Origin: Sandaracinus amylolyticus
GTDB lineage: Bacteria > Myxococcota_A > Polyangia > Polyangiales > Sandaracinaceae
Assembly (NCBI RefSeq): GCF_000737325.1
Contig: NZ_CP011125.1
Location: 9,796,001 to 9,860,000, forward strand
Length of the DNA: 64,000 nucleotides
Reading direction: 5' to 3'
In this document: in pieces, positions 1 to 64,000 of the stretch
Position numbering within the stretch: the first letter of the stretch is position 1
Layout of the letters: the number at the start of each line of letters is the position of its first letter
Notes under the pieces: model-generated
The model's input: only the letters and a program-made list of their open reading frames with translations
Database searches by the model: none
What the model was told of the DNA's origin: nothing
Translations under genes and position numbers: made by a program

Positions 1-14
1 ATGGCCATTCATTC
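1..14. promoter_or_regulatory. Partial palindromic operator, cut by the window start
   Basis: The first 14 bases match positions 3102-3115 exactly, which are the right-hand 14 bases of the complete 20-bp palindrome at 3096-3115. The left six bases would lie outside the window. The site is 66 bp upstream of the aminopeptidase start, but it may instead serve a divergent gene to the left. The sequence has the GAATGA/TCATTC arms typical of TetR-family fatty-acid regulators. Role inferred. Confidence 0.5.
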
Positions 15-79
15 TGCAGCCCACGTCGTGGCGCGTAAAGTCGCTCGTCGTTCGGGCGCGACCGAGTAGATTGGGCGGC

Positions 80-823
80 ATGACGATCGAGCACGACGAC
101 GACCTCGCAGCCCTCAAGCGCGCCGCGCGCGCGGCCGCCGAAGCGCGTGATGCGATGGCGCGTGCGCTCGCACCCGGGCTCACCACCGCCGACCTCGACG
201 CGATCGGCCGCGACGTGCTGCGCGCGCACGGCGCGCGATCCGCGCCCCAGGTCGCGTACGACTTCCCGGGCTGGACGTGCATCAGCGTCAACGACGCGAT
301 CGCCCACGGCATCCCGAGCAACAAGGTCGTGATCCGCGCGGGCGATCTCGTGAACATCGACGTGAGCTGCGTGATCGACGGCTACTGGGCCGACTGCGGC
401 GCGAGCTACGCCGTGGGCGACGTGTCGTCGCGCGCGAAGCTGCTGCTCTGGGCGACGAAGAAGGCGCAGGAAGAGGCAATGCAGGCGGCGCGCGCCGGCG
501 AGCCGTTGCGCATGATCGGACGCACGGTCGAGCGTCGCGCGAAGCGCCACGGCCTGCGCGTGGTGCGCACGCTCGGCGGGCACGGCGTCGGGCGCCACAT
601 CCACGAGGACCCGCACGTGTCGAACGTCGAGCACCGCTTCGATCGCACGCGCCTGCACGAGGGCCTCGTGATGACGATCGAGCCGTTCCTCACGCTCGGC
701 GCGACCGACGTGTTCGAGGATCGCGACGGCTGGACGCTGCGCACCACCGATCGATCGCTGGGCGCGCAGTTCGAGCACACGCTCGTGGTCACCAAGGGCG
801 CGCCGATCGTCCTCACCGCGTGA
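80..823 (+). CDS. map: Methionine aminopeptidase, type I
   Basis: Cytosolic metalloprotease that removes the initiator methionine from new proteins. The 247-residue length fits a bare type I enzyme. The pita-bread metal ligands are visible in order: Asp of VNIDVS (about residue 94), Asp of YWADCG (about 105), His of GGHGVG (about 168), Glu of MTIEPF and Glu of QFEHT. The substrate-side histidine lies in HGIPS. I start at the ATG at 80; a TTG nine bases upstream is in frame but less likely. It stands alone, with a secreted-protein gene 83 bp downstream. Family assignment is firm. A genome may hold several paralogues, so whether this is the essential copy cannot be told here. Confidence 0.93.
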   Translation: MTIEHDDDLAALKRAARAAAEARDAMARALAPGLTTADLDAIGRDVLRAHGARSAPQVAYDFPGWTCISVNDAIAHGIPSNKVVIRAGDLVNIDVSCVIDGYWADCGASYAVGDVSSRAKLLLWATKKAQEEAMQAARAGEPLRMIGRTVERRAKRHGLRVVRTLGGHGVGRHIHEDPHVSNVEHRFDRTRLHEGLVMTIEPFLTLGATDVFEDRDGWTLRTTDRSLGAQFEHTLVVTKGAPIVLTA

Positions 824-906
824 GGTCGTGCGAGGGGGGCGCGCGAGCGCCCCGTGCGTACACTGCGCCGCCCGAGCCCTCGGCTCGGACGGGAGATCAC
901 GACTAC

Positions 907-1524
907 ATGAAGCGACTCTCTTTGGTTCCGCTCCTCCTCGCGACGTGCCTCGGAGCGATCTCGATCGCAACGCTGACGCCATCGAGCGCGGCCGCGCAGG
1001 ACGACGTCTCGATCGGCTCGACGAACCCGATCCGCAACTGGTACGCGGGCGGCGGTCTCGGCGTGAGCGCGGGCCTGGACAACGGTGGTGGCGCGCTCTT
1101 CCTGCTCAACGAGGAGGTCGGCTACCAGCTCGATCCGATCCTGCTCGGCGGCGGCACGGACCTGCAGCTCCGCTTCGGGCTCGACCTCGCGCAGCACCTC
1201 GGTGACTTCTTCATCCTCACGTTCGGCGCGCGCGCGACGGCGTCGTTCGGCGTGTGGACCAACGGCGAGCTCACGATTCGCGTCGCGCCGGCGCTGGTGC
1301 TCGGCGGCGCGGTGAGCATCGTCGACGAGGTCTGCACCGTGTTCGGCTGTGCAGGCGGCGGGACGAACGGCGCGTTCAACATCCAGTTCTCGACGCAGGC
1401 CGAGCTCGACCTGCTCCAGGGGATGCTGACGGTCTATTTCCGACCGATCGCGATCGACGGCTACATCGCGGACGGCTCGGGCGCGCGCTGGAACATCGTC
1501 GCGGGCGCGCTCGTCCACTTCTGA
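907..1524 (+). CDS. Secreted protein of unknown function, probable outer-membrane beta-barrel
   Basis: 205 residues. A clear signal peptide (basic MKR, a leucine-rich core, then SSAAAQ and cleavage near residue 30) is followed by glycine-rich amphipathic stretches such as WYAGGGLGVSAG and LILTFGAR-like segments, ending in hydrophobic plus aromatic ALVHF. Alternating hydrophobic strands and the terminal Phe suggest a small outer-membrane barrel or a periplasmic beta protein. One pair of cysteines (CTVFGC) could form a disulfide. No enzyme motif is visible. A perfect intrinsic terminator follows 36 bp after the stop, so this is probably a single-gene transcript or the end of one with the aminopeptidase. 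Function unknown. Confidence 0.75.
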   Translation: MKRLSLVPLLLATCLGAISIATLTPSSAAAQDDVSIGSTNPIRNWYAGGGLGVSAGLDNGGGALFLLNEEVGYQLDPILLGGGTDLQLRFGLDLAQHLGDFFILTFGARATASFGVWTNGELTIRVAPALVLGGAVSIVDEVCTVFGCAGGGTNGAFNIQFSTQAELDLLQGMLTVYFRPIAIDGYIADGSGARWNIVAGALVHF

Positions 1525-1560
1525 TCGCGCATCCACGAGCTGATCGCGAACCCACCAACG

Positions 1561-1598
1561 ACGCGCGGCGTGCACACCGATGCACGCCGCGCGTTTTT
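1561..1598 (+). terminator. Rho-independent terminator
   Basis: A perfect 14-bp inverted repeat (1561-1574 with 1581-1594) and a 6-base loop run into five T residues (1594-1598). It ends the transcript of the secreted protein at 907-1524. The opposite-strand gene at 1606-1803 also ends here, so the hairpin may act on both sides, although the T-run favours the plus strand. Confidence 0.9.
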
Positions 1599-1605
1599 CT
1601 TTCGG

Positions 1606-1803
1606 TCACCGCCGCGCGTCGCGCGAGCGATCGCGGAAGTACGCTTCGACCTTCTCCGCGCTGTTGCCGACGGCCGCGACGGCGCGCTTCAGCTCGTCGT
1701 GCGACACACCGAATTTCTCGGACCAGTAGCGCAGCTCGTGTGCCTCCGAGGTCGAGACGCGCGTGCGATCGGCGGGGCCCTTCTTCGTCGGATCGTCTGC
1801 CAT
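1606..1803 (-). CDS. DUF3606 family small protein
   Basis: 65 residues with the layout of DUF3606 proteins: an N-terminal DDPTKKGPADR stretch, then E-LRYWSEKFGVSHDELKRAV and a final VEAYF helix. The conserved core looks like a helix-turn-helix-sized bundle; the molecular role of the family is not established. I start at the ATG at 1803 because the family begins at this point; an upstream in-frame ATG at 1821 would add a Cys-containing leader with no support. It lies downstream of the acyl-CoA dehydrogenase on the same strand, separated from it by a strong palindrome at 1827-1853, so it is probably transcribed on its own. Confidence 0.8.
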   Translation of the reverse strand: MADDPTKKGPADRTRVSTSEAHELRYWSEKFGVSHDELKRAVAAVGNSAEKVEAYFRDRSRDARR

Positions 1804-1826
1804 GCAGGAGCACGTAGGCACGACGA

Positions 1827-1853
1827 AGGGCGCTACGGAATCCGTAGCGCCCT
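1827..1853. terminator. Perfect palindromic hairpin, same sequence as at 49654-49688
   Basis: Thirteen-base arms (1827-1839 and 1841-1853) are exact reverse complements around one central base. Read on the minus strand it follows the acyl-CoA dehydrogenase stop by about 14 bases and would end that transcript. No long T-run follows; the next bases on that strand are TCGTCG. The same stem plus flank recurs at 49654-49688, between convergent genes, so this is a repeated genomic element acting as a terminator or an intergenic palindrome. Confidence 0.65.
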
Positions 1854-1867
1854 CCGCGTGATCGCGC

Positions 1868-3040
1868 TCACCAGCCGCTGATCTTCGCGATCATGTACTT
1901 CATGACCTCGCTCGCGCCGCCGCCGATGCGGAAGAGGCGCTGGTCGCGGTAGTAACGCGAGACCCAGAGGTCCTCGAGGTAGCCCATCCCGCCGTGGAAT
2001 TGCACGACCTGATCGGCGATCTCGCTCGACACGTCGCCCACGAAGAGCTTGCTCATCGCGATCAGCTTCGTCGTCTCGAACGAGATGTCGCCCTTGCGCA
2101 CGTAGCGATCGGTGTTGAACGCGTCGGCCGCGCGATAGACGAGGGACTTCGCCGCCTCGGCCTTCGTGTAGAGGTCGGCGAGCTTGTGCTGCCACACCTC
2201 GCGCTTGATCAGCGGCTTGCCGAAGACGTGACGCTCGCGGCCCCACGTGAGGCTGCGATCGAGCGCGTGGAACGCGCCCGCGATCGCCGAGCTCGAGCCG
2301 ACCAGACGCTCGCTCTGGAAGTTCTGCATGAGGTAGATGAACCCCATGCCCTCCTGACCGAGCAGGTTGCGCTTGGGCACGCGCACGTTGTCGAAGAAGA
2401 GCTCGGCGGTGTCGCTCGCCCAGTTGCCCATCTTCTCGAGCTTCTTGCTCACCGAGAAGCCGGGCGTGTTCGTCGGGACGAGGAGGATCGAGATGCCGTG
2501 GTGGCCGGCGTCGGGGTTCGTCTTGCAGAGCAGCGTGACGAAGTCCGCGCGCGTGCCGTTCGTGATGTACGTCTTGCTGCCGTTGATGACGTAGTCGCCG
2601 CCATCGACGCGCGCGGTGGTGCGCAGGCCCGCGACGTCCGAGCCCGCGCCCGGCTCGCTCACGCCGAGCGCCGCGATCTTCTCGCCGCGCAGCGCGGGCG
2701 CGAGGAACTCGTCGATCTGCTCCTTGGTGCCGAGCTCGCCGATGCACGGCGTGGCCATGTCGCTCTGCACGAGCAGGCCCATCGTCACGCCCGCCGAGCC
2801 GCAGCGCACGAGCTCTTCGCTCTTCGCGATCGAGTACCAGTAGTCGCCGCCGCTGCCGCCGGCGCTCTCGGGATAGTGCGCGCCCAGGATGCCGAGCTCG
2901 CCGGCGCGCTTGAACACCCAGTTCGGGAAGAGCTCGTCGCGCTCCCACTCGTCGACGTGCGGCAGGAGCTCCTTCTCGGCGAACTGGCGGACCTGCTTGC
3001 GGAAGAGCTCGTGCTCCTCGGTGTACGGAGTGAACGTCAC
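1868..3040 (-). CDS. Acyl-CoA dehydrogenase (alternate catalytic Glu type)
   Basis: FAD flavoenzyme that introduces a trans-2 double bond into an acyl-CoA, passing electrons to ETF. About 390 residues from the GTG at 3040, the usual family length. Signature 1 reads GVSEPGAGSDVAGL and the FAD/substrate region ITNGTRADFV; the C-terminal signature is QFHGGMGY...YYRDQRLFRIGGGASEVM. In that last block the Glu found in medium-chain enzymes (EGT) is replaced by Gly, as in isovaleryl- and long-chain-type enzymes, which instead use a Glu in an ERL motif; QSERLVG here supplies it. An upstream ATG at 3109 is in frame but falls inside the 20-bp palindrome, so I prefer the GTG, which puts the palindrome at the promoter. 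Substrate chain length is not predictable. Confidence 0.9.
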   Translation of the reverse strand: MTFTPYTEEHELFRKQVRQFAEKELLPHVDEWERDELFPNWVFKRAGELGILGAHYPESAGGSGGDYWYSIAKSEELVRCGSAGVTMGLLVQSDMATPCIGELGTKEQIDEFLAPALRGEKIAALGVSEPGAGSDVAGLRTTARVDGGDYVINGSKTYITNGTRADFVTLLCKTNPDAGHHGISILLVPTNTPGFSVSKKLEKMGNWASDTAELFFDNVRVPKRNLLGQEGMGFIYLMQNFQSERLVGSSSAIAGAFHALDRSLTWGRERHVFGKPLIKREVWQHKLADLYTKAEAAKSLVYRAADAFNTDRYVRKGDISFETTKLIAMSKLFVGDVSSEIADQVVQFHGGMGYLEDLWVSRYYRDQRLFRIGGGASEVMKYMIAKISGW

Positions 3041-3095
3041 GTCTCGCGCGCCTTTCTCGCGTGCTCCGCCGATCCCCGACCGGAACGCCGCGCCA

Positions 3096-3115
3096 GAATG
3101 AATGGCCATTCATTC
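3096..3115. promoter_or_regulatory. 20-bp perfect palindrome, TetR/FadR-type operator
   Basis: GAATGAATGGCCATTCATTC is its own reverse complement. TGAATGA...TCATTCA arms are the known hallmark of operators bound by TetR-family FadR regulators of beta-oxidation in Bacillus and relatives. The site sits 56-75 bp upstream of the GTG start of an acyl-CoA dehydrogenase and 80-99 bp upstream of the divergent fxsA start. A partial identical copy opens the window. Regulation by a TetR repressor responding to acyl-CoA is inference. Confidence 0.7.
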
Positions 3116-3194
3116 GTACCGGTTCGCTCCGAGAGTTTCAAGAGCGCTCTGGGGGAGTTGCTCTCTCGGGAGCCCGGACGTAGAGGTCGATCGA

Positions 3195-3764
3195 ATGGGC
3201 TGGATCGCGCTCGCCATGCTCGCCGTCACGTCGCTCGAGCTGTACCTGCTGCTCGCCGTCGGAGATCTGCTCGGGTTCTGGCCCACGATCGCGCTCGTGC
3301 TCGGCACGGCGCTGCTCGGCGGATACCTCTTGAAGCGCGAAGGGCTGCGGGTGTTCCGCGAGTGGCAGCGCGCGCTCGCGGAGATGCGGATGCCCGAGGA
3401 GGGCATCACGTCGGGCCTGCTCGTGCTCGTCGGCGGCACGCTGCTGATGACGCCCGGCGTGCTCAGCGATCTCACCGGGATCCTGCTGCTGATCCCGCCG
3501 ATCCGGCTCGTCGTCGCGCGGCTCATCGAGGCGCGGGTGCGGGCGCGGATGGAGCGCGGCGGAGGCGTCGGCAGCGTGTTCGACTTCCGCGTGGTCACGC
3601 CGCAGGGCGCGTACGGGCGGCGGCGCGTGGTCGACGTGGACGGAGTGGTGGTCGAGGACCGCGAGGTGCGCGCGCCCGGACCGCCGCGCGCGCGGGTCGG
3701 CGGTGAGGTGCTCGAAGGCGAGGTCGTCGACACGACGACGCGCCGGCTCGAGCGTGGAGAATGA
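3195..3764 (+). CDS. fxsA: FxsA family membrane protein
   Basis: 189 residues. The family is named for E. coli FxsA, whose overproduction relieves exclusion of phage T7 by the F plasmid; its normal role is unknown. Visible here are three to four hydrophobic segments (MGWIALAMLAVTSLELYLLL, the FWPTIALVLGTALLGG segment, then GLLVLVGGTLLMTPG and LTGILLLIPPIRLVV), with the conserved E-x-LLL of the first helix and the MTPG turn, followed by a long Arg/Val-rich cytoplasmic tail. Start at the ATG at 3195, with GAGG about 9 bases upstream; an upstream ATG at 3102 lies inside the palindrome and is rejected. Its TGA overlaps the next gene as ATGA. Confidence 0.88.
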   Translation: MGWIALAMLAVTSLELYLLLAVGDLLGFWPTIALVLGTALLGGYLLKREGLRVFREWQRALAEMRMPEEGITSGLLVLVGGTLLMTPGVLSDLTGILLLIPPIRLVVARLIEARVRARMERGGGVGSVFDFRVVTPQGAYGRRRVVDVDGVVVEDREVRAPGPPRARVGGEVLEGEVVDTTTRRLERGE

Positions 3765-4318
3765 CGGGCTTGAAGAGCGTGGCGGTGTACTGCGGTTCGG
3801 CGAGCGGCGCGCGCCCGGCGTACCTCGCGGCGGCGCGCGCGCTCGGCGTGGAGATCGCGCAGCGCGGGATGTCGCTGGTCTACGGCGGCGCGACGGTCGG
3901 GCTCATGGGCGCGGTCGCGGACGCAGCGCTCGAGGCGGGCGGCTCGGTGATCGGTGTGATCCCGCGCTCGCTCGTGGATCGCGAGATCGCGCATCCCGGA
4001 CTGACCGAGCTGATCGTCGTCGACACGATGCACGAGCGGAAGGCGGCGATGAGCGCGCGCGCCGATGCGTTCGTCGCGCTGCCCGGCGGGTTCGGCACGA
4101 TGGACGAGCTCTTCGAGGCGCTCACGTGGTCGCAGCTCGGCATCCATCGCAAGCGCAGCGGGCTGCTCGACGTCGAGCAGTACTGGCAGCCGCTCGTGCG
4201 CTGGGTCGAGCACGCGAAGGACGAGGGCTTCGTGCGCGCGCACCATCGCGAGCTGCTGATCTGCGACGACGATCCCGCGCGGCTCCTCGATCGGCTCAGT
4301 CCGCCGCTTCCGCGCTGA
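3761..4318 (+). CDS. LOG family Rossmann-fold protein (TIGR00730 type)
   Basis: 185 residues. Members cleave cytokinin riboside 5'-monophosphates, or AMP, to free base and ribose 5-phosphate; the bacterial physiological substrate is often unknown. The signature PGGFGTMDELFE is complete, with SLVYGGATVGLMG for phosphate binding and the MHERKA motif ahead of it. This is the short, canonical form of the family. Start at 3761 overlaps the fxsA stop (ATGA), so the two are translationally coupled. Its last 23 bases overlap the convergent MgtC-like gene. A second, longer LOG protein lies at 6702-7517. Confidence 0.88.
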   Translation: MTGLKSVAVYCGSASGARPAYLAAARALGVEIAQRGMSLVYGGATVGLMGAVADAALEAGGSVIGVIPRSLVDREIAHPGLTELIVVDTMHERKAAMSARADAFVALPGGFGTMDELFEALTWSQLGIHRKRSGLLDVEQYWQPLVRWVEHAKDEGFVRAHHRELLICDDDPARLLDRLSPPLPR

Positions 4319-5552
4319 CGACGTAGAGCGCGTACGCGGCCCACGTCGCGGCGAGCACGAGCGCGACGCCGAGCGCGACGGGCGCCGCGAACCGGCGCGG
4401 CCCCGCGCTGAACGCGAGCACCACCTTCGTGACGCTGTTCGTCGAGAGGCACGCGAGCACGGCGATCATCGCCGAGGTCGTCTCGAGCTGATCTGCCGCG
4501 TGCACCGACGCGACCGACGCGCCCGCTGCGTGCGCGTCGGCGAACGCGGCGACGGTCGACGCGATCACCACGCCGAGCGCGCCGACCTGACGACCGATCA
4601 GCGTCGCGCCGATGCTCACGCCGGTCACCAGCAGCGCGAAGATCAGCGCGCCGCGCAGATCGACGGCGCGCCCCGGCGGCGGCCCGCCGTGCTCGCTGCG
4701 CGCTGCGCGCAGCGCGAAGAGCCCGGCGTAGAGCAGCGCGGCGACACCGCCCGCGGCGAGCGGGATCCACAAGCCCTGCTCGAGCAAGCGCGGGCTCGCC
4801 GCGCCGACGAGCAGCGCCATCTGCACGAACGTCGCGATCGTCGACGCCGCGGCCGCGGCGATCGCGCCGGTGACGTGCGGCGGATCGTCCTTCGCCTTGC
4901 CGCCCATCGACGCGATCGTCGCCGAGCTCGACACGAACCCGCTCGCGAGCCCGGCGATCGGAAGACCCCAGCGCGCGCCGAGCATGCGCTGCGCGACGTG
5001 CGCCGCGAGGTGGATCGCGAGGATCAGCACGACGAGGCGCCACAACGTGAACGGCACCAGCACGCCCCACGGATCCACCGGCTGCGCGGGCAGCATCGGC
5101 AGAACGACGAGCGCGGCGGCGGCGACGATCAGCGCGTCGCGGAGCTCGGCGGGCGAGAGGATCTCGCGCACCGCCTCGTGGATGCGCGCGCGGTACGCGA
5201 GCAGCAGCGCGGTGACGATGCCCGCGGCGAGCGCGGTGGTCGGACGATCGATCGCGAGCGCGCCGAGCGCGAACGCGAGCACGAGCGCGATCTCGCTGGT
5301 GAGCCCGGGATCGGTGCGATCACCGAGCCAGTACGAGACCACCGCGGCGATGCCCACCGCCGCGCCGAGCACCGCGAGGGCGAGCGGCTCGTGCAGCGCG
5401 TGGGCGATCGCGCCGAGCAGCGAGGTGATCGCGAACGTGCGGATCCCGGCCGCGCGATGCGCGCCCTCGCTCATGCGCTGCTCGCGCTCGGCGCCGATCA
5501 CGAGGCCGATCACCAACGCGATCCCGATGCGCAGCTCGATGGAATCCGGCAC
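4296..5552 (-). CDS. MgtC/SapB family and DUF4010 membrane protein
   Basis: 418 residues, nearly all hydrophobic. The N-terminal 130 residues carry the MgtC layout: IGIALVIGLVIGAEREQR, then GIRTFAITSLLGAIAH and further helices. The rest, about residues 170-410, is the DUF4010 block of helices ending in a C-terminal hydrophobic segment. MgtC proteins are linked to growth at low magnesium and to F-ATPase regulation; the fused MgtC-DUF4010 type is uncharacterised. It lies 18 bp downstream of the DUF155-like gene on the same strand and is probably the last gene of that run. The 3' end overlaps the convergent LOG gene by 23 bp. Confidence 0.85.
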   Translation of the reverse strand: MPDSIELRIGIALVIGLVIGAEREQRMSEGAHRAAGIRTFAITSLLGAIAHALHEPLALAVLGAAVGIAAVVSYWLGDRTDPGLTSEIALVLAFALGALAIDRPTTALAAGIVTALLLAYRARIHEAVREILSPAELRDALIVAAAALVVLPMLPAQPVDPWGVLVPFTLWRLVVLILAIHLAAHVAQRMLGARWGLPIAGLASGFVSSSATIASMGGKAKDDPPHVTGAIAAAAASTIATFVQMALLVGAASPRLLEQGLWIPLAAGGVAALLYAGLFALRAARSEHGGPPPGRAVDLRGALIFALLVTGVSIGATLIGRQVGALGVVIASTVAAFADAHAAGASVASVHAADQLETTSAMIAVLACLSTNSVTKVVLAFSAGPRRFAAPVALGVALVLAATWAAYALYVVSAEAAD

Positions 5553-5570
5553 TCGGTGTCACTTTCTCTC

Positions 5571-6677
5571 TCACCGCTCGAGCAGCGCCATCACGATCTC
5601 GAACGCGATCAGCAGCACGATGACGTACTCGACGGCGAGCGCACGCCGCGCGTGCGCCTCGTCCTTCAGCACATCGTACGCCTGCGCGAAGAGACGCAGC
5701 TTGCGCATCACGCTGTCGCGCCACGCGAGCGCGTGCTGTCGCTCGAGCGCCGCGAGGTACACGCGCGCGAGGTACGTGTCGGACGCGACGCGCACCGCGC
5801 TCTCGGCGCGATCCGCGAGCTCCGAGAGCTCGACCATGTGGAGCTGGGCGCGGCGCGAGAGCGCCTCGTGCGCGCGCCCGAAGATCCACCAGCCGCGCTT
5901 CGTCGCGTGGCCGAGCTCGTCGTACACGCGGTCGAGCTCGCGATCGATGATCGCGTCGTACACCCGGAATTCGAGGAGCTGGGAGCACGCGAGCTCGAGC
6001 GCGAGCACCACGTCGCGATCGTCGCTCGGCTCGATCACGAGCGCGCTGGTCGCGTGCACGATCGCGAGGTCGTCGACGTAGTACTGGAAGCGGTGCGCGA
6101 GCACGTGCTCGCACGCCGCCTGCGAGACCGGGCGCGGATCGGACTCGCCGAGCAGCAGGCGCGCGACGATCTCGGGACGCGCGAGGGGATCGCCGGTGAT
6201 CGCGCGCACGAACACGACCGCGTAGCGCTCGATCTGGGGCAGCTCGGTGAGCGGCTCGTTCGCGAGCGCGACCAGCGGCTCCGCGAGCTCCCGCGCGATC
6301 GCGCGCGCGGCGTCGTCGATCGCGCTCGCCTCCCACGTCGACGCGGCGAGCGGGACGAGATCCTCGAGCGCCGTGCCCGGCGCGATCGGCACCTCGAGCA
6401 CCACCGCGACCACGCCGAACCGGAAGAGGCGAAGGCGCGCGGTGACGGCGAGCTCGGTTCCGTCGCCGAGCGTGATCGTGCGCGGGCCGAGATCGAGCTC
6501 GACCGGGAGCGTCTCGAGCGCGAGCGCGACCGAGCTCTCGCGGCGGATCGAGACACGACGCACGGTGGCGCGCGACTCCAGCAACATCGGCGCGCGATCG
6601 AGGTCGAGCTCGTCCGCGACGTCGAGGAAGCGGAAGAGCAGCACGCTCCCCGAGTCGATGCGCGCGGTCACGCCCAT
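5571..6677 (-). CDS. DUF155/RMD1-like protein with C-terminal membrane anchor
   Basis: 368 residues. The pattern fits the DUF155 (RMD1/YagE-type) family: an N-terminal beta-rich region beginning VLLFRFLDVADELDL, a central alpha domain with ALELACSQLLEFRVYDAIID, a basic helical region (RDSVMRKLRLFAQAYDVLKDEA), and a single C-terminal hydrophobic helix VIVLLIAFEIVMALL. In eukaryotes RMD1-like proteins act in mitochondrial organisation; bacterial function is unknown. The single C-terminal helix suggests tail anchoring in the inner membrane. Gaps of 18 and 24 bp to its neighbours suggest cotranscription with the LOG-type gene upstream and the MgtC gene downstream. Family call rests on layout and is moderately certain. 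Confidence 0.6.
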   Translation of the reverse strand: MGVTARIDSGSVLLFRFLDVADELDLDRAPMLLESRATVRRVSIRRESSVALALETLPVELDLGPRTITLGDGTELAVTARLRLFRFGVVAVVLEVPIAPGTALEDLVPLAASTWEASAIDDAARAIARELAEPLVALANEPLTELPQIERYAVVFVRAITGDPLARPEIVARLLLGESDPRPVSQAACEHVLAHRFQYYVDDLAIVHATSALVIEPSDDRDVVLALELACSQLLEFRVYDAIIDRELDRVYDELGHATKRGWWIFGRAHEALSRRAQLHMVELSELADRAESAVRVASDTYLARVYLAALERQHALAWRDSVMRKLRLFAQAYDVLKDEAHARRALAVEYVIVLLIAFEIVMALLER

Positions 6678-6701
6678 CGAGCAGGTACATACGCACGCGG
6701 G

Positions 6702-7517
6702 TCAGCGCCGCACGGAGAGGCGCTTCTCGCCGAGGATCATCGAAGGATGCGGGCGTCGCGCCTCCGCGAGCCCGAAGTGGGTGGTCGTGATCTCGCGGAT
6801 GTGCGCGACGCATTCCTCAGGCGAGTCGGTGACGACGAGGCGATCGACGTCGTGCCCGTCGATGGTGCGCTCGGCGAGCATCGTCTCGCGCAGGAACGAG
6901 ATCATCGGGGCCCAGTAGTCGCTGCCCATCAAGACGATCGGGAACGCCTGGATCTTGCCGGTCTGCGCGAGCGTCGCGGTCTCGAAGAGCTCGTCGAGCG
7001 TGCCGAACCCGCCGGGCAAGCAGACGAACGCGTACGAGTACTTCACGAGCATGACCTTGCGGACGAAGAAGTGATCGAAGAGCACGTAACGATCGAGGTA
7101 CGGGTTCGGCGCCTGCTCGCGCGGCAGCACGATGTTGCAGCCGATGCTCGAGCCGCCCGCTTCGTGCGCGCCTCGGTTCGCGGCCTCCATGATGCCGGGC
7201 CCGCCGCCGGTCATGACCGTGAACCCCGCGCGCGCGAGCCGTCCGCCGAGCTCGCGACCCATCGCGTAGTAGCGGTGCCCTTCGTCGAAGCGCGCCGAGC
7301 CGAACACCGTGACGCACGGTCCGACGAACGTCAGCGCGCGGAAGCCGCGCACGAGCTCGCCAGTGATGCGCATCGCGCGCGCGAGGTCCCGCAGTCGTCC
7401 TCGTGGGCCCTCGAGGAAGCGCGACTCGCCCTGGCGCTGCACGCGCACGAGATCGAGCGACTCGACGTCGGGATCGTCGGAGCGCTCGCCGGGGACCTTC
7501 GAGCCGTGCGTCGTCAC
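6702..7517 (-). CDS. LOG family protein (TIGR00730 type), long form
   Basis: 271 residues from a GTG that overlaps the stop of the upstream hydrolase gene (GTGA). The LOG core runs from about residue 65: VTVFGSARF, then FTVMTGGGPGIMEAANRGAHE and the signature CLPGGFGTLDELFETATLAQTGK. The G-A-N/E-A-x-G pattern and the long N-terminal extension of about 60 residues are typical of the long group of LOG-like proteins. Enzymatic activity on nucleoside monophosphates is possible but unproven. A different, shorter paralogue lies at 3761-4318; the two share motifs but are clearly of separate subfamilies. Confidence 0.87.
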   Translation of the reverse strand: MTTHGSKVPGERSDDPDVESLDLVRVQRQGESRFLEGPRGRLRDLARAMRITGELVRGFRALTFVGPCVTVFGSARFDEGHRYYAMGRELGGRLARAGFTVMTGGGPGIMEAANRGAHEAGGSSIGCNIVLPREQAPNPYLDRYVLFDHFFVRKVMLVKYSYAFVCLPGGFGTLDELFETATLAQTGKIQAFPIVLMGSDYWAPMISFLRETMLAERTIDGHDVDRLVVTDSPEECVAHIREITTTHFGLAEARRPHPSMILGEKRLSVRR

Positions 7518-8269
7518 GCGAGGTCGTCGTTCGCCGCCGCGTCCCGCCTCGCGCCCTCGCCTTCGAGGTGCTCGCGGAAGAACGCGACGACGCGGGCGCG
7601 GGCGTCGCGCGCGCTCTCTTCGTGGTGCTCGGCGTGGAGCGGGCCGATGCGCCCGAGGTAGCCGAGCACGCCGCGCGGCGTGTGCGTGAAGAAGCTGTGG
7701 CCCGCGTCGGGATAGACCTTCACGTCGTGCGGCACGCCGAGCGTCGCGAGGTTCTTCTGCAGCTTCGGCGCGAAGCGCGCGAACGTGGTGTCGCGCGCGC
7801 CGTAGCTCGCGACGACGGGACAGCTGCGCGGCATCGGATCGGGCGCTTCGCCGTAGAACGGCGCGGCGACCTTGTACTTGCCGTTCATCGCGAGCAGCAG
7901 CGCGAAGCCGCCGCCCAGGCAGAAGCCGATCACGCCCATGCGATCGGGATCGACCTCGGGGCGCGCGGCGAGCCAGCGACGCGCCGCCTCGAGGTCGTCG
8001 ACGGCCTGACCCTCGCCCTTCGAGATCGCGCGCAGCGCGCGCGCGATGCAGAGCGGGCGCGCACCGCGATCGAGAATGTCGGGGATCAGCACGATCCAGC
8101 CCTCGCTCGCGAGGTCGCGCGCGACGCGCTTCATCTCGTCGGTGAGGCCGAGGAGCTCGTAGACCATCACGAGCGCTGGCAGACGACGCCCCGAGGTCGA
8201 GTCGGGCATCGTGAGGACGGCGCGCATCGCGTGGCCGTCGTCGCAAGAGAAGGTGACGTCGATCTGCAC
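7514..8269 (-). CDS. Dienelactone hydrolase family protein
   Basis: 251 residues of alpha/beta-hydrolase. The nucleophile elbow GFCLGG contains Cys in place of Ser, as in true dienelactone hydrolases; the acid is probably Asp of GARDTTF and the base His of DAGHSFF. These enzymes open cyclic enol lactones in aromatic degradation, but many bacterial relatives act on other esters and no catabolic genes are nearby. Start at the ATG at 8269, the only early Met, giving MQIDVTFSCDDGH. Coupled by a 4-base overlap to the LOG gene downstream. The substrate is unknown. Confidence 0.88.
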   Translation of the reverse strand: MQIDVTFSCDDGHAMRAVLTMPDSTSGRRLPALVMVYELLGLTDEMKRVARDLASEGWIVLIPDILDRGARPLCIARALRAISKGEGQAVDDLEAARRWLAARPEVDPDRMGVIGFCLGGGFALLLAMNGKYKVAAPFYGEAPDPMPRSCPVVASYGARDTTFARFAPKLQKNLATLGVPHDVKVYPDAGHSFFTHTPRGVLGYLGRIGPLHAEHHEESARDARARVVAFFREHLEGEGARRDAAANDDLA

Positions 8270-8311
8270 GATGCGATCACGATAGCTGGTTTGCGCGCGA
8301 ACGCGCGGTAT

Positions 8312-8959
8312 TCACAGGGGGCTGCGCGTGATGTTCTCCATCACCAATCGGTAGCCGAACCAGCCGTTGTCGAGCTCCACGCGCGTGGGCGGAGGCGCGC
8401 TGGGATCGGGCGAGAGCCCGCCCTCGTAGGTGATGCGGATCACGCCCTCGACGCCCTCGCGCGCGAAGCTGCGCGCGAGGAGGCGACCGTCGGCCCACGT
8501 CTCGTCGAGGATCTCGGGCCCCGTCGCGGTGGTGATCTCGTCCGTGTGCGCGCCGTCGGCGCGCGCCGCGTCGAGCCCGAAGAGCCACGTGCGGTGCACG
8601 TCGACGAGCATGAAGCGCGGCGGGAACGGCAGCTCGCGCGGGAGCTGCGACTCGAAGCGCGGCTCGGCGTCGCCTTCTTGTGCGAGCGTGAACGCGCGCG
8701 AGCCGTGCGGGCCGAGCGCGACCATCACCAGCGCGTCACCGCGCTTCTCGAGGAGCGCGCGGAACGTGTCGCTGCCCTCGGCGTGCACGGCGGTGATCTG
8801 GTGATCGATCGCGAAGTCGGCGCGGTACGTCGACGGCGCGCGCACCGGCCCGGCGTAGTCCTGCGGAAGGGTCCTGGAGGTCGCTCCGGGGCCGCAGCCG
8901 AGCGCGAGCGCGAGGAGGATCGTGGTGAGGATGGTGCGCATCGAGGGCATGGAGAGCAT
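8312..8959 (-). CDS. DUF3261 family lipoprotein, aryl-polyene cluster type
   Basis: 215 residues. A short signal with a lipobox (ILLALALGC) is followed by a beta-rich domain with repeated RTWLFGLDA and GRLLARSF-like strands, matching the DUF3261 lipoproteins that accompany MMPL exporters in aryl-polyene clusters. It lies 18 bp downstream of the MMPL gene on the same strand, the same partnership as in those clusters (ApeN beside ApeM in E. coli naming). It is probably anchored in the outer membrane and takes part in moving or anchoring the product. Translation could begin at the ATG at 8959 or at the third Met (8941), which leaves a more normal lipoprotein signal. Function of the family is not biochemically proven. 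Confidence 0.72.
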   Translation of the reverse strand: MLSMPSMRTILTTILLALALGCGPGATSRTLPQDYAGPVRAPSTYRADFAIDHQITAVHAEGSDTFRALLEKRGDALVMVALGPHGSRAFTLAQEGDAEPRFESQLPRELPFPPRFMLVDVHRTWLFGLDAARADGAHTDEITTATGPEILDETWADGRLLARSFAREGVEGVIRITYEGGLSPDPSAPPPTRVELDNGWFGYRLVMENITRSPL

Positions 8960-8977
8960 GGGCGCGGATCGCAGTGG

Positions 8978-11359
8978 TCACGAGGGCTTGCGTGTGCCCG
9001 CGAGCAAGAGCGCCATCGGCGAGAAGACGAGCGCCAGGCCGACGCCGACCGATGCCATGAGCCCGAGCGCGCGCATCGCGGGGTGCGTGCTCGCGGCGAG
9101 CAGACCGAACGAGATCACGGTCGTGATGCACGCGACGGTGATGCCGACCATCGTCGTCGCGACACCGCGGGGGTCGTCGCGCGACTCGATGAGGAACACC
9201 GCGAAGTCCTCGGCCATCGAGAGCACGAGGAGCGCGCCGACGAGGTGCATCAGGTTCGCGGGCTCGCCGAGCAGACCGAGCACGCCGAGCGCGGTCGCCG
9301 CGGCGAGCAATGCGGGCGCGACCGACGCGAGCCCGAGCCGGACGCTGCGATATCGCGCGACGCAGAGCCCGAGCACGACGAGCATGCCGACCGCGAGCAG
9401 CTCGAGCGTGCGCGCGCGGAACTCGCGGTACGCGCTCGCGAGGAACTCGCCCTGATCGAAGTACGCGACGCCCTCGAGCGACGCGAGGCGTGCGCGCAGC
9501 GCGGCCGAGTCGGACACGCCTTCGACGAACGCGAGATACGCGACGCGATCGCTCGAGAGATGCACGCGGAAGGGGCGCACCAGATCGGCGATCGGGCTCG
9601 CCATCAGCGCCTCGTAGGTGAGCGGCTCGGGCGCCGGCGCGGCGAGCGACGCGCGGAACGGCTCGAACATCGAGGGCACGAAGCCCTCGCGCTCGAGCGC
9701 GGTGATCGTGCGGTCGGCGAGGGCGGGCGCGTTGCGGACGGCGTCGTCGACGCCGCGCTGGGTCGCGATCGAACGCACGAGGTGATGCGCCGAGCGGAAC
9801 GCGCGCAGCTCGCCCGCGTCGCGCGCACGGGTGAGCGCCTCGAACGCGCGCTCCGCGCGAGCGAGCGCCTCTTCGTCGTCGCGCCCGGTCGCGATCACCA
9901 GCCGGCCGGCCTCGCCCTGCGCGACGCGCGAGCGCACTGCCGCGTCCTCGGCGAGCCACTCGGGATCCGCCTGGTTCAGCGCGCGGATGTCGTCGACCCA
10001 CGCGAGCTGCGGGATCCCGATCGCCGCGATCACGAGCGCGACGATCGGCAGCGCGAGGAACGGCGCGCGATGCGACTGGAGGCGACGCCAGAGACGGAAC
10101 GCGACGTCCGCGGCGGCGCGCGTGATGCGCGGCGGCTCGCTGCGCATCGGCATCCACGGCGGGACCATCACGCGCGTGGAGAGCAGCGCCGCGGTGACGC
10201 CCACCGCCGCGAAGAGCGCCATCTCGCGCATGCCGGGGAACGCGGTCCAGCCGAGCCCCGCGAGGCCCGCGATCGTCGTGCTCGCGCCGAGCGCGAGCCC
10301 CGGCCAGATCGTGCGCATGGTCGCCTCGGGCCCGCGCGCGTCGGGCTCGAGGACGTGGTGGTTCACGTAGTGCGAGACGTAGTCGATGCCCACGCCGAGC
10401 AGCGACGAGCCGAACGCGAACGTGATGCCGTGCACGCTGCCGAAGACGAGCCGGCACGCCGCCGTCGCGGCGACCGTGCCCACCGCGAGCGGGATGCCGC
10501 CGAGCAGGAGGAAGCGCGGCCCGCGATAGAGCGCGAGGAAGAGCACCACCACGCCGAGGGTCGAGAGCGTCGAGATGCGCTGCACGTCCTCGCGGATGTC
10601 GTGCTCGGCGCGGCGCGCGAAGCGGTGCACGCCCGCTTGCTCGACCCGCAGCGATCCGCCGTGCGCGTCGATCAGCGCGCGCGTCTCGCGATCGATCGCG
10701 TCGAGCAGCGGACCGATGCGCGCGGTGTCGAAGCTCGGCGCCTCGCTCGCGAGCAGCACGAGGGCCCAGCCGTCCTGGCTGACGAGCTGACCGTCGATCA
10801 CGCGCGGACCGCCCTCGGCCGAGCCCTGCAGACGCCGCAGGTGATCGAGGAAGGCGAGCAGCGGATCTTCCTGCGCGACGCGCCGCACCAACATCGCGGT
10901 CGGGCCCGTGACCTCGCGCTCGAGGCGCACCGCGGCCACCCGCAGCGCGTCGTCGCTCAGGTGCGCGCGCGCTTCCTCGGGCGTGTCCGCGAAGAACGCG
11001 TAGCGACGCGCGAAGTAGAGCTCGTAGAACGCGCGCTCCACCTCGGCGGGCGGTCCGCTGCGCACCCACGCGACGCCCTCGATGGTGCGCAGCCGATCGG
11101 CGAAGGTGCGCGCGGCCGCGATCGACGTGGGCTCGTCCTCGGCGCGGATCGCGATGACGATCGTGCGCGAGAGCTCGGAGTCGATCACCTGGCGCGCGAC
11201 GTCGGCGAGCTCGCGATCCTCGCTCGACGGGATGAACTGCGAGATCTCGTGGCGGACGCGCAGATCGTGGAACGCCCACACGCCGATCGCGGCGGTCACG
11301 AGCGCGAGCACGATCGACACGATGCGACCGCGCCGCCGGTCCGACTGGGGTTCGCTCAC
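8978..11359 (-). CDS. MMPL/RND family lipid exporter
   Basis: 793 residues with the two-fold RND layout: an N-terminal helix, a large periplasmic loop of about 230 residues, a first block of helices near residues 255-430 (with GSSLLGVGIDYVSHY), a second helix and loop, and a second block from about 650. The second block has MAEDFAVFLIESRDDPRG, the position where such pumps carry their proton-relay acidic residues. MMPL proteins export lipids or lipid-linked polyenes from the inner membrane. Directly followed by the DUF3261 lipoprotein. Together with the LolA, thioesterase, ammonia-lyase, acyltransferase and glycosyltransferase genes at 13837-18197 it forms the accessory half of an aryl-polyene-type system. 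Cargo inferred only. Confidence 0.88.
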   Translation of the reverse strand: MSEPQSDRRRGRIVSIVLALVTAAIGVWAFHDLRVRHEISQFIPSSEDRELADVARQVIDSELSRTIVIAIRAEDEPTSIAAARTFADRLRTIEGVAWVRSGPPAEVERAFYELYFARRYAFFADTPEEARAHLSDDALRVAAVRLEREVTGPTAMLVRRVAQEDPLLAFLDHLRRLQGSAEGGPRVIDGQLVSQDGWALVLLASEAPSFDTARIGPLLDAIDRETRALIDAHGGSLRVEQAGVHRFARRAEHDIREDVQRISTLSTLGVVVLFLALYRGPRFLLLGGIPLAVGTVAATAACRLVFGSVHGITFAFGSSLLGVGIDYVSHYVNHHVLEPDARGPEATMRTIWPGLALGASTTIAGLAGLGWTAFPGMREMALFAAVGVTAALLSTRVMVPPWMPMRSEPPRITRAAADVAFRLWRRLQSHRAPFLALPIVALVIAAIGIPQLAWVDDIRALNQADPEWLAEDAAVRSRVAQGEAGRLVIATGRDDEEALARAERAFEALTRARDAGELRAFRSAHHLVRSIATQRGVDDAVRNAPALADRTITALEREGFVPSMFEPFRASLAAPAPEPLTYEALMASPIADLVRPFRVHLSSDRVAYLAFVEGVSDSAALRARLASLEGVAYFDQGEFLASAYREFRARTLELLAVGMLVVLGLCVARYRSVRLGLASVAPALLAAATALGVLGLLGEPANLMHLVGALLVLSMAEDFAVFLIESRDDPRGVATTMVGITVACITTVISFGLLAASTHPAMRALGLMASVGVGLALVFSPMALLLAGTRKPS

Positions 11360-11440
11360 AGCGCGGCGATGATGCGACGCGCGCCCACGCTCGTCACGGA
11401 AGACGTCGCGATCGCAGTCGTGCGATGATCACGTCGCGAG

Positions 11441-12076
11441 ATGCGGCTCCGAGTGATCGGCTACTGGCGCAGCGTGAACGAGCGCGATTCGTCGCTGCCC
11501 GATCCGCGCGACTTCATCGATCCCGAGTGGGACGGCGCCGAACGGGACGTCGTCGTCGACTACCTCCGGCAGGGCCGTCGGATGGCCGCATTCCACGGCT
11601 TCTCACGGTGCCGGCTCTGCGGATCGACGAACGGGAGCCAGGAGCTCACCGACTTCACGTACGTGTGGCCCGAGGGGTACGCGCACTACGTCGCGGAGCA
11701 CGGAGTGAAGCCGCCGGAGGAGTTCGTCGAGCACGTGAGGAACGAGCTCGTCCGGTTGGGCACGATCGAGCCCGATCTCGATTGGTGGCGCGAGCAGCGC
11801 GGTCCGAGCAAGGCGCGGCACTGGCTGCGCTATCGCGTCGAGATCGGCCCGTGCGACGTGCGCGCGACGAACATCATCCAGCAGATCGCGGGGGGCGTGC
11901 TGGGCTGGGATCGCGCCGAGCGCATCTACACCGAGCTCGCGCGCAAGGGCAGCGCGCGCATCACGCTCAGCGATCGCCGGCTCGCCGACGACGTGCGCGA
12001 GCGGCTCACCGGCGCGCGCGTGGCGTGCACGATCGTCGAAGAGCGCGTGCCCGCGCCCGACACGCTGCTCGGGTGA
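11441..12076 (+). CDS. Protein of unknown function, partner of the DNA methyltransferase
   Basis: 211 residues. I do not recognise the family by name. The N-terminal half has a distinctive block: PDPRDFIDPEWDGAERDVV, a CRLCGSTNG element with two cysteines, then TDFTYVWPEGYAHYVAEHGV. The last 60 residues (ATNIIQQIAGGVLGWDRAER, then SDRRLADDVRERLTGA) look like the small alpha/beta fold of ribosomal L7/L12 C-terminal domains, which is a shape-level guess. Its stop overlaps the GTG of the methyltransferase by four bases, so the two are coupled. It is divergent from the MMPL gene. A regulator, specificity factor or cognate enzyme of the methyltransferase is possible; nothing in the sequence decides. 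Confidence 0.7.
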   Translation: MRLRVIGYWRSVNERDSSLPDPRDFIDPEWDGAERDVVVDYLRQGRRMAAFHGFSRCRLCGSTNGSQELTDFTYVWPEGYAHYVAEHGVKPPEEFVEHVRNELVRLGTIEPDLDWWREQRGPSKARHWLRYRVEIGPCDVRATNIIQQIAGGVLGWDRAERIYTELARKGSARITLSDRRLADDVRERLTGARVACTIVEERVPAPDTLLG

Positions 12077-13287
12077 CGACCTCGACGTTCCTCGCGAACC
12101 AGCGGCTGCCGATCCACCGGTGGTTCCGCTACTCCGCGGGGTTCTCCGGCGCGTGGGCCGAGGCCGTGATCCGCGAGCGGACGAGCGCGCATCACACGAT
12201 CCTCGACCCATTCGCCGGCGTCGCGACCACGCTCGTGGCGGCGCAGCTCGCGGGGCGTCACGCGCTCGGGGTCGAAGCGCATCCGTTCGTCGCGCGCATC
12301 GCGCGCGCGAAGCTCACGCCGTGTGATCCCGATGCGCTCGAGCGCGCCGCGCAATCCGTTCTCGCCCACGCCGAGTCGCTCCCCCGCGAAGCCGCGTGCG
12401 ACGACGAGCCCGAGCTGCTCCGCGCGTCGTACTCGCCCGACGCGCTCGCCGATCTACGTCGCCTCCATCGCGCGATCGAAGCCCAGGGCGAGCACCCACT
12501 GCTCTGGCTCGCGCTGGTCGCGATCCTCCGCGCATGCTCGAGCGCCGGCACCGCGCCCTGGCAATACGTGCTGCCGAACCGGCGCAAGGCGCGCGTCGCC
12601 ATGCCATTCGTGCGATTTCCGATGCAAACCGCGCTCATGAGCGCCGATCTGTGCGCGGGGCGCACGAGTGCAGTGCTCCATCACGACGACGCGCGTACCT
12701 GCGCCTCGATCGCCGATGCTTCGGTCGATCTCGTCCTCACCTCACCGCCCTACCCGAACAACTACGACTACGCCGACGCGACGCGCCTCGAGCAGACGTT
12801 CTTCGGCGATGTCCGCGAGTGGCGCGATCTCCACACGACCACGCGCCGTCATCTCGTGCGCGCGTGCTCGCAGCACACCGCCGCGGATCGTCTCGCGCTC
12901 GGCGATCTCCTCGCCGATCCCCACGTCGCGCCGATCCGCGATGCGCTCACCGGCGTGTGCGAAGCGCTCGCCGCGATCCGCGCGTCGAAGCCCGGCAAGA
13001 AGACCTATCACACGATGATCGCCGCGTACTTCGTCGATCTCGCGCGCGTGTGGCAGGCCCTCGCGCGCGTGGTGCGACCCGGCGGCGAGGTCTGCTTCGT
13101 CATCGGCGACTCCGCGCCCTACGGCGTGCACGTCCCGGTCGACGACTGGCTCGCTCGGCTCGCCGACGCCGCGGGCTTCACTCCGACGCGCACCCGCGAG
13201 ATCCGCGCGCGCAACGTGAAGTGGAAGAACCGCAAGCACCGAGTCCCGCTGCGCGAGCTCGAGCTCTGGCTCACCCGCCGCCGATAG
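12073..13287 (+). CDS. Site-specific DNA methyltransferase (N6-adenine or N4-cytosine)
   Basis: 404 residues. The SAM-binding motif I is DPFAGVATTLVAAQLAG (about residue 40) and the catalytic motif IV is SPPYPNNYDY (about 222), the SPPY form common in N4-cytosine and some N6-adenine enzymes. Motif I comes first with about 180 residues between, and a late strand VVRPGGEVCFVIGD completes the fold; the C-terminus KWKNRKHRVPLRELELW is basic and may contact DNA. The GTG start overlaps the upstream stop (GTGA). No restriction endonuclease is recognisable beside it, so it is either solitary or pairs with the unknown upstream protein. The two-gene unit sits between the two halves of the polyene-type cluster. 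Confidence 0.82.
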   Translation: MTTSTFLANQRLPIHRWFRYSAGFSGAWAEAVIRERTSAHHTILDPFAGVATTLVAAQLAGRHALGVEAHPFVARIARAKLTPCDPDALERAAQSVLAHAESLPREAACDDEPELLRASYSPDALADLRRLHRAIEAQGEHPLLWLALVAILRACSSAGTAPWQYVLPNRRKARVAMPFVRFPMQTALMSADLCAGRTSAVLHHDDARTCASIADASVDLVLTSPPYPNNYDYADATRLEQTFFGDVREWRDLHTTTRRHLVRACSQHTAADRLALGDLLADPHVAPIRDALTGVCEALAAIRASKPGKKTYHTMIAAYFVDLARVWQALARVVRPGGEVCFVIGDSAPYGVHVPVDDWLARLADAAGFTPTRTREIRARNVKWKNRKHRVPLRELELWLTRRR

Positions 13288-13359
13288 AACGCGCCGCTCG
13301 CACCACCGAATCCGCCACGGCGTGGTCGCGCCGCACGGCGGAGCGGAGACTCTCGCTCG

Positions 13360-13833
13360 ATGGGCCCCTCGGTCGTCCTCCTCGACATGGTGCAGGCGCG
13401 CTCGCGACAGCGCGCGGTGCGCGCGATGCTCGGTGCCGCGCTCTCGGCGGCCGGCCTCGTCGGCGTCTATCTCTTCGCGTCCGACATGCTCGCGCGCGCC
13501 GCGATGAACCCGATGGGCCGCAGCGCGGGCGGGTACGTCTGCGCCGCCGTCGGAGGCCTGCCCTGCCTCGTCGCGCTCGGCCTGGCGCTCATCACGATCG
13601 TCGAAGCGCGTGGGGGCGGCCCCGACGCGCGCTTCCTGATCGAGCGCTGGAGCTCGATCGCGAGCGCGCAGAAGAAGATCACGACCTACACGATGAAGGG
13701 CGCCGAGGTGGGCAGCACCGCGTCGATCATCATCACCGAGCAGGGCGGTGCGCAGACCGAGATCACGGTGCGCGCCGCCGACGTCGATCGCGCGGTCGCG
13801 CAGATCAACGCCGAGCTCTCGATCCGCCGCTGA
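13360..13833 (+). CDS. Small inner-membrane protein of unknown function
   Basis: 157 residues with two predicted membrane helices (AMLGAALSAAGLVGVYLFA and the GGLPCLVALGLALITIV segment) and a C-terminal soluble domain of about 75 residues containing KKITTYTMKGAEVGSTASI and an ITEQGG turn. GGAG lies upstream of the ATG at 13360. It runs convergent with the LolA-like gene, whose stop is only four bases away. I see no family signature. It may belong to the methyltransferase unit (72 bp upstream) or be independent. Confidence 0.65.
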   Translation: MGPSVVLLDMVQARSRQRAVRAMLGAALSAAGLVGVYLFASDMLARAAMNPMGRSAGGYVCAAVGGLPCLVALGLALITIVEARGGGPDARFLIERWSSIASAQKKITTYTMKGAEVGSTASIIITEQGGAQTEITVRAADVDRAVAQINAELSIRR

Positions 13834-13836
13834 GCG

Positions 13837-14469
13837 TCACTGCAGCGAGAACACGCGCGCGGCTTCGGCCGCGGTGTAGCGACGTCGCGTGTTCACGTCG
13901 GAGAACGTCGTCGTCGTCACGTCGCCGCTCACCTCGGTCATCACCATCGTGCGCAGCGACGTGCCCTCGCCCTCGAACCGGATCTCGCGCAGGAAACGAT
14001 CGAGCGGCGACGCGCGCGGCGCGAGCGTCAGAGTCCAATTGGCACCCTCGCGCGGCGTGAACTGCACGCGATAGACACGCTCCAGCGCCGCGCGATCGCC
14101 GCGCAGCAATTCCGAGAACGTGTCGACGAAGCTGCGCACGACCGGCTGCGCCGCGAGGTCGATGCGCTCCACGCGCCCGCCCTCGCTCATGCGCAGCTCG
14201 TCGCCGTCGATGAGCACGACCTGCGGGCTCGGCGACGTCGTGCGGCGCGCCAGTCGTCCCGGCCGCATGTAGTGCACGGTGCCTTCGCTGATCGCGGGCA
14301 CGCTGAGCAGCGCGATCCGCTTCTCCTCGCGGAACCGCAGCTCCATGCCCTCGACGCCGCGGAAGCTCGCGAGGATCGCGTCGAGCGACGGCGCGCCCTG
14401 CTGCGCGCTCGTCACGCTCGCGACGAGCATCGACGCACTAAGAAGGAGAAATGCGCTCCAGGATCTCAC
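13837..14469 (-). CDS. LolA-like outer-membrane lipoprotein carrier, aryl-polyene type
   Basis: 210 residues with a cleavable signal peptide (MRSWSAFLLLSASMLVASVTSAQ). The mature part follows the LolA plan: a helix, then FREEKRIALLSVPAISEGTV, MRPGRLARRTTSP and LIDGDELRM strands forming half a barrel. True LolA carries lipoproteins across the periplasm; the version in aryl-polyene clusters (ApeL type) is thought to shuttle the hydrophobic product instead. Its start lies 32 bp inside the thioesterase gene, so the two are tightly coupled, and it is the last gene of the five-gene operon. The MMPL exporter that normally follows is displaced to 8978-11359. Confidence 0.8.
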   Translation of the reverse strand: MRSWSAFLLLSASMLVASVTSAQQGAPSLDAILASFRGVEGMELRFREEKRIALLSVPAISEGTVHYMRPGRLARRTTSPSPQVVLIDGDELRMSEGGRVERIDLAAQPVVRSFVDTFSELLRGDRAALERVYRVQFTPREGANWTLTLAPRASPLDRFLREIRFEGEGTSLRTMVMTEVSGDVTTTTFSDVNTRRRYTAAEAARVFSLQ

Positions 14470-14878
14470 GCGGCGTCTCCAGCAGCATCTCGCCGTCGGG
14501 ACGCGTCGTGACCAGCACGGTCACGCCGCGCGCGGCGCGTTTGCCCGTCTTCTTGCTGACGACCTCGTACGCGATGCCGATGCGCGGATCGCGCTCGCAG
14601 AACCATGCCTTCACGCTGAACGGCTCGCCATATCGCAGCGGCGAGACGTGGCGCGAGCGCGTCTCGATCACGTACCAGTGGAAGCCCAGCGAGACGAGAT
14701 CGGGCGCGTCCACGCGATGCCTGCGCTGCAGCGCCTGACGCGCGATCTCGAAGTACTTGTAGTAGTGCCCGTGCCACGCGACGAGCAGCGGATCGACGTC
14801 GTGGAACGGCACTTCGAGATCGACGATGACCGCGTCGTCCGGCGGCTTCTCGCGCAGCCCGCGATCGACGCCGCTCAT
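14438..14878 (-). CDS. Hot-dog acyl-CoA/ACP thioesterase (4-hydroxybenzoyl-CoA thioesterase type)
   Basis: 146 residues from the ATG at 14878, which overlaps the ammonia-lyase stop (ATGA). The hot-dog start VPFHDVDPLLVAWHGHYYKYFEIAR has the conserved Asp and the W/H-G-x-Y-Y-K-Y-x-E helix of the 4HBT family, and the C-terminal strand is RGVTVLVTTRP. Such enzymes release acyl groups from CoA or ACP; in aryl-polyene clusters the ApeK-type thioesterase takes part in initiating or releasing the chain. Length and motifs are intact. Substrate inferred from context only. Confidence 0.85.
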   Translation of the reverse strand: MSGVDRGLREKPPDDAVIVDLEVPFHDVDPLLVAWHGHYYKYFEIARQALQRRHRVDAPDLVSLGFHWYVIETRSRHVSPLRYGEPFSVKAWFCERDPRIGIAYEVVSKKTGKRAARGVTVLVTTRPDGEMLLETPREILERISPS

Positions 14879-16437
14879 GCGCGCGCCTCCGGCACCGTCC
14901 ACGCGATCTCGCCGAGCGGCAGCGCGTCGTCGCGATAGAGCTCGAGCACGGCCTGGATGTCGACGTCCATGCGGCGATCCGCTTCGTTCACCGGCACGAC
15001 GCGACGCACCGCATCGCGCATCTCCGCGCTGCGCGGGTGGCAGTGCCCCTGGCCGCGCAGATCGACCGCCTGACACACGGTGAGCAGGTGGATCGCGGCG
15101 ACCGTCTCCGTCAGGTCCAGCACCCTCACGCACTCGCGCGCCGAGATCGTCCCCATCGAGACCTTGTCCTGGTTGTACGACTCGGTGCTGCGGCTGAAGA
15201 CGCTCGCGGGCATCGACATCTTCAACGCCTCGGCCGCGAGGGCCGACGCGCTGATCTCCATCGCCTTGAACCCGTGGTGGGTCGGGCGATCGATCCCGCT
15301 GCGCATCACGAGGTTCGCGGGCAATCCCGCGTTCGTCGCGGGGTTGCAGAGCATCCCGACCTGACGATCGAGCAGGTCGGCCACGTTCGCGACCACGTTC
15401 TTCATCGTGTCGGTCACGAGGCACGCGTGACCGCCGTAGAAGTTCCCGCCGTGCAGCACGCGACCCTCGGGCGCGCTCGACGAGTAGCCCTCGATGATCG
15501 GGTTGTCGTTGACCCCGTTGATCTCGGTCTCGAGCATCCGCCGCATCCACGGCAGACAATCGAGGATCAGCCCGATCACGTGGGGCGCGCAGCGGATCGA
15601 GTAGCGATCCTGCACGCGCGCCGGGGTGTTGCGGTGGTGCACGCCGGCGCGGATCCACTGCGCGGCCTGGCGCTGCCCGGGGTGGTTCTTGAGCTCGAAG
15701 ATCCGATCGTCGAAGTGGTCCGGCACGCCGTGCAGGACGTCCGACGCCATCGCGGAGATCGTGCACGCGAAGCGCGCGAGCTTGAGCGCGCGCGTCCACG
15801 ACAGGCATCCGAGCGCGCTCATCACGCTCGTGCCGTTCATGATCGCGAGCGACTCCTTGGGGCGCAGGTTCATCGGCTGGAGCCCGAGCTCCGCGAGCGC
15901 GTGCGGGGCGTTCACGAGCTTCCCGTGGAACCAGCACTCACGCTCGCCCGCGAGCAGCGCGCCGATGTAGCTGAGCGGCGTGAGATCGCCGCTCGCACCG
16001 ACGCTGCCTTCTTCGGGGATCGCCGCGACGCAACCGCGCGCGACGAGCTCGCACATGCGATCGAGCAGCTCCTGGCGCACGCCGCTGAAGCCCTGCGCGA
16101 GCGAGTTCGCGCGCACCGCCATGATCGCCGCCGCCGCGTTCTCGCCGAAGAGCGCGCCGGTCCCGCAGCCGTGATAACGCACGAGGTTGAGCGGCATCTC
16201 CTCCGCGACCTCGACCGGCACGTGGAACTCGACCGACGCGCCGAAGCCCGTGGTCACGCCGTAGATCGTGCGCGCGCCCGCGAGCGCGTCGTCGATCAGC
16301 TTGCGGCTCTGCGCGATACGCTCGCGCACCGCGGGGTCGGCCGAGATCGCCGGCACGGCGCGCTTCTCCGCGATCGCGCAGACGTGCTCGATCGTCATCG
16401 GCTCGTGGCCGAGCGGCAGGATCGCGAGCTCACCCAT
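14875..16437 (-). CDS. HAL/PAL/TAL family aromatic amino acid ammonia-lyase
   Basis: 520 residues. The enzyme removes ammonia from His, Tyr or Phe with the self-made MIO group; the Ala-Ser-Gly triad is at residues 148-150 in VGASGDLTPLSY. The catalytic Tyr is in IYGVTTGFG (Tyr59). The selectivity pair, which is Ser-His in histidine enzymes, His-Leu in the Rhodobacter tyrosine enzyme and Phe-Leu in plant phenylalanine enzymes, is Tyr88-His89 here. NPIIEG, HGGNFYGG and QDKVSMGT are intact. No hut genes are near, while a thioesterase, LolA, acyltransferase and glycosyltransferase are, as in aryl-polyene and flexirubin clusters, where such lyases are thought to make the aryl starter. The start abuts the acyltransferase stop directly. 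Confidence 0.9.
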   Translation of the reverse strand: MGELAILPLGHEPMTIEHVCAIAEKRAVPAISADPAVRERIAQSRKLIDDALAGARTIYGVTTGFGASVEFHVPVEVAEEMPLNLVRYHGCGTGALFGENAAAAIMAVRANSLAQGFSGVRQELLDRMCELVARGCVAAIPEEGSVGASGDLTPLSYIGALLAGERECWFHGKLVNAPHALAELGLQPMNLRPKESLAIMNGTSVMSALGCLSWTRALKLARFACTISAMASDVLHGVPDHFDDRIFELKNHPGQRQAAQWIRAGVHHRNTPARVQDRYSIRCAPHVIGLILDCLPWMRRMLETEINGVNDNPIIEGYSSSAPEGRVLHGGNFYGGHACLVTDTMKNVVANVADLLDRQVGMLCNPATNAGLPANLVMRSGIDRPTHHGFKAMEISASALAAEALKMSMPASVFSRSTESYNQDKVSMGTISARECVRVLDLTETVAAIHLLTVCQAVDLRGQGHCHPRSAEMRDAVRRVVPVNEADRRMDVDIQAVLELYRDDALPLGEIAWTVPEARA

Positions 16438-17391
16438 TCAGCGCTCCCAGAAGTCGTAGAAGTTGAACCAGTTGTCCGGCGCCATCCGGACGAAGTGCTC
16501 GAGGCGCGTCGCGTACTGCTGCACGTACTTCGCGAGCGCCTCTTCGCGCGCCTTGCGCGGCAATTCGATCTTCTCCGCGAACGGCTCGCAGAAGAGATCG
16601 TAGCGGTTCGGATCGCGATAGAGCCCGAACGTCAGGTACACCGGGCACTTCAGCATCGACGCGAGCAGATAGGGCCCGGTGGGGAACTTCGCGGTGCCCC
16701 CGAGGAACTCGGCGCTCACGGTGCGCGCATCCGCGGCGTCGGCGTTGGGCGGCACACGATCGGCGAGGATCGCGACGATCGCGCCCTGCTCGATCAGCTC
16801 CTTCACGCGCAGCATGAAGTCGATGCCCTCGCCCATCTGCAGCAGCTTCGCGTTCTTGCCGGGGTCGATCTTCTCGAACGCGTCGTTGATGCGCCGCGCG
16901 TTCTTCGTGTAGACGACCGCGTAGATCGGGAGATTCTCGACCTCGCTCTGGGCGCGCATCGCGTAGAAGCTGCCGAGGTGCGCGCCGAGCAGGATCGCGC
17001 CGCGCTTTCCGTCGCGCAGCTCCGCGAGGTGCTGGTGACCGTTGGTGGTCACGCGGAAGTGCCGGACCTTGCCGGCGACGAGGAAGAACGCGTCGAGCGT
17101 GGTCTGCGCGAAGCGCAGGATCTGCCGGTACGTCTCGTACGCGGTGACCTCGCGCCCGAGCACGCGGCGCAGCACCTCGCGCGACGCACGGCGCGCGCCC
17201 GGCGCGAAGAGCCAGTAGTAGAACGCGACCACGCGCGCGATCAGCCGCCCGAAGGTGCGGCCCATCACCGTCGCGGCGAACACCGCGGCGCGGATCGCGA
17301 GCACGCCGCCCTTCTCGCCGACGTCGGTCCAGCCCTGCCGCTGCGGCGGCTGGGGCGACGGCGTCTCGAGCGCCGCGGGCTGCTCGCTCAT
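16438..17391 (-). CDS. LpxL/HtrB-like acyltransferase, aryl-polyene cluster type
   Basis: 317 residues of the lysophospholipid acyltransferase family, with an N-terminal hydrophobic region (VLAIRAAVFAATVMGR, then VVAFYYWLF) and the typical RGAILLGAHLGSF block. The usual catalytic His-x4-Asp/Glu has its His (138) but Tyr143 in the acidic place, so catalysis may use another residue. Downstream are AILADRVPP and FPTGPYLLASMLKCPVY, matching the substrate-pocket motifs. In polyene clusters such enzymes probably attach the aryl polyene to a lipid or sugar head. ATG at 17391 overlaps the glycosyltransferase stop (ATGA); the last base is next to the ammonia-lyase ATG. Confidence 0.85.
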   Translation of the reverse strand: MSEQPAALETPSPQPPQRQGWTDVGEKGGVLAIRAAVFAATVMGRTFGRLIARVVAFYYWLFAPGARRASREVLRRVLGREVTAYETYRQILRFAQTTLDAFFLVAGKVRHFRVTTNGHQHLAELRDGKRGAILLGAHLGSFYAMRAQSEVENLPIYAVVYTKNARRINDAFEKIDPGKNAKLLQMGEGIDFMLRVKELIEQGAIVAILADRVPPNADAADARTVSAEFLGGTAKFPTGPYLLASMLKCPVYLTFGLYRDPNRYDLFCEPFAEKIELPRKAREEALAKYVQQYATRLEHFVRMAPDNWFNFYDFWER

Positions 17392-18197
17392 CGATCGCCC
17401 GGGAGCTCGGCGGGACGCGGCTCGCTCGCGCCCTTCTCGAGCACGATCGGGTCGGAGGGCGCGGGCAGCGCCGGCACCAGCGGTCGACCGAGCACGGTGC
17501 ACCACGCGCGGTGCCACATCAGCCGCGTGTGCATCCGCGAGATGAGCCAGTTGTCGAGGAAGAGCTTGAAGTGCGACACCCCGCCCTCGACGTAGCGCAC
17601 CTTCGTCGGGAGGTTCACGACCGGCGCGCCGGTCCACGCGATGCGCACCGCGATCTCGGGATCGAAGTCCATGCGATCGCCGCACTCCGCGCAGGCGCGC
17701 AGCGCGCTCTCGAGCGGATAGACGCGGAAGCCGCACATCGGGTCGGCGATCACGCCCCAGCCCGCCTCCATGTGCGTCCAGAAGATCGTGATGTTGCGCG
17801 CGATGCGGCGCCCGATCGGCGCGCTCTCGTCATACTCGGGGCGCCCGAGGATCAGCGCGCCCGGCTGCGCGCGCGCGACGTTCAGCAGGTCAGGGATGTC
17901 CTCCAGCGCGTGCTGTCCGTCGGCGTCGACCTGGAGCGCGTGGGTGAACCCGAGCTCGCGCGCGAACGCGAAGCCGGTCTTCACCGCGGCTCCCTTTCCG
18001 CCGTTCTGCGCGCGGTGCGTCACGTGCGCGAGCCCGTCGCGCCCGATGCCCGCGACCGCCGCGCGCCCCTCCTCGTGACTGCCGTCGTCGACGACCACCA
18101 CGTCCGCGAGGTGCTCCCGCGCGCGCAGCACGACGTCGCGCACGGTGCGCGGATTGTCGTAGGTCGGGATCAGGATGCAGGGCCGAAAAGCGCTCAC
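17388..18197 (-). CDS. Family 2 glycosyltransferase
   Basis: 269 residues with a GT-A fold: PTYDNPRTVRDVV, VVVVDDGSHEEG, NGGKGAAVKTGFAFA and the metal-binding DADG at residues 91-94 (QVDADGQHALEDIP). CGFRVYPLESAL and a conserved late block (RMDFDPEIAVRIAW) resemble the DPM/DolP-mannose group. First gene of a five-gene minus-strand operon (glycosyltransferase, acyltransferase, ammonia-lyase, thioesterase, LolA) that repeats the gene order of aryl-polyene clusters. Start is the GTG at 18197; the ribosome-binding site is poor. A palindrome lies 29 bp upstream and may be its operator. Sugar donor and acceptor unknown. Confidence 0.87.
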   Translation of the reverse strand: MSAFRPCILIPTYDNPRTVRDVVLRAREHLADVVVVDDGSHEEGRAAVAGIGRDGLAHVTHRAQNGGKGAAVKTGFAFARELGFTHALQVDADGQHALEDIPDLLNVARAQPGALILGRPEYDESAPIGRRIARNITIFWTHMEAGWGVIADPMCGFRVYPLESALRACAECGDRMDFDPEIAVRIAWTGAPVVNLPTKVRYVEGGVSHFKLFLDNWLISRMHTRLMWHRAWCTVLGRPLVPALPAPSDPIVLEKGASEPRPAELPGDR

Positions 18198-18225
18198 CGG
18201 ACCGGGGGGCCGGTGTGCCGGCAGC

Positions 18226-18240
18226 TCACAACGTTGTCAA
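18226..18240 (-). promoter_or_regulatory. Candidate promoter/operator of the glycosyltransferase operon
   Basis: On the minus strand TTGACA (18240-18235) is a perfect -35 hexamer 38 bp upstream of the GTG. It overlaps a perfect 10-bp palindrome ACAACGTTGT (18228-18237), which extends one more T/A pair beyond a mismatch. No good -10 is visible at 16-18 bp. A repressor binding the palindrome would cover the -35. Moderately supported. Confidence 0.4.
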
Positions 18241-18268
18241 GCGAGCGCTCCTGGCCGTCCGCGCGGGA

Positions 18269-19996
18269 TCACTCGCCGCGCGGCTCACCGTCCTTGCGCG
18301 GATCGCTCGCCGCGTGGAGCTCGACGACGCCGTCGCGCCGCACGATCCGGATGGTCTGCACGTTCGCGACGGTCGGGGTCTCGCTCACGTCGTGCCCGCG
18401 GCGCCACAACGCGAGGCGCGTTCCGGTGTCGACGCCCCGCTCGACGAGCGTCGTGGCCGGGCTGCCCTGCTGGTGCACCCGCGGCCGCGACATCGCCTCG
18501 CCGATCTCCGCGTCGAAGAGCAGCGACACCAGCGCGACCTGCTCGGTCGCGGTCGGGATGCGCGATCCACCGCTCGCGCCCACGCACATCACGGGGCGTG
18601 ATCCCTCGAACACGATCGTCGGCGCCATCGACGACACCGGACGTGCGCCCGGCCGCGGCAGGTTCGCGGCGCCCCCCGGGAGCCCGAACGCGTTGGGCGC
18701 ACCGAGCTCGCGCGCGAAGTCGTCCATCTCGTCGTTGAGCACCATGCCCGCCGCGCTCACGCGCGCGCCGAACAGCAGGTTGACCGTCGTCGTGACCGCC
18801 GCGATGTTCCCTTCTTCGTCGACCACACAGAGGTGCGACGTGCCGTGATCCGAAGGCGGCGCGCTCGGAGCGCGCGTCTCGTCCGGCGCGAGCGGAAGCT
18901 CCCATCGCTCCGCGGGCAGCGCGCGATCGCGATCGAAGATCGCCGCGCGCCGCGCGATGCGGTCGTCCGCGAGCAACGCCGCAGTCGGCACGTCGGCGTG
19001 ATCGGGATCGCCGAGGTACGCCGCACGATCGACGTACGAGCCGATCCACGACTGGGTGAGCGCATGACGGAACGCCGCGCCCTCGCGCCACCCCCCTTCG
19101 GGCTGCCACGCCTCGAGCAGCGCGAGCGACTGCAACATCGTGATCCCGCCCGCGCTCGGCGGCGGCGCGCTCACCCATCGCCGACCGAACGCATCGCGCG
19201 AGATCGGCGTGCGCTCGCGGACCGCGTAGCCCGCGAGATCCTCGGCGGTCATCACGCCGCCGCGCGCGCTCACCGCGTCGACGATCGCGCGCGCGATCGC
19301 GCCACGATAGAACGGCGCCGCGCCCTGTCGCCCGAACGTGCGCAGCGTCGCCGCGAGCTGTGGGTTCGTGATGCGCGCGCCCTGCGCGATCCCGTCCGCG
19401 CCGAGCCACCCCGCGAGCAGCGTGTCCCCGCGGAGCAGCGCGAGCGCCACGCGCGACGAGTCGCTCACGTAGCGCGACACCGCGAACCCTTCGCGCGCGT
19501 AGCGCTCGGCGTGCGACGCGATCTGCGCGCGCGTCACCCGACGCGATCCGAAGCGCGCGATCAGCGCGTCGATGCCGGCAGGCTCGCCCGGCACCGCGAC
19601 CGCGAGCCCGCCCGTCATCGAGCGCTGCGCCGCGACCTCGTCGGTGTCGCCCTCGCGCCGCGCGAACATGTCGTTCGTCGCCGCGCCCGGCGCGGTCTCG
19701 CGGAAGTCGAGGAACGTCAGCGATCGATCCGACGCACGGTAATAGAGCGCGAACCCGCCGCCCCCGAGCCCGCTCGACGCCGGGCTCACCACCCCGAGCG
19801 CCAGCATCGTCGCCGCCGCCGCGTCCGCCGCGTTCCCGCCCGCCGCGAGCACCCGCGCGCCCGCATCCGACGCGAGCGGATGATCCGCGGCGACCGCGTA
19901 CCGCGCGTAGACCGCCGCGTGGGATGGCCGCGACGGCGTCGCCTGACCGACGAGCACGACCGCGAGGCACGCGAGCCCGAGAGCGACTCTCCGCAT
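18269..19996 (-). CDS. ggt: Gamma-glutamyltransferase
   Basis: 575 residues, an N-terminal nucleophile hydrolase that cleaves gamma-glutamyl bonds of glutathione in the periplasm. Signal peptide at residues 1-28 (MRRVALGLACLAVVLVGQAT). The autocleavage and nucleophile Thr is in GTSHLCVVD at about residue 385, splitting a large and a small subunit. NLLFGARV, DEMDDF, GRP-type RPVSSMAPTIV and GASGGSRIP complete the family set. Divergent from glutathione synthetase with 56 bp between, so the two may share a promoter region. Not part of the glycosyltransferase operon, from which a 71-bp gap separates it. Confidence 0.93.
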   Translation of the reverse strand: MRRVALGLACLAVVLVGQATPSRPSHAAVYARYAVAADHPLASDAGARVLAAGGNAADAAAATMLALGVVSPASSGLGGGGFALYYRASDRSLTFLDFRETAPGAATNDMFARREGDTDEVAAQRSMTGGLAVAVPGEPAGIDALIARFGSRRVTRAQIASHAERYAREGFAVSRYVSDSSRVALALLRGDTLLAGWLGADGIAQGARITNPQLAATLRTFGRQGAAPFYRGAIARAIVDAVSARGGVMTAEDLAGYAVRERTPISRDAFGRRWVSAPPPSAGGITMLQSLALLEAWQPEGGWREGAAFRHALTQSWIGSYVDRAAYLGDPDHADVPTAALLADDRIARRAAIFDRDRALPAERWELPLAPDETRAPSAPPSDHGTSHLCVVDEEGNIAAVTTTVNLLFGARVSAAGMVLNDEMDDFARELGAPNAFGLPGGAANLPRPGARPVSSMAPTIVFEGSRPVMCVGASGGSRIPTATEQVALVSLLFDAEIGEAMSRPRVHQQGSPATTLVERGVDTGTRLALWRRGHDVSETPTVANVQTIRIVRRDGVVELHAASDPRKDGEPRGE

Positions 19997-20052
19997 GTTC
20001 GCCTTCTACCACCCTTGCGCTCGCGCGCCGGGCGCGCGATGTACGTGCGCGC

Positions 20053-20994
20053 ATGCGCATCGTCGTCCTCATGGACCCGGTCTCGACCGTCCTCGTCGAC
20101 GCCGACACTTCCTTCGCGTTGATGCTCGCCGCGCAGGAGCGCGGCCATCGCGTCGATCACGCGCTGATCACCGATCTCTTCCTCCACGGATGGCGCCTCG
20201 GCGCGCGCGTCCGCCGCGCGACGATGCAGCGCGATCCGATCGCGCCGATCACCCTCGGCGACTACGAGGACGTGTGGATCGACGAGGTCGACGCGGTGCT
20301 CGTCCGCAAAGATCCTCCGTTCGACGCGAACTACCTCTGGGCGTGCCACCTGCTCGAGCACGTCCGCGGCAAGACGCTCGTCGTCAACGATCCGCGCGCG
20401 CTGCGCGACGCGAACGAGAAGCTCTACGCGACGCACTTCCCGTCGCTCATGCCCGCGACGCTCGTCGCGAACGACAAGGCACGCATCAAGCGCTTCGTCA
20501 CCGAGGTCGGCGGGCGCGCCGTGCTCAAGCCGCTCAGCGGCGCGGGCGGCGAGAGCGTGTTCCTGCTTGCCGAGGGCGACCTCAACGTCAACGCGATCAT
20601 CGAGACCGTCACGCAGGACGGGAAGCGCGTCGCGATGGCCCAGGAGTTCCTCCCGAAGGTCACCGAGGGCGACAAGCGCATCCTCCTGCTCGACGGCGAG
20701 CCCCTCGGCGCGATCCTCCGCGTCCCGCAGCGCGGCGACGTGCGCTCGAACATCCACGTCGGCGGCACCGTCGAGAAGACCGAGCTCGACGCGCACGACC
20801 GCGCGATCTGCGCCGAGGTCGGCCCGCGCTGCAAGAAGGACGGCCTCTACTTCGTCGGCCTCGACGTGATCGGCGGCAAGCTCACCGAGGTCAACGTGAC
20901 GAGCCCGACCGGCATCCAGCAGATGTCGCGGCTTTCGGGCCAGGACCTCTCGGCGCGCGTGATCGAGTGGCTCGAGCAGCGTTCCGCGAGCTGA
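20053..20994 (+). CDS. gshB: Glutathione synthetase
   Basis: 313 residues, ATP-grasp ligase joining gamma-glutamylcysteine and glycine. Start MRIVVLMDPVSTVLVDADTS is the usual bacterial opening (substrate contact region), then PPFDANYLWACHLLE, VLKPLSGAGGESVFLL, EFLPKVTEGDKRILLLDGEP and DVIGGKLTEVNVTSPTGIQ, where Glu and Asn bind the metals. All key elements are present. Divergent to ggt. Its 3' end is overlapped by the DUF829 gene (28 bp). No gshA is visible in the window. Confidence 0.94.
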   Translation: MRIVVLMDPVSTVLVDADTSFALMLAAQERGHRVDHALITDLFLHGWRLGARVRRATMQRDPIAPITLGDYEDVWIDEVDAVLVRKDPPFDANYLWACHLLEHVRGKTLVVNDPRALRDANEKLYATHFPSLMPATLVANDKARIKRFVTEVGGRAVLKPLSGAGGESVFLLAEGDLNVNAIIETVTQDGKRVAMAQEFLPKVTEGDKRILLLDGEPLGAILRVPQRGDVRSNIHVGGTVEKTELDAHDRAICAEVGPRCKKDGLYFVGLDVIGGKLTEVNVTSPTGIQQMSRLSGQDLSARVIEWLEQRSAS

Positions 20995-21719
20995 TCGTCG
21001 GCTGGCACGGCTCGCGGGAGCGCCAGCTGCGCGTCCTCGCGAAGCACGACGAGTCGAAGCACGGCGCGGACGTCCTCACGCACGTGCCGCGCACCTTCCG
21101 CGCGATGAGCTTCCCCGAGGGCTGGGCCCGCGAAGGTCAGCGCCTCGCGGAGCGTCTCGAGCGCGCACACGCGGCCCGCCCGATGCCGCTCGTGATCCAC
21201 GCGTTCAGCAACGCGGGCTTCTGGACCACCGCCGCGCTGCTCGATCGGCTCTCCCCCGCGCTGCGCGACGCGCATCGCGCGACCGTGATCGACTCCGCGC
21301 CCGGGTTCCCGCCGCACATCGAGGCGCGCTTCACCGCGCGCTACGCCACCCGCGCGATGCTCCCGGCACTGCTCGCCCGATTCGGCTTGCGCGCGTCGCA
21401 CACGCACCCGCTGGTCGGTCCGCCGTTCGCGGCGTTCCTCTACGCGTGGCACCACGTCGCGCCGAAGCAGGTGCGCTTCATGGAGAGCAGCCTCGCGCGC
21501 CTGCGCGACGCCCACCGCGAGCGGCCGCTCATGGTCGTCTGGGGTGGCCGCGACGAGCTCGTCCCGGCGCGCTTCGTCGAGGCGTTCGTGCGTGACTGCG
21601 AGGCCCACGGCGTCCCGCTCGAGCGCCTCTTCTTCCAAGAGGGCGACCACGTCCGCCACCTCGTCGCCCACCGCCGCGAGTACTTCGCTGCGCGCGACGC
21701 CTTCCTGGCGCGCGTCTGA
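20967..21719 (+). CDS. DUF829 (TMEM53-like) alpha/beta-hydrolase fold protein
   Basis: About 250 residues if it starts at the GTG at 20967 inside gshB; GTC/CTG codons nearby make the exact start uncertain. The pattern is that of DUF829: LIVGWHGSRERQLRVLAKH at the start, a Ser-containing elbow in IHAFSNAGFWTTAALLD, SAPGFP, VVWGGRDELVP with the Asp and EGDHVRHLVAHRREY with the His. The serine triad (AFSNAG, GGRDELVP, GDHVRH) looks intact, so a hydrolase activity is likely. Substrate unknown. The 28-bp overlap with gshB suggests cotranscription. Confidence 0.75.
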   Translation: MARAAFRELIVGWHGSRERQLRVLAKHDESKHGADVLTHVPRTFRAMSFPEGWAREGQRLAERLERAHAARPMPLVIHAFSNAGFWTTAALLDRLSPALRDAHRATVIDSAPGFPPHIEARFTARYATRAMLPALLARFGLRASHTHPLVGPPFAAFLYAWHHVAPKQVRFMESSLARLRDAHRERPLMVVWGGRDELVPARFVEAFVRDCEAHGVPLERLFFQEGDHVRHLVAHRREYFAARDAFLARV

Positions 21720-21934
21720 GCGCAGGGAGCGCCGAATGTGGAGCGTGGCGCGCTCTGCGCCCCTACGCGCCGATGAGGTACGACCCTGCCCCACCCGGCG
21801 CGACGCTCCCCATCGCATCCCGGTGTCACCCCTGCGAGTGCATCGCTGCAAGGGGGGTTGCAGATCCGAAAGGCGCCCACGGAAACGCGCCGGCGCAATC
21901 GCGAGAAACGTGGGGCAACTGCTTCCCGAACGTC

Positions 21935-21950
21935 TGGCACGGCCCTCGCT
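21935..21950 (+). promoter_or_regulatory. Sigma-54-type promoter of the small RNA
   Basis: TGGCACGGCCCTCGCT matches the -24/-12 consensus TGGCACG-N4-TTGCT with one mismatch (TCGCT for TTGCT). The invariant GG and GC are separated by exactly ten bases. Transcription would start near 21961. Sigma-54 promoters need an enhancer-binding activator; I cannot identify its site. Confidence 0.65.
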
Positions 21951-21960
21951 AAAGCCCCAG

Positions 21961-22065
21961 ACGCGACCCGGTGACCTCGGCGAGTCTGCCCCCCCAACCG
22001 CCGATCACGCCAGGTCGCGCCAGGCCCGCGCTGCATGCCCCCCCCGCAGCGCGGGCCGCTTTTTT
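21961..22065 (+). ncRNA. Candidate sigma-54-dependent small RNA, about 105 nt
   Basis: The predicted transcript begins about 12 bases after the -12 GC and ends at a terminator. Its 5' part folds into one long hairpin: 21962-21968 with 22013-22019 (7 bp), 21971-21974 with 22005-22008 (4 bp) and 21977-21982 with 21999-22004 (6 bp), all perfect pairs, leaving a loop with TGCCCCCCC. The 3' part is a 12-bp terminator hairpin whose loop also contains TG followed by eight Cs. There is no ORF with a ribosome-binding site. Two C-rich loops suggest binding to G-rich (Shine-Dalgarno-like) targets. The plan resembles the Pxr RNA of Myxococcus, which is also sigma-54 dependent, but no sequence relation is claimed. 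Confidence 0.6.
22023..22065 (+). terminator. Rho-independent terminator of the small RNA
   Basis: Perfect 12-bp arms (22023-22034 and 22046-22057), an 11-base loop rich in C, then GC and six T residues (22060-22065). Strong intrinsic terminator in a region without an upstream coding frame. Confidence 0.9.
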
Positions 22066-22093
22066 CCGTCCGCGAATCGCGGCGTTTCATCTG

Positions 22094-22128
22094 GGACCGG
22101 GCAAGACCCTCAGGGTTTTGCCCGGTCC
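22094..22128. terminator. 15-bp inverted repeat after the anti-sigma gene
   Basis: Arms 22094-22108 and 22114-22128 pair with a single G-T exception and a 5-base loop. It lies 20 bp downstream of the minus-strand anti-sigma gene and 29 bp after the small-RNA terminator. There is no T-run on either side, so it may be a Rho-assisted or mRNA-stabilising hairpin between convergent transcripts. Confidence 0.45.
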
Positions 22129-22147
22129 ATGACGTCCTGCGCGTGGC

Positions 22148-22567
22148 TCAGGGATGCGTGGTCGGAGAGGGCGGCCCCTCCACCTGCACGAAGCTCTGCA
22201 CGGCGAGCCATCCCGTCGCGAGGAGCAGCGCCACCAGGATCGCGACCAAGACCGGCAGCGTGCCCCGCGGTCCCGCCTGCTCCGCGAACCGGTCGCGATA
22301 GAACCGTCCGCGGCTCCGCGCGCGCAGGCGCGACTGCACGCCGGGCAGCAGGTCCGGCGAGGCCTCGGGTCCCTCCTTCTGGTCCCCCGCGTCCCCACCG
22401 ATCGCCGCCGCGCCGCGCACCACCATCCGGTACGCGTCGAGCTCGTCCTGCAGCTCGGGGTCGCTCGCGAGCGCAGCCTCGAACGCGGCCTTCTTCGCGG
22501 GATCGAGGCTCCCCTCGATCACGTCTCCGAAGAGGTCGCGCGCCTCGTCGCTCGTCATCGCTTCCAT
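22148..22567 (-). CDS. Anti-sigma factor (membrane-anchored)
   Basis: 139 residues. The cytosolic N-terminal part (about 105 residues) starts MTSDEARDLFGDVIEGSLDPAKKAAFEAALASDPELQDELDAY, the acidic anti-sigma helix pattern. It has no HxxxCxxC zinc motif, so it is a non-zinc variant. A single membrane helix (LPVLVAILVALLLATGWLAV) and a short periplasmic tail follow. It lies 4 bp downstream of the ECF sigma gene on the same strand, as cognate anti-sigma genes do. It would hold the sigma factor at the membrane until an envelope signal releases it. Start could be the second Met. Confidence 0.75.
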   Translation of the reverse strand: MEAMTSDEARDLFGDVIEGSLDPAKKAAFEAALASDPELQDELDAYRMVVRGAAAIGGDAGDQKEGPEASPDLLPGVQSRLRARSRGRFYRDRFAEQAGPRGTLPVLVAILVALLLATGWLAVQSFVQVEGPPSPTTHP

Positions 22568-22571
22568 CGTC

Positions 22572-23282
22572 TCACTTCTTCCCCGACGACGCCTTCACCG
22601 CGGGGGTGCTCGAGCGACGCTCGCCGGTCGCGCGCTGCACGGCCTTCGCGAGCGCCAGACGCGCGCGGTGCAGCCGACTCTTCACGGTGCCCTCGGGCAG
22701 CCCGGTCTCCTGCTGGATCTCCTCGTAGCTCATGTTCTCGACGTCACGCATGATCACGAGCACGCGCTGGTCCTCGTCGAGCTCCATGATCGCCTCGCGC
22801 ACGATCGTCTCGATCTGGTTCGCCTCGGCCTGCTGATCGGGGCGCGCGACCTGCGCCGACGAGCTCATCGACGCGCTCTCGACCGCGCCGTGCTCGGCGA
22901 TCTCGTCGAGCTCCTTCTTCTTCCCGCGCGCGCGACGGTCCAGGTACTTGATCCGGTTCTTGCAGTGGTTCGTCGCCACCCGATAGAGCCAGGTCGAGAG
23001 CTTGCTGTCCCCGCGGAAGCCCTCGATCGACTTGAAGACCGTGATGAAGACCTCCTGCGCGACGTCCTCGGCCTCGCTGCGATCGCCGAGCATGCGCAGC
23101 ACGAGGCGGAACACGCGCTCCTGATACAGGCGGACGAGCTCGTTGAACGCGGCTTCGTCGCGTCGTCGGAGCCGCTCGATCAGCTGTTCTTCGTGGCCGT
23201 CGGGCATCGGCACGTGGAACCCGAGGGCCTCGGCACGACGCTCCAGCGCGGCGTGATCGAGATCGTCGGGAACGAGGTCCAC
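22572..23282 (-). CDS. ECF sigma factor, RpoE type
   Basis: 236 residues. Region 2 runs from AFNELVRLYQERVFRLVLRM through DRSEAEDVAQEVFITVFKSI and FRGDSKLSTWLYRVATNHC; region 4 is RVLVIMRDVENMSYEEIQQETGLPEGTVKSRLHRAR. A 55-residue linker between the regions contains a run of Ser and charged residues. Paired with a membrane anti-sigma gene. Start as GTG at 23282 is very near a candidate ECF promoter, so either the message is nearly leaderless or translation starts at Met26 (23207), where the family usually begins. It is likely an envelope-stress sigma factor and autoregulated. Confidence 0.92.
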   Translation of the reverse strand: MDLVPDDLDHAALERRAEALGFHVPMPDGHEEQLIERLRRRDEAAFNELVRLYQERVFRLVLRMLGDRSEAEDVAQEVFITVFKSIEGFRGDSKLSTWLYRVATNHCKNRIKYLDRRARGKKKELDEIAEHGAVESASMSSSAQVARPDQQAEANQIETIVREAIMELDEDQRVLVIMRDVENMSYEEIQQETGLPEGTVKSRLHRARLALAKAVQRATGERRSSTPAVKASSGKK

Positions 23283-23290
23283 GCGCCCGA

Positions 23291-23315
23291 GACAACCTCG
23301 GCCGAGCGCGGTTCC
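23291..23315 (-). promoter_or_regulatory. Candidate ECF-type promoter of the sigma/anti-sigma operon
   Basis: On the minus strand GGAAC (23315-23311) and GTC (23293-23291) are 17 bases apart, matching the GGAAC/GTC pattern of ECF promoters. The transcript would begin close to the annotated GTG. Autoregulation is the usual arrangement; this is inference from spacing only. Confidence 0.4.
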
Positions 23316-23359
23316 GGCGAAGGTAGCCGGGATGCGCGATCACCCTCAAGCTCGATGGA

Positions 23360-23719
23360 ATGCGCGCGATCCTGCTCGTCGATCACGGCAGCCGCGTCGA
23401 CGCGGCGAACGCGCAGCTCGGCGACGTCGCGCAGCTGGTCGCGCGCATCGCGGGCGACGGCACGATCGTGCGTCACGCCCACATGGAGCTCGCGACGCCG
23501 TCGATCCCCGAGGGCATCGACGCGCTGGTGCGCGAGGGCGCGACCGAGATCGTCGTGGTGCCGTACTTCCTCGCGCCGGGAAGGCACGCGACGAGCGACG
23601 TCCCGCGGATCGCGTCCGAGGCCGCGAGCAAGCACCCCGCCGTGAACGTGCGGGTCGCGGCACCGCTCGGCGTGCACGAGCTCCTCGCTCGCCTGGTCCT
23701 GGTGCGCGCGCGGGAGTGA
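23360..23719 (+). CDS. cbiX: CbiX/SirB-type chelatase, small form
   Basis: 119 residues, the short (CbiX-small) form. Such proteins insert cobalt or ferrous iron into sirohydrochlorin. The metal-binding His of DHGSR is near the N-terminus, with the second conserved set in AHMELATPSIPEGI and VPYFLAPGRHATSDVP. No other cobalamin or siroheme gene is adjacent. The gene is divergent from rpoE (77 bp) and convergent with the outer-membrane gene (stops 9 bp apart). Whether the metal is Co, Ni or Fe is not evident. Confidence 0.85.
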   Translation: MRAILLVDHGSRVDAANAQLGDVAQLVARIAGDGTIVRHAHMELATPSIPEGIDALVREGATEIVVVPYFLAPGRHATSDVPRIASEAASKHPAVNVRVAAPLGVHELLARLVLVRARE

Positions 23720-23728
23720 CGAAGCTCC

Positions 23729-24652
23729 TCAGTGCACGAAGTAGCGGAAGCCGAGCAGCAGCCACGTGTCGTCGTCGCCCACGACCTGCTGGCGCCACGA
23801 GAAGTCGAGTCCCCAGTCCTGGGTGACGTAGCCGAGGCCCGCCGTCACGTAGTGGATGTCGCGACCGGTGTCGAAGCTGTAGCCCGCGCGGATCGGCACC
23901 CCGCTGATGAACACCTCGACCGCGCCGCCGAACGCCGCCTCGGGACGAAGCGACCCGTCGACGTTGTAGAAGGTCGACAGATCGGCGAGCCCGTCGAACG
24001 CGATCGTGACCATGCGGTCGATCGTGTAGCTCGCGCTGCCGCCCACCAGGCGCGGCACGAGCGACGTGCCGTGATCGATCAGGTTGAAGCCCAGCGCCGC
24101 GATGTGCAGGCCTTCGATCGGCATCACGCGGATCGCCGCGTCGACCGTGACGCCTTCCGCGAACGGGCCGCGGGTGTCGCCCTCGGGCTGCCCCTCGCGC
24201 CAGTAGCTCATGTACCGGCCCGACACGCCGATCGCGAACGCATCGCCGATCGGCAGCGCGAGCGAGAGGCGCCCTTCCATCCCGCCGTGCCCGTACTCGC
24301 CGTTGCCGTGGATGTAGCGATAGGACATGCCCATCGCGATCGGCGAGCTGTACGAGTCGACGACCGCTGCGCCCACGCTGAAGCGCGTCGTGCCCGGCTC
24401 GTACCCGGCGACCGACTCGATGTGATAGACGCGCCCGATCGTCAGGCCGGCCGCGTTGTACTGGAGCGCCGACGTCGAGGCCGCCGAGGCACGCGCGCCG
24501 AGGCCCATCGCGAGGCCGCGCGTCGTGTCGTAGCCCTCGGCGACCGGAGGATCGATCGCCGCCTGCGCCGCGAGCCGAGCTGGTGCGCCGAGCGAGATCG
24601 CGAGGGACCCTGCGAGCACGAGCACCCCCGCTGCACCTGACCAACGCACCAT
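23729..24652 (-). CDS. Outer-membrane beta-barrel protein
   Basis: 307 residues with a signal peptide (MVRWSGAAGVLVLAGSLAIS, cleavage after ARLAAQA). The mature protein has alternating strands throughout (for example ASAASTSALQYNAAG, AIAMGMSYRY, ALPIGDAFAIGVSGRY, GAVEVFISGVPIRAGY) and ends LLLGFRYFVH, i.e. with an aromatic near the end as in transmembrane barrels. The opening YDTTRGLAMGLGARASA..ALQYNAAGL recalls FadL/PorV-type proteins. Function unknown. Upstream of it begins an 868-bp non-coding region before dnaA. The gene reads away from dnaA. Confidence 0.78.
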   Translation of the reverse strand: MVRWSGAAGVLVLAGSLAISLGAPARLAAQAAIDPPVAEGYDTTRGLAMGLGARASAASTSALQYNAAGLTIGRVYHIESVAGYEPGTTRFSVGAAVVDSYSSPIAMGMSYRYIHGNGEYGHGGMEGRLSLALPIGDAFAIGVSGRYMSYWREGQPEGDTRGPFAEGVTVDAAIRVMPIEGLHIAALGFNLIDHGTSLVPRLVGGSASYTIDRMVTIAFDGLADLSTFYNVDGSLRPEAAFGGAVEVFISGVPIRAGYSFDTGRDIHYVTAGLGYVTQDWGLDFSWRQQVVGDDDTWLLLGFRYFVH

Positions 24653-25281
24653 CGCTCCTCCGATCCCTCTGCGATCCCCCGAACGCCCGTTTCCCGAACG
24701 CCTGGACAGCGGTGTCCCTGCTTAACCGGGTTCGGCGCCGCACACCAAGAAAACCGCGTCGAACCGGTCGCAAACGCGGGAATGCGCCTCGCCTCGCGCG
24801 CGATCCGCCCGCCCGTGTGGACGGCCTCGGAGGGTCACGCGGCGGAATGCCACGAATCCAGTGTGATCACGCTGGCTCCCGTGACGAAACGGAGACCGGA
24901 TCGAAGAGGCTCGGCGGATCACGTGTGATCTCCGAGGCTTCCCGAAACGGTTCGACGCACTGCGTCTGGACGCGTTCGGAACGAGCACGTCGCGGACGAA
25001 GAAAACCCAATCAGATCATGAGCTTAGAAGTTTCCGCAGGAAGACCCGTAGACGGCACCCGGGAGCTTTGCTAGCGTCGGTCTTCCTCGGGGAGGCGGGT
25101 TGCCTCCGATCGAGTGTCTCGCTCCCTCCTCGGCAGTTCGTGAGGGATGCCGTAGCTCGGATGATGCGTCCCGGATCGGGTGCAGCATCGGAGTGACGGT
25201 AATTTGGCCGGGACGTGTTGCCGCGATAGCAGTCGTTCTTCGTTCGCGGAAACCGCTCACCCGTGCCGACGCGAGGCAGAT

Positions 25282-25317
25282 GTCGCTGTGCTGCTGGCAG
25301 AAGTCGCTGTGCTGCTG
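25282..25317. repeat. 15-bp direct repeat with 21-bp period
   Basis: GTCGCTGTGCTGCTG occurs at 25282-25296 and 25303-25317. Two helical turns separate the copies. In the possible oriC region; could be a protein-binding pair or a remnant of slippage. Confidence 0.75.
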
Positions 25318-25464
25318 TGCTCCAGATAGCTGGGTAGATGTTCCGATGGGCAGCTCTTCGAGAAGCCACCTCTCCTAGAACCAAGCGTCCTTCGAAACAC
25401 GCACCCGAACAGCGAACCTCGATCGAGACGGCGACCCTGAACGAACCGATGGAGCGACCCAGGC

Positions 25465-25484
25465 TGTGGAAAGCCTGTGGATCG
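25465..25484. promoter_or_regulatory. Two DnaA-box-like sites upstream of dnaA
   Basis: TGTGGAAAG (25465-25473) and TGTGGATCG (25476-25484) resemble TGTGNAWAA with one and two mismatches and are 11 bp apart, one helical turn. They are about 40 bp upstream of the dnaA start, as autoregulatory or origin boxes often are. Confidence 0.45.
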
Positions 25485-25520
25485 CTTGGACAAGTGCGCT
25501 CAACTGCTGGGGTATCTGGC

Positions 25521-27125
25521 ATGGACGGGCTGTGGGAATCGACTCTCGGCAGACTTCGCGGAAGGCTCGCGGAAGAGACCTACGCGACGTGGCTGGAGCC
25601 GATTCGCTTCGATGGGATCGAGGGCCGGATCGTGCGGCTGCGGATTCCGAACCGCTTCTTCGCGGATTGGATCTCGGCGCGGTATCTGCCCGACATCCTC
25701 GAGTCGCTCGCGGCGCTGACCGGCGCCGAAGGGCTGGACGTCTCGTGGGTCGTCGATCCGAGCCTGCAGGAGCAGGTGACGTCGGCCGGGCAGGTGGCCA
25801 GCCCGGCGGTGGCGGATCGTGAGGTCGCGTCGACCGGCGTCATGCTCGCGCCGGGCGCGATGCTCGCGGACGAGGCGATGCTCTCGCGCGGTGCGCGCAT
25901 GGCGGCCGCGGGTCGGGTGACCGCGCGTGCGTCGCGTCCGCCGGTGCGCGCGCTGCGCGCCGCGGGCGAGCTGCCCTTCGACGTCGAGGGCGGTGCCGAT
26001 CGCGCGCCGATCGCACGCCCGCCCGTCGCGCGCAGCGTCGCGGCGGATCGCGTCGCGCCGCCGGTCGAGAGCGGAAGTCCCGTGGGCGAGCAGTCGTATG
26101 CCCTGAACCCTCGTTATCTCTTCGACAACTTCGTCGTCGGGCCGTCGAACCAGCTCGCGCACGCGGCCTCGATCGCGGCGAGCTCGAGCCCGGGCAAGCG
26201 CTACAACCCGCTCTTCATCTACAGCAAGGTCGGCCTCGGCAAGACGCACCTCGTCAACGCGGTCGGCCATCGCGTGCTCGAGGATCGTCGTGACGCGCGC
26301 GTGCTCTTCCTGAGCGCCGAGCGCTTCACCAACGAGTTCATCTGGGCGCTGCAGCACAAGCGCATCGACGAGTTCCGCGCGCGTTATCGCGGCTCGTGCG
26401 ACGTGCTGGTGATCGACGACATCCAGTTCCTCGCGGGGCGCGAGCAGACGCAGGAAGAATTCTTCCACACGTTCAACGCGCTCTATCACGCGGACAAGCA
26501 GATCGTCGTCACGAGCGACGTCTATCCGCAGCACATCCCCGAGATGCAGGAGCGCCTGATCTCGCGCTTCCAGTGGGGCCTCGTCGCCGACATCCAGGCG
26601 CCGGAGCTCGACACGCGCATCGCGATCCTCCGCAAGAAGGCGGAGCAGGAGCAGCTGCACCTCGGCGACGACGTCGCGCTGCTGGTCGCGCAGGTCGTGC
26701 AGAGCAACGTGCGCGAGCTCGAGGGGACGCTGCTTCGTCTCGCGGTGCTCGCGGACGCGCAGCAGCGCCCGCTCGACATCGAGCTCGCGCGGATGGCGCT
26801 CGGCGCGCACCAGCCGAAGGGTCGCGACGCGCGTCAGACGAGCGTCGAGGACATCCAGCGCGCGGCCTGCGAGTACTTCCAGATCGGTATCAAGGAGCTG
26901 ATGAGCGATCGCCGGCACCGCAACGTGTCGCTGCCGCGCATGATCGCGATGTACATCTGCCGCGAGCGGCTCGATCTGAGCTACCCGATGATCGGCGCGC
27001 GCTTCGGCAACAAGGACCACACCACGGTCATGAACGCGCACCGCAAGATCAGCGGTCTCGTCGAGAGCGACGAGCGCGTGAAGCGCGCGATCGAGGTGAT
27101 CGAGCGCAAGGTCGGCATCAGCTGA
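25521..27125 (+). CDS. dnaA: Chromosomal replication initiator DnaA
   Basis: 534 residues. Domain I (residues 1-75, WESTLGRLRGRLAEETYATW), a long linker (about 80-195, longer than in E. coli), AAA+ domain with Walker A GLGKTHL and Walker B VLVIDDIQF, and domain IV with the DnaA signature DHTTVMNAHRKI. The protein binds DnaA boxes and opens the origin. Start ATG 25521 is chosen because domain I begins here; upstream in-frame codons lack a domain. dnaN is not next to it: a lipoprotein gene follows by 21 bp. The neighbouring non-coding region is a candidate origin. Confidence 0.97.
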   Translation: MDGLWESTLGRLRGRLAEETYATWLEPIRFDGIEGRIVRLRIPNRFFADWISARYLPDILESLAALTGAEGLDVSWVVDPSLQEQVTSAGQVASPAVADREVASTGVMLAPGAMLADEAMLSRGARMAAAGRVTARASRPPVRALRAAGELPFDVEGGADRAPIARPPVARSVAADRVAPPVESGSPVGEQSYALNPRYLFDNFVVGPSNQLAHAASIAASSSPGKRYNPLFIYSKVGLGKTHLVNAVGHRVLEDRRDARVLFLSAERFTNEFIWALQHKRIDEFRARYRGSCDVLVIDDIQFLAGREQTQEEFFHTFNALYHADKQIVVTSDVYPQHIPEMQERLISRFQWGLVADIQAPELDTRIAILRKKAEQEQLHLGDDVALLVAQVVQSNVRELEGTLLRLAVLADAQQRPLDIELARMALGAHQPKGRDARQTSVEDIQRAACEYFQIGIKELMSDRRHRNVSLPRMIAMYICRERLDLSYPMIGARFGNKDHTTVMNAHRKISGLVESDERVKRAIEVIERKVGIS

Positions 27126-27146
27126 GCGTCGTGATAGGACCAGGCG

Positions 27147-27839
27147 ATGAAGGTGCGACCATCGAGGATCGCGCTCGTCGCCTTGGTCCTCTCGGGCGCA
27201 TGCGGCGCGCGCACCGCGATCGACGCGCGCGATGGCGGGTCGATCGACGCGGCCTCGATCGACGCGGCCTCGATCGATGCGATGCGACCGATCGACGCGA
27301 TGCGACCGATCGACGCGAACGTGCTCGTGCCGACCTGCGCGCTCGACGCGTCGAACGCCTCGGTGGCGGGCACCACGCCGCTGGGTCCGATCGACGCACG
27401 TCACGCGTGGGCCGGGCTGCTCGAGGCGTGCGGCGGCGGAGACGTGCTCCACGTGTCGGAGGCAGCGCAACTCGCGTTCCGCAACGGCGCGTTGTTCCCG
27501 GACCCGCTCGAGCCGTCGCTCACGTTCGTCGACCTTCCGAGCGCGCCGGGGCGATACGACGACGTCGAGGTGAGAGCGCGCCGCGACGGCGAGTCGGTCA
27601 GTGCACGCGCGACCGTCCGGGTGATCGAGCGGGACGGCCCATCCGACGATCCGCGCGGCCCTTCGCGCGACGACGCGTTCTGCCGCTGTGATCCGCGCTT
27701 CGTCGACGCGCCCGAGGCATGCGAGGAAGGAGCGCTCCGGAGGCTCCTCGCCCAGGTCGAGATCGACGTGCCCGGCTGGTCGGTGCGCGGAACCGTGCAG
27801 GCGCTCTACTGCCACGACCTGCACGGCATCTGCTTCTGA
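27147..27839 (+). CDS. Lipoprotein of unknown function with Ile-Asp-Ala repeats
   Basis: 230 residues. Signal peptide with lipobox at LVLSGAC. The first 60 residues after the Cys are low complexity: repeated SIDAA and MRPIDA units encoded by 15- and 18-bp direct repeats, a flexible tether. The remainder (about residues 60-230) has six cysteines, several clustered near the end, and is likely folded and disulfide-bonded. No recognisable enzyme motif. Begins 21 bp after dnaA but probably is not functionally tied to it. Confidence 0.7.
   Translation: MKVRPSRIALVALVLSGACGARTAIDARDGGSIDAASIDAASIDAMRPIDAMRPIDANVLVPTCALDASNASVAGTTPLGPIDARHAWAGLLEACGGGDVLHVSEAAQLAFRNGALFPDPLEPSLTFVDLPSAPGRYDDVEVRARRDGESVSARATVRVIERDGPSDDPRGPSRDDAFCRCDPRFVDAPEACEEGALRRLLAQVEIDVPGWSVRGTVQALYCHDLHGICF
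27240..27320 (+). repeat. Tandem DNA repeats coding for an Ile-Asp-Ala-rich linker
   Basis: Two exact 15-bp copies (27240-27254, 27255-27269), then two 18-bp copies differing at one base (27272-27289, 27290-27307) and a partial third. All keep the reading frame of the lipoprotein, so the region can change length by slippage without breaking the frame. Confidence 0.85.
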
Positions 27840-28205
27840 TCATCGACGCGGCTCGCGCGCGCGGATGCGCGCGAGCGCGTCGTCGTAGAGTGTCCAGCCG
27901 TCGAGCTCGAAGGCGCGCTCGCCGTCCCACCCGGCGGCGAGCGCGGCCTCGATGAAACACCGCCTGACGACGGTCGCGTGCAGCGGCAGCCACTCCGGGC
28001 CGTTCGCGCGCATCCGGATGATGGCGCCCGCGGCTCCGTCGCGATCCATCGAGGTGCCGTCGAATTCGATCCGCAGTGCGCCGGGCGCGTCGGCTCGCCG
28101 CACCACCAGCGTCAGCGTGCCGAGCCACCCGAAGCCGTGAGGTTCTTCCTCGCGCGGCTCGCCGACGAGCGATGACTCGTAGCGATGCGCGCCGATCCGG
28201 ATCAC
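27840..28205 (-). CDS. Protein of unknown function coupled to the kinase gene
   Basis: 121 residues starting at a GTG that overlaps the kinase stop (GTGA). Middle section reads GFGWLGTLTLVVRRADAPG and LRIEFDGTSMDRDG, then ANGPEWLPLHATVVRRCF and a C-terminal helix region ELDGWTLYDDALARIRAR. No signal peptide, no membrane segment. I do not recognise the family. The overlap makes a role beside the kinase (substrate or regulator) plausible, but nothing proves it. Its stop is next to the convergent lipoprotein stop. Confidence 0.6.
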   Translation of the reverse strand: MIRIGAHRYESSLVGEPREEEPHGFGWLGTLTLVVRRADAPGALRIEFDGTSMDRDGAAGAIIRMRANGPEWLPLHATVVRRCFIEAALAAGWDGERAFELDGWTLYDDALARIRAREPRR

Positions 28206-30133
28206 GGCATCAGCTGACGCAGGCGCCAGAGGTGCCAGTGCACGCGGCGGCGCGCGGCGTCGAGCTCCCAGCGGACACGGCCGACCAGGATCGCGCTGGT
28301 GATCAGCGGCGACATCGACAGCACGAGCAGCACCACGCGCGTCGGCCACTCGGGGAAATGCGTCATGCGCGGCAGGATCGTGATCGCTCCGTCGCGGATC
28401 AGGACCGAGGGCGGGATCACACCGGCGATCTCGAGCGCGAACGGCAGTGTGGCCGCGATGCACGCCGCAGCAGTGGTGATCCACCGCCCCGGCCGGTCGA
28501 GGTGCACCATGAACGTCGGGATGCTCGCCGCCGTGATCGCCGGCAGCAGGATCAGCGGCGAGAACAGCGACGCGATTGGCATGATCGTGAGCATCGCGAA
28601 CACCGCGACCGCCGTGCGCATCCACGGGCGCGGCCGCGGGAGCAGATCGACGATCCAGCTGACGATCACCGCCGCGATGATCGCGCCGAGCGCGGTCAGC
28701 CCGAGCACGAGATCGCGCGGACCGAGCCACACCACGAGCGGCACGTAGAGCAGCCAGCTGAAGCGCCCTGCGCGCAGCGCGCGCGACGCGACGCGGTGCT
28801 GCTTCTCCTCTTCCTCGCGGATCTCGGCTTCCGCTTCTTCGGGCAGCTTCCCGTCGAGCGGCTTCGCGAGCGCGTCGAGCAGCTGCTGCAGCGCCTCGGG
28901 GTTCGACGGGTCGGCGGAGAGCGCGCGCGCGAGCCCGCGGATCGCATCACGCTGCGCGGTCGCGCCTTCCGCACCGCTCGATCCCGACGCGCGCTTGAGC
29001 GTCTCCTTCGCCGCGCGCAGATGCAGATCCGCGACGAGCTTGCGACGCGCGGTCTCGCGATCTCCGTCGAGGAACGACTCGATCGCCTCGTGGAGCTCGC
29101 GGGCCTGCGGGCGCTTGAGCGGATCGGCGTGGGTCGCGCGCACGCAGATCGCCTCGAGCTCGGGCGGCACCGCCGCCTGCGGCGCGCGCACCGAGCACCG
29201 CGCGTCCGCGCCTTCGCGCGTCGAGATCATCAGCTCGCGCACGCTCTTGCCGCGATGCAGCGCCTGATGCGTGAGCACCTCGAACAGGATCGCGCCGAGC
29301 GAGTACACGTCCGCCGCGGAGTCGGCGTCGTTCGAGCGGTCGATCTGCTCGGGCGCCATGTACCCGGGCGTGCCCAGCAGATCCTGCTCGGCGCGCGTGA
29401 TCGAACCGAGCAGCGCCATCGGCATGCGCTGCACCTGGGTGCCGACGATGCGCGCGACGCCCCAGTCGAGCACGTAGACCTCGCCGAAGTCGCCGAGCAT
29501 CACATTCTCGGGCTTCAGATCGCGATGCACCACGCCGCGCGCGTGGGCGTAGTCGATCGCGAGGCACGCCTTCGCGAACGCCGAGAGCATGCGGCGCCGG
29601 CTGAAGCGGCTGCGCAGGTTCGGATCGTTCTTGCGGAGCCCCTCGAGCACCTCGTGCAGCGTCACGCCGCGGATGCGCTTCATCGTGAAGAAGGGCTCGC
29701 CGCTGGGCAGCGTCCCGACCTCGTGCACCGGGACGATCCCCGGGTGATCGAGGTAGCCCTGCACGTGCGCCTCGCGCAGGAAGCGCTCCTTCGCGCGCGA
29801 CCGATTCGATCGCGTCGGGAGCAGCACCTTCATCGCGACCTCGCGGCCGACGACGCGATCCCAGACGAGGCGCACCTCGCCCATGCCGCCCTCGCCGAGC
29901 ACCGAGCGACTCTCGTAGCGATCCGCGAGCAGCTCGGGCTGCAGGCTCTGCAGGTTCTTGCGCGACTCGAGGAGCGTCGGACCGTCGTCCTCGTCGTCCT
30001 GTCCGCTGCTGGTCAGTGTCGAGGCGCGCGAGTGGGCCGCGGAGCCTCCCTGGAACATGCCCGAGCGTCGCAGTGCGAGCTCTGTCGCGTCGGAATCGTC
30101 GGTGATCTCGGAGCTCGACGTGGGGGACGTCAA
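28202..30133 (-). CDS. Membrane Ser/Thr protein kinase
   Basis: 643 residues from a TTG with an excellent ribosome-binding site (GGAGG, 6-base spacer), preferred over an upstream ATG at 30184. An acidic 70-residue leader precedes the kinase domain: [12 protein letters not shown] (P-loop), [14 protein letters not shown] and [10 protein letters not shown]. The usual DFG is DWG ([10 protein letters not shown]), a variant that keeps the Asp. After a helical linker with Glu-rich segment ([13 protein letters not shown]) come about six membrane helices to the C-terminus, so the kinase is anchored by a C-terminal polytopic domain instead of an extracellular sensor. Typical of myxobacteria. Targets unknown; the coupled downstream protein is a candidate. 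Confidence 0.92.
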
Positions 30134-30215
30134 ACGGGTCCTCCGGTGATCGCCGCGGGGCGCACGGCGACGACCCGGGAGCATAGCGCACCGCGTCGAG
30201 CAACGTCAGCCGGCG

Positions 30216-32078
30216 TCACGGAAATGCTGCGTCGATCGAGAGCGAGTGGGGATCGAGGTGCTCGGGGCGCGCGCCGCTCGAGCGCAGGGCCCCGACGCGC
30301 AGCCGTCCGGGGCGCACCTCGGCCGGCCCGAGGGGGTGCTCCGAGCGGATCACGTCCCCCGCGCGGAAGTGTGCGGGCGAGAGCCACCCGTTCGCGACGA
30401 GATCGACCCGGCTCGGTCGCTTGCCCTCGCCGATGCGCAGCGCGAGGTCGGACGGGCACGCTCCGAGCGCGACGAGGTCGAGCGTCAGCACGAGCCCGCT
30501 GCCGCGCCGCTCGAGCCGAGCATCGCGCAGCCGCAGGCACCCGGTGAGGCGGCGTCCGGCGCGCCGATCGTCGTCGTGGCCGATGATCGCGCGGGCGCCG
30601 ATCCCTTCGCGCGGATCACGTCCGCGCTCGAGCAGCAGGTAGTCGCCGCCCGCTTCGACGAGGGCGTGATCATCACGCGCGATCCACGCGCGGATCTCGG
30701 GCTCTTCGCTGGTGCGGAGCAGGTCTTCGTCGTGGGCGAAGCGCACGCGGTGCGACGCGTCGAGCACGACGAAGTCGGCGCGTGTCTCGGGCGGCGGCGC
30801 GCGGCGCAGATCACGGCGCTCCGCGAGGTGCGGCAGGAGCGCGTCGGGGGCCTGGACCGACGCGCTGGGCCCGATGCGCGCGACGATGCGACGCGCCGCG
30901 TCCGTGCTCTCGTCGGCGACGAACGGCTCGCGCGAGAACGCGAGCGAGAGCGGCGTGCCACCCGCGATCACGTGCGCGAAGAACGCGCTCGTCGCGAGCG
31001 GCGCGAGCCGGAGGAGCGCGCCGTCGGGCAGCGCCGCCGCGCCGTGGATCGCGGAGGCGAGCACGAACGGCATCGCGGGCGTCAGGTAGTGCGAGTCGAG
31101 GTCCGTCGTGCCCGGGAAGTCCGAGAGCAGGTTGATCGCGAGCACGGGGGCGGCGATCACCAGGAACCCCGGTCGCAGCAGCGGCAGGAGCGCGCACGGC
31201 GCGGTGATCAGCGCGAGGTAGAGCACGCGGTGCCGCGCCGAGAGGTGCTCGATCAGCTCGCCCGGATGCGTGAGCACGTACCGCGCGACCTCGGTGGTGC
31301 TGCGCCCGAAGCGCCCGAAGTGCAGCTCGAGCGATCCCTCGGGCGGCGCGAACCGCGGGTGCAGCACGAGCACGAACAAGAGCACGTATGCGAGCGACAC
31401 CACCGCGACGAGCACACCGGCGCGCGCGAGGCGCGTGCGCTCCGCCGAGCGCGGCGAGCGCACCGCGAGCCCACACGCCGCGACCCCGACCAGCATCGTG
31501 ACCAGCCCGAGATCCTCGCGGCAGAGCAGCACGCCGAGCGTCGCGAGCACGATCCCCGGACCGCTTCGGCGATCGAGCGCGTCCGCCGCCCACGCGAGCG
31601 GCAGCACCGCGACGCTGCCCGGGTGGAACTCCTCCGACGCGACGTGCGCGAGGTTCGGATGGAGCAGCCACGCGAGCGCCGCGACGATCGCGCCCGGCGC
31701 GCCGAGGTGACGCGCCCCGATGCGCGCGATCGGCAGCGCCGCCGCCGAGAGCGCGATCGACTGCGCGACGAGCAGCGTCGGCGCCTGCCCGAAGAGCATC
31801 CCGATCACGCCGAGCGGGCGCAGGATCCACGCGAGGTGAAGCCCGAGCTCGTGCGCGCCGACGATCGGGTTCCATCCGTCGCCGTGGACCGCGCCCCACG
31901 CCATGCGCGCGTAGAACGCGAGATCGAACGTCTCGTTGTGGAACGTGTGCCAGCGCAGCAGCGAGAGCGTCGCGAACGTGATCGCCGCGATCACCACCAG
32001 CGCGTGCACCGCGCGACGCGTGCCGGCCCACGGGATCGGCGAGGGCTCGCCGCGCGCATCGCGCCACCACTCTCTCAC
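30216..32078 (-). CDS. DUF2079 polytopic membrane protein
   Basis: 620 residues. About ten hydrophobic segments in the first 360 residues, with the family's conserved FDLAFYARMAWGAVHGDGW near the start and LAWLLHPNLAHVASEEFHPG further on, as in DUF2079 proteins, thought to resemble glycosyltransferases of the GT-C type. The last 200 residues are a soluble domain. The first loop carries an Asp that is often catalytic in GT-C enzymes (TFDLAFY). No neighbour indicates a pathway. The gene is divergent from thiE. DUF2079 call is good; enzymatic role unproven. Confidence 0.82.
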   Translation of the reverse strand: MREWWRDARGEPSPIPWAGTRRAVHALVVIAAITFATLSLLRWHTFHNETFDLAFYARMAWGAVHGDGWNPIVGAHELGLHLAWILRPLGVIGMLFGQAPTLLVAQSIALSAAALPIARIGARHLGAPGAIVAALAWLLHPNLAHVASEEFHPGSVAVLPLAWAADALDRRSGPGIVLATLGVLLCREDLGLVTMLVGVAACGLAVRSPRSAERTRLARAGVLVAVVSLAYVLLFVLVLHPRFAPPEGSLELHFGRFGRSTTEVARYVLTHPGELIEHLSARHRVLYLALITAPCALLPLLRPGFLVIAAPVLAINLLSDFPGTTDLDSHYLTPAMPFVLASAIHGAAALPDGALLRLAPLATSAFFAHVIAGGTPLSLAFSREPFVADESTDAARRIVARIGPSASVQAPDALLPHLAERRDLRRAPPPETRADFVVLDASHRVRFAHDEDLLRTSEEPEIRAWIARDDHALVEAGGDYLLLERGRDPREGIGARAIIGHDDDRRAGRRLTGCLRLRDARLERRGSGLVLTLDLVALGACPSDLALRIGEGKRPSRVDLVANGWLSPAHFRAGDVIRSEHPLGPAEVRPGRLRVGALRSSGARPEHLDPHSLSIDAAFP

Positions 32079-32192
32079 GGCGGCGCAAGGGTGGGCGACG
32101 CACGGGGTGCTCGCAAGGCGGGATCACTGCGCAGGGAGCGCAGCAATTCCGAGAGGTTGCATCGGGGTGGGGGCAACGCCTATCTTCGCGCC

Positions 32193-32813
32193 GTGCGCGG
32201 GCTCTACGCGATCGTCGATCCGGACCGTTGTGCAGGGCGCGATCCCGTCGAGGTCGCGAGCGCGATCCTTCGTGGTGGATGTGCGCTGATCCAGGTCCGC
32301 GCGAAGCGGATGCCCGACCGCGAGCGGCTCGCGCTCGTGCGTGCCGTGCGGGCGCGCGCGAAGGAGCACGGCGTGCCTTTCGTGGTGAACGATCGGCCCG
32401 ATCTCGCGCTGCTCGTCGACGCGGACGGGCTCCACCTCGGGCAGGACGATCTGCCGATCGCCGAGGCGCGACGCATCGTCGGACGGATGATGATCGGCCG
32501 CTCGACGCACGATCTCGCGCAGCTGCGCGCCGCGATGCACGAGGGCGCGAACCTCGTCGGCTTCGGGCCGGTGTTCGCGACGAAGAGCAAGGAGAACCCG
32601 GATCCGGTGGTCGGCCTCGAGGGGCTCGCGCGTGCGGTGCGCGTGGCGCGCGTCCCGATCGTCGCCATCGGCGGGATCACCGAGGCGAGCGCGCCCGGCG
32701 TCGCACGCACCGGTGTCGCGCTGGGCGCTGCGATCGCGGCGATCGGCGAGGCGCGCGATCCCGAGCAGACCGCGCGCGCGCTGCATCTCGCGCTCGGCGG
32801 GGGCGAGGGGTGA
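32193..32813 (+). CDS. thiE: Thiamine phosphate synthase
   Basis: 206 residues, TIM barrel that joins HMP-pyrophosphate and the thiazole phosphate to make thiamine phosphate. Motifs: LIQVRAK, PFVVNDRPDLALLVDADGLH, LGQDDLP, GRSTHD, GFGPVFATKS and VAIGGI. All standard. Start is the GTG at 32193 because it yields VRGLYAIVDPDRC, the normal opening. It is not preceded by a recognisable TPP riboswitch; the 114-bp upstream region lacks the conserved CUGAGA box. Coupled to the next gene by GTGA overlap. Confidence 0.92.
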   Translation: MRGLYAIVDPDRCAGRDPVEVASAILRGGCALIQVRAKRMPDRERLALVRAVRARAKEHGVPFVVNDRPDLALLVDADGLHLGQDDLPIAEARRIVGRMMIGRSTHDLAQLRAAMHEGANLVGFGPVFATKSKENPDPVVGLEGLARAVRVARVPIVAIGGITEASAPGVARTGVALGAAIAAIGEARDPEQTARALHLALGGGEG

Positions 32814-33406
32814 TCATCGAGCTCGCGGTGAGCGCCGCGGCGGTCGTCGTCGCGTCCGCGGTCGCGCGCGCCATCGTGCAGCGACGTGCGGCCCAGGACG
32901 CCGAGCGCGAGAAGCGCCTCGCGGCTGCAGCGCGCGCGAACGATCCGCGCCGTGGTCTCCGGGTCGGCGACGTGCTCCTCCACGTCGGCGACGAGCTCTG
33001 GCTCGCGGGCATGATCGAGCTCGACGAGGAGGGCACGCTGCTGTCGATCTTCCGCGCGCCCGAGAACACACGCACCGCGTGGGTCGCGCAGCTCGACGAC
33101 GAGGCGCGCGAGCTCGCGCTCCTCGCCCACTCCGACGAGGTGCCCGAGGGCCACGTCCCCGATCGCCTACCGCTCGGCGGCCGCGTGCTCTCGCTCTTGC
33201 GTCGCGGCAGCGCGAAGGTGCGCGGCCACGGCGAGCACCTGCCGCCCCACGGCCCGAAGGCGCGCTTCACGATCCTCCACGACGCGGGCGGCCGCGTCGC
33301 GATGGTGATCGACTTCGAGGGCGCGCCGCGCCTCACGCTCGTCGGTGATCGCGTCGAGCGCGCGCTGATCGACGTGCTGCCCGGCGGCGAGCGCGGGCCC
33401 GAGTAG
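32810..33406 (+). CDS. Protein of unknown function with N-terminal membrane helix
   Basis: 198 residues. One N-terminal hydrophobic segment (IIELAVSAAAVVVASAVARAI), an Arg-rich linker, then a beta-rich domain beginning GLRVGDVLLHVGDELWLAGMIELDEEG and containing HGPKARFTILHDAGGRVAMVIDF. The GDVLL..DELWL strand pattern is reminiscent of DUF4178 but I would not assign it. GTG start overlaps the thiE stop (GTGA), so it is translated with thiE. A role in thiamine metabolism is unlikely from the fold. Confidence 0.6.
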   Translation: MIIELAVSAAAVVVASAVARAIVQRRAAQDAEREKRLAAAARANDPRRGLRVGDVLLHVGDELWLAGMIELDEEGTLLSIFRAPENTRTAWVAQLDDEARELALLAHSDEVPEGHVPDRLPLGGRVLSLLRRGSAKVRGHGEHLPPHGPKARFTILHDAGGRVAMVIDFEGAPRLTLVGDRVERALIDVLPGGERGPE

Positions 33407-33412
33407 GCCCGC

Positions 33413-34279
33413 TCAGCGCTTCTTCGCGCCCGCGGCCTTCTTGCGCGGCTTGGGCGCGGGCTCCTCGACCGGCGCGGGCGGCGCGATGGTCTCGAAGTAG
33501 CGGATCGCGCTCTCCATCGAGCTCATCAGCGCCTCGCGCACCACGGTCGCGAGCGCGTTGTCGTTCGTCTTGAGCGCGTCGTAGTAACGCTGGCGCTCGG
33601 TCGCGTGGATGATCGCGGGCGGGAACCCGTTCTGCAGCAGGATCAGGTTGCCGACGAGGCGCGCGACCTTCCCGCTGTGCTTGGGGAACGGGTAGATGTG
33701 CAGCAGCTGGAAGTGCGCCTTCGCCGCGAGCCGCACCGGGTGCGTGGTGCGCTTCGTCTCCGCGGCGTTCACCCACTGCGTGAACTGGCGCAGCTTGTAG
33801 CTGATCTTGTCGGGCGTCGCGATCTCGTGGAAGTACAGCCGGTGGATCGGCATGTCCTTCCGGTACGCCGGAGGCTTCTTGCCCTCGACCTCCTCGGGCG
33901 CGAGGCACACGTAGAGGTCCTTCAGCGTGTCGAGGTCGATCTTGAGCTTCTTGCGCGTCGCCATCTCGCGCACGAGGTCGACCGAGGCCTTGTTCTGTCG
34001 GATCTCGTCGAACGTCGGGACGAGCGACGCATCGGCGGGCGGCTGGCCCTGCAGCGCGGCGTGCAGCTCGGGGATCGAGTAGACGACGCCTTCGAGCGCG
34101 CTGTCGTGGTGGATCCACGAGAGGTCGAGCTTGAAGTTGTAGTCCTTGCGCGCGTCCTCGGGGGCCGCCGCGTAGAGGCGCTGCAGGACCACGAGACGCT
34201 CGTCGAGCTTCTGCGCCTGCTGCTGGAGGCGCGTGAATTCGGCCCCGGGGTTCTGCGACGACATGGCGTGGCTGCTCAT
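33413..34279 (-). CDS. Fic-fold protein with degenerate catalytic motif
   Basis: 288 residues from the ATG at 34279. The overall Fic layout is present: an N-terminal DSALEGVVYSIPELHAAL element (like the family's inhibitory S/T-xxx-E-G/N plus IPEL), a helical middle, then the core. The core, which should read HPFx(D/E)GNGRxxR, is YPFPKHSGKVAR at 196-207: the catalytic His is Tyr, the acidic residue is Lys and GNGR is HSGK. AMPylation in the normal way therefore looks impossible. The C-terminal tail is Lys/Pro-rich. 93 bp downstream of the TlpA gene on the same strand. Either a pseudoenzyme or a new chemistry. Confidence 0.7.
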   Translation of the reverse strand: MSSHAMSSQNPGAEFTRLQQQAQKLDERLVVLQRLYAAAPEDARKDYNFKLDLSWIHHDSALEGVVYSIPELHAALQGQPPADASLVPTFDEIRQNKASVDLVREMATRKKLKIDLDTLKDLYVCLAPEEVEGKKPPAYRKDMPIHRLYFHEIATPDKISYKLRQFTQWVNAAETKRTTHPVRLAAKAHFQLLHIYPFPKHSGKVARLVGNLILLQNGFPPAIIHATERQRYYDALKTNDNALATVVREALMSSMESAIRYFETIAPPAPVEEPAPKPRKKAAGAKKR

Positions 34280-34372
34280 CCAGGCTCGGAAAGACCCACG
34301 CGAACCAAAGGGCCCGCGGCCCGGCAAAGATACCAGCGGACCACAACCCGGGCAAGCCGACGAAATTGACGT

Positions 34373-34936
34373 TCAGGGGTTTTCCGCAAGCAATTCGCGG
34401 ATATGCGCGTCGAGGTCGGACTCGTCGGGCACTCCGACCTCGACTCGGCGCACCACCCCGCGCCGGTCGATCAGCACCAGCGTGGGGAGCGACTCGACGC
34501 CGTACGCGGCCTGCATCTGATAGTGCTCGTCGTGGAGCGTGGGAAATCCCGAGCGAAGCGCGCGATGCGCGCGCTCGACGAACGTGCGCGTCTGGTTCGC
34601 TTCCACGTTCACGCCCAGCGTGACCAGCCCCGCGTCGGCGTGGGTCGCGGCGAGGCGCGACAGGATCGGGATCGACGCGCGGCACGGCGGGCACCAGCTC
34701 GCCCAGAAGTCCAGGATCACCGGGCGCCCGCGCAGCGACTCGAGCGACACCCGATCTTCGCTCTCCGCGCCCTCGCCTGCGACGATGCGCCCCTCGAGCG
34801 GCGGCGCGGGCTGCGACATCAAGGGGCTCTCGTGCGGGAACAGCGTCTGCGCGAGCCACGCGCCGAGCACCAGGAGCACGAAGCCGAAGCCGAGGGCGCG
34901 CAGGATCGTGCGCGTCGTGGGTCCACCGTCGCTCAT
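34373..34936 (-). CDS. TlpA/ResA-like membrane-anchored thioredoxin
   Basis: 187 residues. One N-terminal helix (LRALGFGFVLLVLGAWLAQ) tethers a periplasmic thioredoxin domain with active site WASWCPPCRASIP, cis-Pro at VESLPTLVLIDRRG and a loop VNVEANQTRTFVER typical of TlpA/ResA. It reduces disulfides, often in cytochrome c maturation. ATG overlaps the NtrY stop (ATGA). Last clearly coupled member of a four-gene operon. Partner cytochrome genes are not in view. Confidence 0.9.
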   Translation of the reverse strand: MSDGGPTTRTILRALGFGFVLLVLGAWLAQTLFPHESPLMSQPAPPLEGRIVAGEGAESEDRVSLESLRGRPVILDFWASWCPPCRASIPILSRLAATHADAGLVTLGVNVEANQTRTFVERAHRALRSGFPTLHDEHYQMQAAYGVESLPTLVLIDRRGVVRRVEVGVPDESDLDAHIRELLAENP

Positions 34937-36516
34937 CTCGTTCCTTCGCTGCTGCTGCTGCGCTCGAGCGGCAGGCGGATGCGGAACGCCGCGCCGCCCT
35001 CCTTCGCTTCGTCGCACGAGATCGTGCCGCCGTGCTCGAGCACGACCTTCTTCACGATCGCGAGGCCCAGGCCGGTGCCCTCCTCGCGCGTCGTGTAGTA
35101 CGGGTCGAACACTCGCTCGCGCGCGCCCGGCGGCACCCCGGGGCCGTCGTCGCGCACCTCGAGGAGCGCGTCGTCGCCCTCGCGTCGCGCCGCGACGATC
35201 ACCGCGCTCCCCGGGCCGCCGCGCGCGCGGCTCGAGACCGTCGCCTGCACCGCGTTGCGCACCAGGTTGTCGAGGCAGCGTCGCAGCATCTGGGCATCGA
35301 TCACGACGGGGAGCGGCACGTCGGGATCGATGTCGAGCCGCACGCTCGGGATCGGGAGCCCCGGGCGCGGGGCCTCGCCTTCCGACGCCATCGCCGCGGC
35401 GTCGACGCCCTTCGCGAAGTCGCGCGCCAGCGCGCGCAGATCCGCGGGCGCGAGCTCCGGCGTGGGCAGTCGCGCGAACTCGCCGAACTCCTTCACCAGG
35501 CGGCGCAGCGTCGTGATCTCTTCCTCGACGATGTCGCGCACGTCGTCGAGGGTGCGGCGATAACGCGCGTCCTCGCCGCGGTAGCTCTGGTGGAGCTGCT
35601 GCACCGCGAGCTGGATCGGCGTCAGCGGGTTCTTGATCTCGTGGGCGAGGCGGCGCGCCATCTCCTGCCACGCGCCGACGCGCTGCAGGTACTCGATGCG
35701 ATCGCGCGAGGTGCGGATGTCGCGGACCATCGCGTTGAACGCGCGGGTGAGCTCGCCGACCTCGTCGGCCTCGTCGGTCGGGACCTCGACGGTGAGATCA
35801 CCGCCGCCGACCCGCTGGGTCGCGTCCGCGAGCACCACGATGCGCCGGGTGACGCGCCGCGAGACCACGATGCCGATCGCGAGCGCCACCACCGCGACGC
35901 TCAGCAAGAGCGCGATGTAGACCGCGAGGTAGAAGCCCGCGACGTACGACGTGCTCGCCTCGAGGTGGCGGAACACCTCCACGACCTCGCCCGCGCGCTG
36001 GTACGCGAGGAACGGCTCGTTCGGGGCGGCGACCGTCACCCGCACCGTCACGTGCTGCAGCGCGGGATCCGCCGTGCGCTCGAAGTCGCGCTCGAGCAGG
36101 AGGTGGCGGTAGTGATCGGGGTCGAGATCGCGAGCCGATGCCGCGAGCACCGCACCGTCGTCGTCGACGATCTCGATCGCCGCGAGGTGCTCGTGGCGCG
36201 CCAGCGCGGCGTCGAGCACGTCGCGCGCGACGTTCGCGTCCTCCGCGCGCAGCGCGTCGACGAGGCGATAGTCGTACGCCACCGCGTCGGCGCTGCGCTC
36301 GGCATCGGCGCGCATCGCGACGAGGTACTCGTGGTAGGTCTCGAGGCTCGCCTCGAGCTGGCGCCGCACCCGCGGGTTCACCCCGACGCGATACGACTCC
36401 GCGAGCACGCCGCGCCCCAGCACCAGCGCGCCGATCAGCGGCACGAACGCGACCGCGGCGATCACCGCGAGCACGCGTCGCTCGAACCGGCCGAGCCGCA
36501 GCGGGCTCTTGGTCAT
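34933..36516 (-). CDS. NtrY-like sensor histidine kinase
   Basis: 527 residues. N-terminal helix (VLAVIAAVAFVPLIGALVLG), a periplasmic domain, a second helix (FYLAVYIALLLSVAVVALAI), HAMP domain (RRIVVLADATQRVGGGDLTV), and a kinase core: H-box MARRLAHEIKNPLTPIQLAV, N-box RCLDNLVRNAVQATV, G1 DDGPGVPP, F YYTTREEGTGLGLAIVKK. The HEIKNPLTP and DNLVRNA blocks resemble NtrY. It sits directly after a DUF4390 gene, an arrangement known from betaproteobacteria. No NtrX response regulator is in the operon. Sensed signal unknown. ATG 36516 overlaps the DUF4390 stop (ATGA). Confidence 0.88.
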   Translation of the reverse strand: MTKSPLRLGRFERRVLAVIAAVAFVPLIGALVLGRGVLAESYRVGVNPRVRRQLEASLETYHEYLVAMRADAERSADAVAYDYRLVDALRAEDANVARDVLDAALARHEHLAAIEIVDDDGAVLAASARDLDPDHYRHLLLERDFERTADPALQHVTVRVTVAAPNEPFLAYQRAGEVVEVFRHLEASTSYVAGFYLAVYIALLLSVAVVALAIGIVVSRRVTRRIVVLADATQRVGGGDLTVEVPTDEADEVGELTRAFNAMVRDIRTSRDRIEYLQRVGAWQEMARRLAHEIKNPLTPIQLAVQQLHQSYRGEDARYRRTLDDVRDIVEEEITTLRRLVKEFGEFARLPTPELAPADLRALARDFAKGVDAAAMASEGEAPRPGLPIPSVRLDIDPDVPLPVVIDAQMLRRCLDNLVRNAVQATVSSRARGGPGSAVIVAARREGDDALLEVRDDGPGVPPGARERVFDPYYTTREEGTGLGLAIVKKVVLEHGGTISCDEAKEGGAAFRIRLPLERSSSSEGTR

Positions 36517-37154
36517 GGCACCCGCACCTCGGCGGCCGAGCGATAGCGGATCGTGCGCTCCGCCTCGCCGATGCGGCGGTTCACGAAGAGCGACACGAAC
36601 GAGCCGAAGAACGCGTCGCCCTCGACCCCTGCGCCGTCGGGGCGCGCGAGCCAGCGGCGGATGCGGTGCACGGTGTCCGGCGAGAGCGGGTTCAGCTCGA
36701 CGATCGCCGCGAGCCACACGCTCTGCCCGCGCGACGGAGCCCAGTCGCGCGCGCGGCCGACGCGCAGCGCGCGCAGATCGAGGCACGCGTCGATCACCTG
36801 CTCGACGCTCCGCATCGTCTCGCTGCGATCCGACGACTCGGTCTGGATCTGCACGCGATAGGTGAGGCCCCACGGGTCGTGGGTGATGCGGCAAGAGCGC
36901 ACGCCGATCGCGATCGGTGTCGTGCTCTCGCCCTGGAACGCGTAGACGCGCGTCACCAGCGTCTGGGGCAGCCCGCTCGACAACCGGCGGCGCAGCGCGG
37001 CGTCCGCGAGATCGCTCGCCTCGGCGTCGACGTGCGCGGCGCCGGCCTCGAAGCGCACCGGCATCGCACGGCGCGCGATCGACTCGTCCTGCGCGTGCAC
37101 CAGCGAGGGCGCGAGCAGCAGCATCGCGAGCGCGATGAGGGCGCGCGCGATCAC
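36513..37154 (-). CDS. DUF4390 family exported protein
   Basis: 213 residues from a GTG that overlaps the Omp85-type gene's stop (GTGA). Signal peptide VIARALIALAMLLLAPSLVHA, then a beta-rich region (VRFEAGAAHVDAEASDLADA, TLVTRVYAFQGES, WGLTYRVQIQTES) and a C-terminal FGSFVSLFVNRRIGEAERTI, which fits the DUF4390 family found next to NtrY genes. Function unknown; context in other genera suggests a role in the same signalling unit. No catalytic residues evident. Confidence 0.7.
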   Translation of the reverse strand: MIARALIALAMLLLAPSLVHAQDESIARRAMPVRFEAGAAHVDAEASDLADAALRRRLSSGLPQTLVTRVYAFQGESTTPIAIGVRSCRITHDPWGLTYRVQIQTESSDRSETMRSVEQVIDACLDLRALRVGRARDWAPSRGQSVWLAAIVELNPLSPDTVHRIRRWLARPDGAGVEGDAFFGSFVSLFVNRRIGEAERTIRYRSAAEVRVP

Positions 37155-38623
37155 AGCGAGACGAACCCCACGAGCGTCGAGAACGCGAGCTGGAACACGC
37201 CGACCGAGGTGTCGAGACGGATGCCGACGTCGAACGTGAGATCGATCGGGACGCTGATCGGGTAGCCCGGGATCGGGCGGGTGAACATGTCGGTGTCGGC
37301 GAGCGCGTAGAGGCCGACGTCGACGAAGCCGAAGAGCGCGCGCACCGCGTCGTTGGGGCGGACGATCAGGAACGTGTACTCGACGTCGACGCGCGCCCCG
37401 AGCTGCGCGAACCGGAGCTCGGCGATCGCGGTGCCCAGCAGGTTCGGCGGCGTGCGGCGGTCGAGGTTCAGCTCGAGCATGCGGCTCGGCACGAGGTCGC
37501 TGAGGTCCGCCGCGTAGAACCGATAGAACACCGGCGCGTCGCCGAGCGCGGCGCCGACGAAGAGCGTCGTGCGCAGCGAGTGCTCCCACCCCGGCAGCGC
37601 GATCCACTCGCGCCACAGCGCCTGGGCGCGGAAGAAGTCGTAGTCGCCGCCGAGCAGGCGCGACGCGAGATCGCCGCGCAGCGTGATCAGGCGGCCGCGG
37701 CGGGTGAGGCCGGGATCGTCGCGCTCGTCGTGGGCGAAGCCGAGCGTGAGCGTGGAGACGAAGCTCGTGCCGTCGTGCAGCGCGAAGTCGATCGGGACGA
37801 TCTCGCTGCCGCGTCGCTCGCTCGCGGCGTCGGGCCGCGAGAGCACGTCGACGACCTCGAGCTGGTACGAGACGTTGATGCGGTTCTCGGGGTCGAGCGA
37901 GAGCCCGGTGCCGATCCAGCCGCCGCCGCGGTGGTAGCGCACCAGCGCGTAGCGCACTTCCTCGGGGCCGAACGGGCCCTCGGGATCGACGGGCGCGATC
38001 GGCGTCACGAGCACGTCCTCGTCGCCGTAGACCTCGCGCGCGTTGAGGAAGAACGCGCCGATCGTGAGCGCGAACGGAGTGCCCGCGAAGCGCGGCTCGT
38101 GGAAGCGCAGCCGCAGGCCCTGCTGCAGCATCGAGAGGACGAACGAGCCCTGCAGCGAGGTGCCGGTGCCGAAGAGGTTCGTCTCGGAGAGCGTGGAGCC
38201 GACGTAGATGTCGCCGCCGTAGCTCCGCTCGCCGTTGAGGCCCTCGGAGACGCCGAGCGCGATCTCCTCGAGCAGCACGGTGTTGCGCTCGCGGACGTCG
38301 ACCACGAGCACGACGCGCCCGCGCTCGCGGCCGCGCTCGATCGAGAGCTCGACCGAGTCGAAGAAGCCGGTGCCGAGCAGCTGCCAGCGCGCCTGCTCGA
38401 GGCGCTCGTCGTCGACGTCGAGCGGCGCGCCGATCTCGAACGGGAGCACGCGACGGATCACGTGATCGGCGGTGCGGTCGTTGCCGCGGACGTCGATGCC
38501 GTCGAGCAGGAAGACGAGCTCGGGGTCGGGCTCGGAAACCGGGGGCGGCTCGGGCTCGGTTTGCGCGCGGGATGGGCTCGCGACCAAGCACAACGCGAGC
38601 ACGAGCCAGACCGGGACGCGCAC
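37151..38623 (-). CDS. Omp85/BamA-TamA family outer-membrane protein with one POTRA
   Basis: 490 residues. Signal peptide MRVPVWLVLALCLVASPSRA. One POTRA-like domain (residues 40-110; IDVRGNDRTADHVIRRVL, ARWQLLGTGFFDSVEL, VVLVVDVRERN) is followed by a barrel of about 370 residues with LNGERSYGGDIYVGSTLSETN, GTSLQGSFVL and RRGRLITLRGD. BamA has five POTRAs and TamA three, so this single-POTRA protein belongs to the small Omp85-like set. It heads the operon with DUF4390, the histidine kinase and TlpA. It may insert or export an envelope component. The exact substrate is unknown. Confidence 0.85.
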   Translation of the reverse strand: MRVPVWLVLALCLVASPSRAQTEPEPPPVSEPDPELVFLLDGIDVRGNDRTADHVIRRVLPFEIGAPLDVDDERLEQARWQLLGTGFFDSVELSIERGRERGRVVLVVDVRERNTVLLEEIALGVSEGLNGERSYGGDIYVGSTLSETNLFGTGTSLQGSFVLSMLQQGLRLRFHEPRFAGTPFALTIGAFFLNAREVYGDEDVLVTPIAPVDPEGPFGPEEVRYALVRYHRGGGWIGTGLSLDPENRINVSYQLEVVDVLSRPDAASERRGSEIVPIDFALHDGTSFVSTLTLGFAHDERDDPGLTRRGRLITLRGDLASRLLGGDYDFFRAQALWREWIALPGWEHSLRTTLFVGAALGDAPVFYRFYAADLSDLVPSRMLELNLDRRTPPNLLGTAIAELRFAQLGARVDVEYTFLIVRPNDAVRALFGFVDVGLYALADTDMFTRPIPGYPISVPIDLTFDVGIRLDTSVGVFQLAFSTLVGFVSL

Positions 38624-38777
38624 CGGCGCAGCCTACTTCACGGGGGGGACGCGATCGAGAACCGCAGAGCGGATGGCGGCCGCCGGGCGGTGGCGGGCGA
38701 CTCCGCCAGCTGCGCGGCCGATTCCTCGGAGATCGGCGCCGCGACAGCGCGGCACGCAGCGTGCGGAGCGCGCGGCG

Positions 38778-39623
38778 ATGCCCTCGACCGGCCACGAGCT
38801 GCCACTGCTCTTGCTGCGCGATGCACCGGCGGTGCTCGCGTGCTTGGTGCGTGATGCGTTCGGTGTGGAGCTCGGCAAGGGGCTCGCGGAGTCCAGCGCG
38901 GCGTTCCACGAGCTCGAGCCCGCGGCGTACGTCGCGGATCTGGTGCTCGTCGGGCCCGACGTCGTCGTCGTGGTCGAGGTGCAGCGAGCGCGCGACGAGC
39001 GCAAGCGCGCGACGTGGCCGCTCTACCTCGCGAGCGCGCATGCGCGGCACGGACGCGCATCGTGGCTCGTCGTGGTCGCGCTCGATCGCGCGGTGAGCGC
39101 GTGGGCGCGCGCGCCGATCGCGACGTTCCAGGGTGGCGCGCTGACACCGCTGGTGATCGGCCCGGACGAGATCCCGCGGGTGCGCGACGCCGAGGTGGCG
39201 CGCGCGGCGCCCGAGCTCGCCGTGCTCTCCGCGATGGCGCACGGACGGAACGGGCCGGAGGTGGTGGAGATCGGGGCCGCGGGGTTGATCGCGGCCGCCG
39301 AGGTGGGGCGACGCGACGAGGACCGTGGCAAGCTCTACTTCGACGCGGTGCTCGATGCGCTCGCCGATCTCGCGCGAGCGGCGCTGGAGGCCAGCATGAA
39401 GGTCGAAGGACACGAGTACAGGAGCGAGTTCGCGCGGCGCTACGTCGCCGAGGGGCGCGAAGAGGGGCGCGCGGACGGGCTACGCACCGCGGTTCGGGTG
39501 CTCTGCGACGCGCTCGGCATCGCGTGGACCGACGGGCGCGAGCGCGCGATCGCGGCGCTCGACGCGCACGCGCTCGAGGCGCTCTGCGCGCGCATCCAGC
39601 GCGAGCGTCGCTGGCCGGACTGA
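38778..39623 (+). CDS. Rpn-family/PD-(D/E)xK-type nuclease
   Basis: 281 residues. The core DLVLVGPDVVVVVEVQRARDER has the Asp and Glu-x-Gln of PD-(D/E)xK enzymes, as in the Rpn and PDDEXK transposase-like families; the tail AEGREEGRADGLRTAVRVLC with charged repeats is typical of their C-termini. Rpn proteins cut DNA and promote recombination. Start is the ATG at 38778, after the divergent Omp85-type gene. No terminal inverted repeats or partner transposase are seen, so it is not part of an identifiable insertion sequence. It lies next to the 41-bp repeat array. Function in the cell unknown. Confidence 0.68.
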   Translation: MPSTGHELPLLLLRDAPAVLACLVRDAFGVELGKGLAESSAAFHELEPAAYVADLVLVGPDVVVVVEVQRARDERKRATWPLYLASAHARHGRASWLVVVALDRAVSAWARAPIATFQGGALTPLVIGPDEIPRVRDAEVARAAPELAVLSAMAHGRNGPEVVEIGAAGLIAAAEVGRRDEDRGKLYFDAVLDALADLARAALEASMKVEGHEYRSEFARRYVAEGREEGRADGLRTAVRVLCDALGIAWTDGRERAIAALDAHALEALCARIQRERRWPD

Positions 39624-39708
39624 TCGCTGCGCCGAGACCGATCCATCGCGCCGTGGGCGTGAGGGCGTCGCCGGCGCGCCGATCGCGTCCCTTCGGTCGC
39701 GATCGGTC

Positions 39709-39933
39709 TCGCCGAGCCGGAGATGGCCTTTCCCCGACTCAGAGCCGGCTCGCCGAGCCGGAGATCGCCTCGCCCACTGCGGAAGCGGCTTCGCCGAGCC
39801 GGAGATGGCCTTTCCCCGGCTCAGAGCCGGCTCGCCGAGCCGGAGATCGCCTCGCCCACTGCGGAAGCGGCTTCGCCGAGCCGGAGATCGCCGATCGCCA
39901 CCACGAGACGCCTTCGCCGAGCCGGCGATCGCG
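39709..39933. repeat. Tandem array of a 41-bp-spaced palindromic core
   Basis: The core TCGCCGAGCCGGAGAT begins at 39709, 39750, 39791, 39832 and 39873, with TCGCCGAGCCGGCGAT at 39914; each start is exactly 41 bp after the last. The intervening parts alternate between two sequences, so two 82-bp units (39709-39790 and 39791-39872) are identical except for one base. GGCTCGCCGAGCC inside the unit is nearly palindromic. 41 is not a multiple of three, so it does not code for a stable repeat protein. Confidence 0.9.
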
Positions 39934-40002
39934 ACCCGTGGACGGATCATCCCAATCGAGGGACCGGCGATCGCGACTGCGCGGCCCGAGAAGGCGATCT
40001 CT

Positions 40003-40050
40003 TGTCCGTAGATCGGGTCACTCCTCTCCGGAAAACCCAATCTACGGACA
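40003..40050. repeat. 16-bp inverted repeat downstream of the 40062 gene
   Basis: Arms 40003-40018 and 40035-40050 match at 15 of 16 positions with a 16-base loop. On the minus strand it lies 12 bp past the stop of the 40062-40832 gene and could end its transcript, though no T-run follows. Confidence 0.75.
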
Positions 40051-40061
40051 CTCGGATTGGG

Positions 40062-40832
40062 CTACTCGGTCGTCCCGCCGCCGCCGTCGCCTTCTCCGCC
40101 TCCTCCGGGCGGCGCGCCGCCGTCGTCGGGGAGCCCCGCGCGGCGACGCGGGGTGGGGCGAACCTTGCGCGCGAGATCGTCGAGCCCCGCGAGCGTGCAC
40201 AGGCCCGTGAAGATCTCGGCGACGCCCGCGTAGGTGCGCTCCCAGCGGGCGAGCGCCGCGTCGCGCGCGGACATCGCCGTCTGCGCTTCGCGCTCTTCGC
40301 GGCGGACGATCGAGAGCGCGTCGTCGAGCCGCGACGCTCGCGCCTCGAGCGACGACGCCAGCGCGGCGAGGTCGACCCGGACGCCTTCGGTGATCGTGGC
40401 CGGGGCGCGGCCGGCGCGGAGCGCCCGCGCGATGCGATGCGCCTGCGCCGCGACGAGGTCGGGGCGCTTCTCGACCGCCGCTTCGAGCCCCGCCGCCGTC
40501 GAGAACGACTCGCCGTACGCGCCGCGCACCACGCTCGACGCGCTGATCAGCGCGCCGCGCAGGTCGGCCGTGATCTGGTCACGCGCGTCGCGCGGGGCGC
40601 GATCGTCCTGGAGCTCGGCGGCGTGCTCGAGGTCGGCGTCGCGCAGCGCGTCGTGCGCGCTCCGGAGATGCGTGCCGAGCCACGCGATGACCGCGCTCAG
40701 CACCACGTCGCGCGGGATGCGCGCCCCCGACGCGATCCCCTCGGCGACCTTGCCGCCCAGGACCTCGATCGCTTGCAGCACCTGCTCCGAGATCGCGAGG
40801 TGATCGGCGACCGTCTTCGACACTTCCGTCAT
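40062..40832 (-). CDS. Alpha-helical protein of unknown function
   Basis: 256 residues, no signal peptide or membrane helix. Mostly helix-forming with many Ala, Arg, Glu and Asp; opens MTEVSKTVADHLAISEQVLQAIEVLGGKVAEG and contains LDDALSIVRREEREAQTAMS. The tail is low complexity, with a Gly/Asp-rich C-terminus. Long heptad-like stretches suggest coiled coils. No catalytic motif is visible and no family recognised. 58 bp downstream of the PQQ-type gene on the same strand, so it may be cotranscribed. Confidence 0.65.
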   Translation of the reverse strand: MTEVSKTVADHLAISEQVLQAIEVLGGKVAEGIASGARIPRDVVLSAVIAWLGTHLRSAHDALRDADLEHAAELQDDRAPRDARDQITADLRGALISASSVVRGAYGESFSTAAGLEAAVEKRPDLVAAQAHRIARALRAGRAPATITEGVRVDLAALASSLEARASRLDDALSIVRREEREAQTAMSARDAALARWERTYAGVAEIFTGLCTLAGLDDLARKVRPTPRRRAGLPDDGGAPPGGGGEGDGGGGTTE

Positions 40833-40890
40833 GTCTGCCCCCTGCGGCGCGTGATGGAAGAACGCGCCGCGCGGAGGAGATAACACGGGA

Positions 40891-41931
40891 TCACGGACAC
40901 GCGGAGGACGCGTCGAGCGCGAGCACGGTGCCGGTCTCGACGTCGATCGCGAACGCCGCGTCCACGTACTGCGGGCCGGCGGCACGCGACGTCTGCACGA
41001 CGACGACCGAGCGCGGGTCGTGGACCGCGCACCAGCGCCAGAAGCCGTGCGCCATCGCGACCGTCCACCGCACGTCGTCGTGGGGACCGAGCGCGACGAT
41101 CGCCGCGTCGCGCGCGGTGAGCTCGTCGAGGCGCACCGCCGTCGGCTGGGCGCGGACCGCGACGTCGGGCGCCCACTGCGCGATGCGCGAGAGGTGGATC
41201 AACACCTCGTCGCCCACGGCGAGCGCGTCGACGGCGCCGAGCGCGCTCAGCGAGAGCACGCGGCGCGGCGGCGCACCGGCGGGACGGCGCATCACCACGT
41301 CGCCCTCGGCCCAGAAGAGCTGGTCGCCCGCCATCGCGAACGCGTACGGAAGCTCGAGGCGCACCCGACCGGTCCCGAGGTCCACCACGTCCGTGCCGAT
41401 CACGATCTCGTCGCCGAGGGTGGGCAACGCGTCGAGCCGGCCCTCGTCGAAGTCGCGGGCCCAGCGCGCGACGCCGCTCGTGTGATCGATCGCCCAGAGC
41501 TGCGAGTGGCCGTCGAGGACGAGGGTGACCCGCGGCAGCACCCGCGCGTCGTGGACGTGGTGCAACGGGGCGCGCCATCGCAGCGCGCCGGTGGCGAGGT
41601 CGTGGCCGTGCCAGGTGTCGCCGTCTTCGACGAGGAGCTCGTCGTGGCGCAGCCAGTGCGACGCGCCGAAGCCGTCCCACGGCGTCGCGTCGCGCACTCG
41701 GATCCGCCACCGCGGGCCTGACGCGTCCGAGACCTCGAGCTCGTGGGTCGGCAGCCACGGCAGCCACCGGCTGGTGCGCCGTTGGTGCTGGGTCACGACG
41801 TACGGGCCGAAGGGAACGGCGGAGAGCGTCGCGATGCGGCCGCGCACCTCGAAGAGCCAGAGGTACGCGGCGAGCGCGATCGTCGCGGCGACGGTCGCGA
41901 CACCCGCCATCCACCAGAGCGCGCGCTTCAC
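40891..41931 (-). CDS. Membrane-anchored PQQ-propeller-like protein
   Basis: 346 residues from a GTG that overlaps the DUF4388 stop (GTGA). One N-terminal helix (WMAGVATVAATIALAAYLWLF) followed by repeats typical of a PQQ/beta-propeller: LWAIDHTSGVARWARDFD, LGTGRVRLELPY, and VDAAFAIDVETGTVLALD. It most likely sits in the periplasm. The opening of the mature part resembles the gene at 62104-63222 (a YLWLF/YVWLY helix, then HELEVSDASG against AELEVRDPRG), so the two are probably paralogues. Function unknown; propellers of this kind are binding platforms. Confidence 0.72.
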   Translation of the reverse strand: MKRALWWMAGVATVAATIALAAYLWLFEVRGRIATLSAVPFGPYVVTQHQRRTSRWLPWLPTHELEVSDASGPRWRIRVRDATPWDGFGASHWLRHDELLVEDGDTWHGHDLATGALRWRAPLHHVHDARVLPRVTLVLDGHSQLWAIDHTSGVARWARDFDEGRLDALPTLGDEIVIGTDVVDLGTGRVRLELPYAFAMAGDQLFWAEGDVVMRRPAGAPPRRVLSLSALGAVDALAVGDEVLIHLSRIAQWAPDVAVRAQPTAVRLDELTARDAAIVALGPHDDVRWTVAMAHGFWRWCAVHDPRSVVVVQTSRAAGPQYVDAAFAIDVETGTVLALDASSACP

Positions 41932-43157
41932 TGCAGCTGGGTGAGCAGCCCGACCACCAGCAAACCGATCGCGACGACCGTGATCACCCAGAGAAGCGGG
42001 GTCAGGCCCTGGTGCTTCGCGCGCTCGGTCTCGCGCTCGAGCGCGATGCGGTGCGACGGGCTGCTGCGCGGCGGCTGCTCGACGCGCAGCGGGGTGCGGT
42101 CGGGCTTCGCGGTGCGCGGGGGCTCGCTCTGCGGGGTCGGGGTCGGCGTCGGGTCCTTGCGGACCGGGCGCAGCGGGGGCGGCTTCGCGGGCTCGACCGC
42201 CGCGTGCTCCGCGCTCTTGCGGCGCGCGGGCTGGGCCTCGGGGAGCGCTTCCTCGCGCGCGTGGCCCGGCGCGACGTGGCGGGTGCTGAGGTCGGTGCCC
42301 GCGGGGACCGCGGTGGTCGGGTCGTCGGGCTTCAGGTAGACGACGCGCACCGTGGGCTCGCGGCGGCGCGGCGCGTTGAGCGCGGGCATCGTCGCGGGGC
42401 GAGGGCGCACGCTCTTGCTCGCGCCGCGCGCCGGGCTGACTCGCGCGGGGCGCGCGCGCTCGCTCTGGTCGACGATCGTCGTCAGCGCGACCTCGAGCAC
42501 CTTCATCAGGTGCTTGCCGGTGTCCTCGGGGTTGCGCGGGCGGACGTACTGCGTGGTCGGCTCGCGCGCCTCGAAGTCGTCGCTCTCGAGCGCCTTGCGC
42601 GCTTCCTCCGCGGGCAGCTCGGGGATCAGCGTGCGGACCTTCGCGTTCACCGCGATCTCGAAGCGCCCCGAGTCCCAACCGAAGACGTGTGTGAGGTCTC
42701 CGTCCTCGCGCCCGTCGACCCGGATCGCGAGCAGCTCGCCCGCTTCGTAGACGAGCTCGACGCGCTCGCCCTCGTGGTCGAGCTTGAGGGTGCCGGTGAG
42801 GCCCGCCTGCTCGCAGTAGTTCATCAGGTCCGCGGGGACGTGCACCGAGAGCGAGCCGACGCGGTGGCGATCGTCGCCCTGCGAGACCGGCAGCACGGGC
42901 AGGCGCTGGTGCACCACGAAGATGCCGCCGCGCATCGCGAGCAGGCGCTCGACGGGGTCACTGCCGTCGGGGAGCGGATCCTGGTCGAGCGCGATCTGTC
43001 CCGCGATGAGCTCGACCTCACCGGTCAGCTTCGTTCCGTCCTCGCTCGTCGCGGTGAAGCGGAGGCGGCCGGTGATGCGGCGAGCCTCGATCTCGCGAAG
43101 GATGTCGAGGACGCCATCCGGGGGGATCTCCCCGGACATCGCGGGTTCGGTCGCCAT
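41928..43157 (-). CDS. DUF4388 domain protein with C-terminal membrane anchor
   Basis: 409 residues. The N-terminal part matches the DUF4388 pattern: VLDILREIEARRITGRLRF, GEVELIAGQIALDQDP and GTLKLDHEGERVELVYEAGELLAIRVDG, a fold that in gliding and signalling proteins of myxobacteria joins regulators. A Pro/Arg/Lys-rich linker of about 150 residues and one helix at the end (PLLWVITVVAIGLLVVGLLT) complete it, i.e. tail anchoring. Paired with the propeller gene downstream by a 4-base overlap. Role unknown, probably a scaffold in signalling. Confidence 0.82.
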   Translation of the reverse strand: MATEPAMSGEIPPDGVLDILREIEARRITGRLRFTATSEDGTKLTGEVELIAGQIALDQDPLPDGSDPVERLLAMRGGIFVVHQRLPVLPVSQGDDRHRVGSLSVHVPADLMNYCEQAGLTGTLKLDHEGERVELVYEAGELLAIRVDGREDGDLTHVFGWDSGRFEIAVNAKVRTLIPELPAEEARKALESDDFEAREPTTQYVRPRNPEDTGKHLMKVLEVALTTIVDQSERARPARVSPARGASKSVRPRPATMPALNAPRRREPTVRVVYLKPDDPTTAVPAGTDLSTRHVAPGHAREEALPEAQPARRKSAEHAAVEPAKPPPLRPVRKDPTPTPTPQSEPPRTAKPDRTPLRVEQPPRSSPSHRIALERETERAKHQGLTPLLWVITVVAIGLLVVGLLTQLQ

Positions 43158-43228
43158 CCAGACTCCGCATTGGGATCGAGCGGGGGTCCGGTGTCAAGCG
43201 CTTGTCTCGGCGTCGGATCGAGCGTCCA

Positions 43229-43816
43229 ATGCGCGCGATGTCGCGTCTGGCTCGGTGTGCGCTCGTGGCGCTCGTGATGGTCGGTTGCGGGCCTTCTGCG
43301 TCGTCGTCGTCGTCCCCCGACACGAGCGCGGGCGGCGAGGAGACGGCGGGCCCGGAGAGCTGCGAGACGCTGCGCGCGCAGGAGGCGGAGACGCGGGCGG
43401 CGGTCGAGTCGTGCCGGGCGTCGACGCCGCTGCCGGAGTGGGCGCTGCGCGACGACTTCGAGTGGCTCGAGGAGGCGATCGGAGCGCGGCTCGATGCGGC
43501 GCGACGCGGCGAGGAGGTCTCGACCGGCGTGGTGCAGATGCAGGAGATCGCGGAGCACGTGTGGGCGCTGCTCGACGAGGTGCCGGAGGCGCAGCGCGAC
43601 GCGGCGCTGCTCGGGCGCGTGGAGGACGGCGCGGAGGCGCTGATGCACCCGCACACCGCGGAGGGACGGCAGGAGGCGCTGGCGCAGGTCGCGGGCGCGC
43701 TGGGCGCGCTGCGCGAGCGGCTGGAGCCGGCGCCGCCGGCGGATGCGTGCGAAGGGCCGGCGCGGGAGGCGGCGGCGGCGTGGATGGCGGTGCAGGCGGC
43801 GTGCGGGGAGGAGTGA
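43229..43816 (+). CDS. Lipoprotein of unknown function
   Basis: 195 residues. Signal peptide with lipobox at LVMVGCGP (a second ATG at 43238 would also fit). A Ser/Gly/Glu linker of about 30 residues precedes an Ala/Glu-rich helical domain with repeated heptad-like segments (ALGALRERLEPAPPAD, TLRAQEAETRAAVESC). Four cysteines (after the lipid Cys) could form disulfides. No family signature. Convergent with the FMN reductase gene. Confidence 0.65.
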   Translation: MRAMSRLARCALVALVMVGCGPSASSSSSPDTSAGGEETAGPESCETLRAQEAETRAAVESCRASTPLPEWALRDDFEWLEEAIGARLDAARRGEEVSTGVVQMQEIAEHVWALLDEVPEAQRDAALLGRVEDGAEALMHPHTAEGRQEALAQVAGALGALRERLEPAPPADACEGPAREAAAAWMAVQAACGEE

Positions 43817-43836
43817 GTCGGCGGACGGCCGTCGCC

Positions 43837-43890
43837 GATCACGACCACGACCGCGACCACGACCACGACCACGTCGACGTGGACGGCGAC
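43837..43890. repeat. GACCAC hexanucleotide repeat tract
   Basis: Eight to nine imperfect hexamers of the form GAC-CAC, with GACCGC and GTCGAC variants, in the 85-bp gap between the convergent genes at 43816 and 43902. It is non-coding in the annotation, and the variants suggest an old slippage tract. Confidence 0.75.
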
Positions 43891-43901
43891 GGGAACGACG
43901 C

Positions 43902-44483
43902 TCAGCGGAGCCAGCGGCGCGATGGGTCGCGGCGATCGACCGGCCAGGCGCGGTAAGCGCTGCGATCGACGCGGGTCGCCACCAACAGGTTGTGGCAGAC
44001 GATCTCGAGGTCCGCGGTGCTCCACAGATCGTCGGCGTGACCGTGCGACGCGTGGTCGATCGCGATCTGCGCCGCGAGCGTGACCACGAGGCCGCTCATC
44101 GGAGGGATCGACGCGCCGAGCGTCGCGAGCACGCTCTGCAGGCGCGCGAGCACCGACTTGCCGCCGACCGCGTGCGCGCCGACGAGCACCGCCGCGGGCT
44201 TGCCGAGCCAGAGCGCGGTGCCCTCGCTGGGCGTCGCCTCTTCGAGGAACCGCTGCAGGTGCGACGATGGGCCGTCCCAGTAGGTGCCGGTCACGAGCAC
44301 GAACGCGTCGGCGAGCGCGAGCGCGTCGCGATGCGGCGCGAACCCGGGCGTCGACGCGAGCGTGACGAGCTCGACGTCGGCGTGGGGCTCGAGGTGCGGC
44401 AGCGCGTGCGCGAGCAGCGCGGCGCTGTTGCCGTCCTCTCCGCCGAGGCCAGCCTGGATCGCGAGGATGCGCGGGCGGTGCAT
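43902..44483 (-). CDS. NADPH-dependent FMN reductase / flavodoxin-like protein
   Basis: 193 residues. Flavodoxin-like fold: start RILAIQAGLGGEDGNSAALLAH (phosphate loop), FVLVTGTYWDGPSSHLQRFLEEA with the family's tyrosine-tryptophan region, and a second phosphate-loop-like WLGKPAAVLVGAHAVGGKSVLARL. Such proteins reduce FMN or act on quinones and azo compounds with NAD(P)H. Substrate is unknown. Start ATG at 44483. The preceding 250 bp hold only a short unlikely ORF. No redox partner is adjacent. Confidence 0.8.
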   Translation of the reverse strand: MHRPRILAIQAGLGGEDGNSAALLAHALPHLEPHADVELVTLASTPGFAPHRDALALADAFVLVTGTYWDGPSSHLQRFLEEATPSEGTALWLGKPAAVLVGAHAVGGKSVLARLQSVLATLGASIPPMSGLVVTLAAQIAIDHASHGHADDLWSTADLEIVCHNLLVATRVDRSAYRAWPVDRRDPSRRWLR

Positions 44484-44734
44484 GGTCGGGCGCGAGGGTC
44501 GCGCATCGATGCGGTGCTCGTCACCCCTCGATCGGACGGGCGATCGTCGGGCTGGATCCCGAGCGCGCGGGCTCGCCGCAAGGCTTCGCGCGCCGGTGTC
44601 TCGGCGCGCTTCGAGGAGGGCTCGTTCGATCGCGGGGTGTCGTCGCTCATGTTCGCTGCCGCGCGCGCTCCGGGCGCACCGGGCTCTTCCGCGGTCGTCG
44701 CGACTGATCGACGCGTGGATCGCGGCGATGAGCG

Positions 44735-45157
44735 TCAGGGCGGGCAAGGGAAGTGGTGCGACTGCCACGTCCCGTCGACGCACACGACGCCGACGCCGCA
44801 GCACCACGGCGCGCACTCCGCGTTGCCCTCGCACGGCGTGCCCGCCTCGGGGCACGGCGGACGGTTCGGCACGCAGACCCACTCGGGCGGCATGGGCGGC
44901 GGCTGCACGCCCTGACAGAGCGGCGGGCGGCCGCAATAGCACTCGCCCTCGGGGTACGTGCACTGGAGGACGCGCTCGCCCTCGCACGACGGGCCGGGCG
45001 CGTCGAAGGTCGCGGGGCATTCGCTCGGCGCGGGCTCGGTCGGCGTGACCTCCTCGGTCTCGCTGCCCGCGGCGGGCTCGGTCGACGACGATGGATCCGT
45101 CGCGGGCGAGCCGCCGCACGCGACGAGGAGAACGAGCCACCCGAGCGATCGCCGCAT
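44735..45157 (-). CDS. Cysteine-rich lipoprotein of unknown function
   Basis: 140 residues. Signal peptide MRRSLGWLVLLVACGG with lipobox LVAC. A 30-residue Ser/Thr/Glu/Pro linker precedes about 14 cysteines in short loops (CPATFDAPGPSCEGERVLQC, CYCGRPPLC, CEGNAECAPWCC). Such EGF-like or trypsin-inhibitor-like spacing suggests a disulfide-rich extracellular domain. Family not recognised. Divergent from the gene at 45323. Confidence 0.68.
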   Translation of the reverse strand: MRRSLGWLVLLVACGGSPATDPSSSTEPAAGSETEEVTPTEPAPSECPATFDAPGPSCEGERVLQCTYPEGECYCGRPPLCQGVQPPPMPPEWVCVPNRPPCPEAGTPCEGNAECAPWCCGVGVVCVDGTWQSHHFPCPP

Positions 45158-45322
45158 CGCGCGATGATAGCGGCACGTGTCCCGCGCGAGGGGGATCACG
45201 CCCCCAGGGCCGGGATCCGCGGCCCCCACGCCGATCCGCGCGATCTCCGCGAAACGCGTCCTCCGCGGAGGGGCACGATGCTTGCGATTGCACGCATGAC
45301 GTCTCGCCAGGAGAGTGGCTCG

Positions 45323-46912
45323 ATGCGTGTGTCTCGTGTGCTCGCGATCTGCCTCGCGCTCGCCGCGTGCTCGAACGGAACGATCGAAGGCGATCCGCGC
45401 GACGTCGACGGCGGCGGGCTGGGTCCATCGGGCGACGGCGCGATCGCGCGCACCGACGGAGGCGGCGGCGGGGGCGACGAGGACGCGTCGACCGGCCCGG
45501 CGCCGGTGCCGGTGGGGACGATCGCGGAGCTGCTCGTCCCGTTCGATGCGAACCGCGCGGACCTCGTCGGGCCCGACGATCACTCGGCGATGTACGGCAA
45601 GAGCCCGGAGATCGTGCCGGTGCCCGCCGGCGCCGAGCTCGACCTGCTGGTGCAGGACCACGCGAGCGACGAGACCCCGCGCGCGATGATCCTGCGGCTC
45701 ACGCCCGACGGCGACGACCTCGTGATCACGCGCGCGATCGAAGCGCCGATCCTCGATCGCGTGATGGGCCTCGCGCGCGACGAGTCGGGCGCGTACTTCG
45801 TCGCGAGCGGCGTCGACGAGGCGGGAGCGATCACGCGCGAGAACCCCGCGCCCGGCACGTACCGCGAGGGCATCGTGCGCGTGGTGAAGCTCGATGCCGC
45901 GGGCGCGATCGGCTTCGACGTCGACCTCGACACCGGGCGCGCCGACGTGCGCGCGGACGCGGAGCCGCTGATCAACCCGATGGTCGCGGCGAGCGCGCGC
46001 CTCGCGTACGGCGACGGCCTGCTCGCGCTCGTGCACGGCAACAACACCGTGCCCGACGGCGGCGGCGTGCGGCACCAGAAGGCCGTCACGACGGTGCTGC
46101 GCGCGGACACCGGCGCGGTCACGCGGACCTCGACGATCTGGTGCAGCCACTCGTTCGATCAGCGCCTCGCGCACGACGGCACCGGGTTCGTGGAGATGCA
46201 CCTCGGCGATGCGTACCCGCGCTTCGTCACGCTCTCGCGCACGACGGCGGAGCGCGTCTCCGACGCGTACCCGCTCTTCCACGTGAAGGGGAACCTCGGC
46301 GACAACAACACGCACACCCGGCTCGGCGCGTTCGCCGCGATCGAGGGTGCGGGCGAGATGGGCTGGCTCGCGCTCTTCGCGAGCGAGCACACGACGGGCA
46401 CGGGCGCGATCGAGGGCGCGTCGCGCGTCGCGGGCGCGCGGGATCTCGCGATCGTGCGGGTGCGTCGCGACTTCGACGCGCGGCGCGCCGACGAGAACGC
46501 GTTCCTCGATCCGGCGCTGCCCGATCGCCTCGACGTGACGTCGAGCGGCGAGGCGCGCCAGAACCGCCTGCAGTGGCTCACCGACTACCAGACGAGCGAT
46601 GGCGGCGCGGTGCACGCGGAGCGCCCGAAGCTCGTCGCGCTCGGCGGTGATCGCTTCGTGGTGCTGTGGGAGCGATGGGCGCGCGGCGATCGCGGCTTCG
46701 CGTTCTCGGGCACGTGGGGCATGGTGATCGACGGCTCCGGCGCGACGGTCGTCGGGGCGCGCGAGCTCACCGAGGATCACCTGCCGCGCGGCGATGACGC
46801 GTTCCGCCTGGGCGACGACGCGGCGTTCGTGATCGGCGATCGCGAGGCGCGCACGCTTCGGGTGCACCGCGTGAGCGCGTCGCTCGAGCACCGCGTGGTG
46901 GTGGTCGAGTAA
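45323..46912 (+). CDS. Large lipoprotein of unknown function
   Basis: 529 residues. Signal peptide and lipobox at CLALAACS, then a Gly/Asp-rich linker of about 45 residues, as in many myxobacterial lipoproteins. The rest has repeated short strands with Asp-Gly turns (ESGAYFVASGVDEAG, RLAYGDGLLALVHGNN, LVALGGDRFVVLWERW), which fits a beta-propeller-like protein. AGGAGA sits about 12 bases upstream of the ATG. No enzyme motif. Followed by a membrane protein gene at 46924 with 11 bp between, so probably cotranscribed. Confidence 0.68.
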   Translation: MRVSRVLAICLALAACSNGTIEGDPRDVDGGGLGPSGDGAIARTDGGGGGGDEDASTGPAPVPVGTIAELLVPFDANRADLVGPDDHSAMYGKSPEIVPVPAGAELDLLVQDHASDETPRAMILRLTPDGDDLVITRAIEAPILDRVMGLARDESGAYFVASGVDEAGAITRENPAPGTYREGIVRVVKLDAAGAIGFDVDLDTGRADVRADAEPLINPMVAASARLAYGDGLLALVHGNNTVPDGGGVRHQKAVTTVLRADTGAVTRTSTIWCSHSFDQRLAHDGTGFVEMHLGDAYPRFVTLSRTTAERVSDAYPLFHVKGNLGDNNTHTRLGAFAAIEGAGEMGWLALFASEHTTGTGAIEGASRVAGARDLAIVRVRRDFDARRADENAFLDPALPDRLDVTSSGEARQNRLQWLTDYQTSDGGAVHAERPKLVALGGDRFVVLWERWARGDRGFAFSGTWGMVIDGSGATVVGARELTEDHLPRGDDAFRLGDDAAFVIGDREARTLRVHRVSASLEHRVVVVE

Positions 46913-46923
46913 GCTGCGCGCGA

Positions 46924-47730
46924 GTGGCGTATCGCGAGCCGAGCGCGAGCGAGGTCGAGCTCGATCGCAGGGTGATCGTGGCGTGGCGCGGCGTGGTGAT
47001 GGCGACGGTGGTGACCGTCGTCTCCGTGATCACCGCGATGCTCGCGCACCCGATCGCGCTCGGCGCGCTGATCATCGCGTACGTCGCGCTCGCCAAGACC
47101 GCATCGCACGCGCGGTGGGTCGCGGTCCACGTCCGTGGCATGCACGTCGTGATTCGCGAGCGCGCGCTCTTCCGGCGCGAGGTGGTGCGCGAGCTCGACG
47201 CGAGCGACGTGCGGCGCGTGGGCACCGACGAGCGATGCTCGACGACGATCCTCGCGGCCGACGTGGCGTCGGTCGAGCTGACGACCGCCGACGGGTCGGA
47301 CTTCGCGATCACCTCGCACCTGCTCGGCGCGTCGCACGCACGCGCCCTCGCGTCGCGGATCGCCGAGCACTTCGCGCTGGGAAGGACGACGGTGCGCGAG
47401 CGGCCCTGCGATCCGAGCCAGCGTGCTCACCGGCGCTTGGGGTGGGTCGGGGTGTTGCCCGTGCTCGTGATCGTCGGGATCGCGTGGTCGATCTCGGCGT
47501 ATCGCGAGGATGCGAGCGAGGGGCGGCTCGCGCTCGTCTGCCGCGAGCGGTGCGTGTTCGGCGGGATCACGTGCTTGCCCGGCGGGACGCTCGAGGGCAG
47601 CTACGCGCCGGGCTCGTACGCCGTCGCGCTCGAGGATCGCGTGGTGCAGGTGCCGGTCGTCGCCGGGCATCGCACCACGTTCGAGTGCCGTCACGACGCG
47701 GGAATCCCGACCCCGGTGCCCGACCGTTGA
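46924..47730 (+). CDS. Membrane protein of unknown function
   Basis: 268 residues starting at a GTG. Two adjacent hydrophobic helices near the N-terminus (VVMATVVTVVSVITAMLAHPI and IALGALIIAYVALA), a cytosolic-type domain (residues 70-160) and another helix at about 175 (WVGVLPVLVIVGIAWSISAY), then a short Cys-containing C-terminal domain. No recognisable family. 11 bp after the large lipoprotein gene, so likely the same transcript. Confidence 0.6.
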   Translation: MAYREPSASEVELDRRVIVAWRGVVMATVVTVVSVITAMLAHPIALGALIIAYVALAKTASHARWVAVHVRGMHVVIRERALFRREVVRELDASDVRRVGTDERCSTTILAADVASVELTTADGSDFAITSHLLGASHARALASRIAEHFALGRTTVRERPCDPSQRAHRRLGWVGVLPVLVIVGIAWSISAYREDASEGRLALVCRERCVFGGITCLPGGTLEGSYAPGSYAVALEDRVVQVPVVAGHRTTFECRHDAGIPTPVPDR

Positions 47731-47872
47731 ATCGACGACCGGAGTGCTCGGCCGCGGCGCGCGCGCACGGGACCGCGCAGAGCGCGCGGACGGAAGCGCA
47801 CGACGTGGACGAGCCGATGATGGATTGCCCCGCGCCGTCCGGCGCGACAAACCAGCGCGCTCGGAGGTGCTC

Positions 47873-48541
47873 GTGCCGAAGCGGATCGGGGCTCTCGTCG
47901 CAGGAGCGTGGCTCACGCTCACGATCCTGGCGTGCATGACCGAGGCGCCCGACGACGAATGCGACGTGGGCTCGGAGGGCTGCGCGTGCACGTCGGGCGA
48001 CGGCTGCGATCCCGGGCTCCAGTGCGTGATGGACGTCTGCCGCGAGCCCTGCGACGGCGGTTCCTGCGCGCGCGATGCGGGCACCCGACGCGACTCGGGG
48101 CGCCCCTCGAGCGGCACCTGCACCGGCACCGTCGACGCGTGCTGGCAGGGCTGCATCTCGAGCGGCACGTCGACGGCGGCGTGCCGCGCGGCATGTGATC
48201 TCGGGGACGCGTACGGGTGCTACGCGCTGTGCGTCGACAACGGCGACGACACCGGCACCTGCCGGAGCGTGTGCGGCGCGTCGGGCGCGATCGCGGAGCT
48301 CGGCTGCGCGGAGACGTGCATCGCGCGCGGCGTCGCGACCGCGACGTGCAAGGGCCTCTGCGGGCTCACGAGCGACTGCGGCGAGGTCGGGTGCGCGGGC
48401 GTGTGCCTGCGTCAGGGCGACGACGTCGTGAGCTGCAAGAACGTGTGCGGGTTCACGACCGAGCGCGGTCGCGAGGCGTGCCACGCGGTGTGCGGCGAGC
48501 GCGGTGAGGCGCCGGCGACGTGCTCGGCGCTCTGCGGGTGA
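47873..48541 (+). CDS. Lipoprotein with five twin-CX3C repeats
   Basis: 222 residues from a GTG with GGAGG five bases upstream. Signal peptide with lipid Cys21 (LTILAC). The first part has cysteine-rich loops (CACTSGDGCDPGLQCVMDVC), then a linker. From residue 90 five repeats follow the exact pattern CxxxC-x9-CxxxC: starts at Cys 90, 116, 145, 174 and 203, so spacing is 26, 29, 29 and 29. Each has a Gly in the middle and usually a Gly after the last Cys. Pairs of CX3C motifs form helical hairpins linked by two disulfides in mitochondrial Tim proteins, so a bacterial repeat of such hairpins is a fair structural guess. Function unknown. Confidence 0.75.
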   Translation: MPKRIGALVAGAWLTLTILACMTEAPDDECDVGSEGCACTSGDGCDPGLQCVMDVCREPCDGGSCARDAGTRRDSGRPSSGTCTGTVDACWQGCISSGTSTAACRAACDLGDAYGCYALCVDNGDDTGTCRSVCGASGAIAELGCAETCIARGVATATCKGLCGLTSDCGEVGCAGVCLRQGDDVVSCKNVCGFTTERGREACHAVCGERGEAPATCSALCG

Positions 48542-48590
48542 CGGAGCCGCGCTGGTTCCGAGCGGTTTCGAGGTGTTAGGGTCCGACGCG

Positions 48591-49316
48591 ATGTCGCGCC
48601 TGCAGGCAGTTCGCGAGTCTCTGGTCGCAGTGTCCCGGCGGTACAGCCGCGTGGCCGACGAGGTCGAGGACCTCGCCCACGACATCATCGTGTCCGCCTT
48701 GCAGCGCGGGCTTCCCCTCGACGGCGAGGTGTTCCTGCGCAGCGCTCACGGCGCGGCGCGACGTCACGCCGCCTTCCTCGCGCGCAGCGCCGTTCGCCGG
48801 CGGGCGCGCGAGCTCCGCATCGTCGCAGAAGAGCACGACGGCGCGACGGACACGCACGACGTCGAAGGCGCGCCGCTGTCCGAGCTCACCCCGACGCTGC
48901 GCACGACGCTGTTGCTGCTCTTCCTCGGGCTCGAGAAGGCGGAGCTCCGCGCCGCGCTCGGCGTGAACGACGCGGCGCTGCGCAAGAGGCTCCAGTCGCT
49001 GCGGGAGCTCGGCCCGCTCGCTCGCCCCGAGCTTCCGACGCCCAGCCGGACCCCGGCGGTCGTCCGAGCGCGCCGCGCGCAGGTCGACGTGCTCCCTCGG
49101 CTCGAGGCGACGCGCGCCGGCGACGTCGGTCGGGTCCTGGGAGCCAGCGATCCCGACGGTCACGGGCTGATCTTCGCCGAGGCGCTCACAGCGGGACGGG
49201 CCACGGCAACGAGCGGGAAAGCCTCCGATGCGCCCCCCGCGGGCGGTCGGACCCGTGAAAGAGGAAGCTCATGCTCAACGGTCAGCTCAAGAACGTCGCC
49301 ATCGTCTTCGTCGTGA
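48591..49316 (+). CDS. Sigma-factor-like protein
   Basis: 241 residues from the ATG at 48591. Sigma region 2-like SLVAVSRRYSRVADEVEDLAHDIIVSAL and a region 4-like helix-turn-helix LLLLFLGLEKAELRAALGVNDAALRKRLQSL resemble an ECF sigma factor of an unusual type; the linker and a long C-terminal extension with DPDGHGLIF are not standard. The last 46 bases overlap the start of the VOC gene. Target promoters unknown. The call rests on helix pattern, so confidence is moderate. Confidence 0.55.
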   Translation: MSRLQAVRESLVAVSRRYSRVADEVEDLAHDIIVSALQRGLPLDGEVFLRSAHGAARRHAAFLARSAVRRRARELRIVAEEHDGATDTHDVEGAPLSELTPTLRTTLLLLFLGLEKAELRAALGVNDAALRKRLQSLRELGPLARPELPTPSRTPAVVRARRAQVDVLPRLEATRAGDVGRVLGASDPDGHGLIFAEALTAGRATATSGKASDAPPAGGRTRERGSSCSTVSSRTSPSSSS

Positions 49317-49645
49317 CGGACCTCGCGCGCACCCACCGCTTCTACTCCAAGACCCTCGGGATCCCGTTCGAGGTCGAAGATTTCGAGAACGGCTACCTCC
49401 AGGCGCGCCTGCCGGGTGACGTCGAGCTCGTGTTCTTGCCTGGCGACGCAGCGCGCGGCGCGACCCCGCAGGTGGTCTTCGGGCTCGCGCGCGGCGGCAT
49501 CGACACGATGGTCGCGTCGCTCGCCGCGGCCGGCGTGGAGCTCGTCACGCCGGTGTCCGAAGCGCCCGGCGGATGGTCCGCGGAGCTCAAGGACCCCGAC
49601 GGACACATCCTCTCGCTCTACCAGGACGGCTCGCTGCCGCGCTGA
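49271..49645 (+). CDS. VOC-superfamily (glyoxalase-like) protein
   Basis: 124 residues. betaalpha-betabetabeta module repeated twice: KNVAIVFVVTDLARTHRFYSKTLGIPFEVED, VELVFLPGD, and the second module VELVTPVSEAPGGWSAELKDPDGHILSLYQ. Typical of glyoxalase/bleomycin resistance folds. Only part of the metal-ligand set is obvious, so the enzymatic activity is unclear. GAGGAAG lies 5 bases before the ATG. Followed by a perfect palindrome that ends the transcript. Confidence 0.85.
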   Translation: MLNGQLKNVAIVFVVTDLARTHRFYSKTLGIPFEVEDFENGYLQARLPGDVELVFLPGDAARGATPQVVFGLARGGIDTMVASLAAAGVELVTPVSEAPGGWSAELKDPDGHILSLYQDGSLPR

Positions 49646-49653
49646 GCACCAGC

Positions 49654-49688
49654 ACGAAGGGCGCTACGGATTCCGTAGCGCCCTTCGT
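49654..49688. terminator. Perfect 17-bp palindromic hairpin, repeat of 1827-1853
   Basis: Arms 49654-49670 and 49672-49688 are exact reverse complements around one base. Sits between the convergent VOC and tex genes (stops at 49645 and 49709), so it serves both. The core is the same sequence as the palindrome at 1827-1853. Neither side has a long T-run. Confidence 0.8.
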
Positions 49689-49708
49689 CGTTCAGAAGTG
49701 AGTCGGGC

Positions 49709-52048
49709 TCACTTGCGGTCGAGCAGCTTGGCGAACGGATTGTTCGCGAACTGCTTCGGCGGCGGGCCCTTCTGCTGCGGGCCTCCACCACCACGCTGCG
49801 GGCCGCCGCGCTGCGGGCCGCCGGGCGCGCGCGCGCCGCCGTGCTGGTTGCCCTGGCGCGGGCCCTTGCTCGCTTCGTCGTGCATGCGCGCGCTCAGCGA
49901 GATGCGCTTCCGCGCCAGGTCCACCTCGAGCACCTTCACCGTGAGCTTGTCGCCGACCTTCACGACCTCGCTCGGGTCCTTGATGAAGCGGTCGCTCAGC
50001 TTGCTCACGTGCACGAGGCCGTCCTGGTGCACGCCGAGATCGACGAACGCGCCGAACGCCGTGACGTTCGTGACCACGCCCTCGAGGATCATGCCCTCCT
50101 TGAGGTCCGTGATCTCCATGACGTCGTCGCGGAACTTCGGCGGCTCGAAGCTCGCGCGCGGATCGCGCCCCGGCTTGCCCAGCTCCGCGACGATGTCGCG
50201 CAGCGTCGGCTCGCCCACGCCCTCGCCCACGTACTTCTGGATGTCGATCTTCTTCGCGAGATCGGTGTTGCCCACGAGCTCCGCGAGCGACACGCCCATG
50301 TCCTTCGCGATGCGCTCGACCAGCGCGTAGCGCTCGGGGTGCACCGCGCTCGAGTCGAGCGGGTTCGCCGCGCCGTGCACCCGGAGGAAGCCCGCGCACT
50401 GCTCGAACGCGCGCGGCCCGAGCCCGCTCACCTCGAGGACCTGCTGGCGCGACGTGAACGCGCCCTTCTCCTCGCGGTGCTTCACGATCTTCTTCGCGAG
50501 CGAGCCGCCGATGCCCGCGACGTACGCGAGCAGCGACGCGCTCGCGGTGTTGAGCTCCACGCCGACGTGGTTCACGCAGCTCTCGACGACCTCGCCGAGC
50601 TTCCGCGCGAGCAGCGGCTGGTGCACGTCGTGCTGGTACTGCCCCACGCCGATCGACTTGGGATCGACCTTCACCAGCTCGGCGAGCGGATCTTGGAGGC
50701 GACGCGCGATCGAGATCGCGCCGCGCACCGTGAGGTCGAGCTCGGGGAACTCCTCGCGCGCGACGTCGCTCGCCGAGTAGACGCTCGCGCCCGACTCGCT
50801 CACCGGCACGACCACCACGTCCGTGATGCCCGCCTCCTTGAGCGTCTTCTTCACGAACGACTCGGTCTCGCGGCCCGCGGTGCCGTTGCCGATCGCGATC
50901 GCGAAGGGCGTGTGGCGCTTCACGAGCGTGAGCAGCACGCGCTTCGCATCCTCCTCGCGCGCCGCGCCCTGCGACGGGTAGATCGTGTCGTTGACCAGGA
51001 ACTTCCCGGTCGAGTCCACCACCGCGACCTTGCACCCGGTGCGCAGACCGGGGTCGATCCCGATGACGCTCTTGGTCCCGAGCGGCGCGCTGAGCAGCAG
51101 GTTGCGCAGGTTGTCCGCGAACACGTCGACGGCGCTGCGATCGCTCTTGAGCTTCAGGTCGACGCGCACGTCGTTCTCGACGCTCGGCGCGAGCAGGCGC
51201 TTGAACGCGTCCGCGATCGCCGCGCTCATCTCGCCGCACCACGGCGAGCCGCGATCGACCTTCATCACGTTCTCGAGGCGCGGCACCACGCGCTCGCCGT
51301 CGACCTCGATCGACGCGCGGAGGATCCCCTCGCGCTCACCACGACGGATCGCGAGGAAGCGATGCGAAGGGATCTCCGCGATCGGCTCGCGCCACTCGTA
51401 GTACTGCTCGAACTTCGTCGGCTCCTTGATCTTGTCGGGCACGCCCTCGCTGACGAGGATGCCTTCCTTCTCGAACGCCTCGCGCGTCAGCGCGCGCACG
51501 TCGGCGTGCTCGGCGACGATCTCCGCGACGATGTCGCGCGCGCCGGCGAGCGCTGCCGCGACGTCCGCGACTTCCTTCTCGGCGCTGACGAACGCCTGCG
51601 CCTCGACGCGCGGATCACCGTCGGCGCTCTGCGCGAGGATGCGCAGCGCGAGCGGCTCGAGCCCCTTCTCGCGCGCGATCGTCGCGCGCGTGCGGCGCTT
51701 CGGCTTGTACGGCAGGTAGAGATCTTCGAGCGCCGCCTTCGTGGTGCACGCGAGGATCTTCTTCTTGAGGTCGTCGGTGAGCTTCCCCTGCTTGCCGATC
51801 TCCTCGAGGATCGACGCGCGTCGCTCTTCGAGCTCGAGGATGTAGGCCCGCTTCTCCTGGATGTCGCGGATCTGCACCTCGTCGAGGCCGCCGGTGACTT
51901 CCTTGCGGTAGCGCGCGATGAAGGGAACGGTCGCGTTCTCTTCGAGCAGCTTCACCACCGCCGCGACGCCGCGCGGCGGGAGATTCAGCTCCTGCGAGAT
52001 GAACGGAACGGGATCGAACGCTTGAGGCTTGGTCGACGTCTCGCTCAT
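49709..52048 (-). CDS. tex: Tex-family S1 RNA-binding transcription accessory protein
   Basis: 779 residues, normal for Tex. Order: N-terminal Tex helices (FISQELNLPPRGVAAVVKLL, PFIARYRKEVTGGLDE), the YqgF/RNase H-like domain (VIGIDPGLRTGCKVAVVDSTG), helix-hairpin-helix blocks (YVAGIGGSLAKKIVKHREEKG), and the S1 domain near residue 650 (GMILEGVVTNVTAFGAFVDLG). The last 60 residues are Gly/Gln/Pro-rich. Tex binds nucleic acids and affects transcription; in eukaryotes the homologue is Spt6. All domains intact. The ATG at 52048 is standard. Confidence 0.95.
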   Translation of the reverse strand: MSETSTKPQAFDPVPFISQELNLPPRGVAAVVKLLEENATVPFIARYRKEVTGGLDEVQIRDIQEKRAYILELEERRASILEEIGKQGKLTDDLKKKILACTTKAALEDLYLPYKPKRRTRATIAREKGLEPLALRILAQSADGDPRVEAQAFVSAEKEVADVAAALAGARDIVAEIVAEHADVRALTREAFEKEGILVSEGVPDKIKEPTKFEQYYEWREPIAEIPSHRFLAIRRGEREGILRASIEVDGERVVPRLENVMKVDRGSPWCGEMSAAIADAFKRLLAPSVENDVRVDLKLKSDRSAVDVFADNLRNLLLSAPLGTKSVIGIDPGLRTGCKVAVVDSTGKFLVNDTIYPSQGAAREEDAKRVLLTLVKRHTPFAIAIGNGTAGRETESFVKKTLKEAGITDVVVVPVSESGASVYSASDVAREEFPELDLTVRGAISIARRLQDPLAELVKVDPKSIGVGQYQHDVHQPLLARKLGEVVESCVNHVGVELNTASASLLAYVAGIGGSLAKKIVKHREEKGAFTSRQQVLEVSGLGPRAFEQCAGFLRVHGAANPLDSSAVHPERYALVERIAKDMGVSLAELVGNTDLAKKIDIQKYVGEGVGEPTLRDIVAELGKPGRDPRASFEPPKFRDDVMEITDLKEGMILEGVVTNVTAFGAFVDLGVHQDGLVHVSKLSDRFIKDPSEVVKVGDKLTVKVLEVDLARKRISLSARMHDEASKGPRQGNQHGGARAPGGPQRGGPQRGGGGPQQKGPPPKQFANNPFAKLLDRK

Positions 52049-52140
52049 AGGGAGTCGTCGCTTCTATCCGACGAGATCGACCGCTTCAACGTGCGAGAAC
52101 GCCCGCCGCGCGATGCATCGCGCCCCACGGATCGCGCGCG

Positions 52141-52698
52141 CTACGACAAGTGGAATTCGTAGAAGACGTCGGCGTCGCCCTTCGTGAAGCCGCGGATGCG
52201 CTTCATGTCGACGCGGCCTCCCCCGACGAGCTCGAGACCGCGCTTGAAGTAGCCGCAGATCGCATACTCGAAGTACGGGTGGTGATACTCGCGCGCGACC
52301 TCGCTGATGCGCAGCTCGACGCGGTTGCCGTGCTTCACCGTCTCGGCGCGACCCTTCGTGAAGAAGTTCGCGTAGAGCACGCGCCCCATGCCCGCGAAGG
52401 AATCGAGGCTCTTGGTCTCGCGCATGTGCTTGTACGGGCCCTGCGTGAGCGACCACTCGGCGCTCGCCGCGCCCACGCGGAAGTACGACTCGATGTCGCC
52501 GCCGTAGAGCTCGGCGACGATCGCGTCGTTGAGCGCGAGGAACGGCTTGATGGGGATGAGCGACGTCGCGAGGATCGGCTCGCGGAAGACCGGCTCCTTC
52601 TCCGCGAAGCGCTCGAGGAAGCGCGTGAACTTCTCTTCGCCGAGCTCGTGCACGAGCAACGTCTTGCGCGCGAGGAACGCAGTCCCCTTCACTTCCAC
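52141..52698 (-). CDS. DUF2378-like myxobacterial protein
   Basis: 185 residues from the GTG at 52698, with GGGGAGG 5 bases upstream. Opening VKGTAFLARKTLLVHELGEEKFTRFLERFAEKEP and the later FRVGAASAEWSLTQGPYKHM and ELVGGGRVDMKRIRGFTKGDADVFYEF fit the TIGR02265/DUF2378 family, abundant in Myxococcus and related to heme-NO-binding-like folds. No function is known. The match is by eye on length and helix pattern, so moderate confidence. It is 92 bp upstream of tex on the same strand. Confidence 0.5.
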   Translation of the reverse strand: MEVKGTAFLARKTLLVHELGEEKFTRFLERFAEKEPVFREPILATSLIPIKPFLALNDAIVAELYGGDIESYFRVGAASAEWSLTQGPYKHMRETKSLDSFAGMGRVLYANFFTKGRAETVKHGNRVELRISEVAREYHHPYFEYAICGYFKRGLELVGGGRVDMKRIRGFTKGDADVFYEFHLS

Positions 52699-52756
52699 GG
52701 CGACCTCCCCTTCCCGTGATGGTCCAGCAGGGGACGGTCGAGAAGCAAGCCCGAGA

Positions 52757-53878
52757 TCACCCAGCGTCGCGCGGCGCGCGGCGGCGGCGACGCCCTGCAT
52801 CGGCGCCTGCGTCCTCGCCGGCGTCGACGCCCGCGTCGTCGATCGGGACCCCACCGTCCTCGCCGGGCGCGAGCGCGGCGGGGCACGCGGTGTCGCCGAC
52901 GACGTCGCACACCGCGCGCTCGAGCCAGCGATGGAACGTCTGGTTCATCGCCTCGTTCATCTCGTGGCCGACCCCGTCGAACTCGACGAGCTCGATGTCG
53001 AACCCGCGCGCGCGGAGGCGATCGACGAGCACGCGCGTGGGCCCGACCGGGATCACGGGATCGACCGTGCCGTGCATCGAGCGGATCGGCGGGAAGCGCA
53101 GATCGTCGCGTCGATAGAGCGGCTCGAGCGGCGGCGGGAGCCACGTCGAGAGCGGGAACGCGTGGCCCACCACGTCGTCGTGGTGCAGCGCGAGCGCGTA
53201 CGTGAGCAGACCGCCCTGCGAGAACCCGCTCACGATCGGCCGCCCGAGCGTCGGACGCTCCGCAGTGAGCGTGCGGATCATCGCGGCGACGCGCGAGCTC
53301 ACCTGGAAGAGCGACGAGGCGAGGCGATCGACGAGCCCCGAGCCCACGCTCACCGGCAGCCACTCCCATCCCGTGCCGAGGCGATCGCTCGCTTGCGGGA
53401 CGATCACGCGCACCGGGTGCGAGAGCCCGAGGAACGGACCGCCCGGCAGGCCCGCGTTGCCGCCGCGCCCGTGGAACACGAACACGATCGGCAGCGCGTC
53501 GTCGAACGTCGCCGGGCCGAGCACGACCTCGAGGAAGTGGATGTCCTCGTAGGCGCCGCGGCGCACCTGCACGCCTTCGATCGGGCCCTCGGGCAGCACG
53601 ATCGGAGGCCCGCTGTCGCCGTCTCCCGCGTCCACGCCGGCATCGTAGATCGCCGACTCGGAGATGCGCCGGATCGCGGTCGCGGCGAGGGCCGCCTCGA
53701 GATCGCCGGCGGGCGGCGGCCACGCCTCCTCGAGCGTGTGCGTGACCATCGCTTCGGCGCTGCGGTTCGGCTCGTCGCCCTGCGGAGACTGGCAGAACGC
53801 GAGGCCGAGCGCGCTCGCGGTGGTCAGCGCGCCGATCGCGAGGGCGGCGCCGGTGCGCGCGTCGAGGTGCGTCGCCAC
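52757..53878 (-). CDS. Secreted alpha/beta-hydrolase (esterase or depolymerase type)
   Basis: 373 residues. Leader with a hydrophobic stretch (GAALAIGALTTASALGLAFCQS), then about 60 residues of linker. Hydrolase motifs: oxyanion FVFHGRGG, nucleophile Ser in VSGFSQGGLL, Asp in HGTVDPVIP and His in DGVGHEMN. This pattern is that of carboxylesterase/phospholipase-like or PHB-depolymerase-type enzymes. The C-terminus is low complexity, Asp/Ala/Arg-rich (DAGVDAGEDAGADAG). Probably a periplasmic or lipid-attached esterase (Cys in FCQS could be a lipidation site). Substrate unknown. Confidence 0.8.
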   Translation of the reverse strand: MATHLDARTGAALAIGALTTASALGLAFCQSPQGDEPNRSAEAMVTHTLEEAWPPPAGDLEAALAATAIRRISESAIYDAGVDAGDGDSGPPIVLPEGPIEGVQVRRGAYEDIHFLEVVLGPATFDDALPIVFVFHGRGGNAGLPGGPFLGLSHPVRVIVPQASDRLGTGWEWLPVSVGSGLVDRLASSLFQVSSRVAAMIRTLTAERPTLGRPIVSGFSQGGLLTYALALHHDDVVGHAFPLSTWLPPPLEPLYRRDDLRFPPIRSMHGTVDPVIPVGPTRVLVDRLRARGFDIELVEFDGVGHEMNEAMNQTFHRWLERAVCDVVGDTACPAALAPGEDGGVPIDDAGVDAGEDAGADAGRRRRRAPRDAG

Positions 53879-53946
53879 GGCGCGCAGCTTAGTACGCGAC
53901 GTCGATCGTGCAGGTGTGGCCCGCGCGTTGCGAGCCCGGCTGCACG

Positions 53947-55443
53947 ATGCGGCTCGCGATCGAGCAGCGAGACGGTGCGCTGCACGAGGGATCGCGCGCG
54001 GGGGCGCGCCGGCGATTCGGGCTGCGCGGCACCGTGATGTTGTGGTCCGCGCTGTTCGGCGCGGTCGCGATCGCGCTCGCGATCGCGATCGTGGTGGTCA
54101 CGACGCTGCTCCACGACGTGACGTGGACGATGCTGCGCGACACGCGGAGCCGTGCGCTCGCCGACGAGATGGAGGTGCGGCTCGAGATGCACGACTCGCT
54201 CGGTGATCTCGCGGTCGCGAGCGACAACTCCGAGGTCGCGCGCCCGCGCGCCACGCTCGAGCTGCAGATGCGCGCGAACCTCGACGAGGCGCGCACGTTG
54301 ATCGCGAACGAGCGAGAGCGGCACCTCCTCGACGACATCGAGCACCTCCTCGACGAGGCGCTGTCGCGACGACGCGCCCTCGAGGCCCGCGACGCGCCGC
54401 TCGAGGAGGTCGTGCGCGAGATGCGCGCGCCGCTGGTCGCGCTGCACGATCGGCTCGGCGAGCTGCGCCGCATGAACGTCGAGCAGGTGGAGCGCGCGCA
54501 GCGCGAGACCGAGCGCGTCGACCGGCTCGCGTCGACCGCGGGGATCGCGGCGGCGGTGCTGATCGCGTCGGGCCTCGCCGCGCTGGTCGCGGGGCTGCAC
54601 CGGCGCGTGCTGCGCCCGCTCGCGGCGTTGCGGGACGAGATCACACACCCGGCGAGCACGCGAGGCACGATGCCTCTCGAGCAGAGCCCGCGCGAGATCC
54701 GCGAGATCTCGACGGCGCTCGGCGAGATGCGCGGAGAGCTCGCGCGCCAGCGCGAGGAGCGGCTCGCGTTCCTCGCCGGCGTCGCGCACGACCTGCGGAA
54801 CCCGCTCTCCGCGCTGAAGATGGCGATCTCGCTCGCCCGCACCGACGCGAGCGCGCGCGAGCGCACGCTCGCGATGGCGGACCGACAGATCGAGCTCCTG
54901 GCGCGCATGATCGGAGACCTCCTCGATGCGACGCGCATCGAAGCCGGGGAGCTCGCCCTGACGCGCGAGCCGATCGATCTGCGCGAGGTCGCGCGCGAGG
55001 TCGTCGAGCTGCACGCGCCGACCGCGACGAGCCACACGATCGCGCTGCACGCGCCCGAGCGGCCGGTGACGGTGCGCGCGGACGTGCTGCGCATGCAGCA
55101 GGTCGTCGGCAACCTCGTGAGCAACGCGATCAAGTACTCGCCCGAAGGCGGGCCGATCGAGGTGCACGTCGGGCGCGAAGGAGAGCGCGCGTTCGTATCC
55201 GTCGTCGATCACGGCATCGGCATCGCGAGCGGGGATCGCGAGAAGCTCTTCACGCCGTTCCGGCGCTCCCGCGGAGCGCGCGCGGTCGCGACGGGCGCGG
55301 GCATCGGGCTCTCGGTGGCGCGGCGGATCGTGGAAGCGCACGGCGGGGACATCGCGGTCGACAGCACGGTCGGGCTGGGATCGACGTTCCGGGTGTCGTT
55401 GCCGACCGAGAGCGCGACGAGCGCCGGCGGAATTCCGAAATAG
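53947..55443 (+). CDS. Orphan sensor histidine kinase
   Basis: 498 residues from the ATG at 53947 (an earlier ATG at 53908 is in frame). Helix near 40 (MLWSALFGAVAIALAIAIVV), a helical periplasmic region of about 130 residues, a second helix (LASTAGIAAAVLIASGLAAL), HAMP and a kinase core: H-box FLAGVAHDLRNPLSALKMA, N-box GNLVSNAIKYSPEGG, G1 DHGIGIASGD, G2 ATGAGIGLSVARRIVE. All catalytic boxes are intact. No response regulator is adjacent, so it is an orphan. The HDLRNPLS form is a common variant. Confidence 0.9.
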   Translation: MRLAIEQRDGALHEGSRAGARRRFGLRGTVMLWSALFGAVAIALAIAIVVVTTLLHDVTWTMLRDTRSRALADEMEVRLEMHDSLGDLAVASDNSEVARPRATLELQMRANLDEARTLIANERERHLLDDIEHLLDEALSRRRALEARDAPLEEVVREMRAPLVALHDRLGELRRMNVEQVERAQRETERVDRLASTAGIAAAVLIASGLAALVAGLHRRVLRPLAALRDEITHPASTRGTMPLEQSPREIREISTALGEMRGELARQREERLAFLAGVAHDLRNPLSALKMAISLARTDASARERTLAMADRQIELLARMIGDLLDATRIEAGELALTREPIDLREVAREVVELHAPTATSHTIALHAPERPVTVRADVLRMQQVVGNLVSNAIKYSPEGGPIEVHVGREGERAFVSVVDHGIGIASGDREKLFTPFRRSRGARAVATGAGIGLSVARRIVEAHGGDIAVDSTVGLGSTFRVSLPTESATSAGGIPK

Positions 55444-55518
55444 CGCGGCGTGGGCTACGGTTGGACGCGCCGAAGTCGGGCACGGGGGGGCCGAGCCGAC
55501 TTCGGGAGGGAGCGCGCA

Positions 55519-56214
55519 GTGTCGGTGCTCGACTGGCTTTCGTCGTGGGCGAACGTCCCATTCACCGTCGCGGGCGGCGCGACGTTGCTCTTCGCGCTGG
55601 TGCAGGCGAGCGGTGTGCTCGGCCTGCTCGGCAGCGACGACGACGGGGACGCGGATACCGACGCGGACGGCGATGGCGACGCGGACGGGCACGAAGCCGA
55701 TGCGGGACACGGCTCGGCGCTCGAGGCGCTGCTCGGGCCGCTCGCGATCGGCCGGGTGCCGCTCACGCTGACGGTCGAGTCGGCTGGGCTCGCGTTCGCG
55801 ATCGCGGGGCTCGTGATCAACTCGGCGTACCTGAGTGACCCCGCGGGCCCGCCGCTCGTCTCGCTCGCGTGGACGCTGCCGAGCGCGCTGCTCGTCGGCT
55901 ACGGCGCGGCGGCGCTGGTCGCGCGGGTGCTCGCGCCGATCATCGACGATCGCGCGCAGGCCGCGACGTCGCGGCGCGAGCTGGTCGGGACGATCGGCGT
56001 CGTCATCTCGTCGCGGGTGAGCGAGGAGTTCGGCGAGGTGCGGCTGCGCGATCGCAGCGGGCACGACGTGCGCGTGGTCTGTCGCGTCGCGCCCGGCACG
56101 CGCGAGCTCGCGGAGCGCGACGAGGCCGTCGTCGTCGAGTGCAGCGAGGACGGGACGCTCTTCGTCGCTGCGTTCGACGAGGGCGACCCCGAGCGCCGGC
56201 AGCGCGTTCTTTAA
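55519..56214 (+). CDS. YqiJ-like OB-fold membrane protein
   Basis: 231 residues from a GTG with GGGAGGGAG upstream. N-terminal helix (FTVAGGATLLFALVQASGVL), an acidic stretch of repeated Asp-Gly-Asp (SDDDGDADTDADGDGDADGH), then two helices (LAIGRVPLTLTVESAGLAFAIA; LPSALLVGYGAAALVARVL) and an OB-like domain (ELVGTIGVVISSRVSEEFGEVRLRDRS). This is the plan of YqiJ/DUF1449, which pairs with the flotillin YqiK. The acidic stretch is unusual and could bind calcium. It precedes the flotillin gene by 104 bp. Confidence 0.75.
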   Translation: MSVLDWLSSWANVPFTVAGGATLLFALVQASGVLGLLGSDDDGDADTDADGDGDADGHEADAGHGSALEALLGPLAIGRVPLTLTVESAGLAFAIAGLVINSAYLSDPAGPPLVSLAWTLPSALLVGYGAAALVARVLAPIIDDRAQAATSRRELVGTIGVVISSRVSEEFGEVRLRDRSGHDVRVVCRVAPGTRELAERDEAVVVECSEDGTLFVAAFDEGDPERRQRVL

Positions 56215-56318
56215 CGGTCGCTCAACAACGCAACGGTGATTGCGCTCGGGCCGATTCGGGCCCGTTGCGAGGGAGCCGCGCGGTCGTGCGCGGCTCGTGC
56301 ACGAAAGGGAGAACGGTC

Positions 56319-58355
56319 ATGGGCACGTGGAATCCGGTCACCTTGGGGATCGCGGGGCTCATCGGCTTCGTCGTGTTCGTCGCGACGATGGCGATGGTCA
56401 TGATGAGCCGCTTCTACCGGCGCTGCGGCGCCGACGAGGCGCTCGTCCGCACCGGCCGCGGCGGCAACAAGGTGGTGATCGGGGGCGGCGTGATGGTCTA
56501 CCCGATCCTCCACCAGCTGCTGCGCGTGTCGCTGCGCAGCGTGAAGCTGAGCGTCGAGCGCGCGGGCAAGAACGCGCTCGTGACCGCCGACAAGATCAAG
56601 GCGAACGTCACGACCGAGCTCTACATCAAGGTCGAGCCGATCCAGGAGGACGTGCTCGCCGCGGCGCGCAGCTTCGGTGAGCGCAACCTCGACGGCGCGA
56701 GCATCGCGGATCTGATCGAGGGCAAGCTGACCGACGCGCTGCGCAGCGTCGCGGCGAACCAGACGTTCATGAACCTCCACGGCAAGCGCAAGGAGTTCGC
56801 CGAGATGATCCAGGCGACGCTCGCCGAGGAGCTCAAGAAGAACGGCCTGACGCTCGAGAACGTGTCGATCACGTCGCTCGCGATGGTGCCGGTCTCGGAG
56901 CTCGACGAGAGCGACGTGTTCGACGCCGAGGGCCTGCGCGCGATCACCGAGAGCGTCCAGACGAACCGCGAGAAGACGAACCAGATCCAGCGCGAGAAGG
57001 ACAACCAGATCCACGCGCAGAACGTCGCGGCGAAGATGCGCGCGCTCGAGCTCGAGCAGACGCAGAAGCAGGCCGAGGCGGATCAGGCGCGCCGGGTCGC
57101 GGAGTACGCCGCGATGCAGACCGCGGAGACCGCGAAGGCGGTGCTGATCCAGGAGCAGGCGCGTGACCTCGCGTCGTACGAGAAGCAGCGCGCGGTCGAG
57201 CAGGCGCGCATCGCGCAGGAGCGCGAGGTCGCGATCTCGCTCGCGCAGAAGCAGCGCGCGGAGCGCGAGGCGCAGATCGAAGCGGAGAAGGCGCAGAGCG
57301 CCGCGGAGATCGCGAAGCAGCGCGCGATCGAGGCGGCGGAGATCGAGAAGCAGAAGGTCGTGCAGGCCGCCGAGGTCGAGCGTCAGAAGGCGATCGACGC
57401 GGCGATGATCGACAAGGAGAAGGTCGTCGGCGCGTCGCTCATCGACAAGGAGAAGGCGATCGAGGTCGCGCGCATCGCGAAGCAGGTCGCGGTGATCCAG
57501 AGCGAGGAGGCGGCGGCGCGTGCGGCCGCGGCGCGGGCGACGGCGCGGGCCGAGGAAGAGCAGGCGAAGCAGGCCATCGTGACGGTCGAGGCGACCGCGA
57601 AGGCGGAGCGCGAGAAGGCGATCGCGGTGATCGAGGCGGCCGCGCGAGCCGAGGTGGATCGCGCGCTCGCGGAAGGTGAGGCGAAGAAGGCGCGCGAGCT
57701 CGCCGAGGCGCAGCTCGCGAGGGCGCGCGGCGCGGCGCAGGCGCTCGAGGCGGAGGCGGTCGCGGAGGCCAACAAGCGACGCGCGGCCGCGCAGGCCGAG
57801 GCGGACGCGCAGCGGATCGCGGCGGACGCCGCGGCCGAGGCGTCGTTCAAGGAGGCCGAGGCGATCAAGCAGCTCGCGGAGGCGGAGCGCCTCAAGGGTC
57901 TGGCGCTCGCCGAGGCGCGCCGCGCGATGGTCGAGGCGGACAACGCGGTCGGTGACAAGCTCCTGCTGCGCGACGTCGCGGTGAAGGCGCTCGAGGTCGC
58001 GCCCGATCTCGCGCGCGAGCTGATGATGCCCGCGCAGAAGATCACCGAGATCAAGGTGCTGCAGACGAACGGCATGTTCGCGGGGAGCGCGGCGAACGGC
58101 GAGAGCGGCGCGACGCCCGGCGCGGTCGGGATGATGTCGCCGATCCTCAAGACGATCATGGAGGCCGGCGCGGCGTACCCGCTGATGCGCGAGCTGATGA
58201 CCTTCGGGAAGGTCGACGGCCAGGTGCTCACCGACAAGGCGCGTGAGGTGATCGCGCAGGTCGCGCCGATGCTCTCGAGCGACGACGCGCAGAAGGCGCT
58301 CGCGGAGCGCGCGACGCCCCCGGCGGTCGTGGAGAGCGCAGCGGCCGAAGAGTGA
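56319..58355 (+). CDS. Flotillin-like protein, YqiK type
   Basis: 678 residues. Membrane helix near the N-terminus (LGIAGLIGFVVFVATMAMV), then SPFH/Band 7 domain (residues 30-200; ADEALVRTGRGGNKVVIGGGVMV, DGASIADLIEGKLTDALRS) and a very long coiled coil of about 350 residues of Ala/Glu/Lys heptads. Such proteins form lattice-like patches in membranes that resemble lipid rafts. AAAGGGAGAA is the ribosome-binding site. YqiJ-type partner precedes. It is longer than E. coli YqiK (about 553). Confidence 0.9.
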   Translation: MGTWNPVTLGIAGLIGFVVFVATMAMVMMSRFYRRCGADEALVRTGRGGNKVVIGGGVMVYPILHQLLRVSLRSVKLSVERAGKNALVTADKIKANVTTELYIKVEPIQEDVLAAARSFGERNLDGASIADLIEGKLTDALRSVAANQTFMNLHGKRKEFAEMIQATLAEELKKNGLTLENVSITSLAMVPVSELDESDVFDAEGLRAITESVQTNREKTNQIQREKDNQIHAQNVAAKMRALELEQTQKQAEADQARRVAEYAAMQTAETAKAVLIQEQARDLASYEKQRAVEQARIAQEREVAISLAQKQRAEREAQIEAEKAQSAAEIAKQRAIEAAEIEKQKVVQAAEVERQKAIDAAMIDKEKVVGASLIDKEKAIEVARIAKQVAVIQSEEAAARAAAARATARAEEEQAKQAIVTVEATAKAEREKAIAVIEAAARAEVDRALAEGEAKKARELAEAQLARARGAAQALEAEAVAEANKRRAAAQAEADAQRIAADAAAEASFKEAEAIKQLAEAERLKGLALAEARRAMVEADNAVGDKLLLRDVAVKALEVAPDLARELMMPAQKITEIKVLQTNGMFAGSAANGESGATPGAVGMMSPILKTIMEAGAAYPLMRELMTFGKVDGQVLTDKAREVIAQVAPMLSSDDAQKALAERATPPAVVESAAAEE

Positions 58356-58363
58356 ACGAGCGG

Positions 58364-58393
58364 AGCCCCGGTGCGCGCGAGCGCGCCGGGGCT
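58364..58393. terminator. Hairpin between flotillin and VF530 genes
   Basis: AGCCCCGG (58364-58371) and CCGGGGCT (58386-58393) enclose a GC-rich inner part that can pair further. Located between convergent stops, 9 bases after the flotillin stop and 8 before the VF530 stop. No T-run, so its terminator role is uncertain. Confidence 0.5.
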
Positions 58394-58400
58394 TCGTGCA

Positions 58401-58646
58401 TCAGGAGCGCGGTCGCGAACGGCGCGCGGCGAGCACGTCGAGGTAGAGCGCCTCGACCTTCGCGCGCGCCCACGGCGTGCGGCGCAGGAACTTGAGGCTC
58501 GAGGCGATGCTCGGCTCGTGGGTGAAGCAGCGGATGTCGACCGCACGCCCCATCGCGTCCCACCCGAGCTCGTCGACGAGACGCTCGAGCATCATCGCGA
58601 GCGTCACGCCGTGCAGCGGATCGCGGGGTCGTTCCGAGGACGTCAT
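58401..58646 (-). CDS. VF530 family DNA-binding protein
   Basis: 81 residues. Matches the VF530 (DUF2132) family: DPLHGVTLAMMLERLVDELGWDAMGRAV, IRCFTHEPSIASSLKFLRRTPWARAKVEALYLD. It is a small all-helical fold known from structural genomics; DNA binding is proposed. Start at the internal ATG 58646, since the family begins 7 residues before DPLHG; the longer frame to 58712 is unlikely. No partner genes. Confidence 0.88.
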   Translation of the reverse strand: MTSSERPRDPLHGVTLAMMLERLVDELGWDAMGRAVDIRCFTHEPSIASSLKFLRRTPWARAKVEALYLDVLAARRSRPRS

Positions 58647-58734
58647 CGTCGCGCGCTGGGGTCCATGACCGACGGCGCGCTCCGGCGCACGTGCGATCGC
58701 GAGAAAGGGCACGCAGCGCGTCGCCGCTCGTCTC

Positions 58735-60687
58735 TCAACGAGTCGGCGCGAACCTCTCGAGCGAAGCGGTCTGCACCGAGAGCACCTCGGCGCTGCCGTC
58801 CGCGAGCACCTCGACGTGCGCGCCGATGTTGATCACGCCCGGGACGAGCGGCTCGTACATGTCACCGCCGACCCACGCGCCGCGCAGCGCGCCGTCGCGA
58901 CCGATGCGGAGCAGCATCCCGTCGTACGCGACGACCCAGAACGCATCCGCCCCCACGCCGACCCCGCCCGCGCTCTGCGTGACGCGCGGATCGAGCGAGA
59001 CGACCTCCCGCACCGCGAGCGCATCCGCGTCGATCGCGACGAGCTCGCGCACGAAGTCCGAGCCCACGTGGCGCTCGCGCCAGACCCAGAGCGCGTCCGG
59101 CGCGAGCGTCGGGTGCTGCACGTTGGCGTACCCGAGCCCGTCGCCGAGCGCGACGACGCCGTCGAGCACACCGTCCGGCGTGAGGCGCACCACGCGCGCG
59201 TTGCAGCTGTCCGTGACGAAGAGCGCGTCGTCGCTCGCCGCGATCTGCGACGCGTAGCAGAGCGCGTTGTCGCCGGTGAGCACCACACCGAGGTCGAGCG
59301 CGCCGTCCACGCCGAAGCTGCGATCGAGCGCGCCCGTCGCCGCCTCGTAGCGCACCACGAGCGGGCTCGAGAGCGCGTAGACGTACTGCGTGGTCGCCTC
59401 GACGTCGTCGAAGCGCCCCGGTCCCGCGTAGGGCTCGAACGTGAGCTCGAGCGCGCCCTGCGAGTCGAGCCGCGCGACGCCGCGGTCGTAGGCGATCACC
59501 AGGCGACCGTCGTGGTCGCGATCGACGTCCCACGCGGTGCCGCGATCCGACTCGGGGAGCCGCTGCGAGCCGACGGACGCGATCGCGTCCGCGACGTCGA
59601 CGGTCAGCGTCGAGGGCGAGCGCACGAACGGACCGGCCGAGACCTCGACCTCGAGCGTGTGCGGGCCCGCCGCGAGCGCGCGCGTCTCGACCACGCGGCG
59701 GAACGTGCCCGCCGTCGAGAACGCCGCGAGACCGCGCGCGAGATCGTCGCCCTGCGGCAGCGACTCCCATGCCCCGTCGTCGATGCGCACGCGCACCGCG
59801 TCGACCGGGAACGCGCTGCGCGCGTGGCCCATCAGCACGAGCACGCCGTCGATCGCGTAGCCCGGCGCGTTCACGAACGACGCGCTCACCGCGGGCGCGA
59901 GCTGGTGGCGATGGTCGGCGCCCCCGTTGTTGTCCCACGCGCTCTGTCCGTCGTGCTCGACGCGCACCGCGAAGGCCACTTCCTCGGTGCGCGCGGGATC
60001 GATGTCGAGCGGGATCGAGAACGCGTGCTCACCCTCGCTCGCCGTGGCCTCCGCCTCGTCCCACGTGGCCCATCCGTCGAGCGTGTAACGCACGAAGATC
60101 CGGCGCGGGCGCGCGGTGCGCAGCGAGCGAACCGTGCCCTCGAGCGACGCGACCGAGCCGTCCCACGCGATGCGCGACGAGAGCAGGCGCACCGGGCTCG
60201 CAGGCGTGACCCCGCGATACACGAAGTGATTGCGGAACGGCGACCAGCTCGTCGTGCCGTTCATCGTGACGAACGCCGCGAATTCGACCTCGGGCTCGTG
60301 GCCCCAGCCGCGGTTCGCGAAGTCGCGCACGTCCACGCCCCAGCGCTCGCGCCCGTCGGGCAGCGTGCCCTCGCAGACCGCGGTCGCGCGCTGCGACGTG
60401 ATCCAGCCGTTCGTCGTCCAGAGGATCCCGACGTCCTTCGTGTACGCGTCGTTGCGCACCGCGAGGTCCACCCAGAAGCTCTCACGGCTGATGCCGTGAT
60501 AGACGTACTGGCTCCAATGGCCGGTCTCGAGGACGTAGACCGCGCTCGCGCGTTGCTCGTCGTCCGCGATCGCCGCCGCCTCGAGCGAAGCGTCCTCGAT
60601 CCCCTCGCCCAGGCACGCGCTCAGCGCGAGCGCGAGACAACACGACACCCATCGCGCGGCCGACGACCGCGCACGTTGCTTCGACAT
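58735..60687 (-). CDS. Lipoprotein with two CBM21-like modules and a propeller
   Basis: 650 residues from an ATG with GGAGG 7 bases upstream. Lipoprotein signal (CCLALALSAC). Residues 45-150 and 170-260 each look like a CBM21 starch-binding module: the first has DVGILWTTNGWITSQ and ANRGWGHEPEVEFAAF, the second FVRYTLDGWATWDEAEA with SAWDNNGGADH, the typical WDNN-x-G end. The rest, about residues 360-650, is a beta-propeller with repeated DGRLVIAYDRGVARLDSQGA-type blades. It might bind starch or glycogen outside the cell. No glycosidase is present. Family calls by pattern. Confidence 0.7.
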   Translation of the reverse strand: MSKQRARSSAARWVSCCLALALSACLGEGIEDASLEAAAIADDEQRASAVYVLETGHWSQYVYHGISRESFWVDLAVRNDAYTKDVGILWTTNGWITSQRATAVCEGTLPDGRERWGVDVRDFANRGWGHEPEVEFAAFVTMNGTTSWSPFRNHFVYRGVTPASPVRLLSSRIAWDGSVASLEGTVRSLRTARPRRIFVRYTLDGWATWDEAEATASEGEHAFSIPLDIDPARTEEVAFAVRVEHDGQSAWDNNGGADHRHQLAPAVSASFVNAPGYAIDGVLVLMGHARSAFPVDAVRVRIDDGAWESLPQGDDLARGLAAFSTAGTFRRVVETRALAAGPHTLEVEVSAGPFVRSPSTLTVDVADAIASVGSQRLPESDRGTAWDVDRDHDGRLVIAYDRGVARLDSQGALELTFEPYAGPGRFDDVEATTQYVYALSSPLVVRYEAATGALDRSFGVDGALDLGVVLTGDNALCYASQIAASDDALFVTDSCNARVVRLTPDGVLDGVVALGDGLGYANVQHPTLAPDALWVWRERHVGSDFVRELVAIDADALAVREVVSLDPRVTQSAGGVGVGADAFWVVAYDGMLLRIGRDGALRGAWVGGDMYEPLVPGVINIGAHVEVLADGSAEVLSVQTASLERFAPTR

Positions 60688-60774
60688 TTTCTTGTCCTCC
60701 CCGGCTCCCCCGGCGCAGTGACGCGCGCCTGAGTTACGCGTTGCCGAGGACGGCGTCAAGCGCGCGCCACGCGC

Positions 60775-62031
60775 TCAATCCGCGGGAAACGCGAAGGCCA
60801 CGTCGTGGACCTCGCCGAGCTCGGGCTCCGTCGCGTGCACCCTGGCCACCACTTCGCCGTCCCGCGAGACGAGCGTCGCGCGCGCCTCGTCGCCCATCGC
60901 GGCCCAGGTGTCGATCAGCCAGTGCGCGCCGTCGTGCGACCAGCCGACTACCGCGCCGCGCACGCCGTCGAGCTCGGGGAGCGAGCGCGTCGCCGCGGGC
61001 GCGCGGAGATCGAGCGAGGACCAGCGCGCGGACGCCGAGCAGCCTCGCACGAGGAGCGCACCGTCCGGGCTGGCGCCCACGAACGCGACGCCGCCCTCCT
61101 CGGAGCAGGCGCCCGGCAGCGGCGGCGACGTCTGCGTCGTCGTGACGAGGAAGGTGCTGCCGCGATCGAACACGAGCGCCGCTCCGTCGCGCCGGAGCAA
61201 GAGACCGAACCGGAGCGGCCCTTCGACGTCGACCGACTCGAGCACGCGACGCTCGCGCCCCGCGGCATCGATCACGAGCAGCTCGTGCGGTGCGTCGCCG
61301 TCGCCGAGCGCGAGCTGCGTGGACGGAGAGAGCGCCCACGAGCGTGCGCGCAGCGGGTGGACCGAGCCGTCGATCCGTCGCAGCTCGCTGCGCACGGCCG
61401 CGTCGACCGCGTCGGAGCCCGGGCAGCTCCGCCACGTGACCTGGACGTCGCACGGGGCGCCGACGGGATAGCTCGCCTTGGCGCAGCCCGTCGCGACCTC
61501 GCGCGCTTCGAACGACTCGAGGCTGACCTCCCACACCGCGCCGCCGACGATCCGCGCCTCGCCTCCGGGCGCGCCATCGGCGTAGCGAGAGCAGCCGTAG
61601 AGGAGCGCGCGGCCATCGGCCCTGCCTTGGATCACGAAGCCGTTCGCGACACCCGGACCGTCGCGGCCGCAGGTCGCGACCGCGTCGGGCGGGAGCAGCG
61701 ATGCGAGCGGGCGCACGACGCCGGTCTCGAGCTCGACGAGCTCGGCGCTGCCGGCGTCCAAGCCGACGACGGCGTGCGCACCGCCCGGGAGCGCCTGGAG
61801 GAACGGCATGGGCGAGAAGAGCTCGCGCGTGATCGTGCGGTAGGTGCCGTCGGGCTCGCGCCGCGAGAGCGTGAGCGGGCCGATCTCGGGATCGTGCAGC
61901 ACGAGCAGCGTGCGACCGTCGCCGTTCGTCGGCGCGGGGCAGAGCGGCGAGCGGATCGACGCGTCGACGTCGATCGGGAGGTCGGTCGCGGCGCGCTCGT
62001 GGGACGTGTAGCAGCCCGCGAGCACGAGCAA
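60775..62031 (-). CDS. Lipoprotein with propeller-like repeats
   Basis: 418 residues. Only a TTG at 62031 is available as start in this frame after a stop at 62104, giving the very short leader MLVLAGC before the lipid cysteine; the true start may use another codon, or the 5' end could be altered. The rest carries repeating short strands (GPLTLSRREPDGTYRTITR, HAVVGLDAGSAELVELETG, RWSSLDLRAPAATRSLPELD) typical of a propeller. It is 72 bp downstream of the propeller gene at 62104 on the same strand. Function unknown. Confidence 0.55.
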   Translation of the reverse strand: MLVLAGCYTSHERAATDLPIDVDASIRSPLCPAPTNGDGRTLLVLHDPEIGPLTLSRREPDGTYRTITRELFSPMPFLQALPGGAHAVVGLDAGSAELVELETGVVRPLASLLPPDAVATCGRDGPGVANGFVIQGRADGRALLYGCSRYADGAPGGEARIVGGAVWEVSLESFEAREVATGCAKASYPVGAPCDVQVTWRSCPGSDAVDAAVRSELRRIDGSVHPLRARSWALSPSTQLALGDGDAPHELLVIDAAGRERRVLESVDVEGPLRFGLLLRRDGAALVFDRGSTFLVTTTQTSPPLPGACSEEGGVAFVGASPDGALLVRGCSASARWSSLDLRAPAATRSLPELDGVRGAVVGWSHDGAHWLIDTWAAMGDEARATLVSRDGEVVARVHATEPELGEVHDVAFAFPAD

Positions 62032-62103
62032 CGCGGTGACGGAAGCGCTGGACGCAGCACGCGAGCCGGTGTGAGTCGGCCCCCGCGCGGGGGCAAATCG
62101 CGG

Positions 62104-63222
62104 TCAGCCCTCGGGGAAGTGCTCGTAGAACACGCAGCGCGCGCCGCTCGGCGCGCCGGCGAGAGCGCCGGTCGCGAGCTCGATGCCCAGCGGTGAGCGC
62201 GCGACGTCCCAGAAGTCCACGCGCCACACGCCGGGCGGTGCGCCCGCGGGCAGGCACACGCTCGCGGCGTCGCCGGTGACGACCCGCGCCCAGCGCAGCG
62301 CGCCGTCGGGACGTAGCGCGATCACGACGGTGTCGTCGCCGTCGTGCAGATCGGTGATCGCGACCGGGACGAGCCCGGGCTCGCTCGCGCGCGGCGCCGC
62401 GCCAAGCACGGCGCGCCCTCGACGGCGAGACAGCACGATCAGCAGCGTCTCCGCGTCACCCGCGCAGCGCACGATGTCCCACGCGCCGCGCGGCACGACG
62501 GTGCGCGGCTCGCCGCCGGGCGCGCGGCGACGGATCGCGCCATCTCGCGCGATCCACACGACGTCGTGATCGGTGCGGCACCACGCGCGCGCGTCGATCG
62601 GCTCGCGGCGCGTCCCGCTCACGCGATCGAGCAGGTCGTTGCCGATCTGGATCTCGGTCGCGCCGAACGCGCCGAGCTCGTTGCCGTGGGGATCGTCGTA
62701 CGACGCGTAGTGCACGTCGGGGTGGGTCCAGCGCGTCGCGCCGGTGGTGCGGTCGAGCGCGCGGATCGCGGTGCTGAACGACGACTCGTCGCGCTCGGTG
62801 AGCAGCACGAGATCGCCGAGATCGCGCGCCCGCACCAGCGATCCGCGCGATGGCGTGTCGAAGAGACGCAGCCCGTTGTCGACCATGAGCACCACGAGCG
62901 AGTCGTCGCCGTCGGGCACCACGATGATCTCGCCGTCGCGCGCGAAGAGCCCGATCTCGTGGTGCGACGAGTGGACGGTGATGCTCCACAAGCTCGCGCC
63001 GCGCGGGTCGCGCACCTCGAGCTCGGCCGAGGGCTCCCACCACAGCCAGCCGGTGCGCAGCCGATGCGCGACCAGCACGTGCGCCTCGTCGAGCGCGTAC
63101 GTGCCGTAGGTGCCGACGACGCGGTCGATCTGGTAGAGCCACACGTACGCGCAGATCCCCGCCGTCAGCGCGACGACGATCGCGCCGAGCACGATCCCGC
63201 ACCCTCGCCTCGCCCCGCCCAT
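62104..63222 (-). CDS. Membrane-anchored PQQ-propeller-like protein, probable paralogue of 40891
   Basis: 372 residues from the ATG at 63222. N-terminal helix (GIVLGAIVVALTAGICAYVWL), then a beta-propeller with AELEVRDPRGASLWSITV, RALDRTTGATRWTHPDV and GIELATGALAGA. It resembles the gene at 40891-41931 in helix and opening strands. Most likely periplasmic. Function unknown; both could be sensors or scaffolds. The gene is followed by the lipoprotein at 60775. Confidence 0.68.
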   Translation of the reverse strand: MGGARRGCGIVLGAIVVALTAGICAYVWLYQIDRVVGTYGTYALDEAHVLVAHRLRTGWLWWEPSAELEVRDPRGASLWSITVHSSHHEIGLFARDGEIIVVPDGDDSLVVLMVDNGLRLFDTPSRGSLVRARDLGDLVLLTERDESSFSTAIRALDRTTGATRWTHPDVHYASYDDPHGNELGAFGATEIQIGNDLLDRVSGTRREPIDARAWCRTDHDVVWIARDGAIRRRAPGGEPRTVVPRGAWDIVRCAGDAETLLIVLSRRRGRAVLGAAPRASEPGLVPVAITDLHDGDDTVVIALRPDGALRWARVVTGDAASVCLPAGAPPGVWRVDFWDVARSPLGIELATGALAGAPSGARCVFYEHFPEG

Positions 63223-63243
63223 CACGCGAGGATGCGCGGCGTC

Positions 63244-63489
63244 TCAGGGCGCGTCGACGCCGTAGCTCGCGGAGTCGCGCATCCGGCACGCGCGCTCCTG
63301 ACACGACCACTCGCTGCGGAAGCCGCAGCCGGTCGCGGTCCACTGGCCCTCGACGTCGCTCTCGCGCACCTGGACCCAGCGCTCCTGGCACCCGAACTCC
63401 TGGGCGTGCTGGACGCGGATGCGGCTCGCGTACGGCGAGGTGCACATCCCCGCGAAGGCGAACGCGAGCAGAACCATGCGAGACGTCAC
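63244..63489 (-). CDS. Small Cys-containing exported protein or lipoprotein
   Basis: 81 residues starting at a GTG that overlaps the transglycosylase stop (GTGA). A hydrophobic leader (MVLLAFAFAGMC) ends in a lipobox-like AGMC. The rest contains four cysteines in an ordered pattern (GCQERWVQ, TGCGFRSEWSCQERACRM). No recognised family. Coupled with a lytic transglycosylase, so it may act in the envelope. Confidence 0.6.
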   Translation of the reverse strand: MTSRMVLLAFAFAGMCTSPYASRIRVQHAQEFGCQERWVQVRESDVEGQWTATGCGFRSEWSCQERACRMRDSASYGVDAP

Positions 63490-64000
63490 CGGGCTGCGCT
63501 CTCCGCCTGCAGGTACTGCCAGTACCACCCGAGCACGCGCTGCACGTAGCGCTGGGTCTCGTCGTAGGGCGGCACGCCGCGGTAGCGCTGCACCGCGCCC
63601 GGGCCCGCGTTGTACGCGGCGATGGTGAGGATGAGATCGCCCGAGAAGTCGTTGGCGAGGATGCGCAGGTAGCGCGCGCCGCCGAGGATGTTCTGGCGGG
63701 GGTCGAACGCGTCGCGCACGCCCATGCCGGCGGCGGTGCCGGGCATGAGCTGCATGAGCCCCTGCGCGCCCACGCGCGAGACGACGCCCACGTTGTAGTC
63801 GCTCTCGACGCGGATGACCGCGCGGATAAACGCCTCGGGCAGGCGATAGAGCGCGGCGGCCTCGCGGATGAACGCGTCGTAGCGGTGGTAGCGCTCGGGG
63901 GACGTGTCGCGCGGGCCGATCGACGCGCGCGGCGCATCGTCGGGGCGCGGCTCGCGCGCGCGGATCGCGACGCGCACGCCGCGCCGACGTCGCGGCGGCG
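63486..64000 (-). CDS. Lytic transglycosylase (SLT domain), 5' end outside the window
   Basis: At least 163 residues; the frame is open to the window end, so the N-terminus with the expected signal peptide is missing (a GTG at 63977 is the first visible start). SLT signature: EAFIRAVIRVESDYNVG with catalytic Glu, SRVGAQGLMQLMPGTAAGMG, DPRQNILGGARYL and AAYNAGPGAVQRY. It cleaves the glycan of peptidoglycan to anhydromuramoyl products. Coupled to the small lipoprotein downstream by GTGA. Function clear, physiological role not. Confidence 0.88.
   Translation of the reverse strand, partial: PPRRRRGVRVAIRAREPRPDDAPRASIGPRDTSPERYHRYDAFIREAAALYRLPEAFIRAVIRVESDYNVGVVSRVGAQGLMQLMPGTAAGMGVRDAFDPRQNILGGARYLRILANDFSGDLILTIAAYNAGPGAVQRYRGVPPYDETQRYVQRVLGWYWQYLQAESAAR

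Follow-up and report, generated by a model that had tools for sequence, protein, structure and literature searches.

Which pathway do seven neighbouring genes of Sandaracinus amylolyticus serve, when they resemble the accessory part of an aryl-polyene cluster and yet stand without the enzymes that build a polyene? The genes lie at 9.81 Mb within the stretch of DNA analysed here, which we call the window: 64,000 nucleotides, positions 9,796,001–9,860,000 of a single contig of 10,327,335 bp. An earlier note on this DNA had offered two explanations, namely that the polyene core is located elsewhere in the genome, or that the machinery has been turned to another aryl lipid.

All seven reading frames of this locus (locus D, Table 1) are intact, and every one exceeds the cut-off of its Pfam model (7/7). 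The five genes from the glycosyltransferase to LolA form an operon that is translationally coupled throughout. ATGA overlaps join the glycosyltransferase to the acyltransferase and the lyase to the thioesterase, the acyltransferase and lyase meet as TGA-ATG, and the thioesterase and LolA genes overlap by about 30 nt. For the acyltransferase, the ATG at 17391, which provides the ATGA overlap, is preferable to a start at 17400. Between LolA and MMPL there is a 2,477-bp gap filled by plus-strand genes. The coordinates, Pfam matches and junctions confirm the seven-gene content and the coupled operon described in the earlier note. The aryl-polyene gene order recognized there is indeed found in the ape locus of E. 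coli CFT073 (ApeJ, K, L, M, N), which shares the succession glycosyltransferase/acyltransferase, thioesterase, LolA, MMPL and DUF3261. Its remark that no synthase core lies beside these genes holds as well, as none of the ketosynthase family matches of the whole genome falls inside the window.

Table 1. Positions of the genes of locus D, of the block inserted into it and of loci A to C. Locus D and the inserted block are numbered by window position, loci A to C by chromosome position.
Feature	Position	Strand	Match or content
GT2 glycosyltransferase, N-terminal half of ApeJ-like pair	17388..18197	-	PF00535, 53 bits
LpxL-like acyltransferase, C-terminal half of ApeJ-like pair	16438..17391	-	PF03279, 42 bits
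MIO aromatic amino acid ammonia-lyase, probably tyrosine type	14875..16437	-	PF00221, 505 bits; ASG triad
Hot-dog thioesterase, ApeK-like	14438..14878	-	PF13279
LolA-like carrier, ApeL-like	13837..14469	-	PF03548 and PF19574
MMPL/RND exporter, ApeM-like	8978..11359	-	PF03176
DUF3261 lipoprotein, ApeN/LolB-like	8312..8959	-	PF11659, 42.5 bits
Inserted block between LolA and MMPL, outside the pathway	11425..13833	+	three genes
Small protein near DUF7919, in inserted block	11441-12076	+	
N6/N4 DNA methylase, in inserted block	~12079-13287	+	PF01555
Protein without assigned family, in inserted block	13360-13833	+	
Locus A	0.817-0.823 Mb		two divergent flavoproteins, ACP, ApeR ketosynthase
Locus B	2.2387-2.2435 Mb		ApeI-like, ApeP-like, ketoreductase, 2TM protein, fourth flavoprotein
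Locus C	9.6545-9.6608 Mb		ApeO-type ketosynthase, Ketoacyl-synt_2 chain-length factor (ApeC), flavoprotein, ACP, membrane protein, divergent AMP-ligase

The locus D proteins were compared with profiles built from aryl-polyene loci, with genus g1 left out and with eight GT2 sequences in the glycosyltransferase profile. LolA scored 226 bits, as against 40 on TIGR00547 (lolA) and 51.5 on the flexirubin LolA2 model. The corresponding values for the aryl-polyene profile and the best NCBIfam model were 866 and 90 bits for MMPL, 167 and 30 for the thioesterase, 422 and 48 for the acyltransferase, and 374 and 64 for the glycosyltransferase; setting a profile of near relatives against a general model favours the former and is not a tree, although the gap is large. 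The DUF3261 lipoprotein reached 150 bits on its profile from aryl-polyene loci. E. coli served as a seed in the LolA, MMPL, thioesterase and DUF3261 profiles, and so its own scores on these do not count as a test. The set for lipid attachment and export of the aryl-polyene pathway (glycosyltransferase/acyltransferase, thioesterase, LolA, MMPL and DUF3261) is present at locus D. The earlier note had named a placement of LolA and MMPL outside the aryl-polyene groups as a reason to abandon its proposal; by profiles rather than trees, both score far higher as aryl-polyene proteins than on the housekeeping models.

The same had been said of a lyase that groups with histidine degradation enzymes, and here the result is the opposite. 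In a tree of 28 rows (10 of them hutH-like, and two lyase rows extended past the stop codon into the next gene), the window lyase is located outside the hutH clade with 100/100 support, together with the lyases of aryl-polyene loci. The motif EDHVSM occurs in 10/10 hutH-like rows, while NQDKVSM is found in 14 of the 18 other rows, including the window lyase, with four rows unmatched by the pattern. In MIO lyases, a glutamate goes with histidine as the substrate and a glutamine with aromatic substrates. A RYHGCGTG-like block is invariant in the lyases of eight aryl-polyene loci; the residue preceding its histidine is a tyrosine in these lyases and a serine in 9/10 hutH-like rows, the tenth being missed by the block pattern. 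The aryl-polyene-type lyase exists in one copy, and a separate hutH-like gene is located at 3,005,521. The tree, the motif and this separate gene rule out histidine degradation as the role of the window lyase, and its substrate is probably tyrosine. The lyase is dispensable, since three of the ten genomes of the family (G018, G040 and G045) have hutH-like matches only. We also considered a split lyase in genomes where tblastn returned two pieces (G002/G036 and G059/G089). The G002 reading frame is intact (525 aa), however, the G036 match is in one piece, and the pieces in G059/G089 lie at contig ends.

The core was sought in the whole 10.33 Mb genome, and the ketosynthase matches were annotated together with their flanks. 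At locus C, the ketosynthase scores 438 bits (PRK09185, cut-off 407) and the carrier protein 109 bits (PRK09184, cut-off 70); an ApeG-like protein is encoded there, and the AMP-ligase is ApeH-like, with a predicted specificity for aryl acids. At locus A, the ketosynthase reaches 535 bits (PRK09116, cut-off 470) and the carrier protein 87 bits (PRK05350, cut-off 65). Locus B was reached via a weak ApeI match: the ApeI-like protein, at 24.7 bits, stays under the Pfam ApeI cut-off of 28.5 and shares 44% of 58 aligned residues with E. coli ApeI. Its ApeP-like neighbour obtains 44.6 bits on PF22817 (cut-off 27). The enzyme set thus found comprises an ApeO ketosynthase with ApeC (C), ApeR (A) and ApeP/ApeI dehydratases (B), together with dedicated carrier proteins and the AMP-ligase. 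The ApeB methyltransferase and ApeD were not found at the four loci A to D.

In a ketosynthase tree of 49 rows that includes E. coli, the ApeO-type sequences (21/21) and the ApeR-type sequences (24/24) each form one group with 100/100 support, and four other ketosynthases of the S. amylolyticus genome fall outside both groups. Ordinary fatty acid synthesis as the function of loci A and C is ruled out by this tree. The ketoreductase is 45% identical to E. coli ApeQ and groups with cluster ketoreductases on long branches, although three paralogues of the same genome are set apart at 91/92 only and the protein also exceeds the generic FabG model. Comparison with solved structures returned 6qsp_A and 7f28_B as nearest to the locus C ketosynthase, 4ewg and 7f27 for that of locus A, and 7czc followed by 7caw for the ketoreductase. 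The chain-length factor matches only 6qsp_B and 7f28_A, and ApeP only 6qsr_B. Of these, 6QSP, 7F28, 7F27 and 7CAW are ApeO-ApeC, ApeR or ApeQ, and 4EWG is likely ApeR (PMC8358021, PMC8041823); a look for 6QSR and 7CZC in PMC8041823 did not find them. The Cys-His-His motif is intact in both ketosynthases, as is the DSI motif in both carrier proteins. All four flavoproteins (two at locus A, one each at B and C) carry WxWxIP, which we take to be a mark of flavin halogenases.

With ApeO/ApeC, ApeR, the ketoreductase, two dehydratases, two carrier proteins and the ligase found at three further places, the first explanation of the earlier note is the supported one. The second is not needed, and we found no evidence for it: the window by itself, being without a synthase, could suggest a headless set that now serves another aryl lipid, but an aryl-polyene-type core exists elsewhere in this genome and is contiguous with the same genes in relatives, which makes such reuse highly improbable. 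The parts do not form one contiguous cluster. They lie at 0.82, 2.24, 9.65 and 9.81 Mb, and the closest pair, C and D, is about 151 kb apart. The “split in two” of the earlier note is correct locally and understates the case, as the pathway occupies at least four places. We therefore consider, with a probability of roughly 0.86, that the window holds the arm for head-group supply, lipid attachment and export of a complete aryl-polyene pathway whose genes are spread across four or more unlinked places on the chromosome.

Published work on E. coli, Xenorhabdus and Acinetobacter allows the individual steps to be proposed by analogy. The MIO lyase would convert tyrosine into 4-coumarate, and the ApeH-like ligase (C) would load an aryl acid onto the carrier protein of PRK09184 type. 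Malonyl units would then be added by ApeO-ApeC (C) together with ApeR (A), and the ApeQ-like reductase and the ApeP/ApeI dehydratases (B) would introduce conjugated double bonds. The WxWxIP flavoproteins, up to four in number, may halogenate or hydroxylate the polyene. The thioesterase would set the polyene acid free for the glycosyltransferase and the LpxL-like enzyme, which would couple it with a lipid. This polyene lipid would be taken to the outer membrane by MMPL, LolA and the DUF3261 protein. We infer that all four loci act jointly in this scheme. ApeR (E≤1e-70), MMPL (E≤1e-30) and the acyltransferase (E≤1e-15) each have one match in the genome, ApeP has one at the cut-off used, and one ketosynthase exceeds the ApeO-type cut-off. 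The product cannot be made by any single locus alone.

Genome G002 is a member of the same family. There, the parts of C and D, the ketoreductase and an ApeR of its own form one run. Its contig also carries MMPL and DUF3261, about 7 kb from that run, and a second locus has an ACP, ApeP, another ApeR, two flavoproteins and ApeD. Such an arrangement might speak for two pathways in S. amylolyticus, with C and D making one aryl polyene by recruiting a reductase and a dehydratase of fatty acid synthesis, and A and B serving a second, related product. In the sister genera, the locus A-type ApeR (clade “b”) indeed lies in a second locus outside the main cluster, along with flavoproteins, ACP, ApeP and ApeD, and the main cluster has its own ApeR (clade “a”) and ketoreductase. 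However, the S. amylolyticus genome has one ApeR, one ApeP and one ApeO-type ketosynthase, so neither half is complete alone. The main cluster of G002 is itself without a dehydratase match, the only ApeP being in its second locus, so both loci are needed there. In G076, a “b” ApeR, ACP, ApeP, flavoproteins, lyase and exporter share a single contig. Such recruitment is further opposed by the finding that FabG cannot replace ApeQ in A. baumannii (PMC8041823). We consider two pathways unlikely, and a single dispersed pathway remains our preferred reading.

The dispersed arrangement is conserved in a second complete genome, G024, where the same four loci stand apart from one another, at 5.32, 6.98, 8.37 and 8.60 Mb. 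It is thus not an assembly fault of one genome. The contigs of G030 agree with the four-locus arrangement; G012, G030, G040 and G049 are draft contigs, which limits what “separate” means in them. In G012, ApeO-ApeC, ApeR-ACP, ApeP, the glycosyltransferase/acyltransferase pair and MMPL each have a contig to themselves, five in all, and a sixth contig carries the lyase near its end.

The interruption of locus D itself is young. In G030 the inserted block is absent and the aligned segments of LolA and MMPL are 66 bp apart, which indicates that the local gap is a later insertion. G024 has the first two genes of the block and no counterpart of 13360-13833. This insertion could be read as a sign that the pathway is on its way out and that the scattered genes are relics, as could a group II intron located at the start codon of apeI, the absence of an “a”-type ApeR, and the partial gene sets of genera g3 and g6. 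Every part is open, however, with the Cys-His-His, ACP DSI and MIO ASG motifs intact, and the seven locus D proteins are 85-97% identical to those of G024. Decay is, in our judgement, very unlikely.

The group II intron (RF02003, RF00029) is placed exactly at the apeI start codon of locus B. The genome contains eight full copies that are 98.8-100% identical and are not independent of one another. In 8/8, the intron directly follows an ATG, a TAnnnT box lies 6-8 nt upstream, and the intron ends in GGTAAGGATCTACCAATG, which leads in frame into an open gene. The same two junctions occur in a relative from an Embleya plasmid (reverse transcriptase 60% identical) and were not seen in four Streptomyces relatives (~50%). 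As a lead, the intron may use the start sites of leaderless genes and give each gene its own Shine-Dalgarno sequence and ATG. The apeI site is empty in G024. A role of the intron as the agent of dispersal is ruled out, as G024 is equally dispersed without an intron at this site.

Most of the set lies in one place in G074 and in G076, the latter having parts of A, B, C and D on one contig (L125). ApeO, ApeC, ApeR, ketoreductase, ApeP, ligase, lyase and MMPL occur together in 6/80 named loci, among them those of Plesiocystis pacifica and Enhygromyxa salina; where 10 kb is available on either side, the number is 4 of 33 loci. An ApeO-type ketosynthase is out of reach in 22 of these 33 lyase loci, including five from Nannocystis in which the ACP-to-DUF3261 run is kept. 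It may thus be common for myxobacteria to place the synthase apart from the export arm, although some of the 33 are lone lyases that may lie outside aryl-polyene synthesis or serve other pathways. Across 144 genomes of the order, an ApeO-type ketosynthase is present in 16/19 with an aryl-polyene-type lyase and in 13/125 without one (Fisher p = 7e-11, kinship ignored; lists compiled by hand with cut-offs of ≥47% identity for the lyase and ≥380 bits for the ketosynthase; G009, G119 and G137 left out as unclear).

Since the set is contiguous in other myxobacteria and in E. coli, the dispersal would most simply be derived from a contiguous ancestor. Tentatively, we propose that the cluster dissolved stepwise within one family, its single-copy parts being kept intact in the manner of housekeeping genes, and that the flavoproteins may serve to make a halogenated polyene lipid. 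The series would lead from one locus in the outgroups, through two (a main and a second one) in genera g2, g4 and g5, to four loci in Sandaracinus and at least five in G012. A limited literature search yielded no published account of split aryl-polyene loci, which is not proof of absence.

Such genomes form a series along which the dismantling of a biosynthetic cluster can be traced. Cluster-finding programs presume contiguity, and a dispersed aryl-polyene pathway would appear to them as fragments or be missed, which would bias any census of these pigments among Myxococcota. S. amylolyticus is yellow-orange, a colour that has been attributed to carotenoids (PMC5010890). A carotenoid desaturase gene (crtI, 610 bits, over cut-off) is present in the genome, and this rules out the colour as proof of an aryl polyene; the pathway raises the question of whether carotenoids alone are responsible for it.

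Among known systems, the flexirubin pathways of Bacteroidota likewise combine an ammonia-lyase with aryl-polyene enzymes. LolA, lyase and ketoreductase match flexirubin models, all three below cut-off (51.5 of 125, 310 of 700 and 298 of 340 bits), so the curated models do not assign a flexirubin pathway here. In the ape locus of E. coli, from which the gene letters derive, most core genes are needed for the pigment (PMC8253772). In vitro, ApeR raises the throughput of ApeO-ApeC (PMC8358021). Counterparts of ApeC, an ApeE/F pair and all of ApeG to ApeR of E. coli CFT073 are found in S. amylolyticus, where the fused ApeJ of E. coli corresponds to two genes. The CFT073 locus is without an ammonia-lyase, whereas many myxobacterial loci have one, and S. 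amylolyticus has in addition to its MIO lyase up to four flavoproteins. Plesiocystis pacifica SIR-1 (L268) and Enhygromyxa salina SWB005 (L266) contain the same kinds of parts, including the lyase. In these two the whole set is contiguous inside 21.5 kb, and E. coli CFT073 likewise has one contiguous locus, unlike S. amylolyticus with its four places.

In the S. amylolyticus genome, inspection of the junctions placed a start ATG directly 5' of the group II intron in all eight full copies, each of which also has a TAnnnT box 6-8 nt upstream. The 3' end of the intron supplies a Shine-Dalgarno-like TAAGGA followed by an ATG that is in frame with the host gene. In the locus B stretch (L132), a 647-aa ORF opens at the ATG of the target gene, crosses the intron and continues into the reverse transcriptase. 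The same two junctions are found in an Embleya plasmid relative whose reverse transcriptase is 60% identical. The intron family may be adapted to leaderless start sites.

Coordinates of the features (G000 is the S. amylolyticus genome)
Feature	Coordinates	Strand	Remark
Group II intron copy	L132:7703-9760 (G000:C1 near 2,236,702-2,238,759)		
Further intron family entries	L306-L312; L314		
Inserted block	window 11425-13833	+	between lolA and MMPL gene; includes DNA methylase gene
crtI carotenoid desaturase	G000:C1:9,908,062-9,909,540 (L220)		over cut-off
WxWxIP flavoproteins (n = 4)	L014:4937-8652; L132:12744-14531; L018:10812-12032		loci A, B, C

Comparison with G024, a second complete genome carrying the same four loci, revealed that window 13360-13833 is not present there; this piece is younger than the rest of the inserted block. 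About 94 kb separate the crtI gene from the operon in the window, and two pigment pathways may coexist in S. amylolyticus. The flavoproteins, three of which are ~600 aa in length, are candidate halogenases or hydroxylases.

The same-family genome G045 has a contiguous aryl-polyene cluster (L106, contig C183) that contains neither lyase nor GT2; its GT2 and MMPL genes are on a separate contig (L210). Five Nannocystis loci (L242, L244, L258, L260, L287) share the run ACP-ligase-GT-AT-lyase-TE-LolA-MMPL-DUF3261, with no ApeO-type ketosynthase within 10 kb. The Nannocystis synthase may be placed elsewhere in the genome, as it is in Sandaracinus.

Follow-up and report, generated by a model that had tools for sequence, protein, structure and literature searches.

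What is encoded by a sigma-54-type promoter that stands in front of two hairpins in the genome of Sandaracinus amylolyticus, and how would its product act? To our knowledge, myxobacterial small RNAs beyond Pxr are little known, and we know of no direct targets of Pxr. The genome (10,327,335 bp, a single contig) was studied here through a stretch of 64,000 nucleotides, referred to as the window, whose coordinates are used throughout. The locus is made up of the following features:

Up to 21719, plus strand: DUF829 hydrolase gene, the upstream neighbour of the small RNA gene
21839-21852, plus strand: upstream activator site 1, GTGCATCGCTGCAA, agreeing with 9 of the 10 consensus positions of TTKCR-N4-YGMAA and kept in the congener G002 save for one base
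21858-21871, plus strand: upstream activator site 2, TTGCAGATCCGAAA, agreeing with 10 of 10 positions, a predicted site for a sigma-54 enhancer-binding protein
21935-21950, plus strand: sigma-54 -24/-12 promoter, TGGCACGGCCCTCGCT, a textbook element that is retained in members of the RNA family
21961-22066, plus strand: predicted small RNA gene of 106 nt, with its start placed 12 nt past the -12 GC and its end at the T-run, supported by the fold z-score and covariation
21962-22019, plus strand: hairpin 1, of 7+4+6 bp, from folding and covariation
21989-21995, plus strand: run of seven cytosines (C7) in the loop of hairpin 1, a proposed pairing site
22023-22057, plus strand: hairpin 2, the intrinsic terminator stem of 12 bp with a large loop of 11 nt, from folding and covariation
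22038-22045, plus strand: run of eight cytosines (C8) in the terminator loop, a proposed second pairing site
22060-22065, plus strand: tract of six Ts (T6) of the terminator, from the sequence
22148-23282, minus strand: ECF sigma factor operon, the convergent neighbour on the opposite strand

The sequence-only reading of this locus had described a near-perfect -24/-12 element followed by a two-hairpin RNA without a coding frame, and most of that description holds. The promoter has its GG (21936-37) and GC (21948-49) with ten bases between them, the perfect 12-bp terminator stem and its six Ts are both present, and no dedicated coding frame is seen in the RNA stretch. Hairpin 1 has the 7+4+6 lengths given for it but not the perfect pairing, as the 4-bp part includes one G-U pair. 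The two upstream activator sites and the C7 and C8 loops are elements absent from that reading. The 106-nt RNA folds at -60.1 kcal/mol, against -37.4 +/- 3.5 kcal/mol for shuffled sequences (z = -6.5), and none of 200 shuffles equals it. When the window was scanned for the promoter only, with one mismatch allowed, sigma-54-like elements were not above chance in number, and so the case for a small RNA gene rests on comparison. One-mismatch elements of this kind lie at 63299-63315 (TGACACGACCACTCGCT) and 49854-49870 (TGGCGCGGGCCCTTGCT), both on the plus strand.

In the congener G002, only a single loop base and the end of the T-tract differ in the segment from promoter through terminator, and the ∼20 bp immediately upstream of the promoter are scrambled relative to the window: in the comparison of stems with flanks that had been suggested earlier, RNA and promoter are kept and the near upstream flank has diverged. 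A covariance model built from two sequences, those of the window and G002, retrieved a homologue from another genus of the same family (G003), whose promoter reads TTGGCACGGCCCTCGCTATA and whose stems are rewritten; a further candidate came from another family (G016). This search had been proposed jointly with a comparison with Pxr; the first part yielded these relatives, and the second no sequence relation, the family profile scoring Pxr nil. Weak R1 matches of the covariance model inside genes (L054, L057-L062) have no promoter, C-loops or terminator and were rejected.

The stems covary while the C-runs persist across members. In a plain MAFFT alignment of nine family members, approximate for the distant ones, two-sided changes affect 14 of 29 pairs (shuffles give 7.9 +/- 1.6), and the share of paired cells, 83.9%, falls to 36-47% once the partner is displaced by 1-3 columns. 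For the terminator stem, 94% of cells are paired and 8 of 12 pairs are changed on both sides; from the same alignment, RNAalifold retrieves the terminator as well as the outer stem of hairpin 1. Searches with blastn for the locus beyond the genus gave matches that were chance-level or terminator-only, exact-pattern scans of genome contigs for the window RNA and for Pxr returned nothing, and no plasmid match to the window RNA was found.

A search by architecture found at least 36 such genes in the order to which the genome belongs. Members have a TGGCAC-N5-TYGC promoter, at least one TTKCR-N4-YGMAA site and one to three hairpins, usually including a terminator, with C5-C10 loops; the folded RNAs expose these runs, and most two-hairpin members also show a C-run in the terminator loop. 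A C-run in a hairpin loop is present in all 36 tabulated members, being a feature that the tabulation required. The combination of C-run and promoter is matched by 25 of the order's 183 genomes, and the reversed pattern by two. The complete motif, which defines the family as TTKCR-N4-YGMAA sites, TGGCAY-N5-TYGC and a hairpin loop of at least five C, occurs in 20 of the 183 and in none of 134 genomes from the other orders of the class, with zero matches for the reversed-pattern control. All three features are found in the window RNA, and this gene is the only place in its genome with the complete motif. Because the stems and the number of hairpins vary among members, homology of the most distant ones rests on the promoter, the upstream sites and the C-loops, not on RNA sequence. 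On this comparative evidence the C-loop RNAs appear to be a previously undescribed family in one myxobacterial order.

Several variants of the gene were observed. Tandem duplicates 240-265 bp apart (L085, L132, L136 and L114, L133, L137), each copy having its own sigma-54 promoter, occupy two unlinked loci in two species, G007 and G009. One large family of the order has a one-hairpin form of ∼55-60 nt (L176, L183, L185, L186, L188, L189), in which the single hairpin is the terminator with a C8-C9 loop and the upstream sites and sigma-54 promoter are kept; this seems to be a reduced form. Genome G018 (contigs C528, C347) holds a two-hairpin element (L010/L052) with a C7 terminator loop that is 85% identical to the window's terminator.

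The upstream sites emerged from k-mers common to the upstream regions of members as a 14-bp palindrome, TTKCR-N4-YGMAA, which often occurs twice. Only at site 2, in the whole 10.3-Mb genome, does such a site precede a TGGCAY-N5-TYGC promoter by 38-68 bp. Among members, 25 of 30 have a site scoring at least 9 of 10 within 30-140 bp upstream, where shuffles predict ∼2%, a figure qualified by the partial derivation of the motif from these very sequences and by the relatedness of many members, so that the statistics are not fully independent. When genomes were searched by site and -24/-12 promoter, with no C-run required, 35 of the 183 genomes of the order matched against two for the reversed control, and a C6 run lay within the next 125 nt in 18 of 35 inspected matches, against a background of 4.1%. 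Among the matches are the very short one-hairpin forms. One match to site and promoter, in the congener G001, does not represent an RNA gene and was set aside.

Measured from the promoter, the sites gather at distances of ∼42, 52, 63, 74 and 85 bp. At a period of 10.5 bp, 55 sites show a helical phasing of R = 0.83, a value reached by none of 20,000 jittered sets, the statistic being inflated because related genes were counted separately. Relative to the promoter, the sites thus lie on the same side of the DNA helix, a periodicity that an enhancer-binding protein acting through DNA looping would require. No enhancer-binding-protein motif was found in the window or in the members' neighbourhoods examined for an activator gene. 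Taken with the promoter, the covarying stems and the order-wide family, the phased activator sites give strong comparative support to the earlier proposal of a sigma-54-promoted small RNA, here still a predicted one. An order-wide RNA family for which promoter, activator sites and a putative seed can all be named would be an immediately testable regulon.

The reading that we consider fairly likely is that of an Hfq-independent, trans-acting small RNA, switched by sigma-54 and an enhancer-binding protein, whose C-loops pair with G-rich ribosome-binding regions. Under some signal, the putative activator would bind the paired TTKCR-N4-YGMAA palindromes and, by looping of the DNA, open the -24/-12 promoter. 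The predicted transcript of ∼106 nt would be almost nothing more than two stiff hairpins, each presenting seven to eight cytosines; these C-loops would pair without Hfq to G-tracts in or near the ribosome-binding sites of presumed target mRNAs and so block their translation. No Hfq was found in the genome, in a search with a positive control, and its absence suits short pairing by G and C only; M. xanthus, too, is reported to have no Hfq (PMC5684412).

The pairing model is borrowed from 6C/B11 (PMC10470900) and NfeR1 (PMC10746234). The actinobacterial 6C/B11 RNA (Rfam RF01066) likewise has two stem-loops with at least six cytosines per loop (PMC10470900), and both hairpin loops of the window RNA (C7, C8) reach that number. 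The C-loops of 6C/B11 repress an mRNA with a G6 tract in its 5' UTR, and each loop is individually dispensable (PMC10470900); the same paper, citing Mai et al. 2019, describes action in trans on G-tract mRNAs by redundant loops with no need of Hfq. By analogy, the two C-loops of the window RNA are probably redundant. The 6C RNAs belong to a different phylum and have no known sigma-54 promoter or activator palindromes; in the window RNA the second hairpin is the terminator. The alphaproteobacterial alpha-r14 (NfeR1) and alpha-r7 RNAs also combine diverging stems with conserved C-rich anti-Shine-Dalgarno (aSD) loops, of which NfeR1 has three (PMC10746234). Their loop is CCUCCUCCC, not a pure C-run as in the window RNA, and NfeR1 is transcribed from a sigma-70 promoter that NtrC represses, in contrast with the sigma-54 promoter found here. 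The C-loop design of 6C and alpha-r14 recurs in a third group, here under a different predicted control, that of sigma-54 and enhancer sites.

Rfam does not place the window RNA in 6C, alpha-r14, alpha-r7 or Qrr: nothing in the window matches at the gathering threshold, the RF01066 covariance model scores 18 bits there (cut-off 47) and the ar14 model 15.5 bits (cut-off 58.8). The best ar7 score is that of a relative (L150 33-161, minus strand; 37.6 bits, E 4.5e-4, cut-off 60), and this sub-threshold value perhaps reflects convergence of C-loop RNAs. The Vibrio Qrr RNAs, under LuxO and sigma-54, are also small and sometimes multi-copy, and paired palindromes bound by a sigma-54 enhancer-binding protein switch them on. 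They act together with Hfq and are not known to carry C-loops. No Qrr match to Rfam was found in the window, and Hfq-dependent pairing has no counterpart in a genome without Hfq. The LuxO site TTGCAWWWTGCAA (PMC10162802) is close to TTKCR-N4-YGMAA, but the spacer of its palindrome is 3, not 4.

The C-run loops could serve a protein instead. The main rival to the pairing model is that they are repeated sites of a sponge which titrates a single-strand poly-C-binding protein of the cold-shock or KH type, in the manner in which RsmZ titrates CsrA and CrcZ titrates Hfq/Crc. The only constant features of the RNAs are the C-runs and their display in loops, the stems being free to change, and the three C-rich hairpins or tandem gene copies of several members suit titration. 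Such a protein is not known in this group, however, the one-hairpin members offer a single site only, and the similarly designed C-loops of 6C/B11 and alpha-r14 work by pairing; we regard the sponge as unlikely, and pairing with ribosome-binding regions as the better account.

The likeness to Pxr of Myxococcus xanthus, which the sequence-only reading had pointed out while leaving a sequence relation undecided, is real at the level of plan. Both RNAs are myxobacterial, ∼105 nt long and preceded by a sigma-54 promoter, with a strong intrinsic terminator stem, a 5' hairpin with a C6-C7 loop (in Pxr the six-C loop of SL1, mutation of which abolishes function) and tandem paralogues in some genera (PMC5568312, PMC5684412). 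A divergent Pxr, sharing its sigma-54 RNA ancestor with the gatekeeper that blocks fruiting-body development in Myxococcus, is nevertheless a distinctly improbable identity for the window RNA. The family profile gives Pxr no score, whereas a member outside the model beats all 1000 shuffles. Pxr has three stem-loops, with a conserved 8-bp segment in SL3, against two hairpins here; SL2 is absent from the window RNA, the Pxr terminator loop has no C-run, and the window terminator stem, GGCCCGCGCTGC, is unlike the Pxr stem. The SL1 loop of Pxr, taken from published primers and probe, is UUCCCCCCA, compared with C7 at 21989-21995. The loci and neighbours also differ: Pxr adjoins pxrR (nla19)/pxrK, the window RNA adjoins the DUF829 gene and the ECF sigma operon, and no PxrR/PxrK-type genes stand beside members. 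Pxr is described only from Cystobacterineae; Pxr-like DNA was found in none of 377 sampled genomes of the phylum, the window's own included, in a search that had no positive control and a sample from which Myxococcaceae were evidently missing. Placement of the window RNA in Pxr is not supported by these comparisons, and the shared plan stands.

That plan suggests that the C6 loop of Pxr is a target-pairing element. A wider scheme, which we offer as speculation and think rather doubtful, is that the order has a dedicated sigma-54 activator with the C-loop RNAs as its main output, these restraining translation broadly at G-rich ribosome-binding sites, and that Pxr represents an offshoot of this ancient switch, its C6 loop acting on G-tract mRNAs.

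That there is no small RNA at all, the hairpins being a strong terminator of the upstream DUF829 hydrolase gene and the promoter a chance match, is extremely improbable: an intrinsic terminator does lie downstream of this plus-strand gene, but the promoter and upstream sites are conserved along with the RNA while the flank between them is not, and many genomes repeat the architecture beside unrelated genes, the reversed controls yielding next to no matches.

Between the predicted small RNA and the convergent ECF operon lies a strong palindrome, GACCGGGCAAGACCCTCAGGGTTTTGCCCGGTC (22096-22128), which is fully conserved in the congener and probably terminates the operon. The operon encodes an ECF sigma factor and then a small protein (22148-22567 and 22572-23282, minus strand); the latter has no Pfam family above the cut-off and is anti-sigma-like by its position. 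The corresponding orthologous position beside this gene in other genera is mostly empty of RNA, and relatives of the small protein lie ∼6 kb from members of the C-loop RNA family in G003, G007 and G009. On the other side of the operon, 3.3 kb from the small RNA, is dnaA (25338-27125, plus strand), and the small RNA gene may therefore be close to the replication origin.
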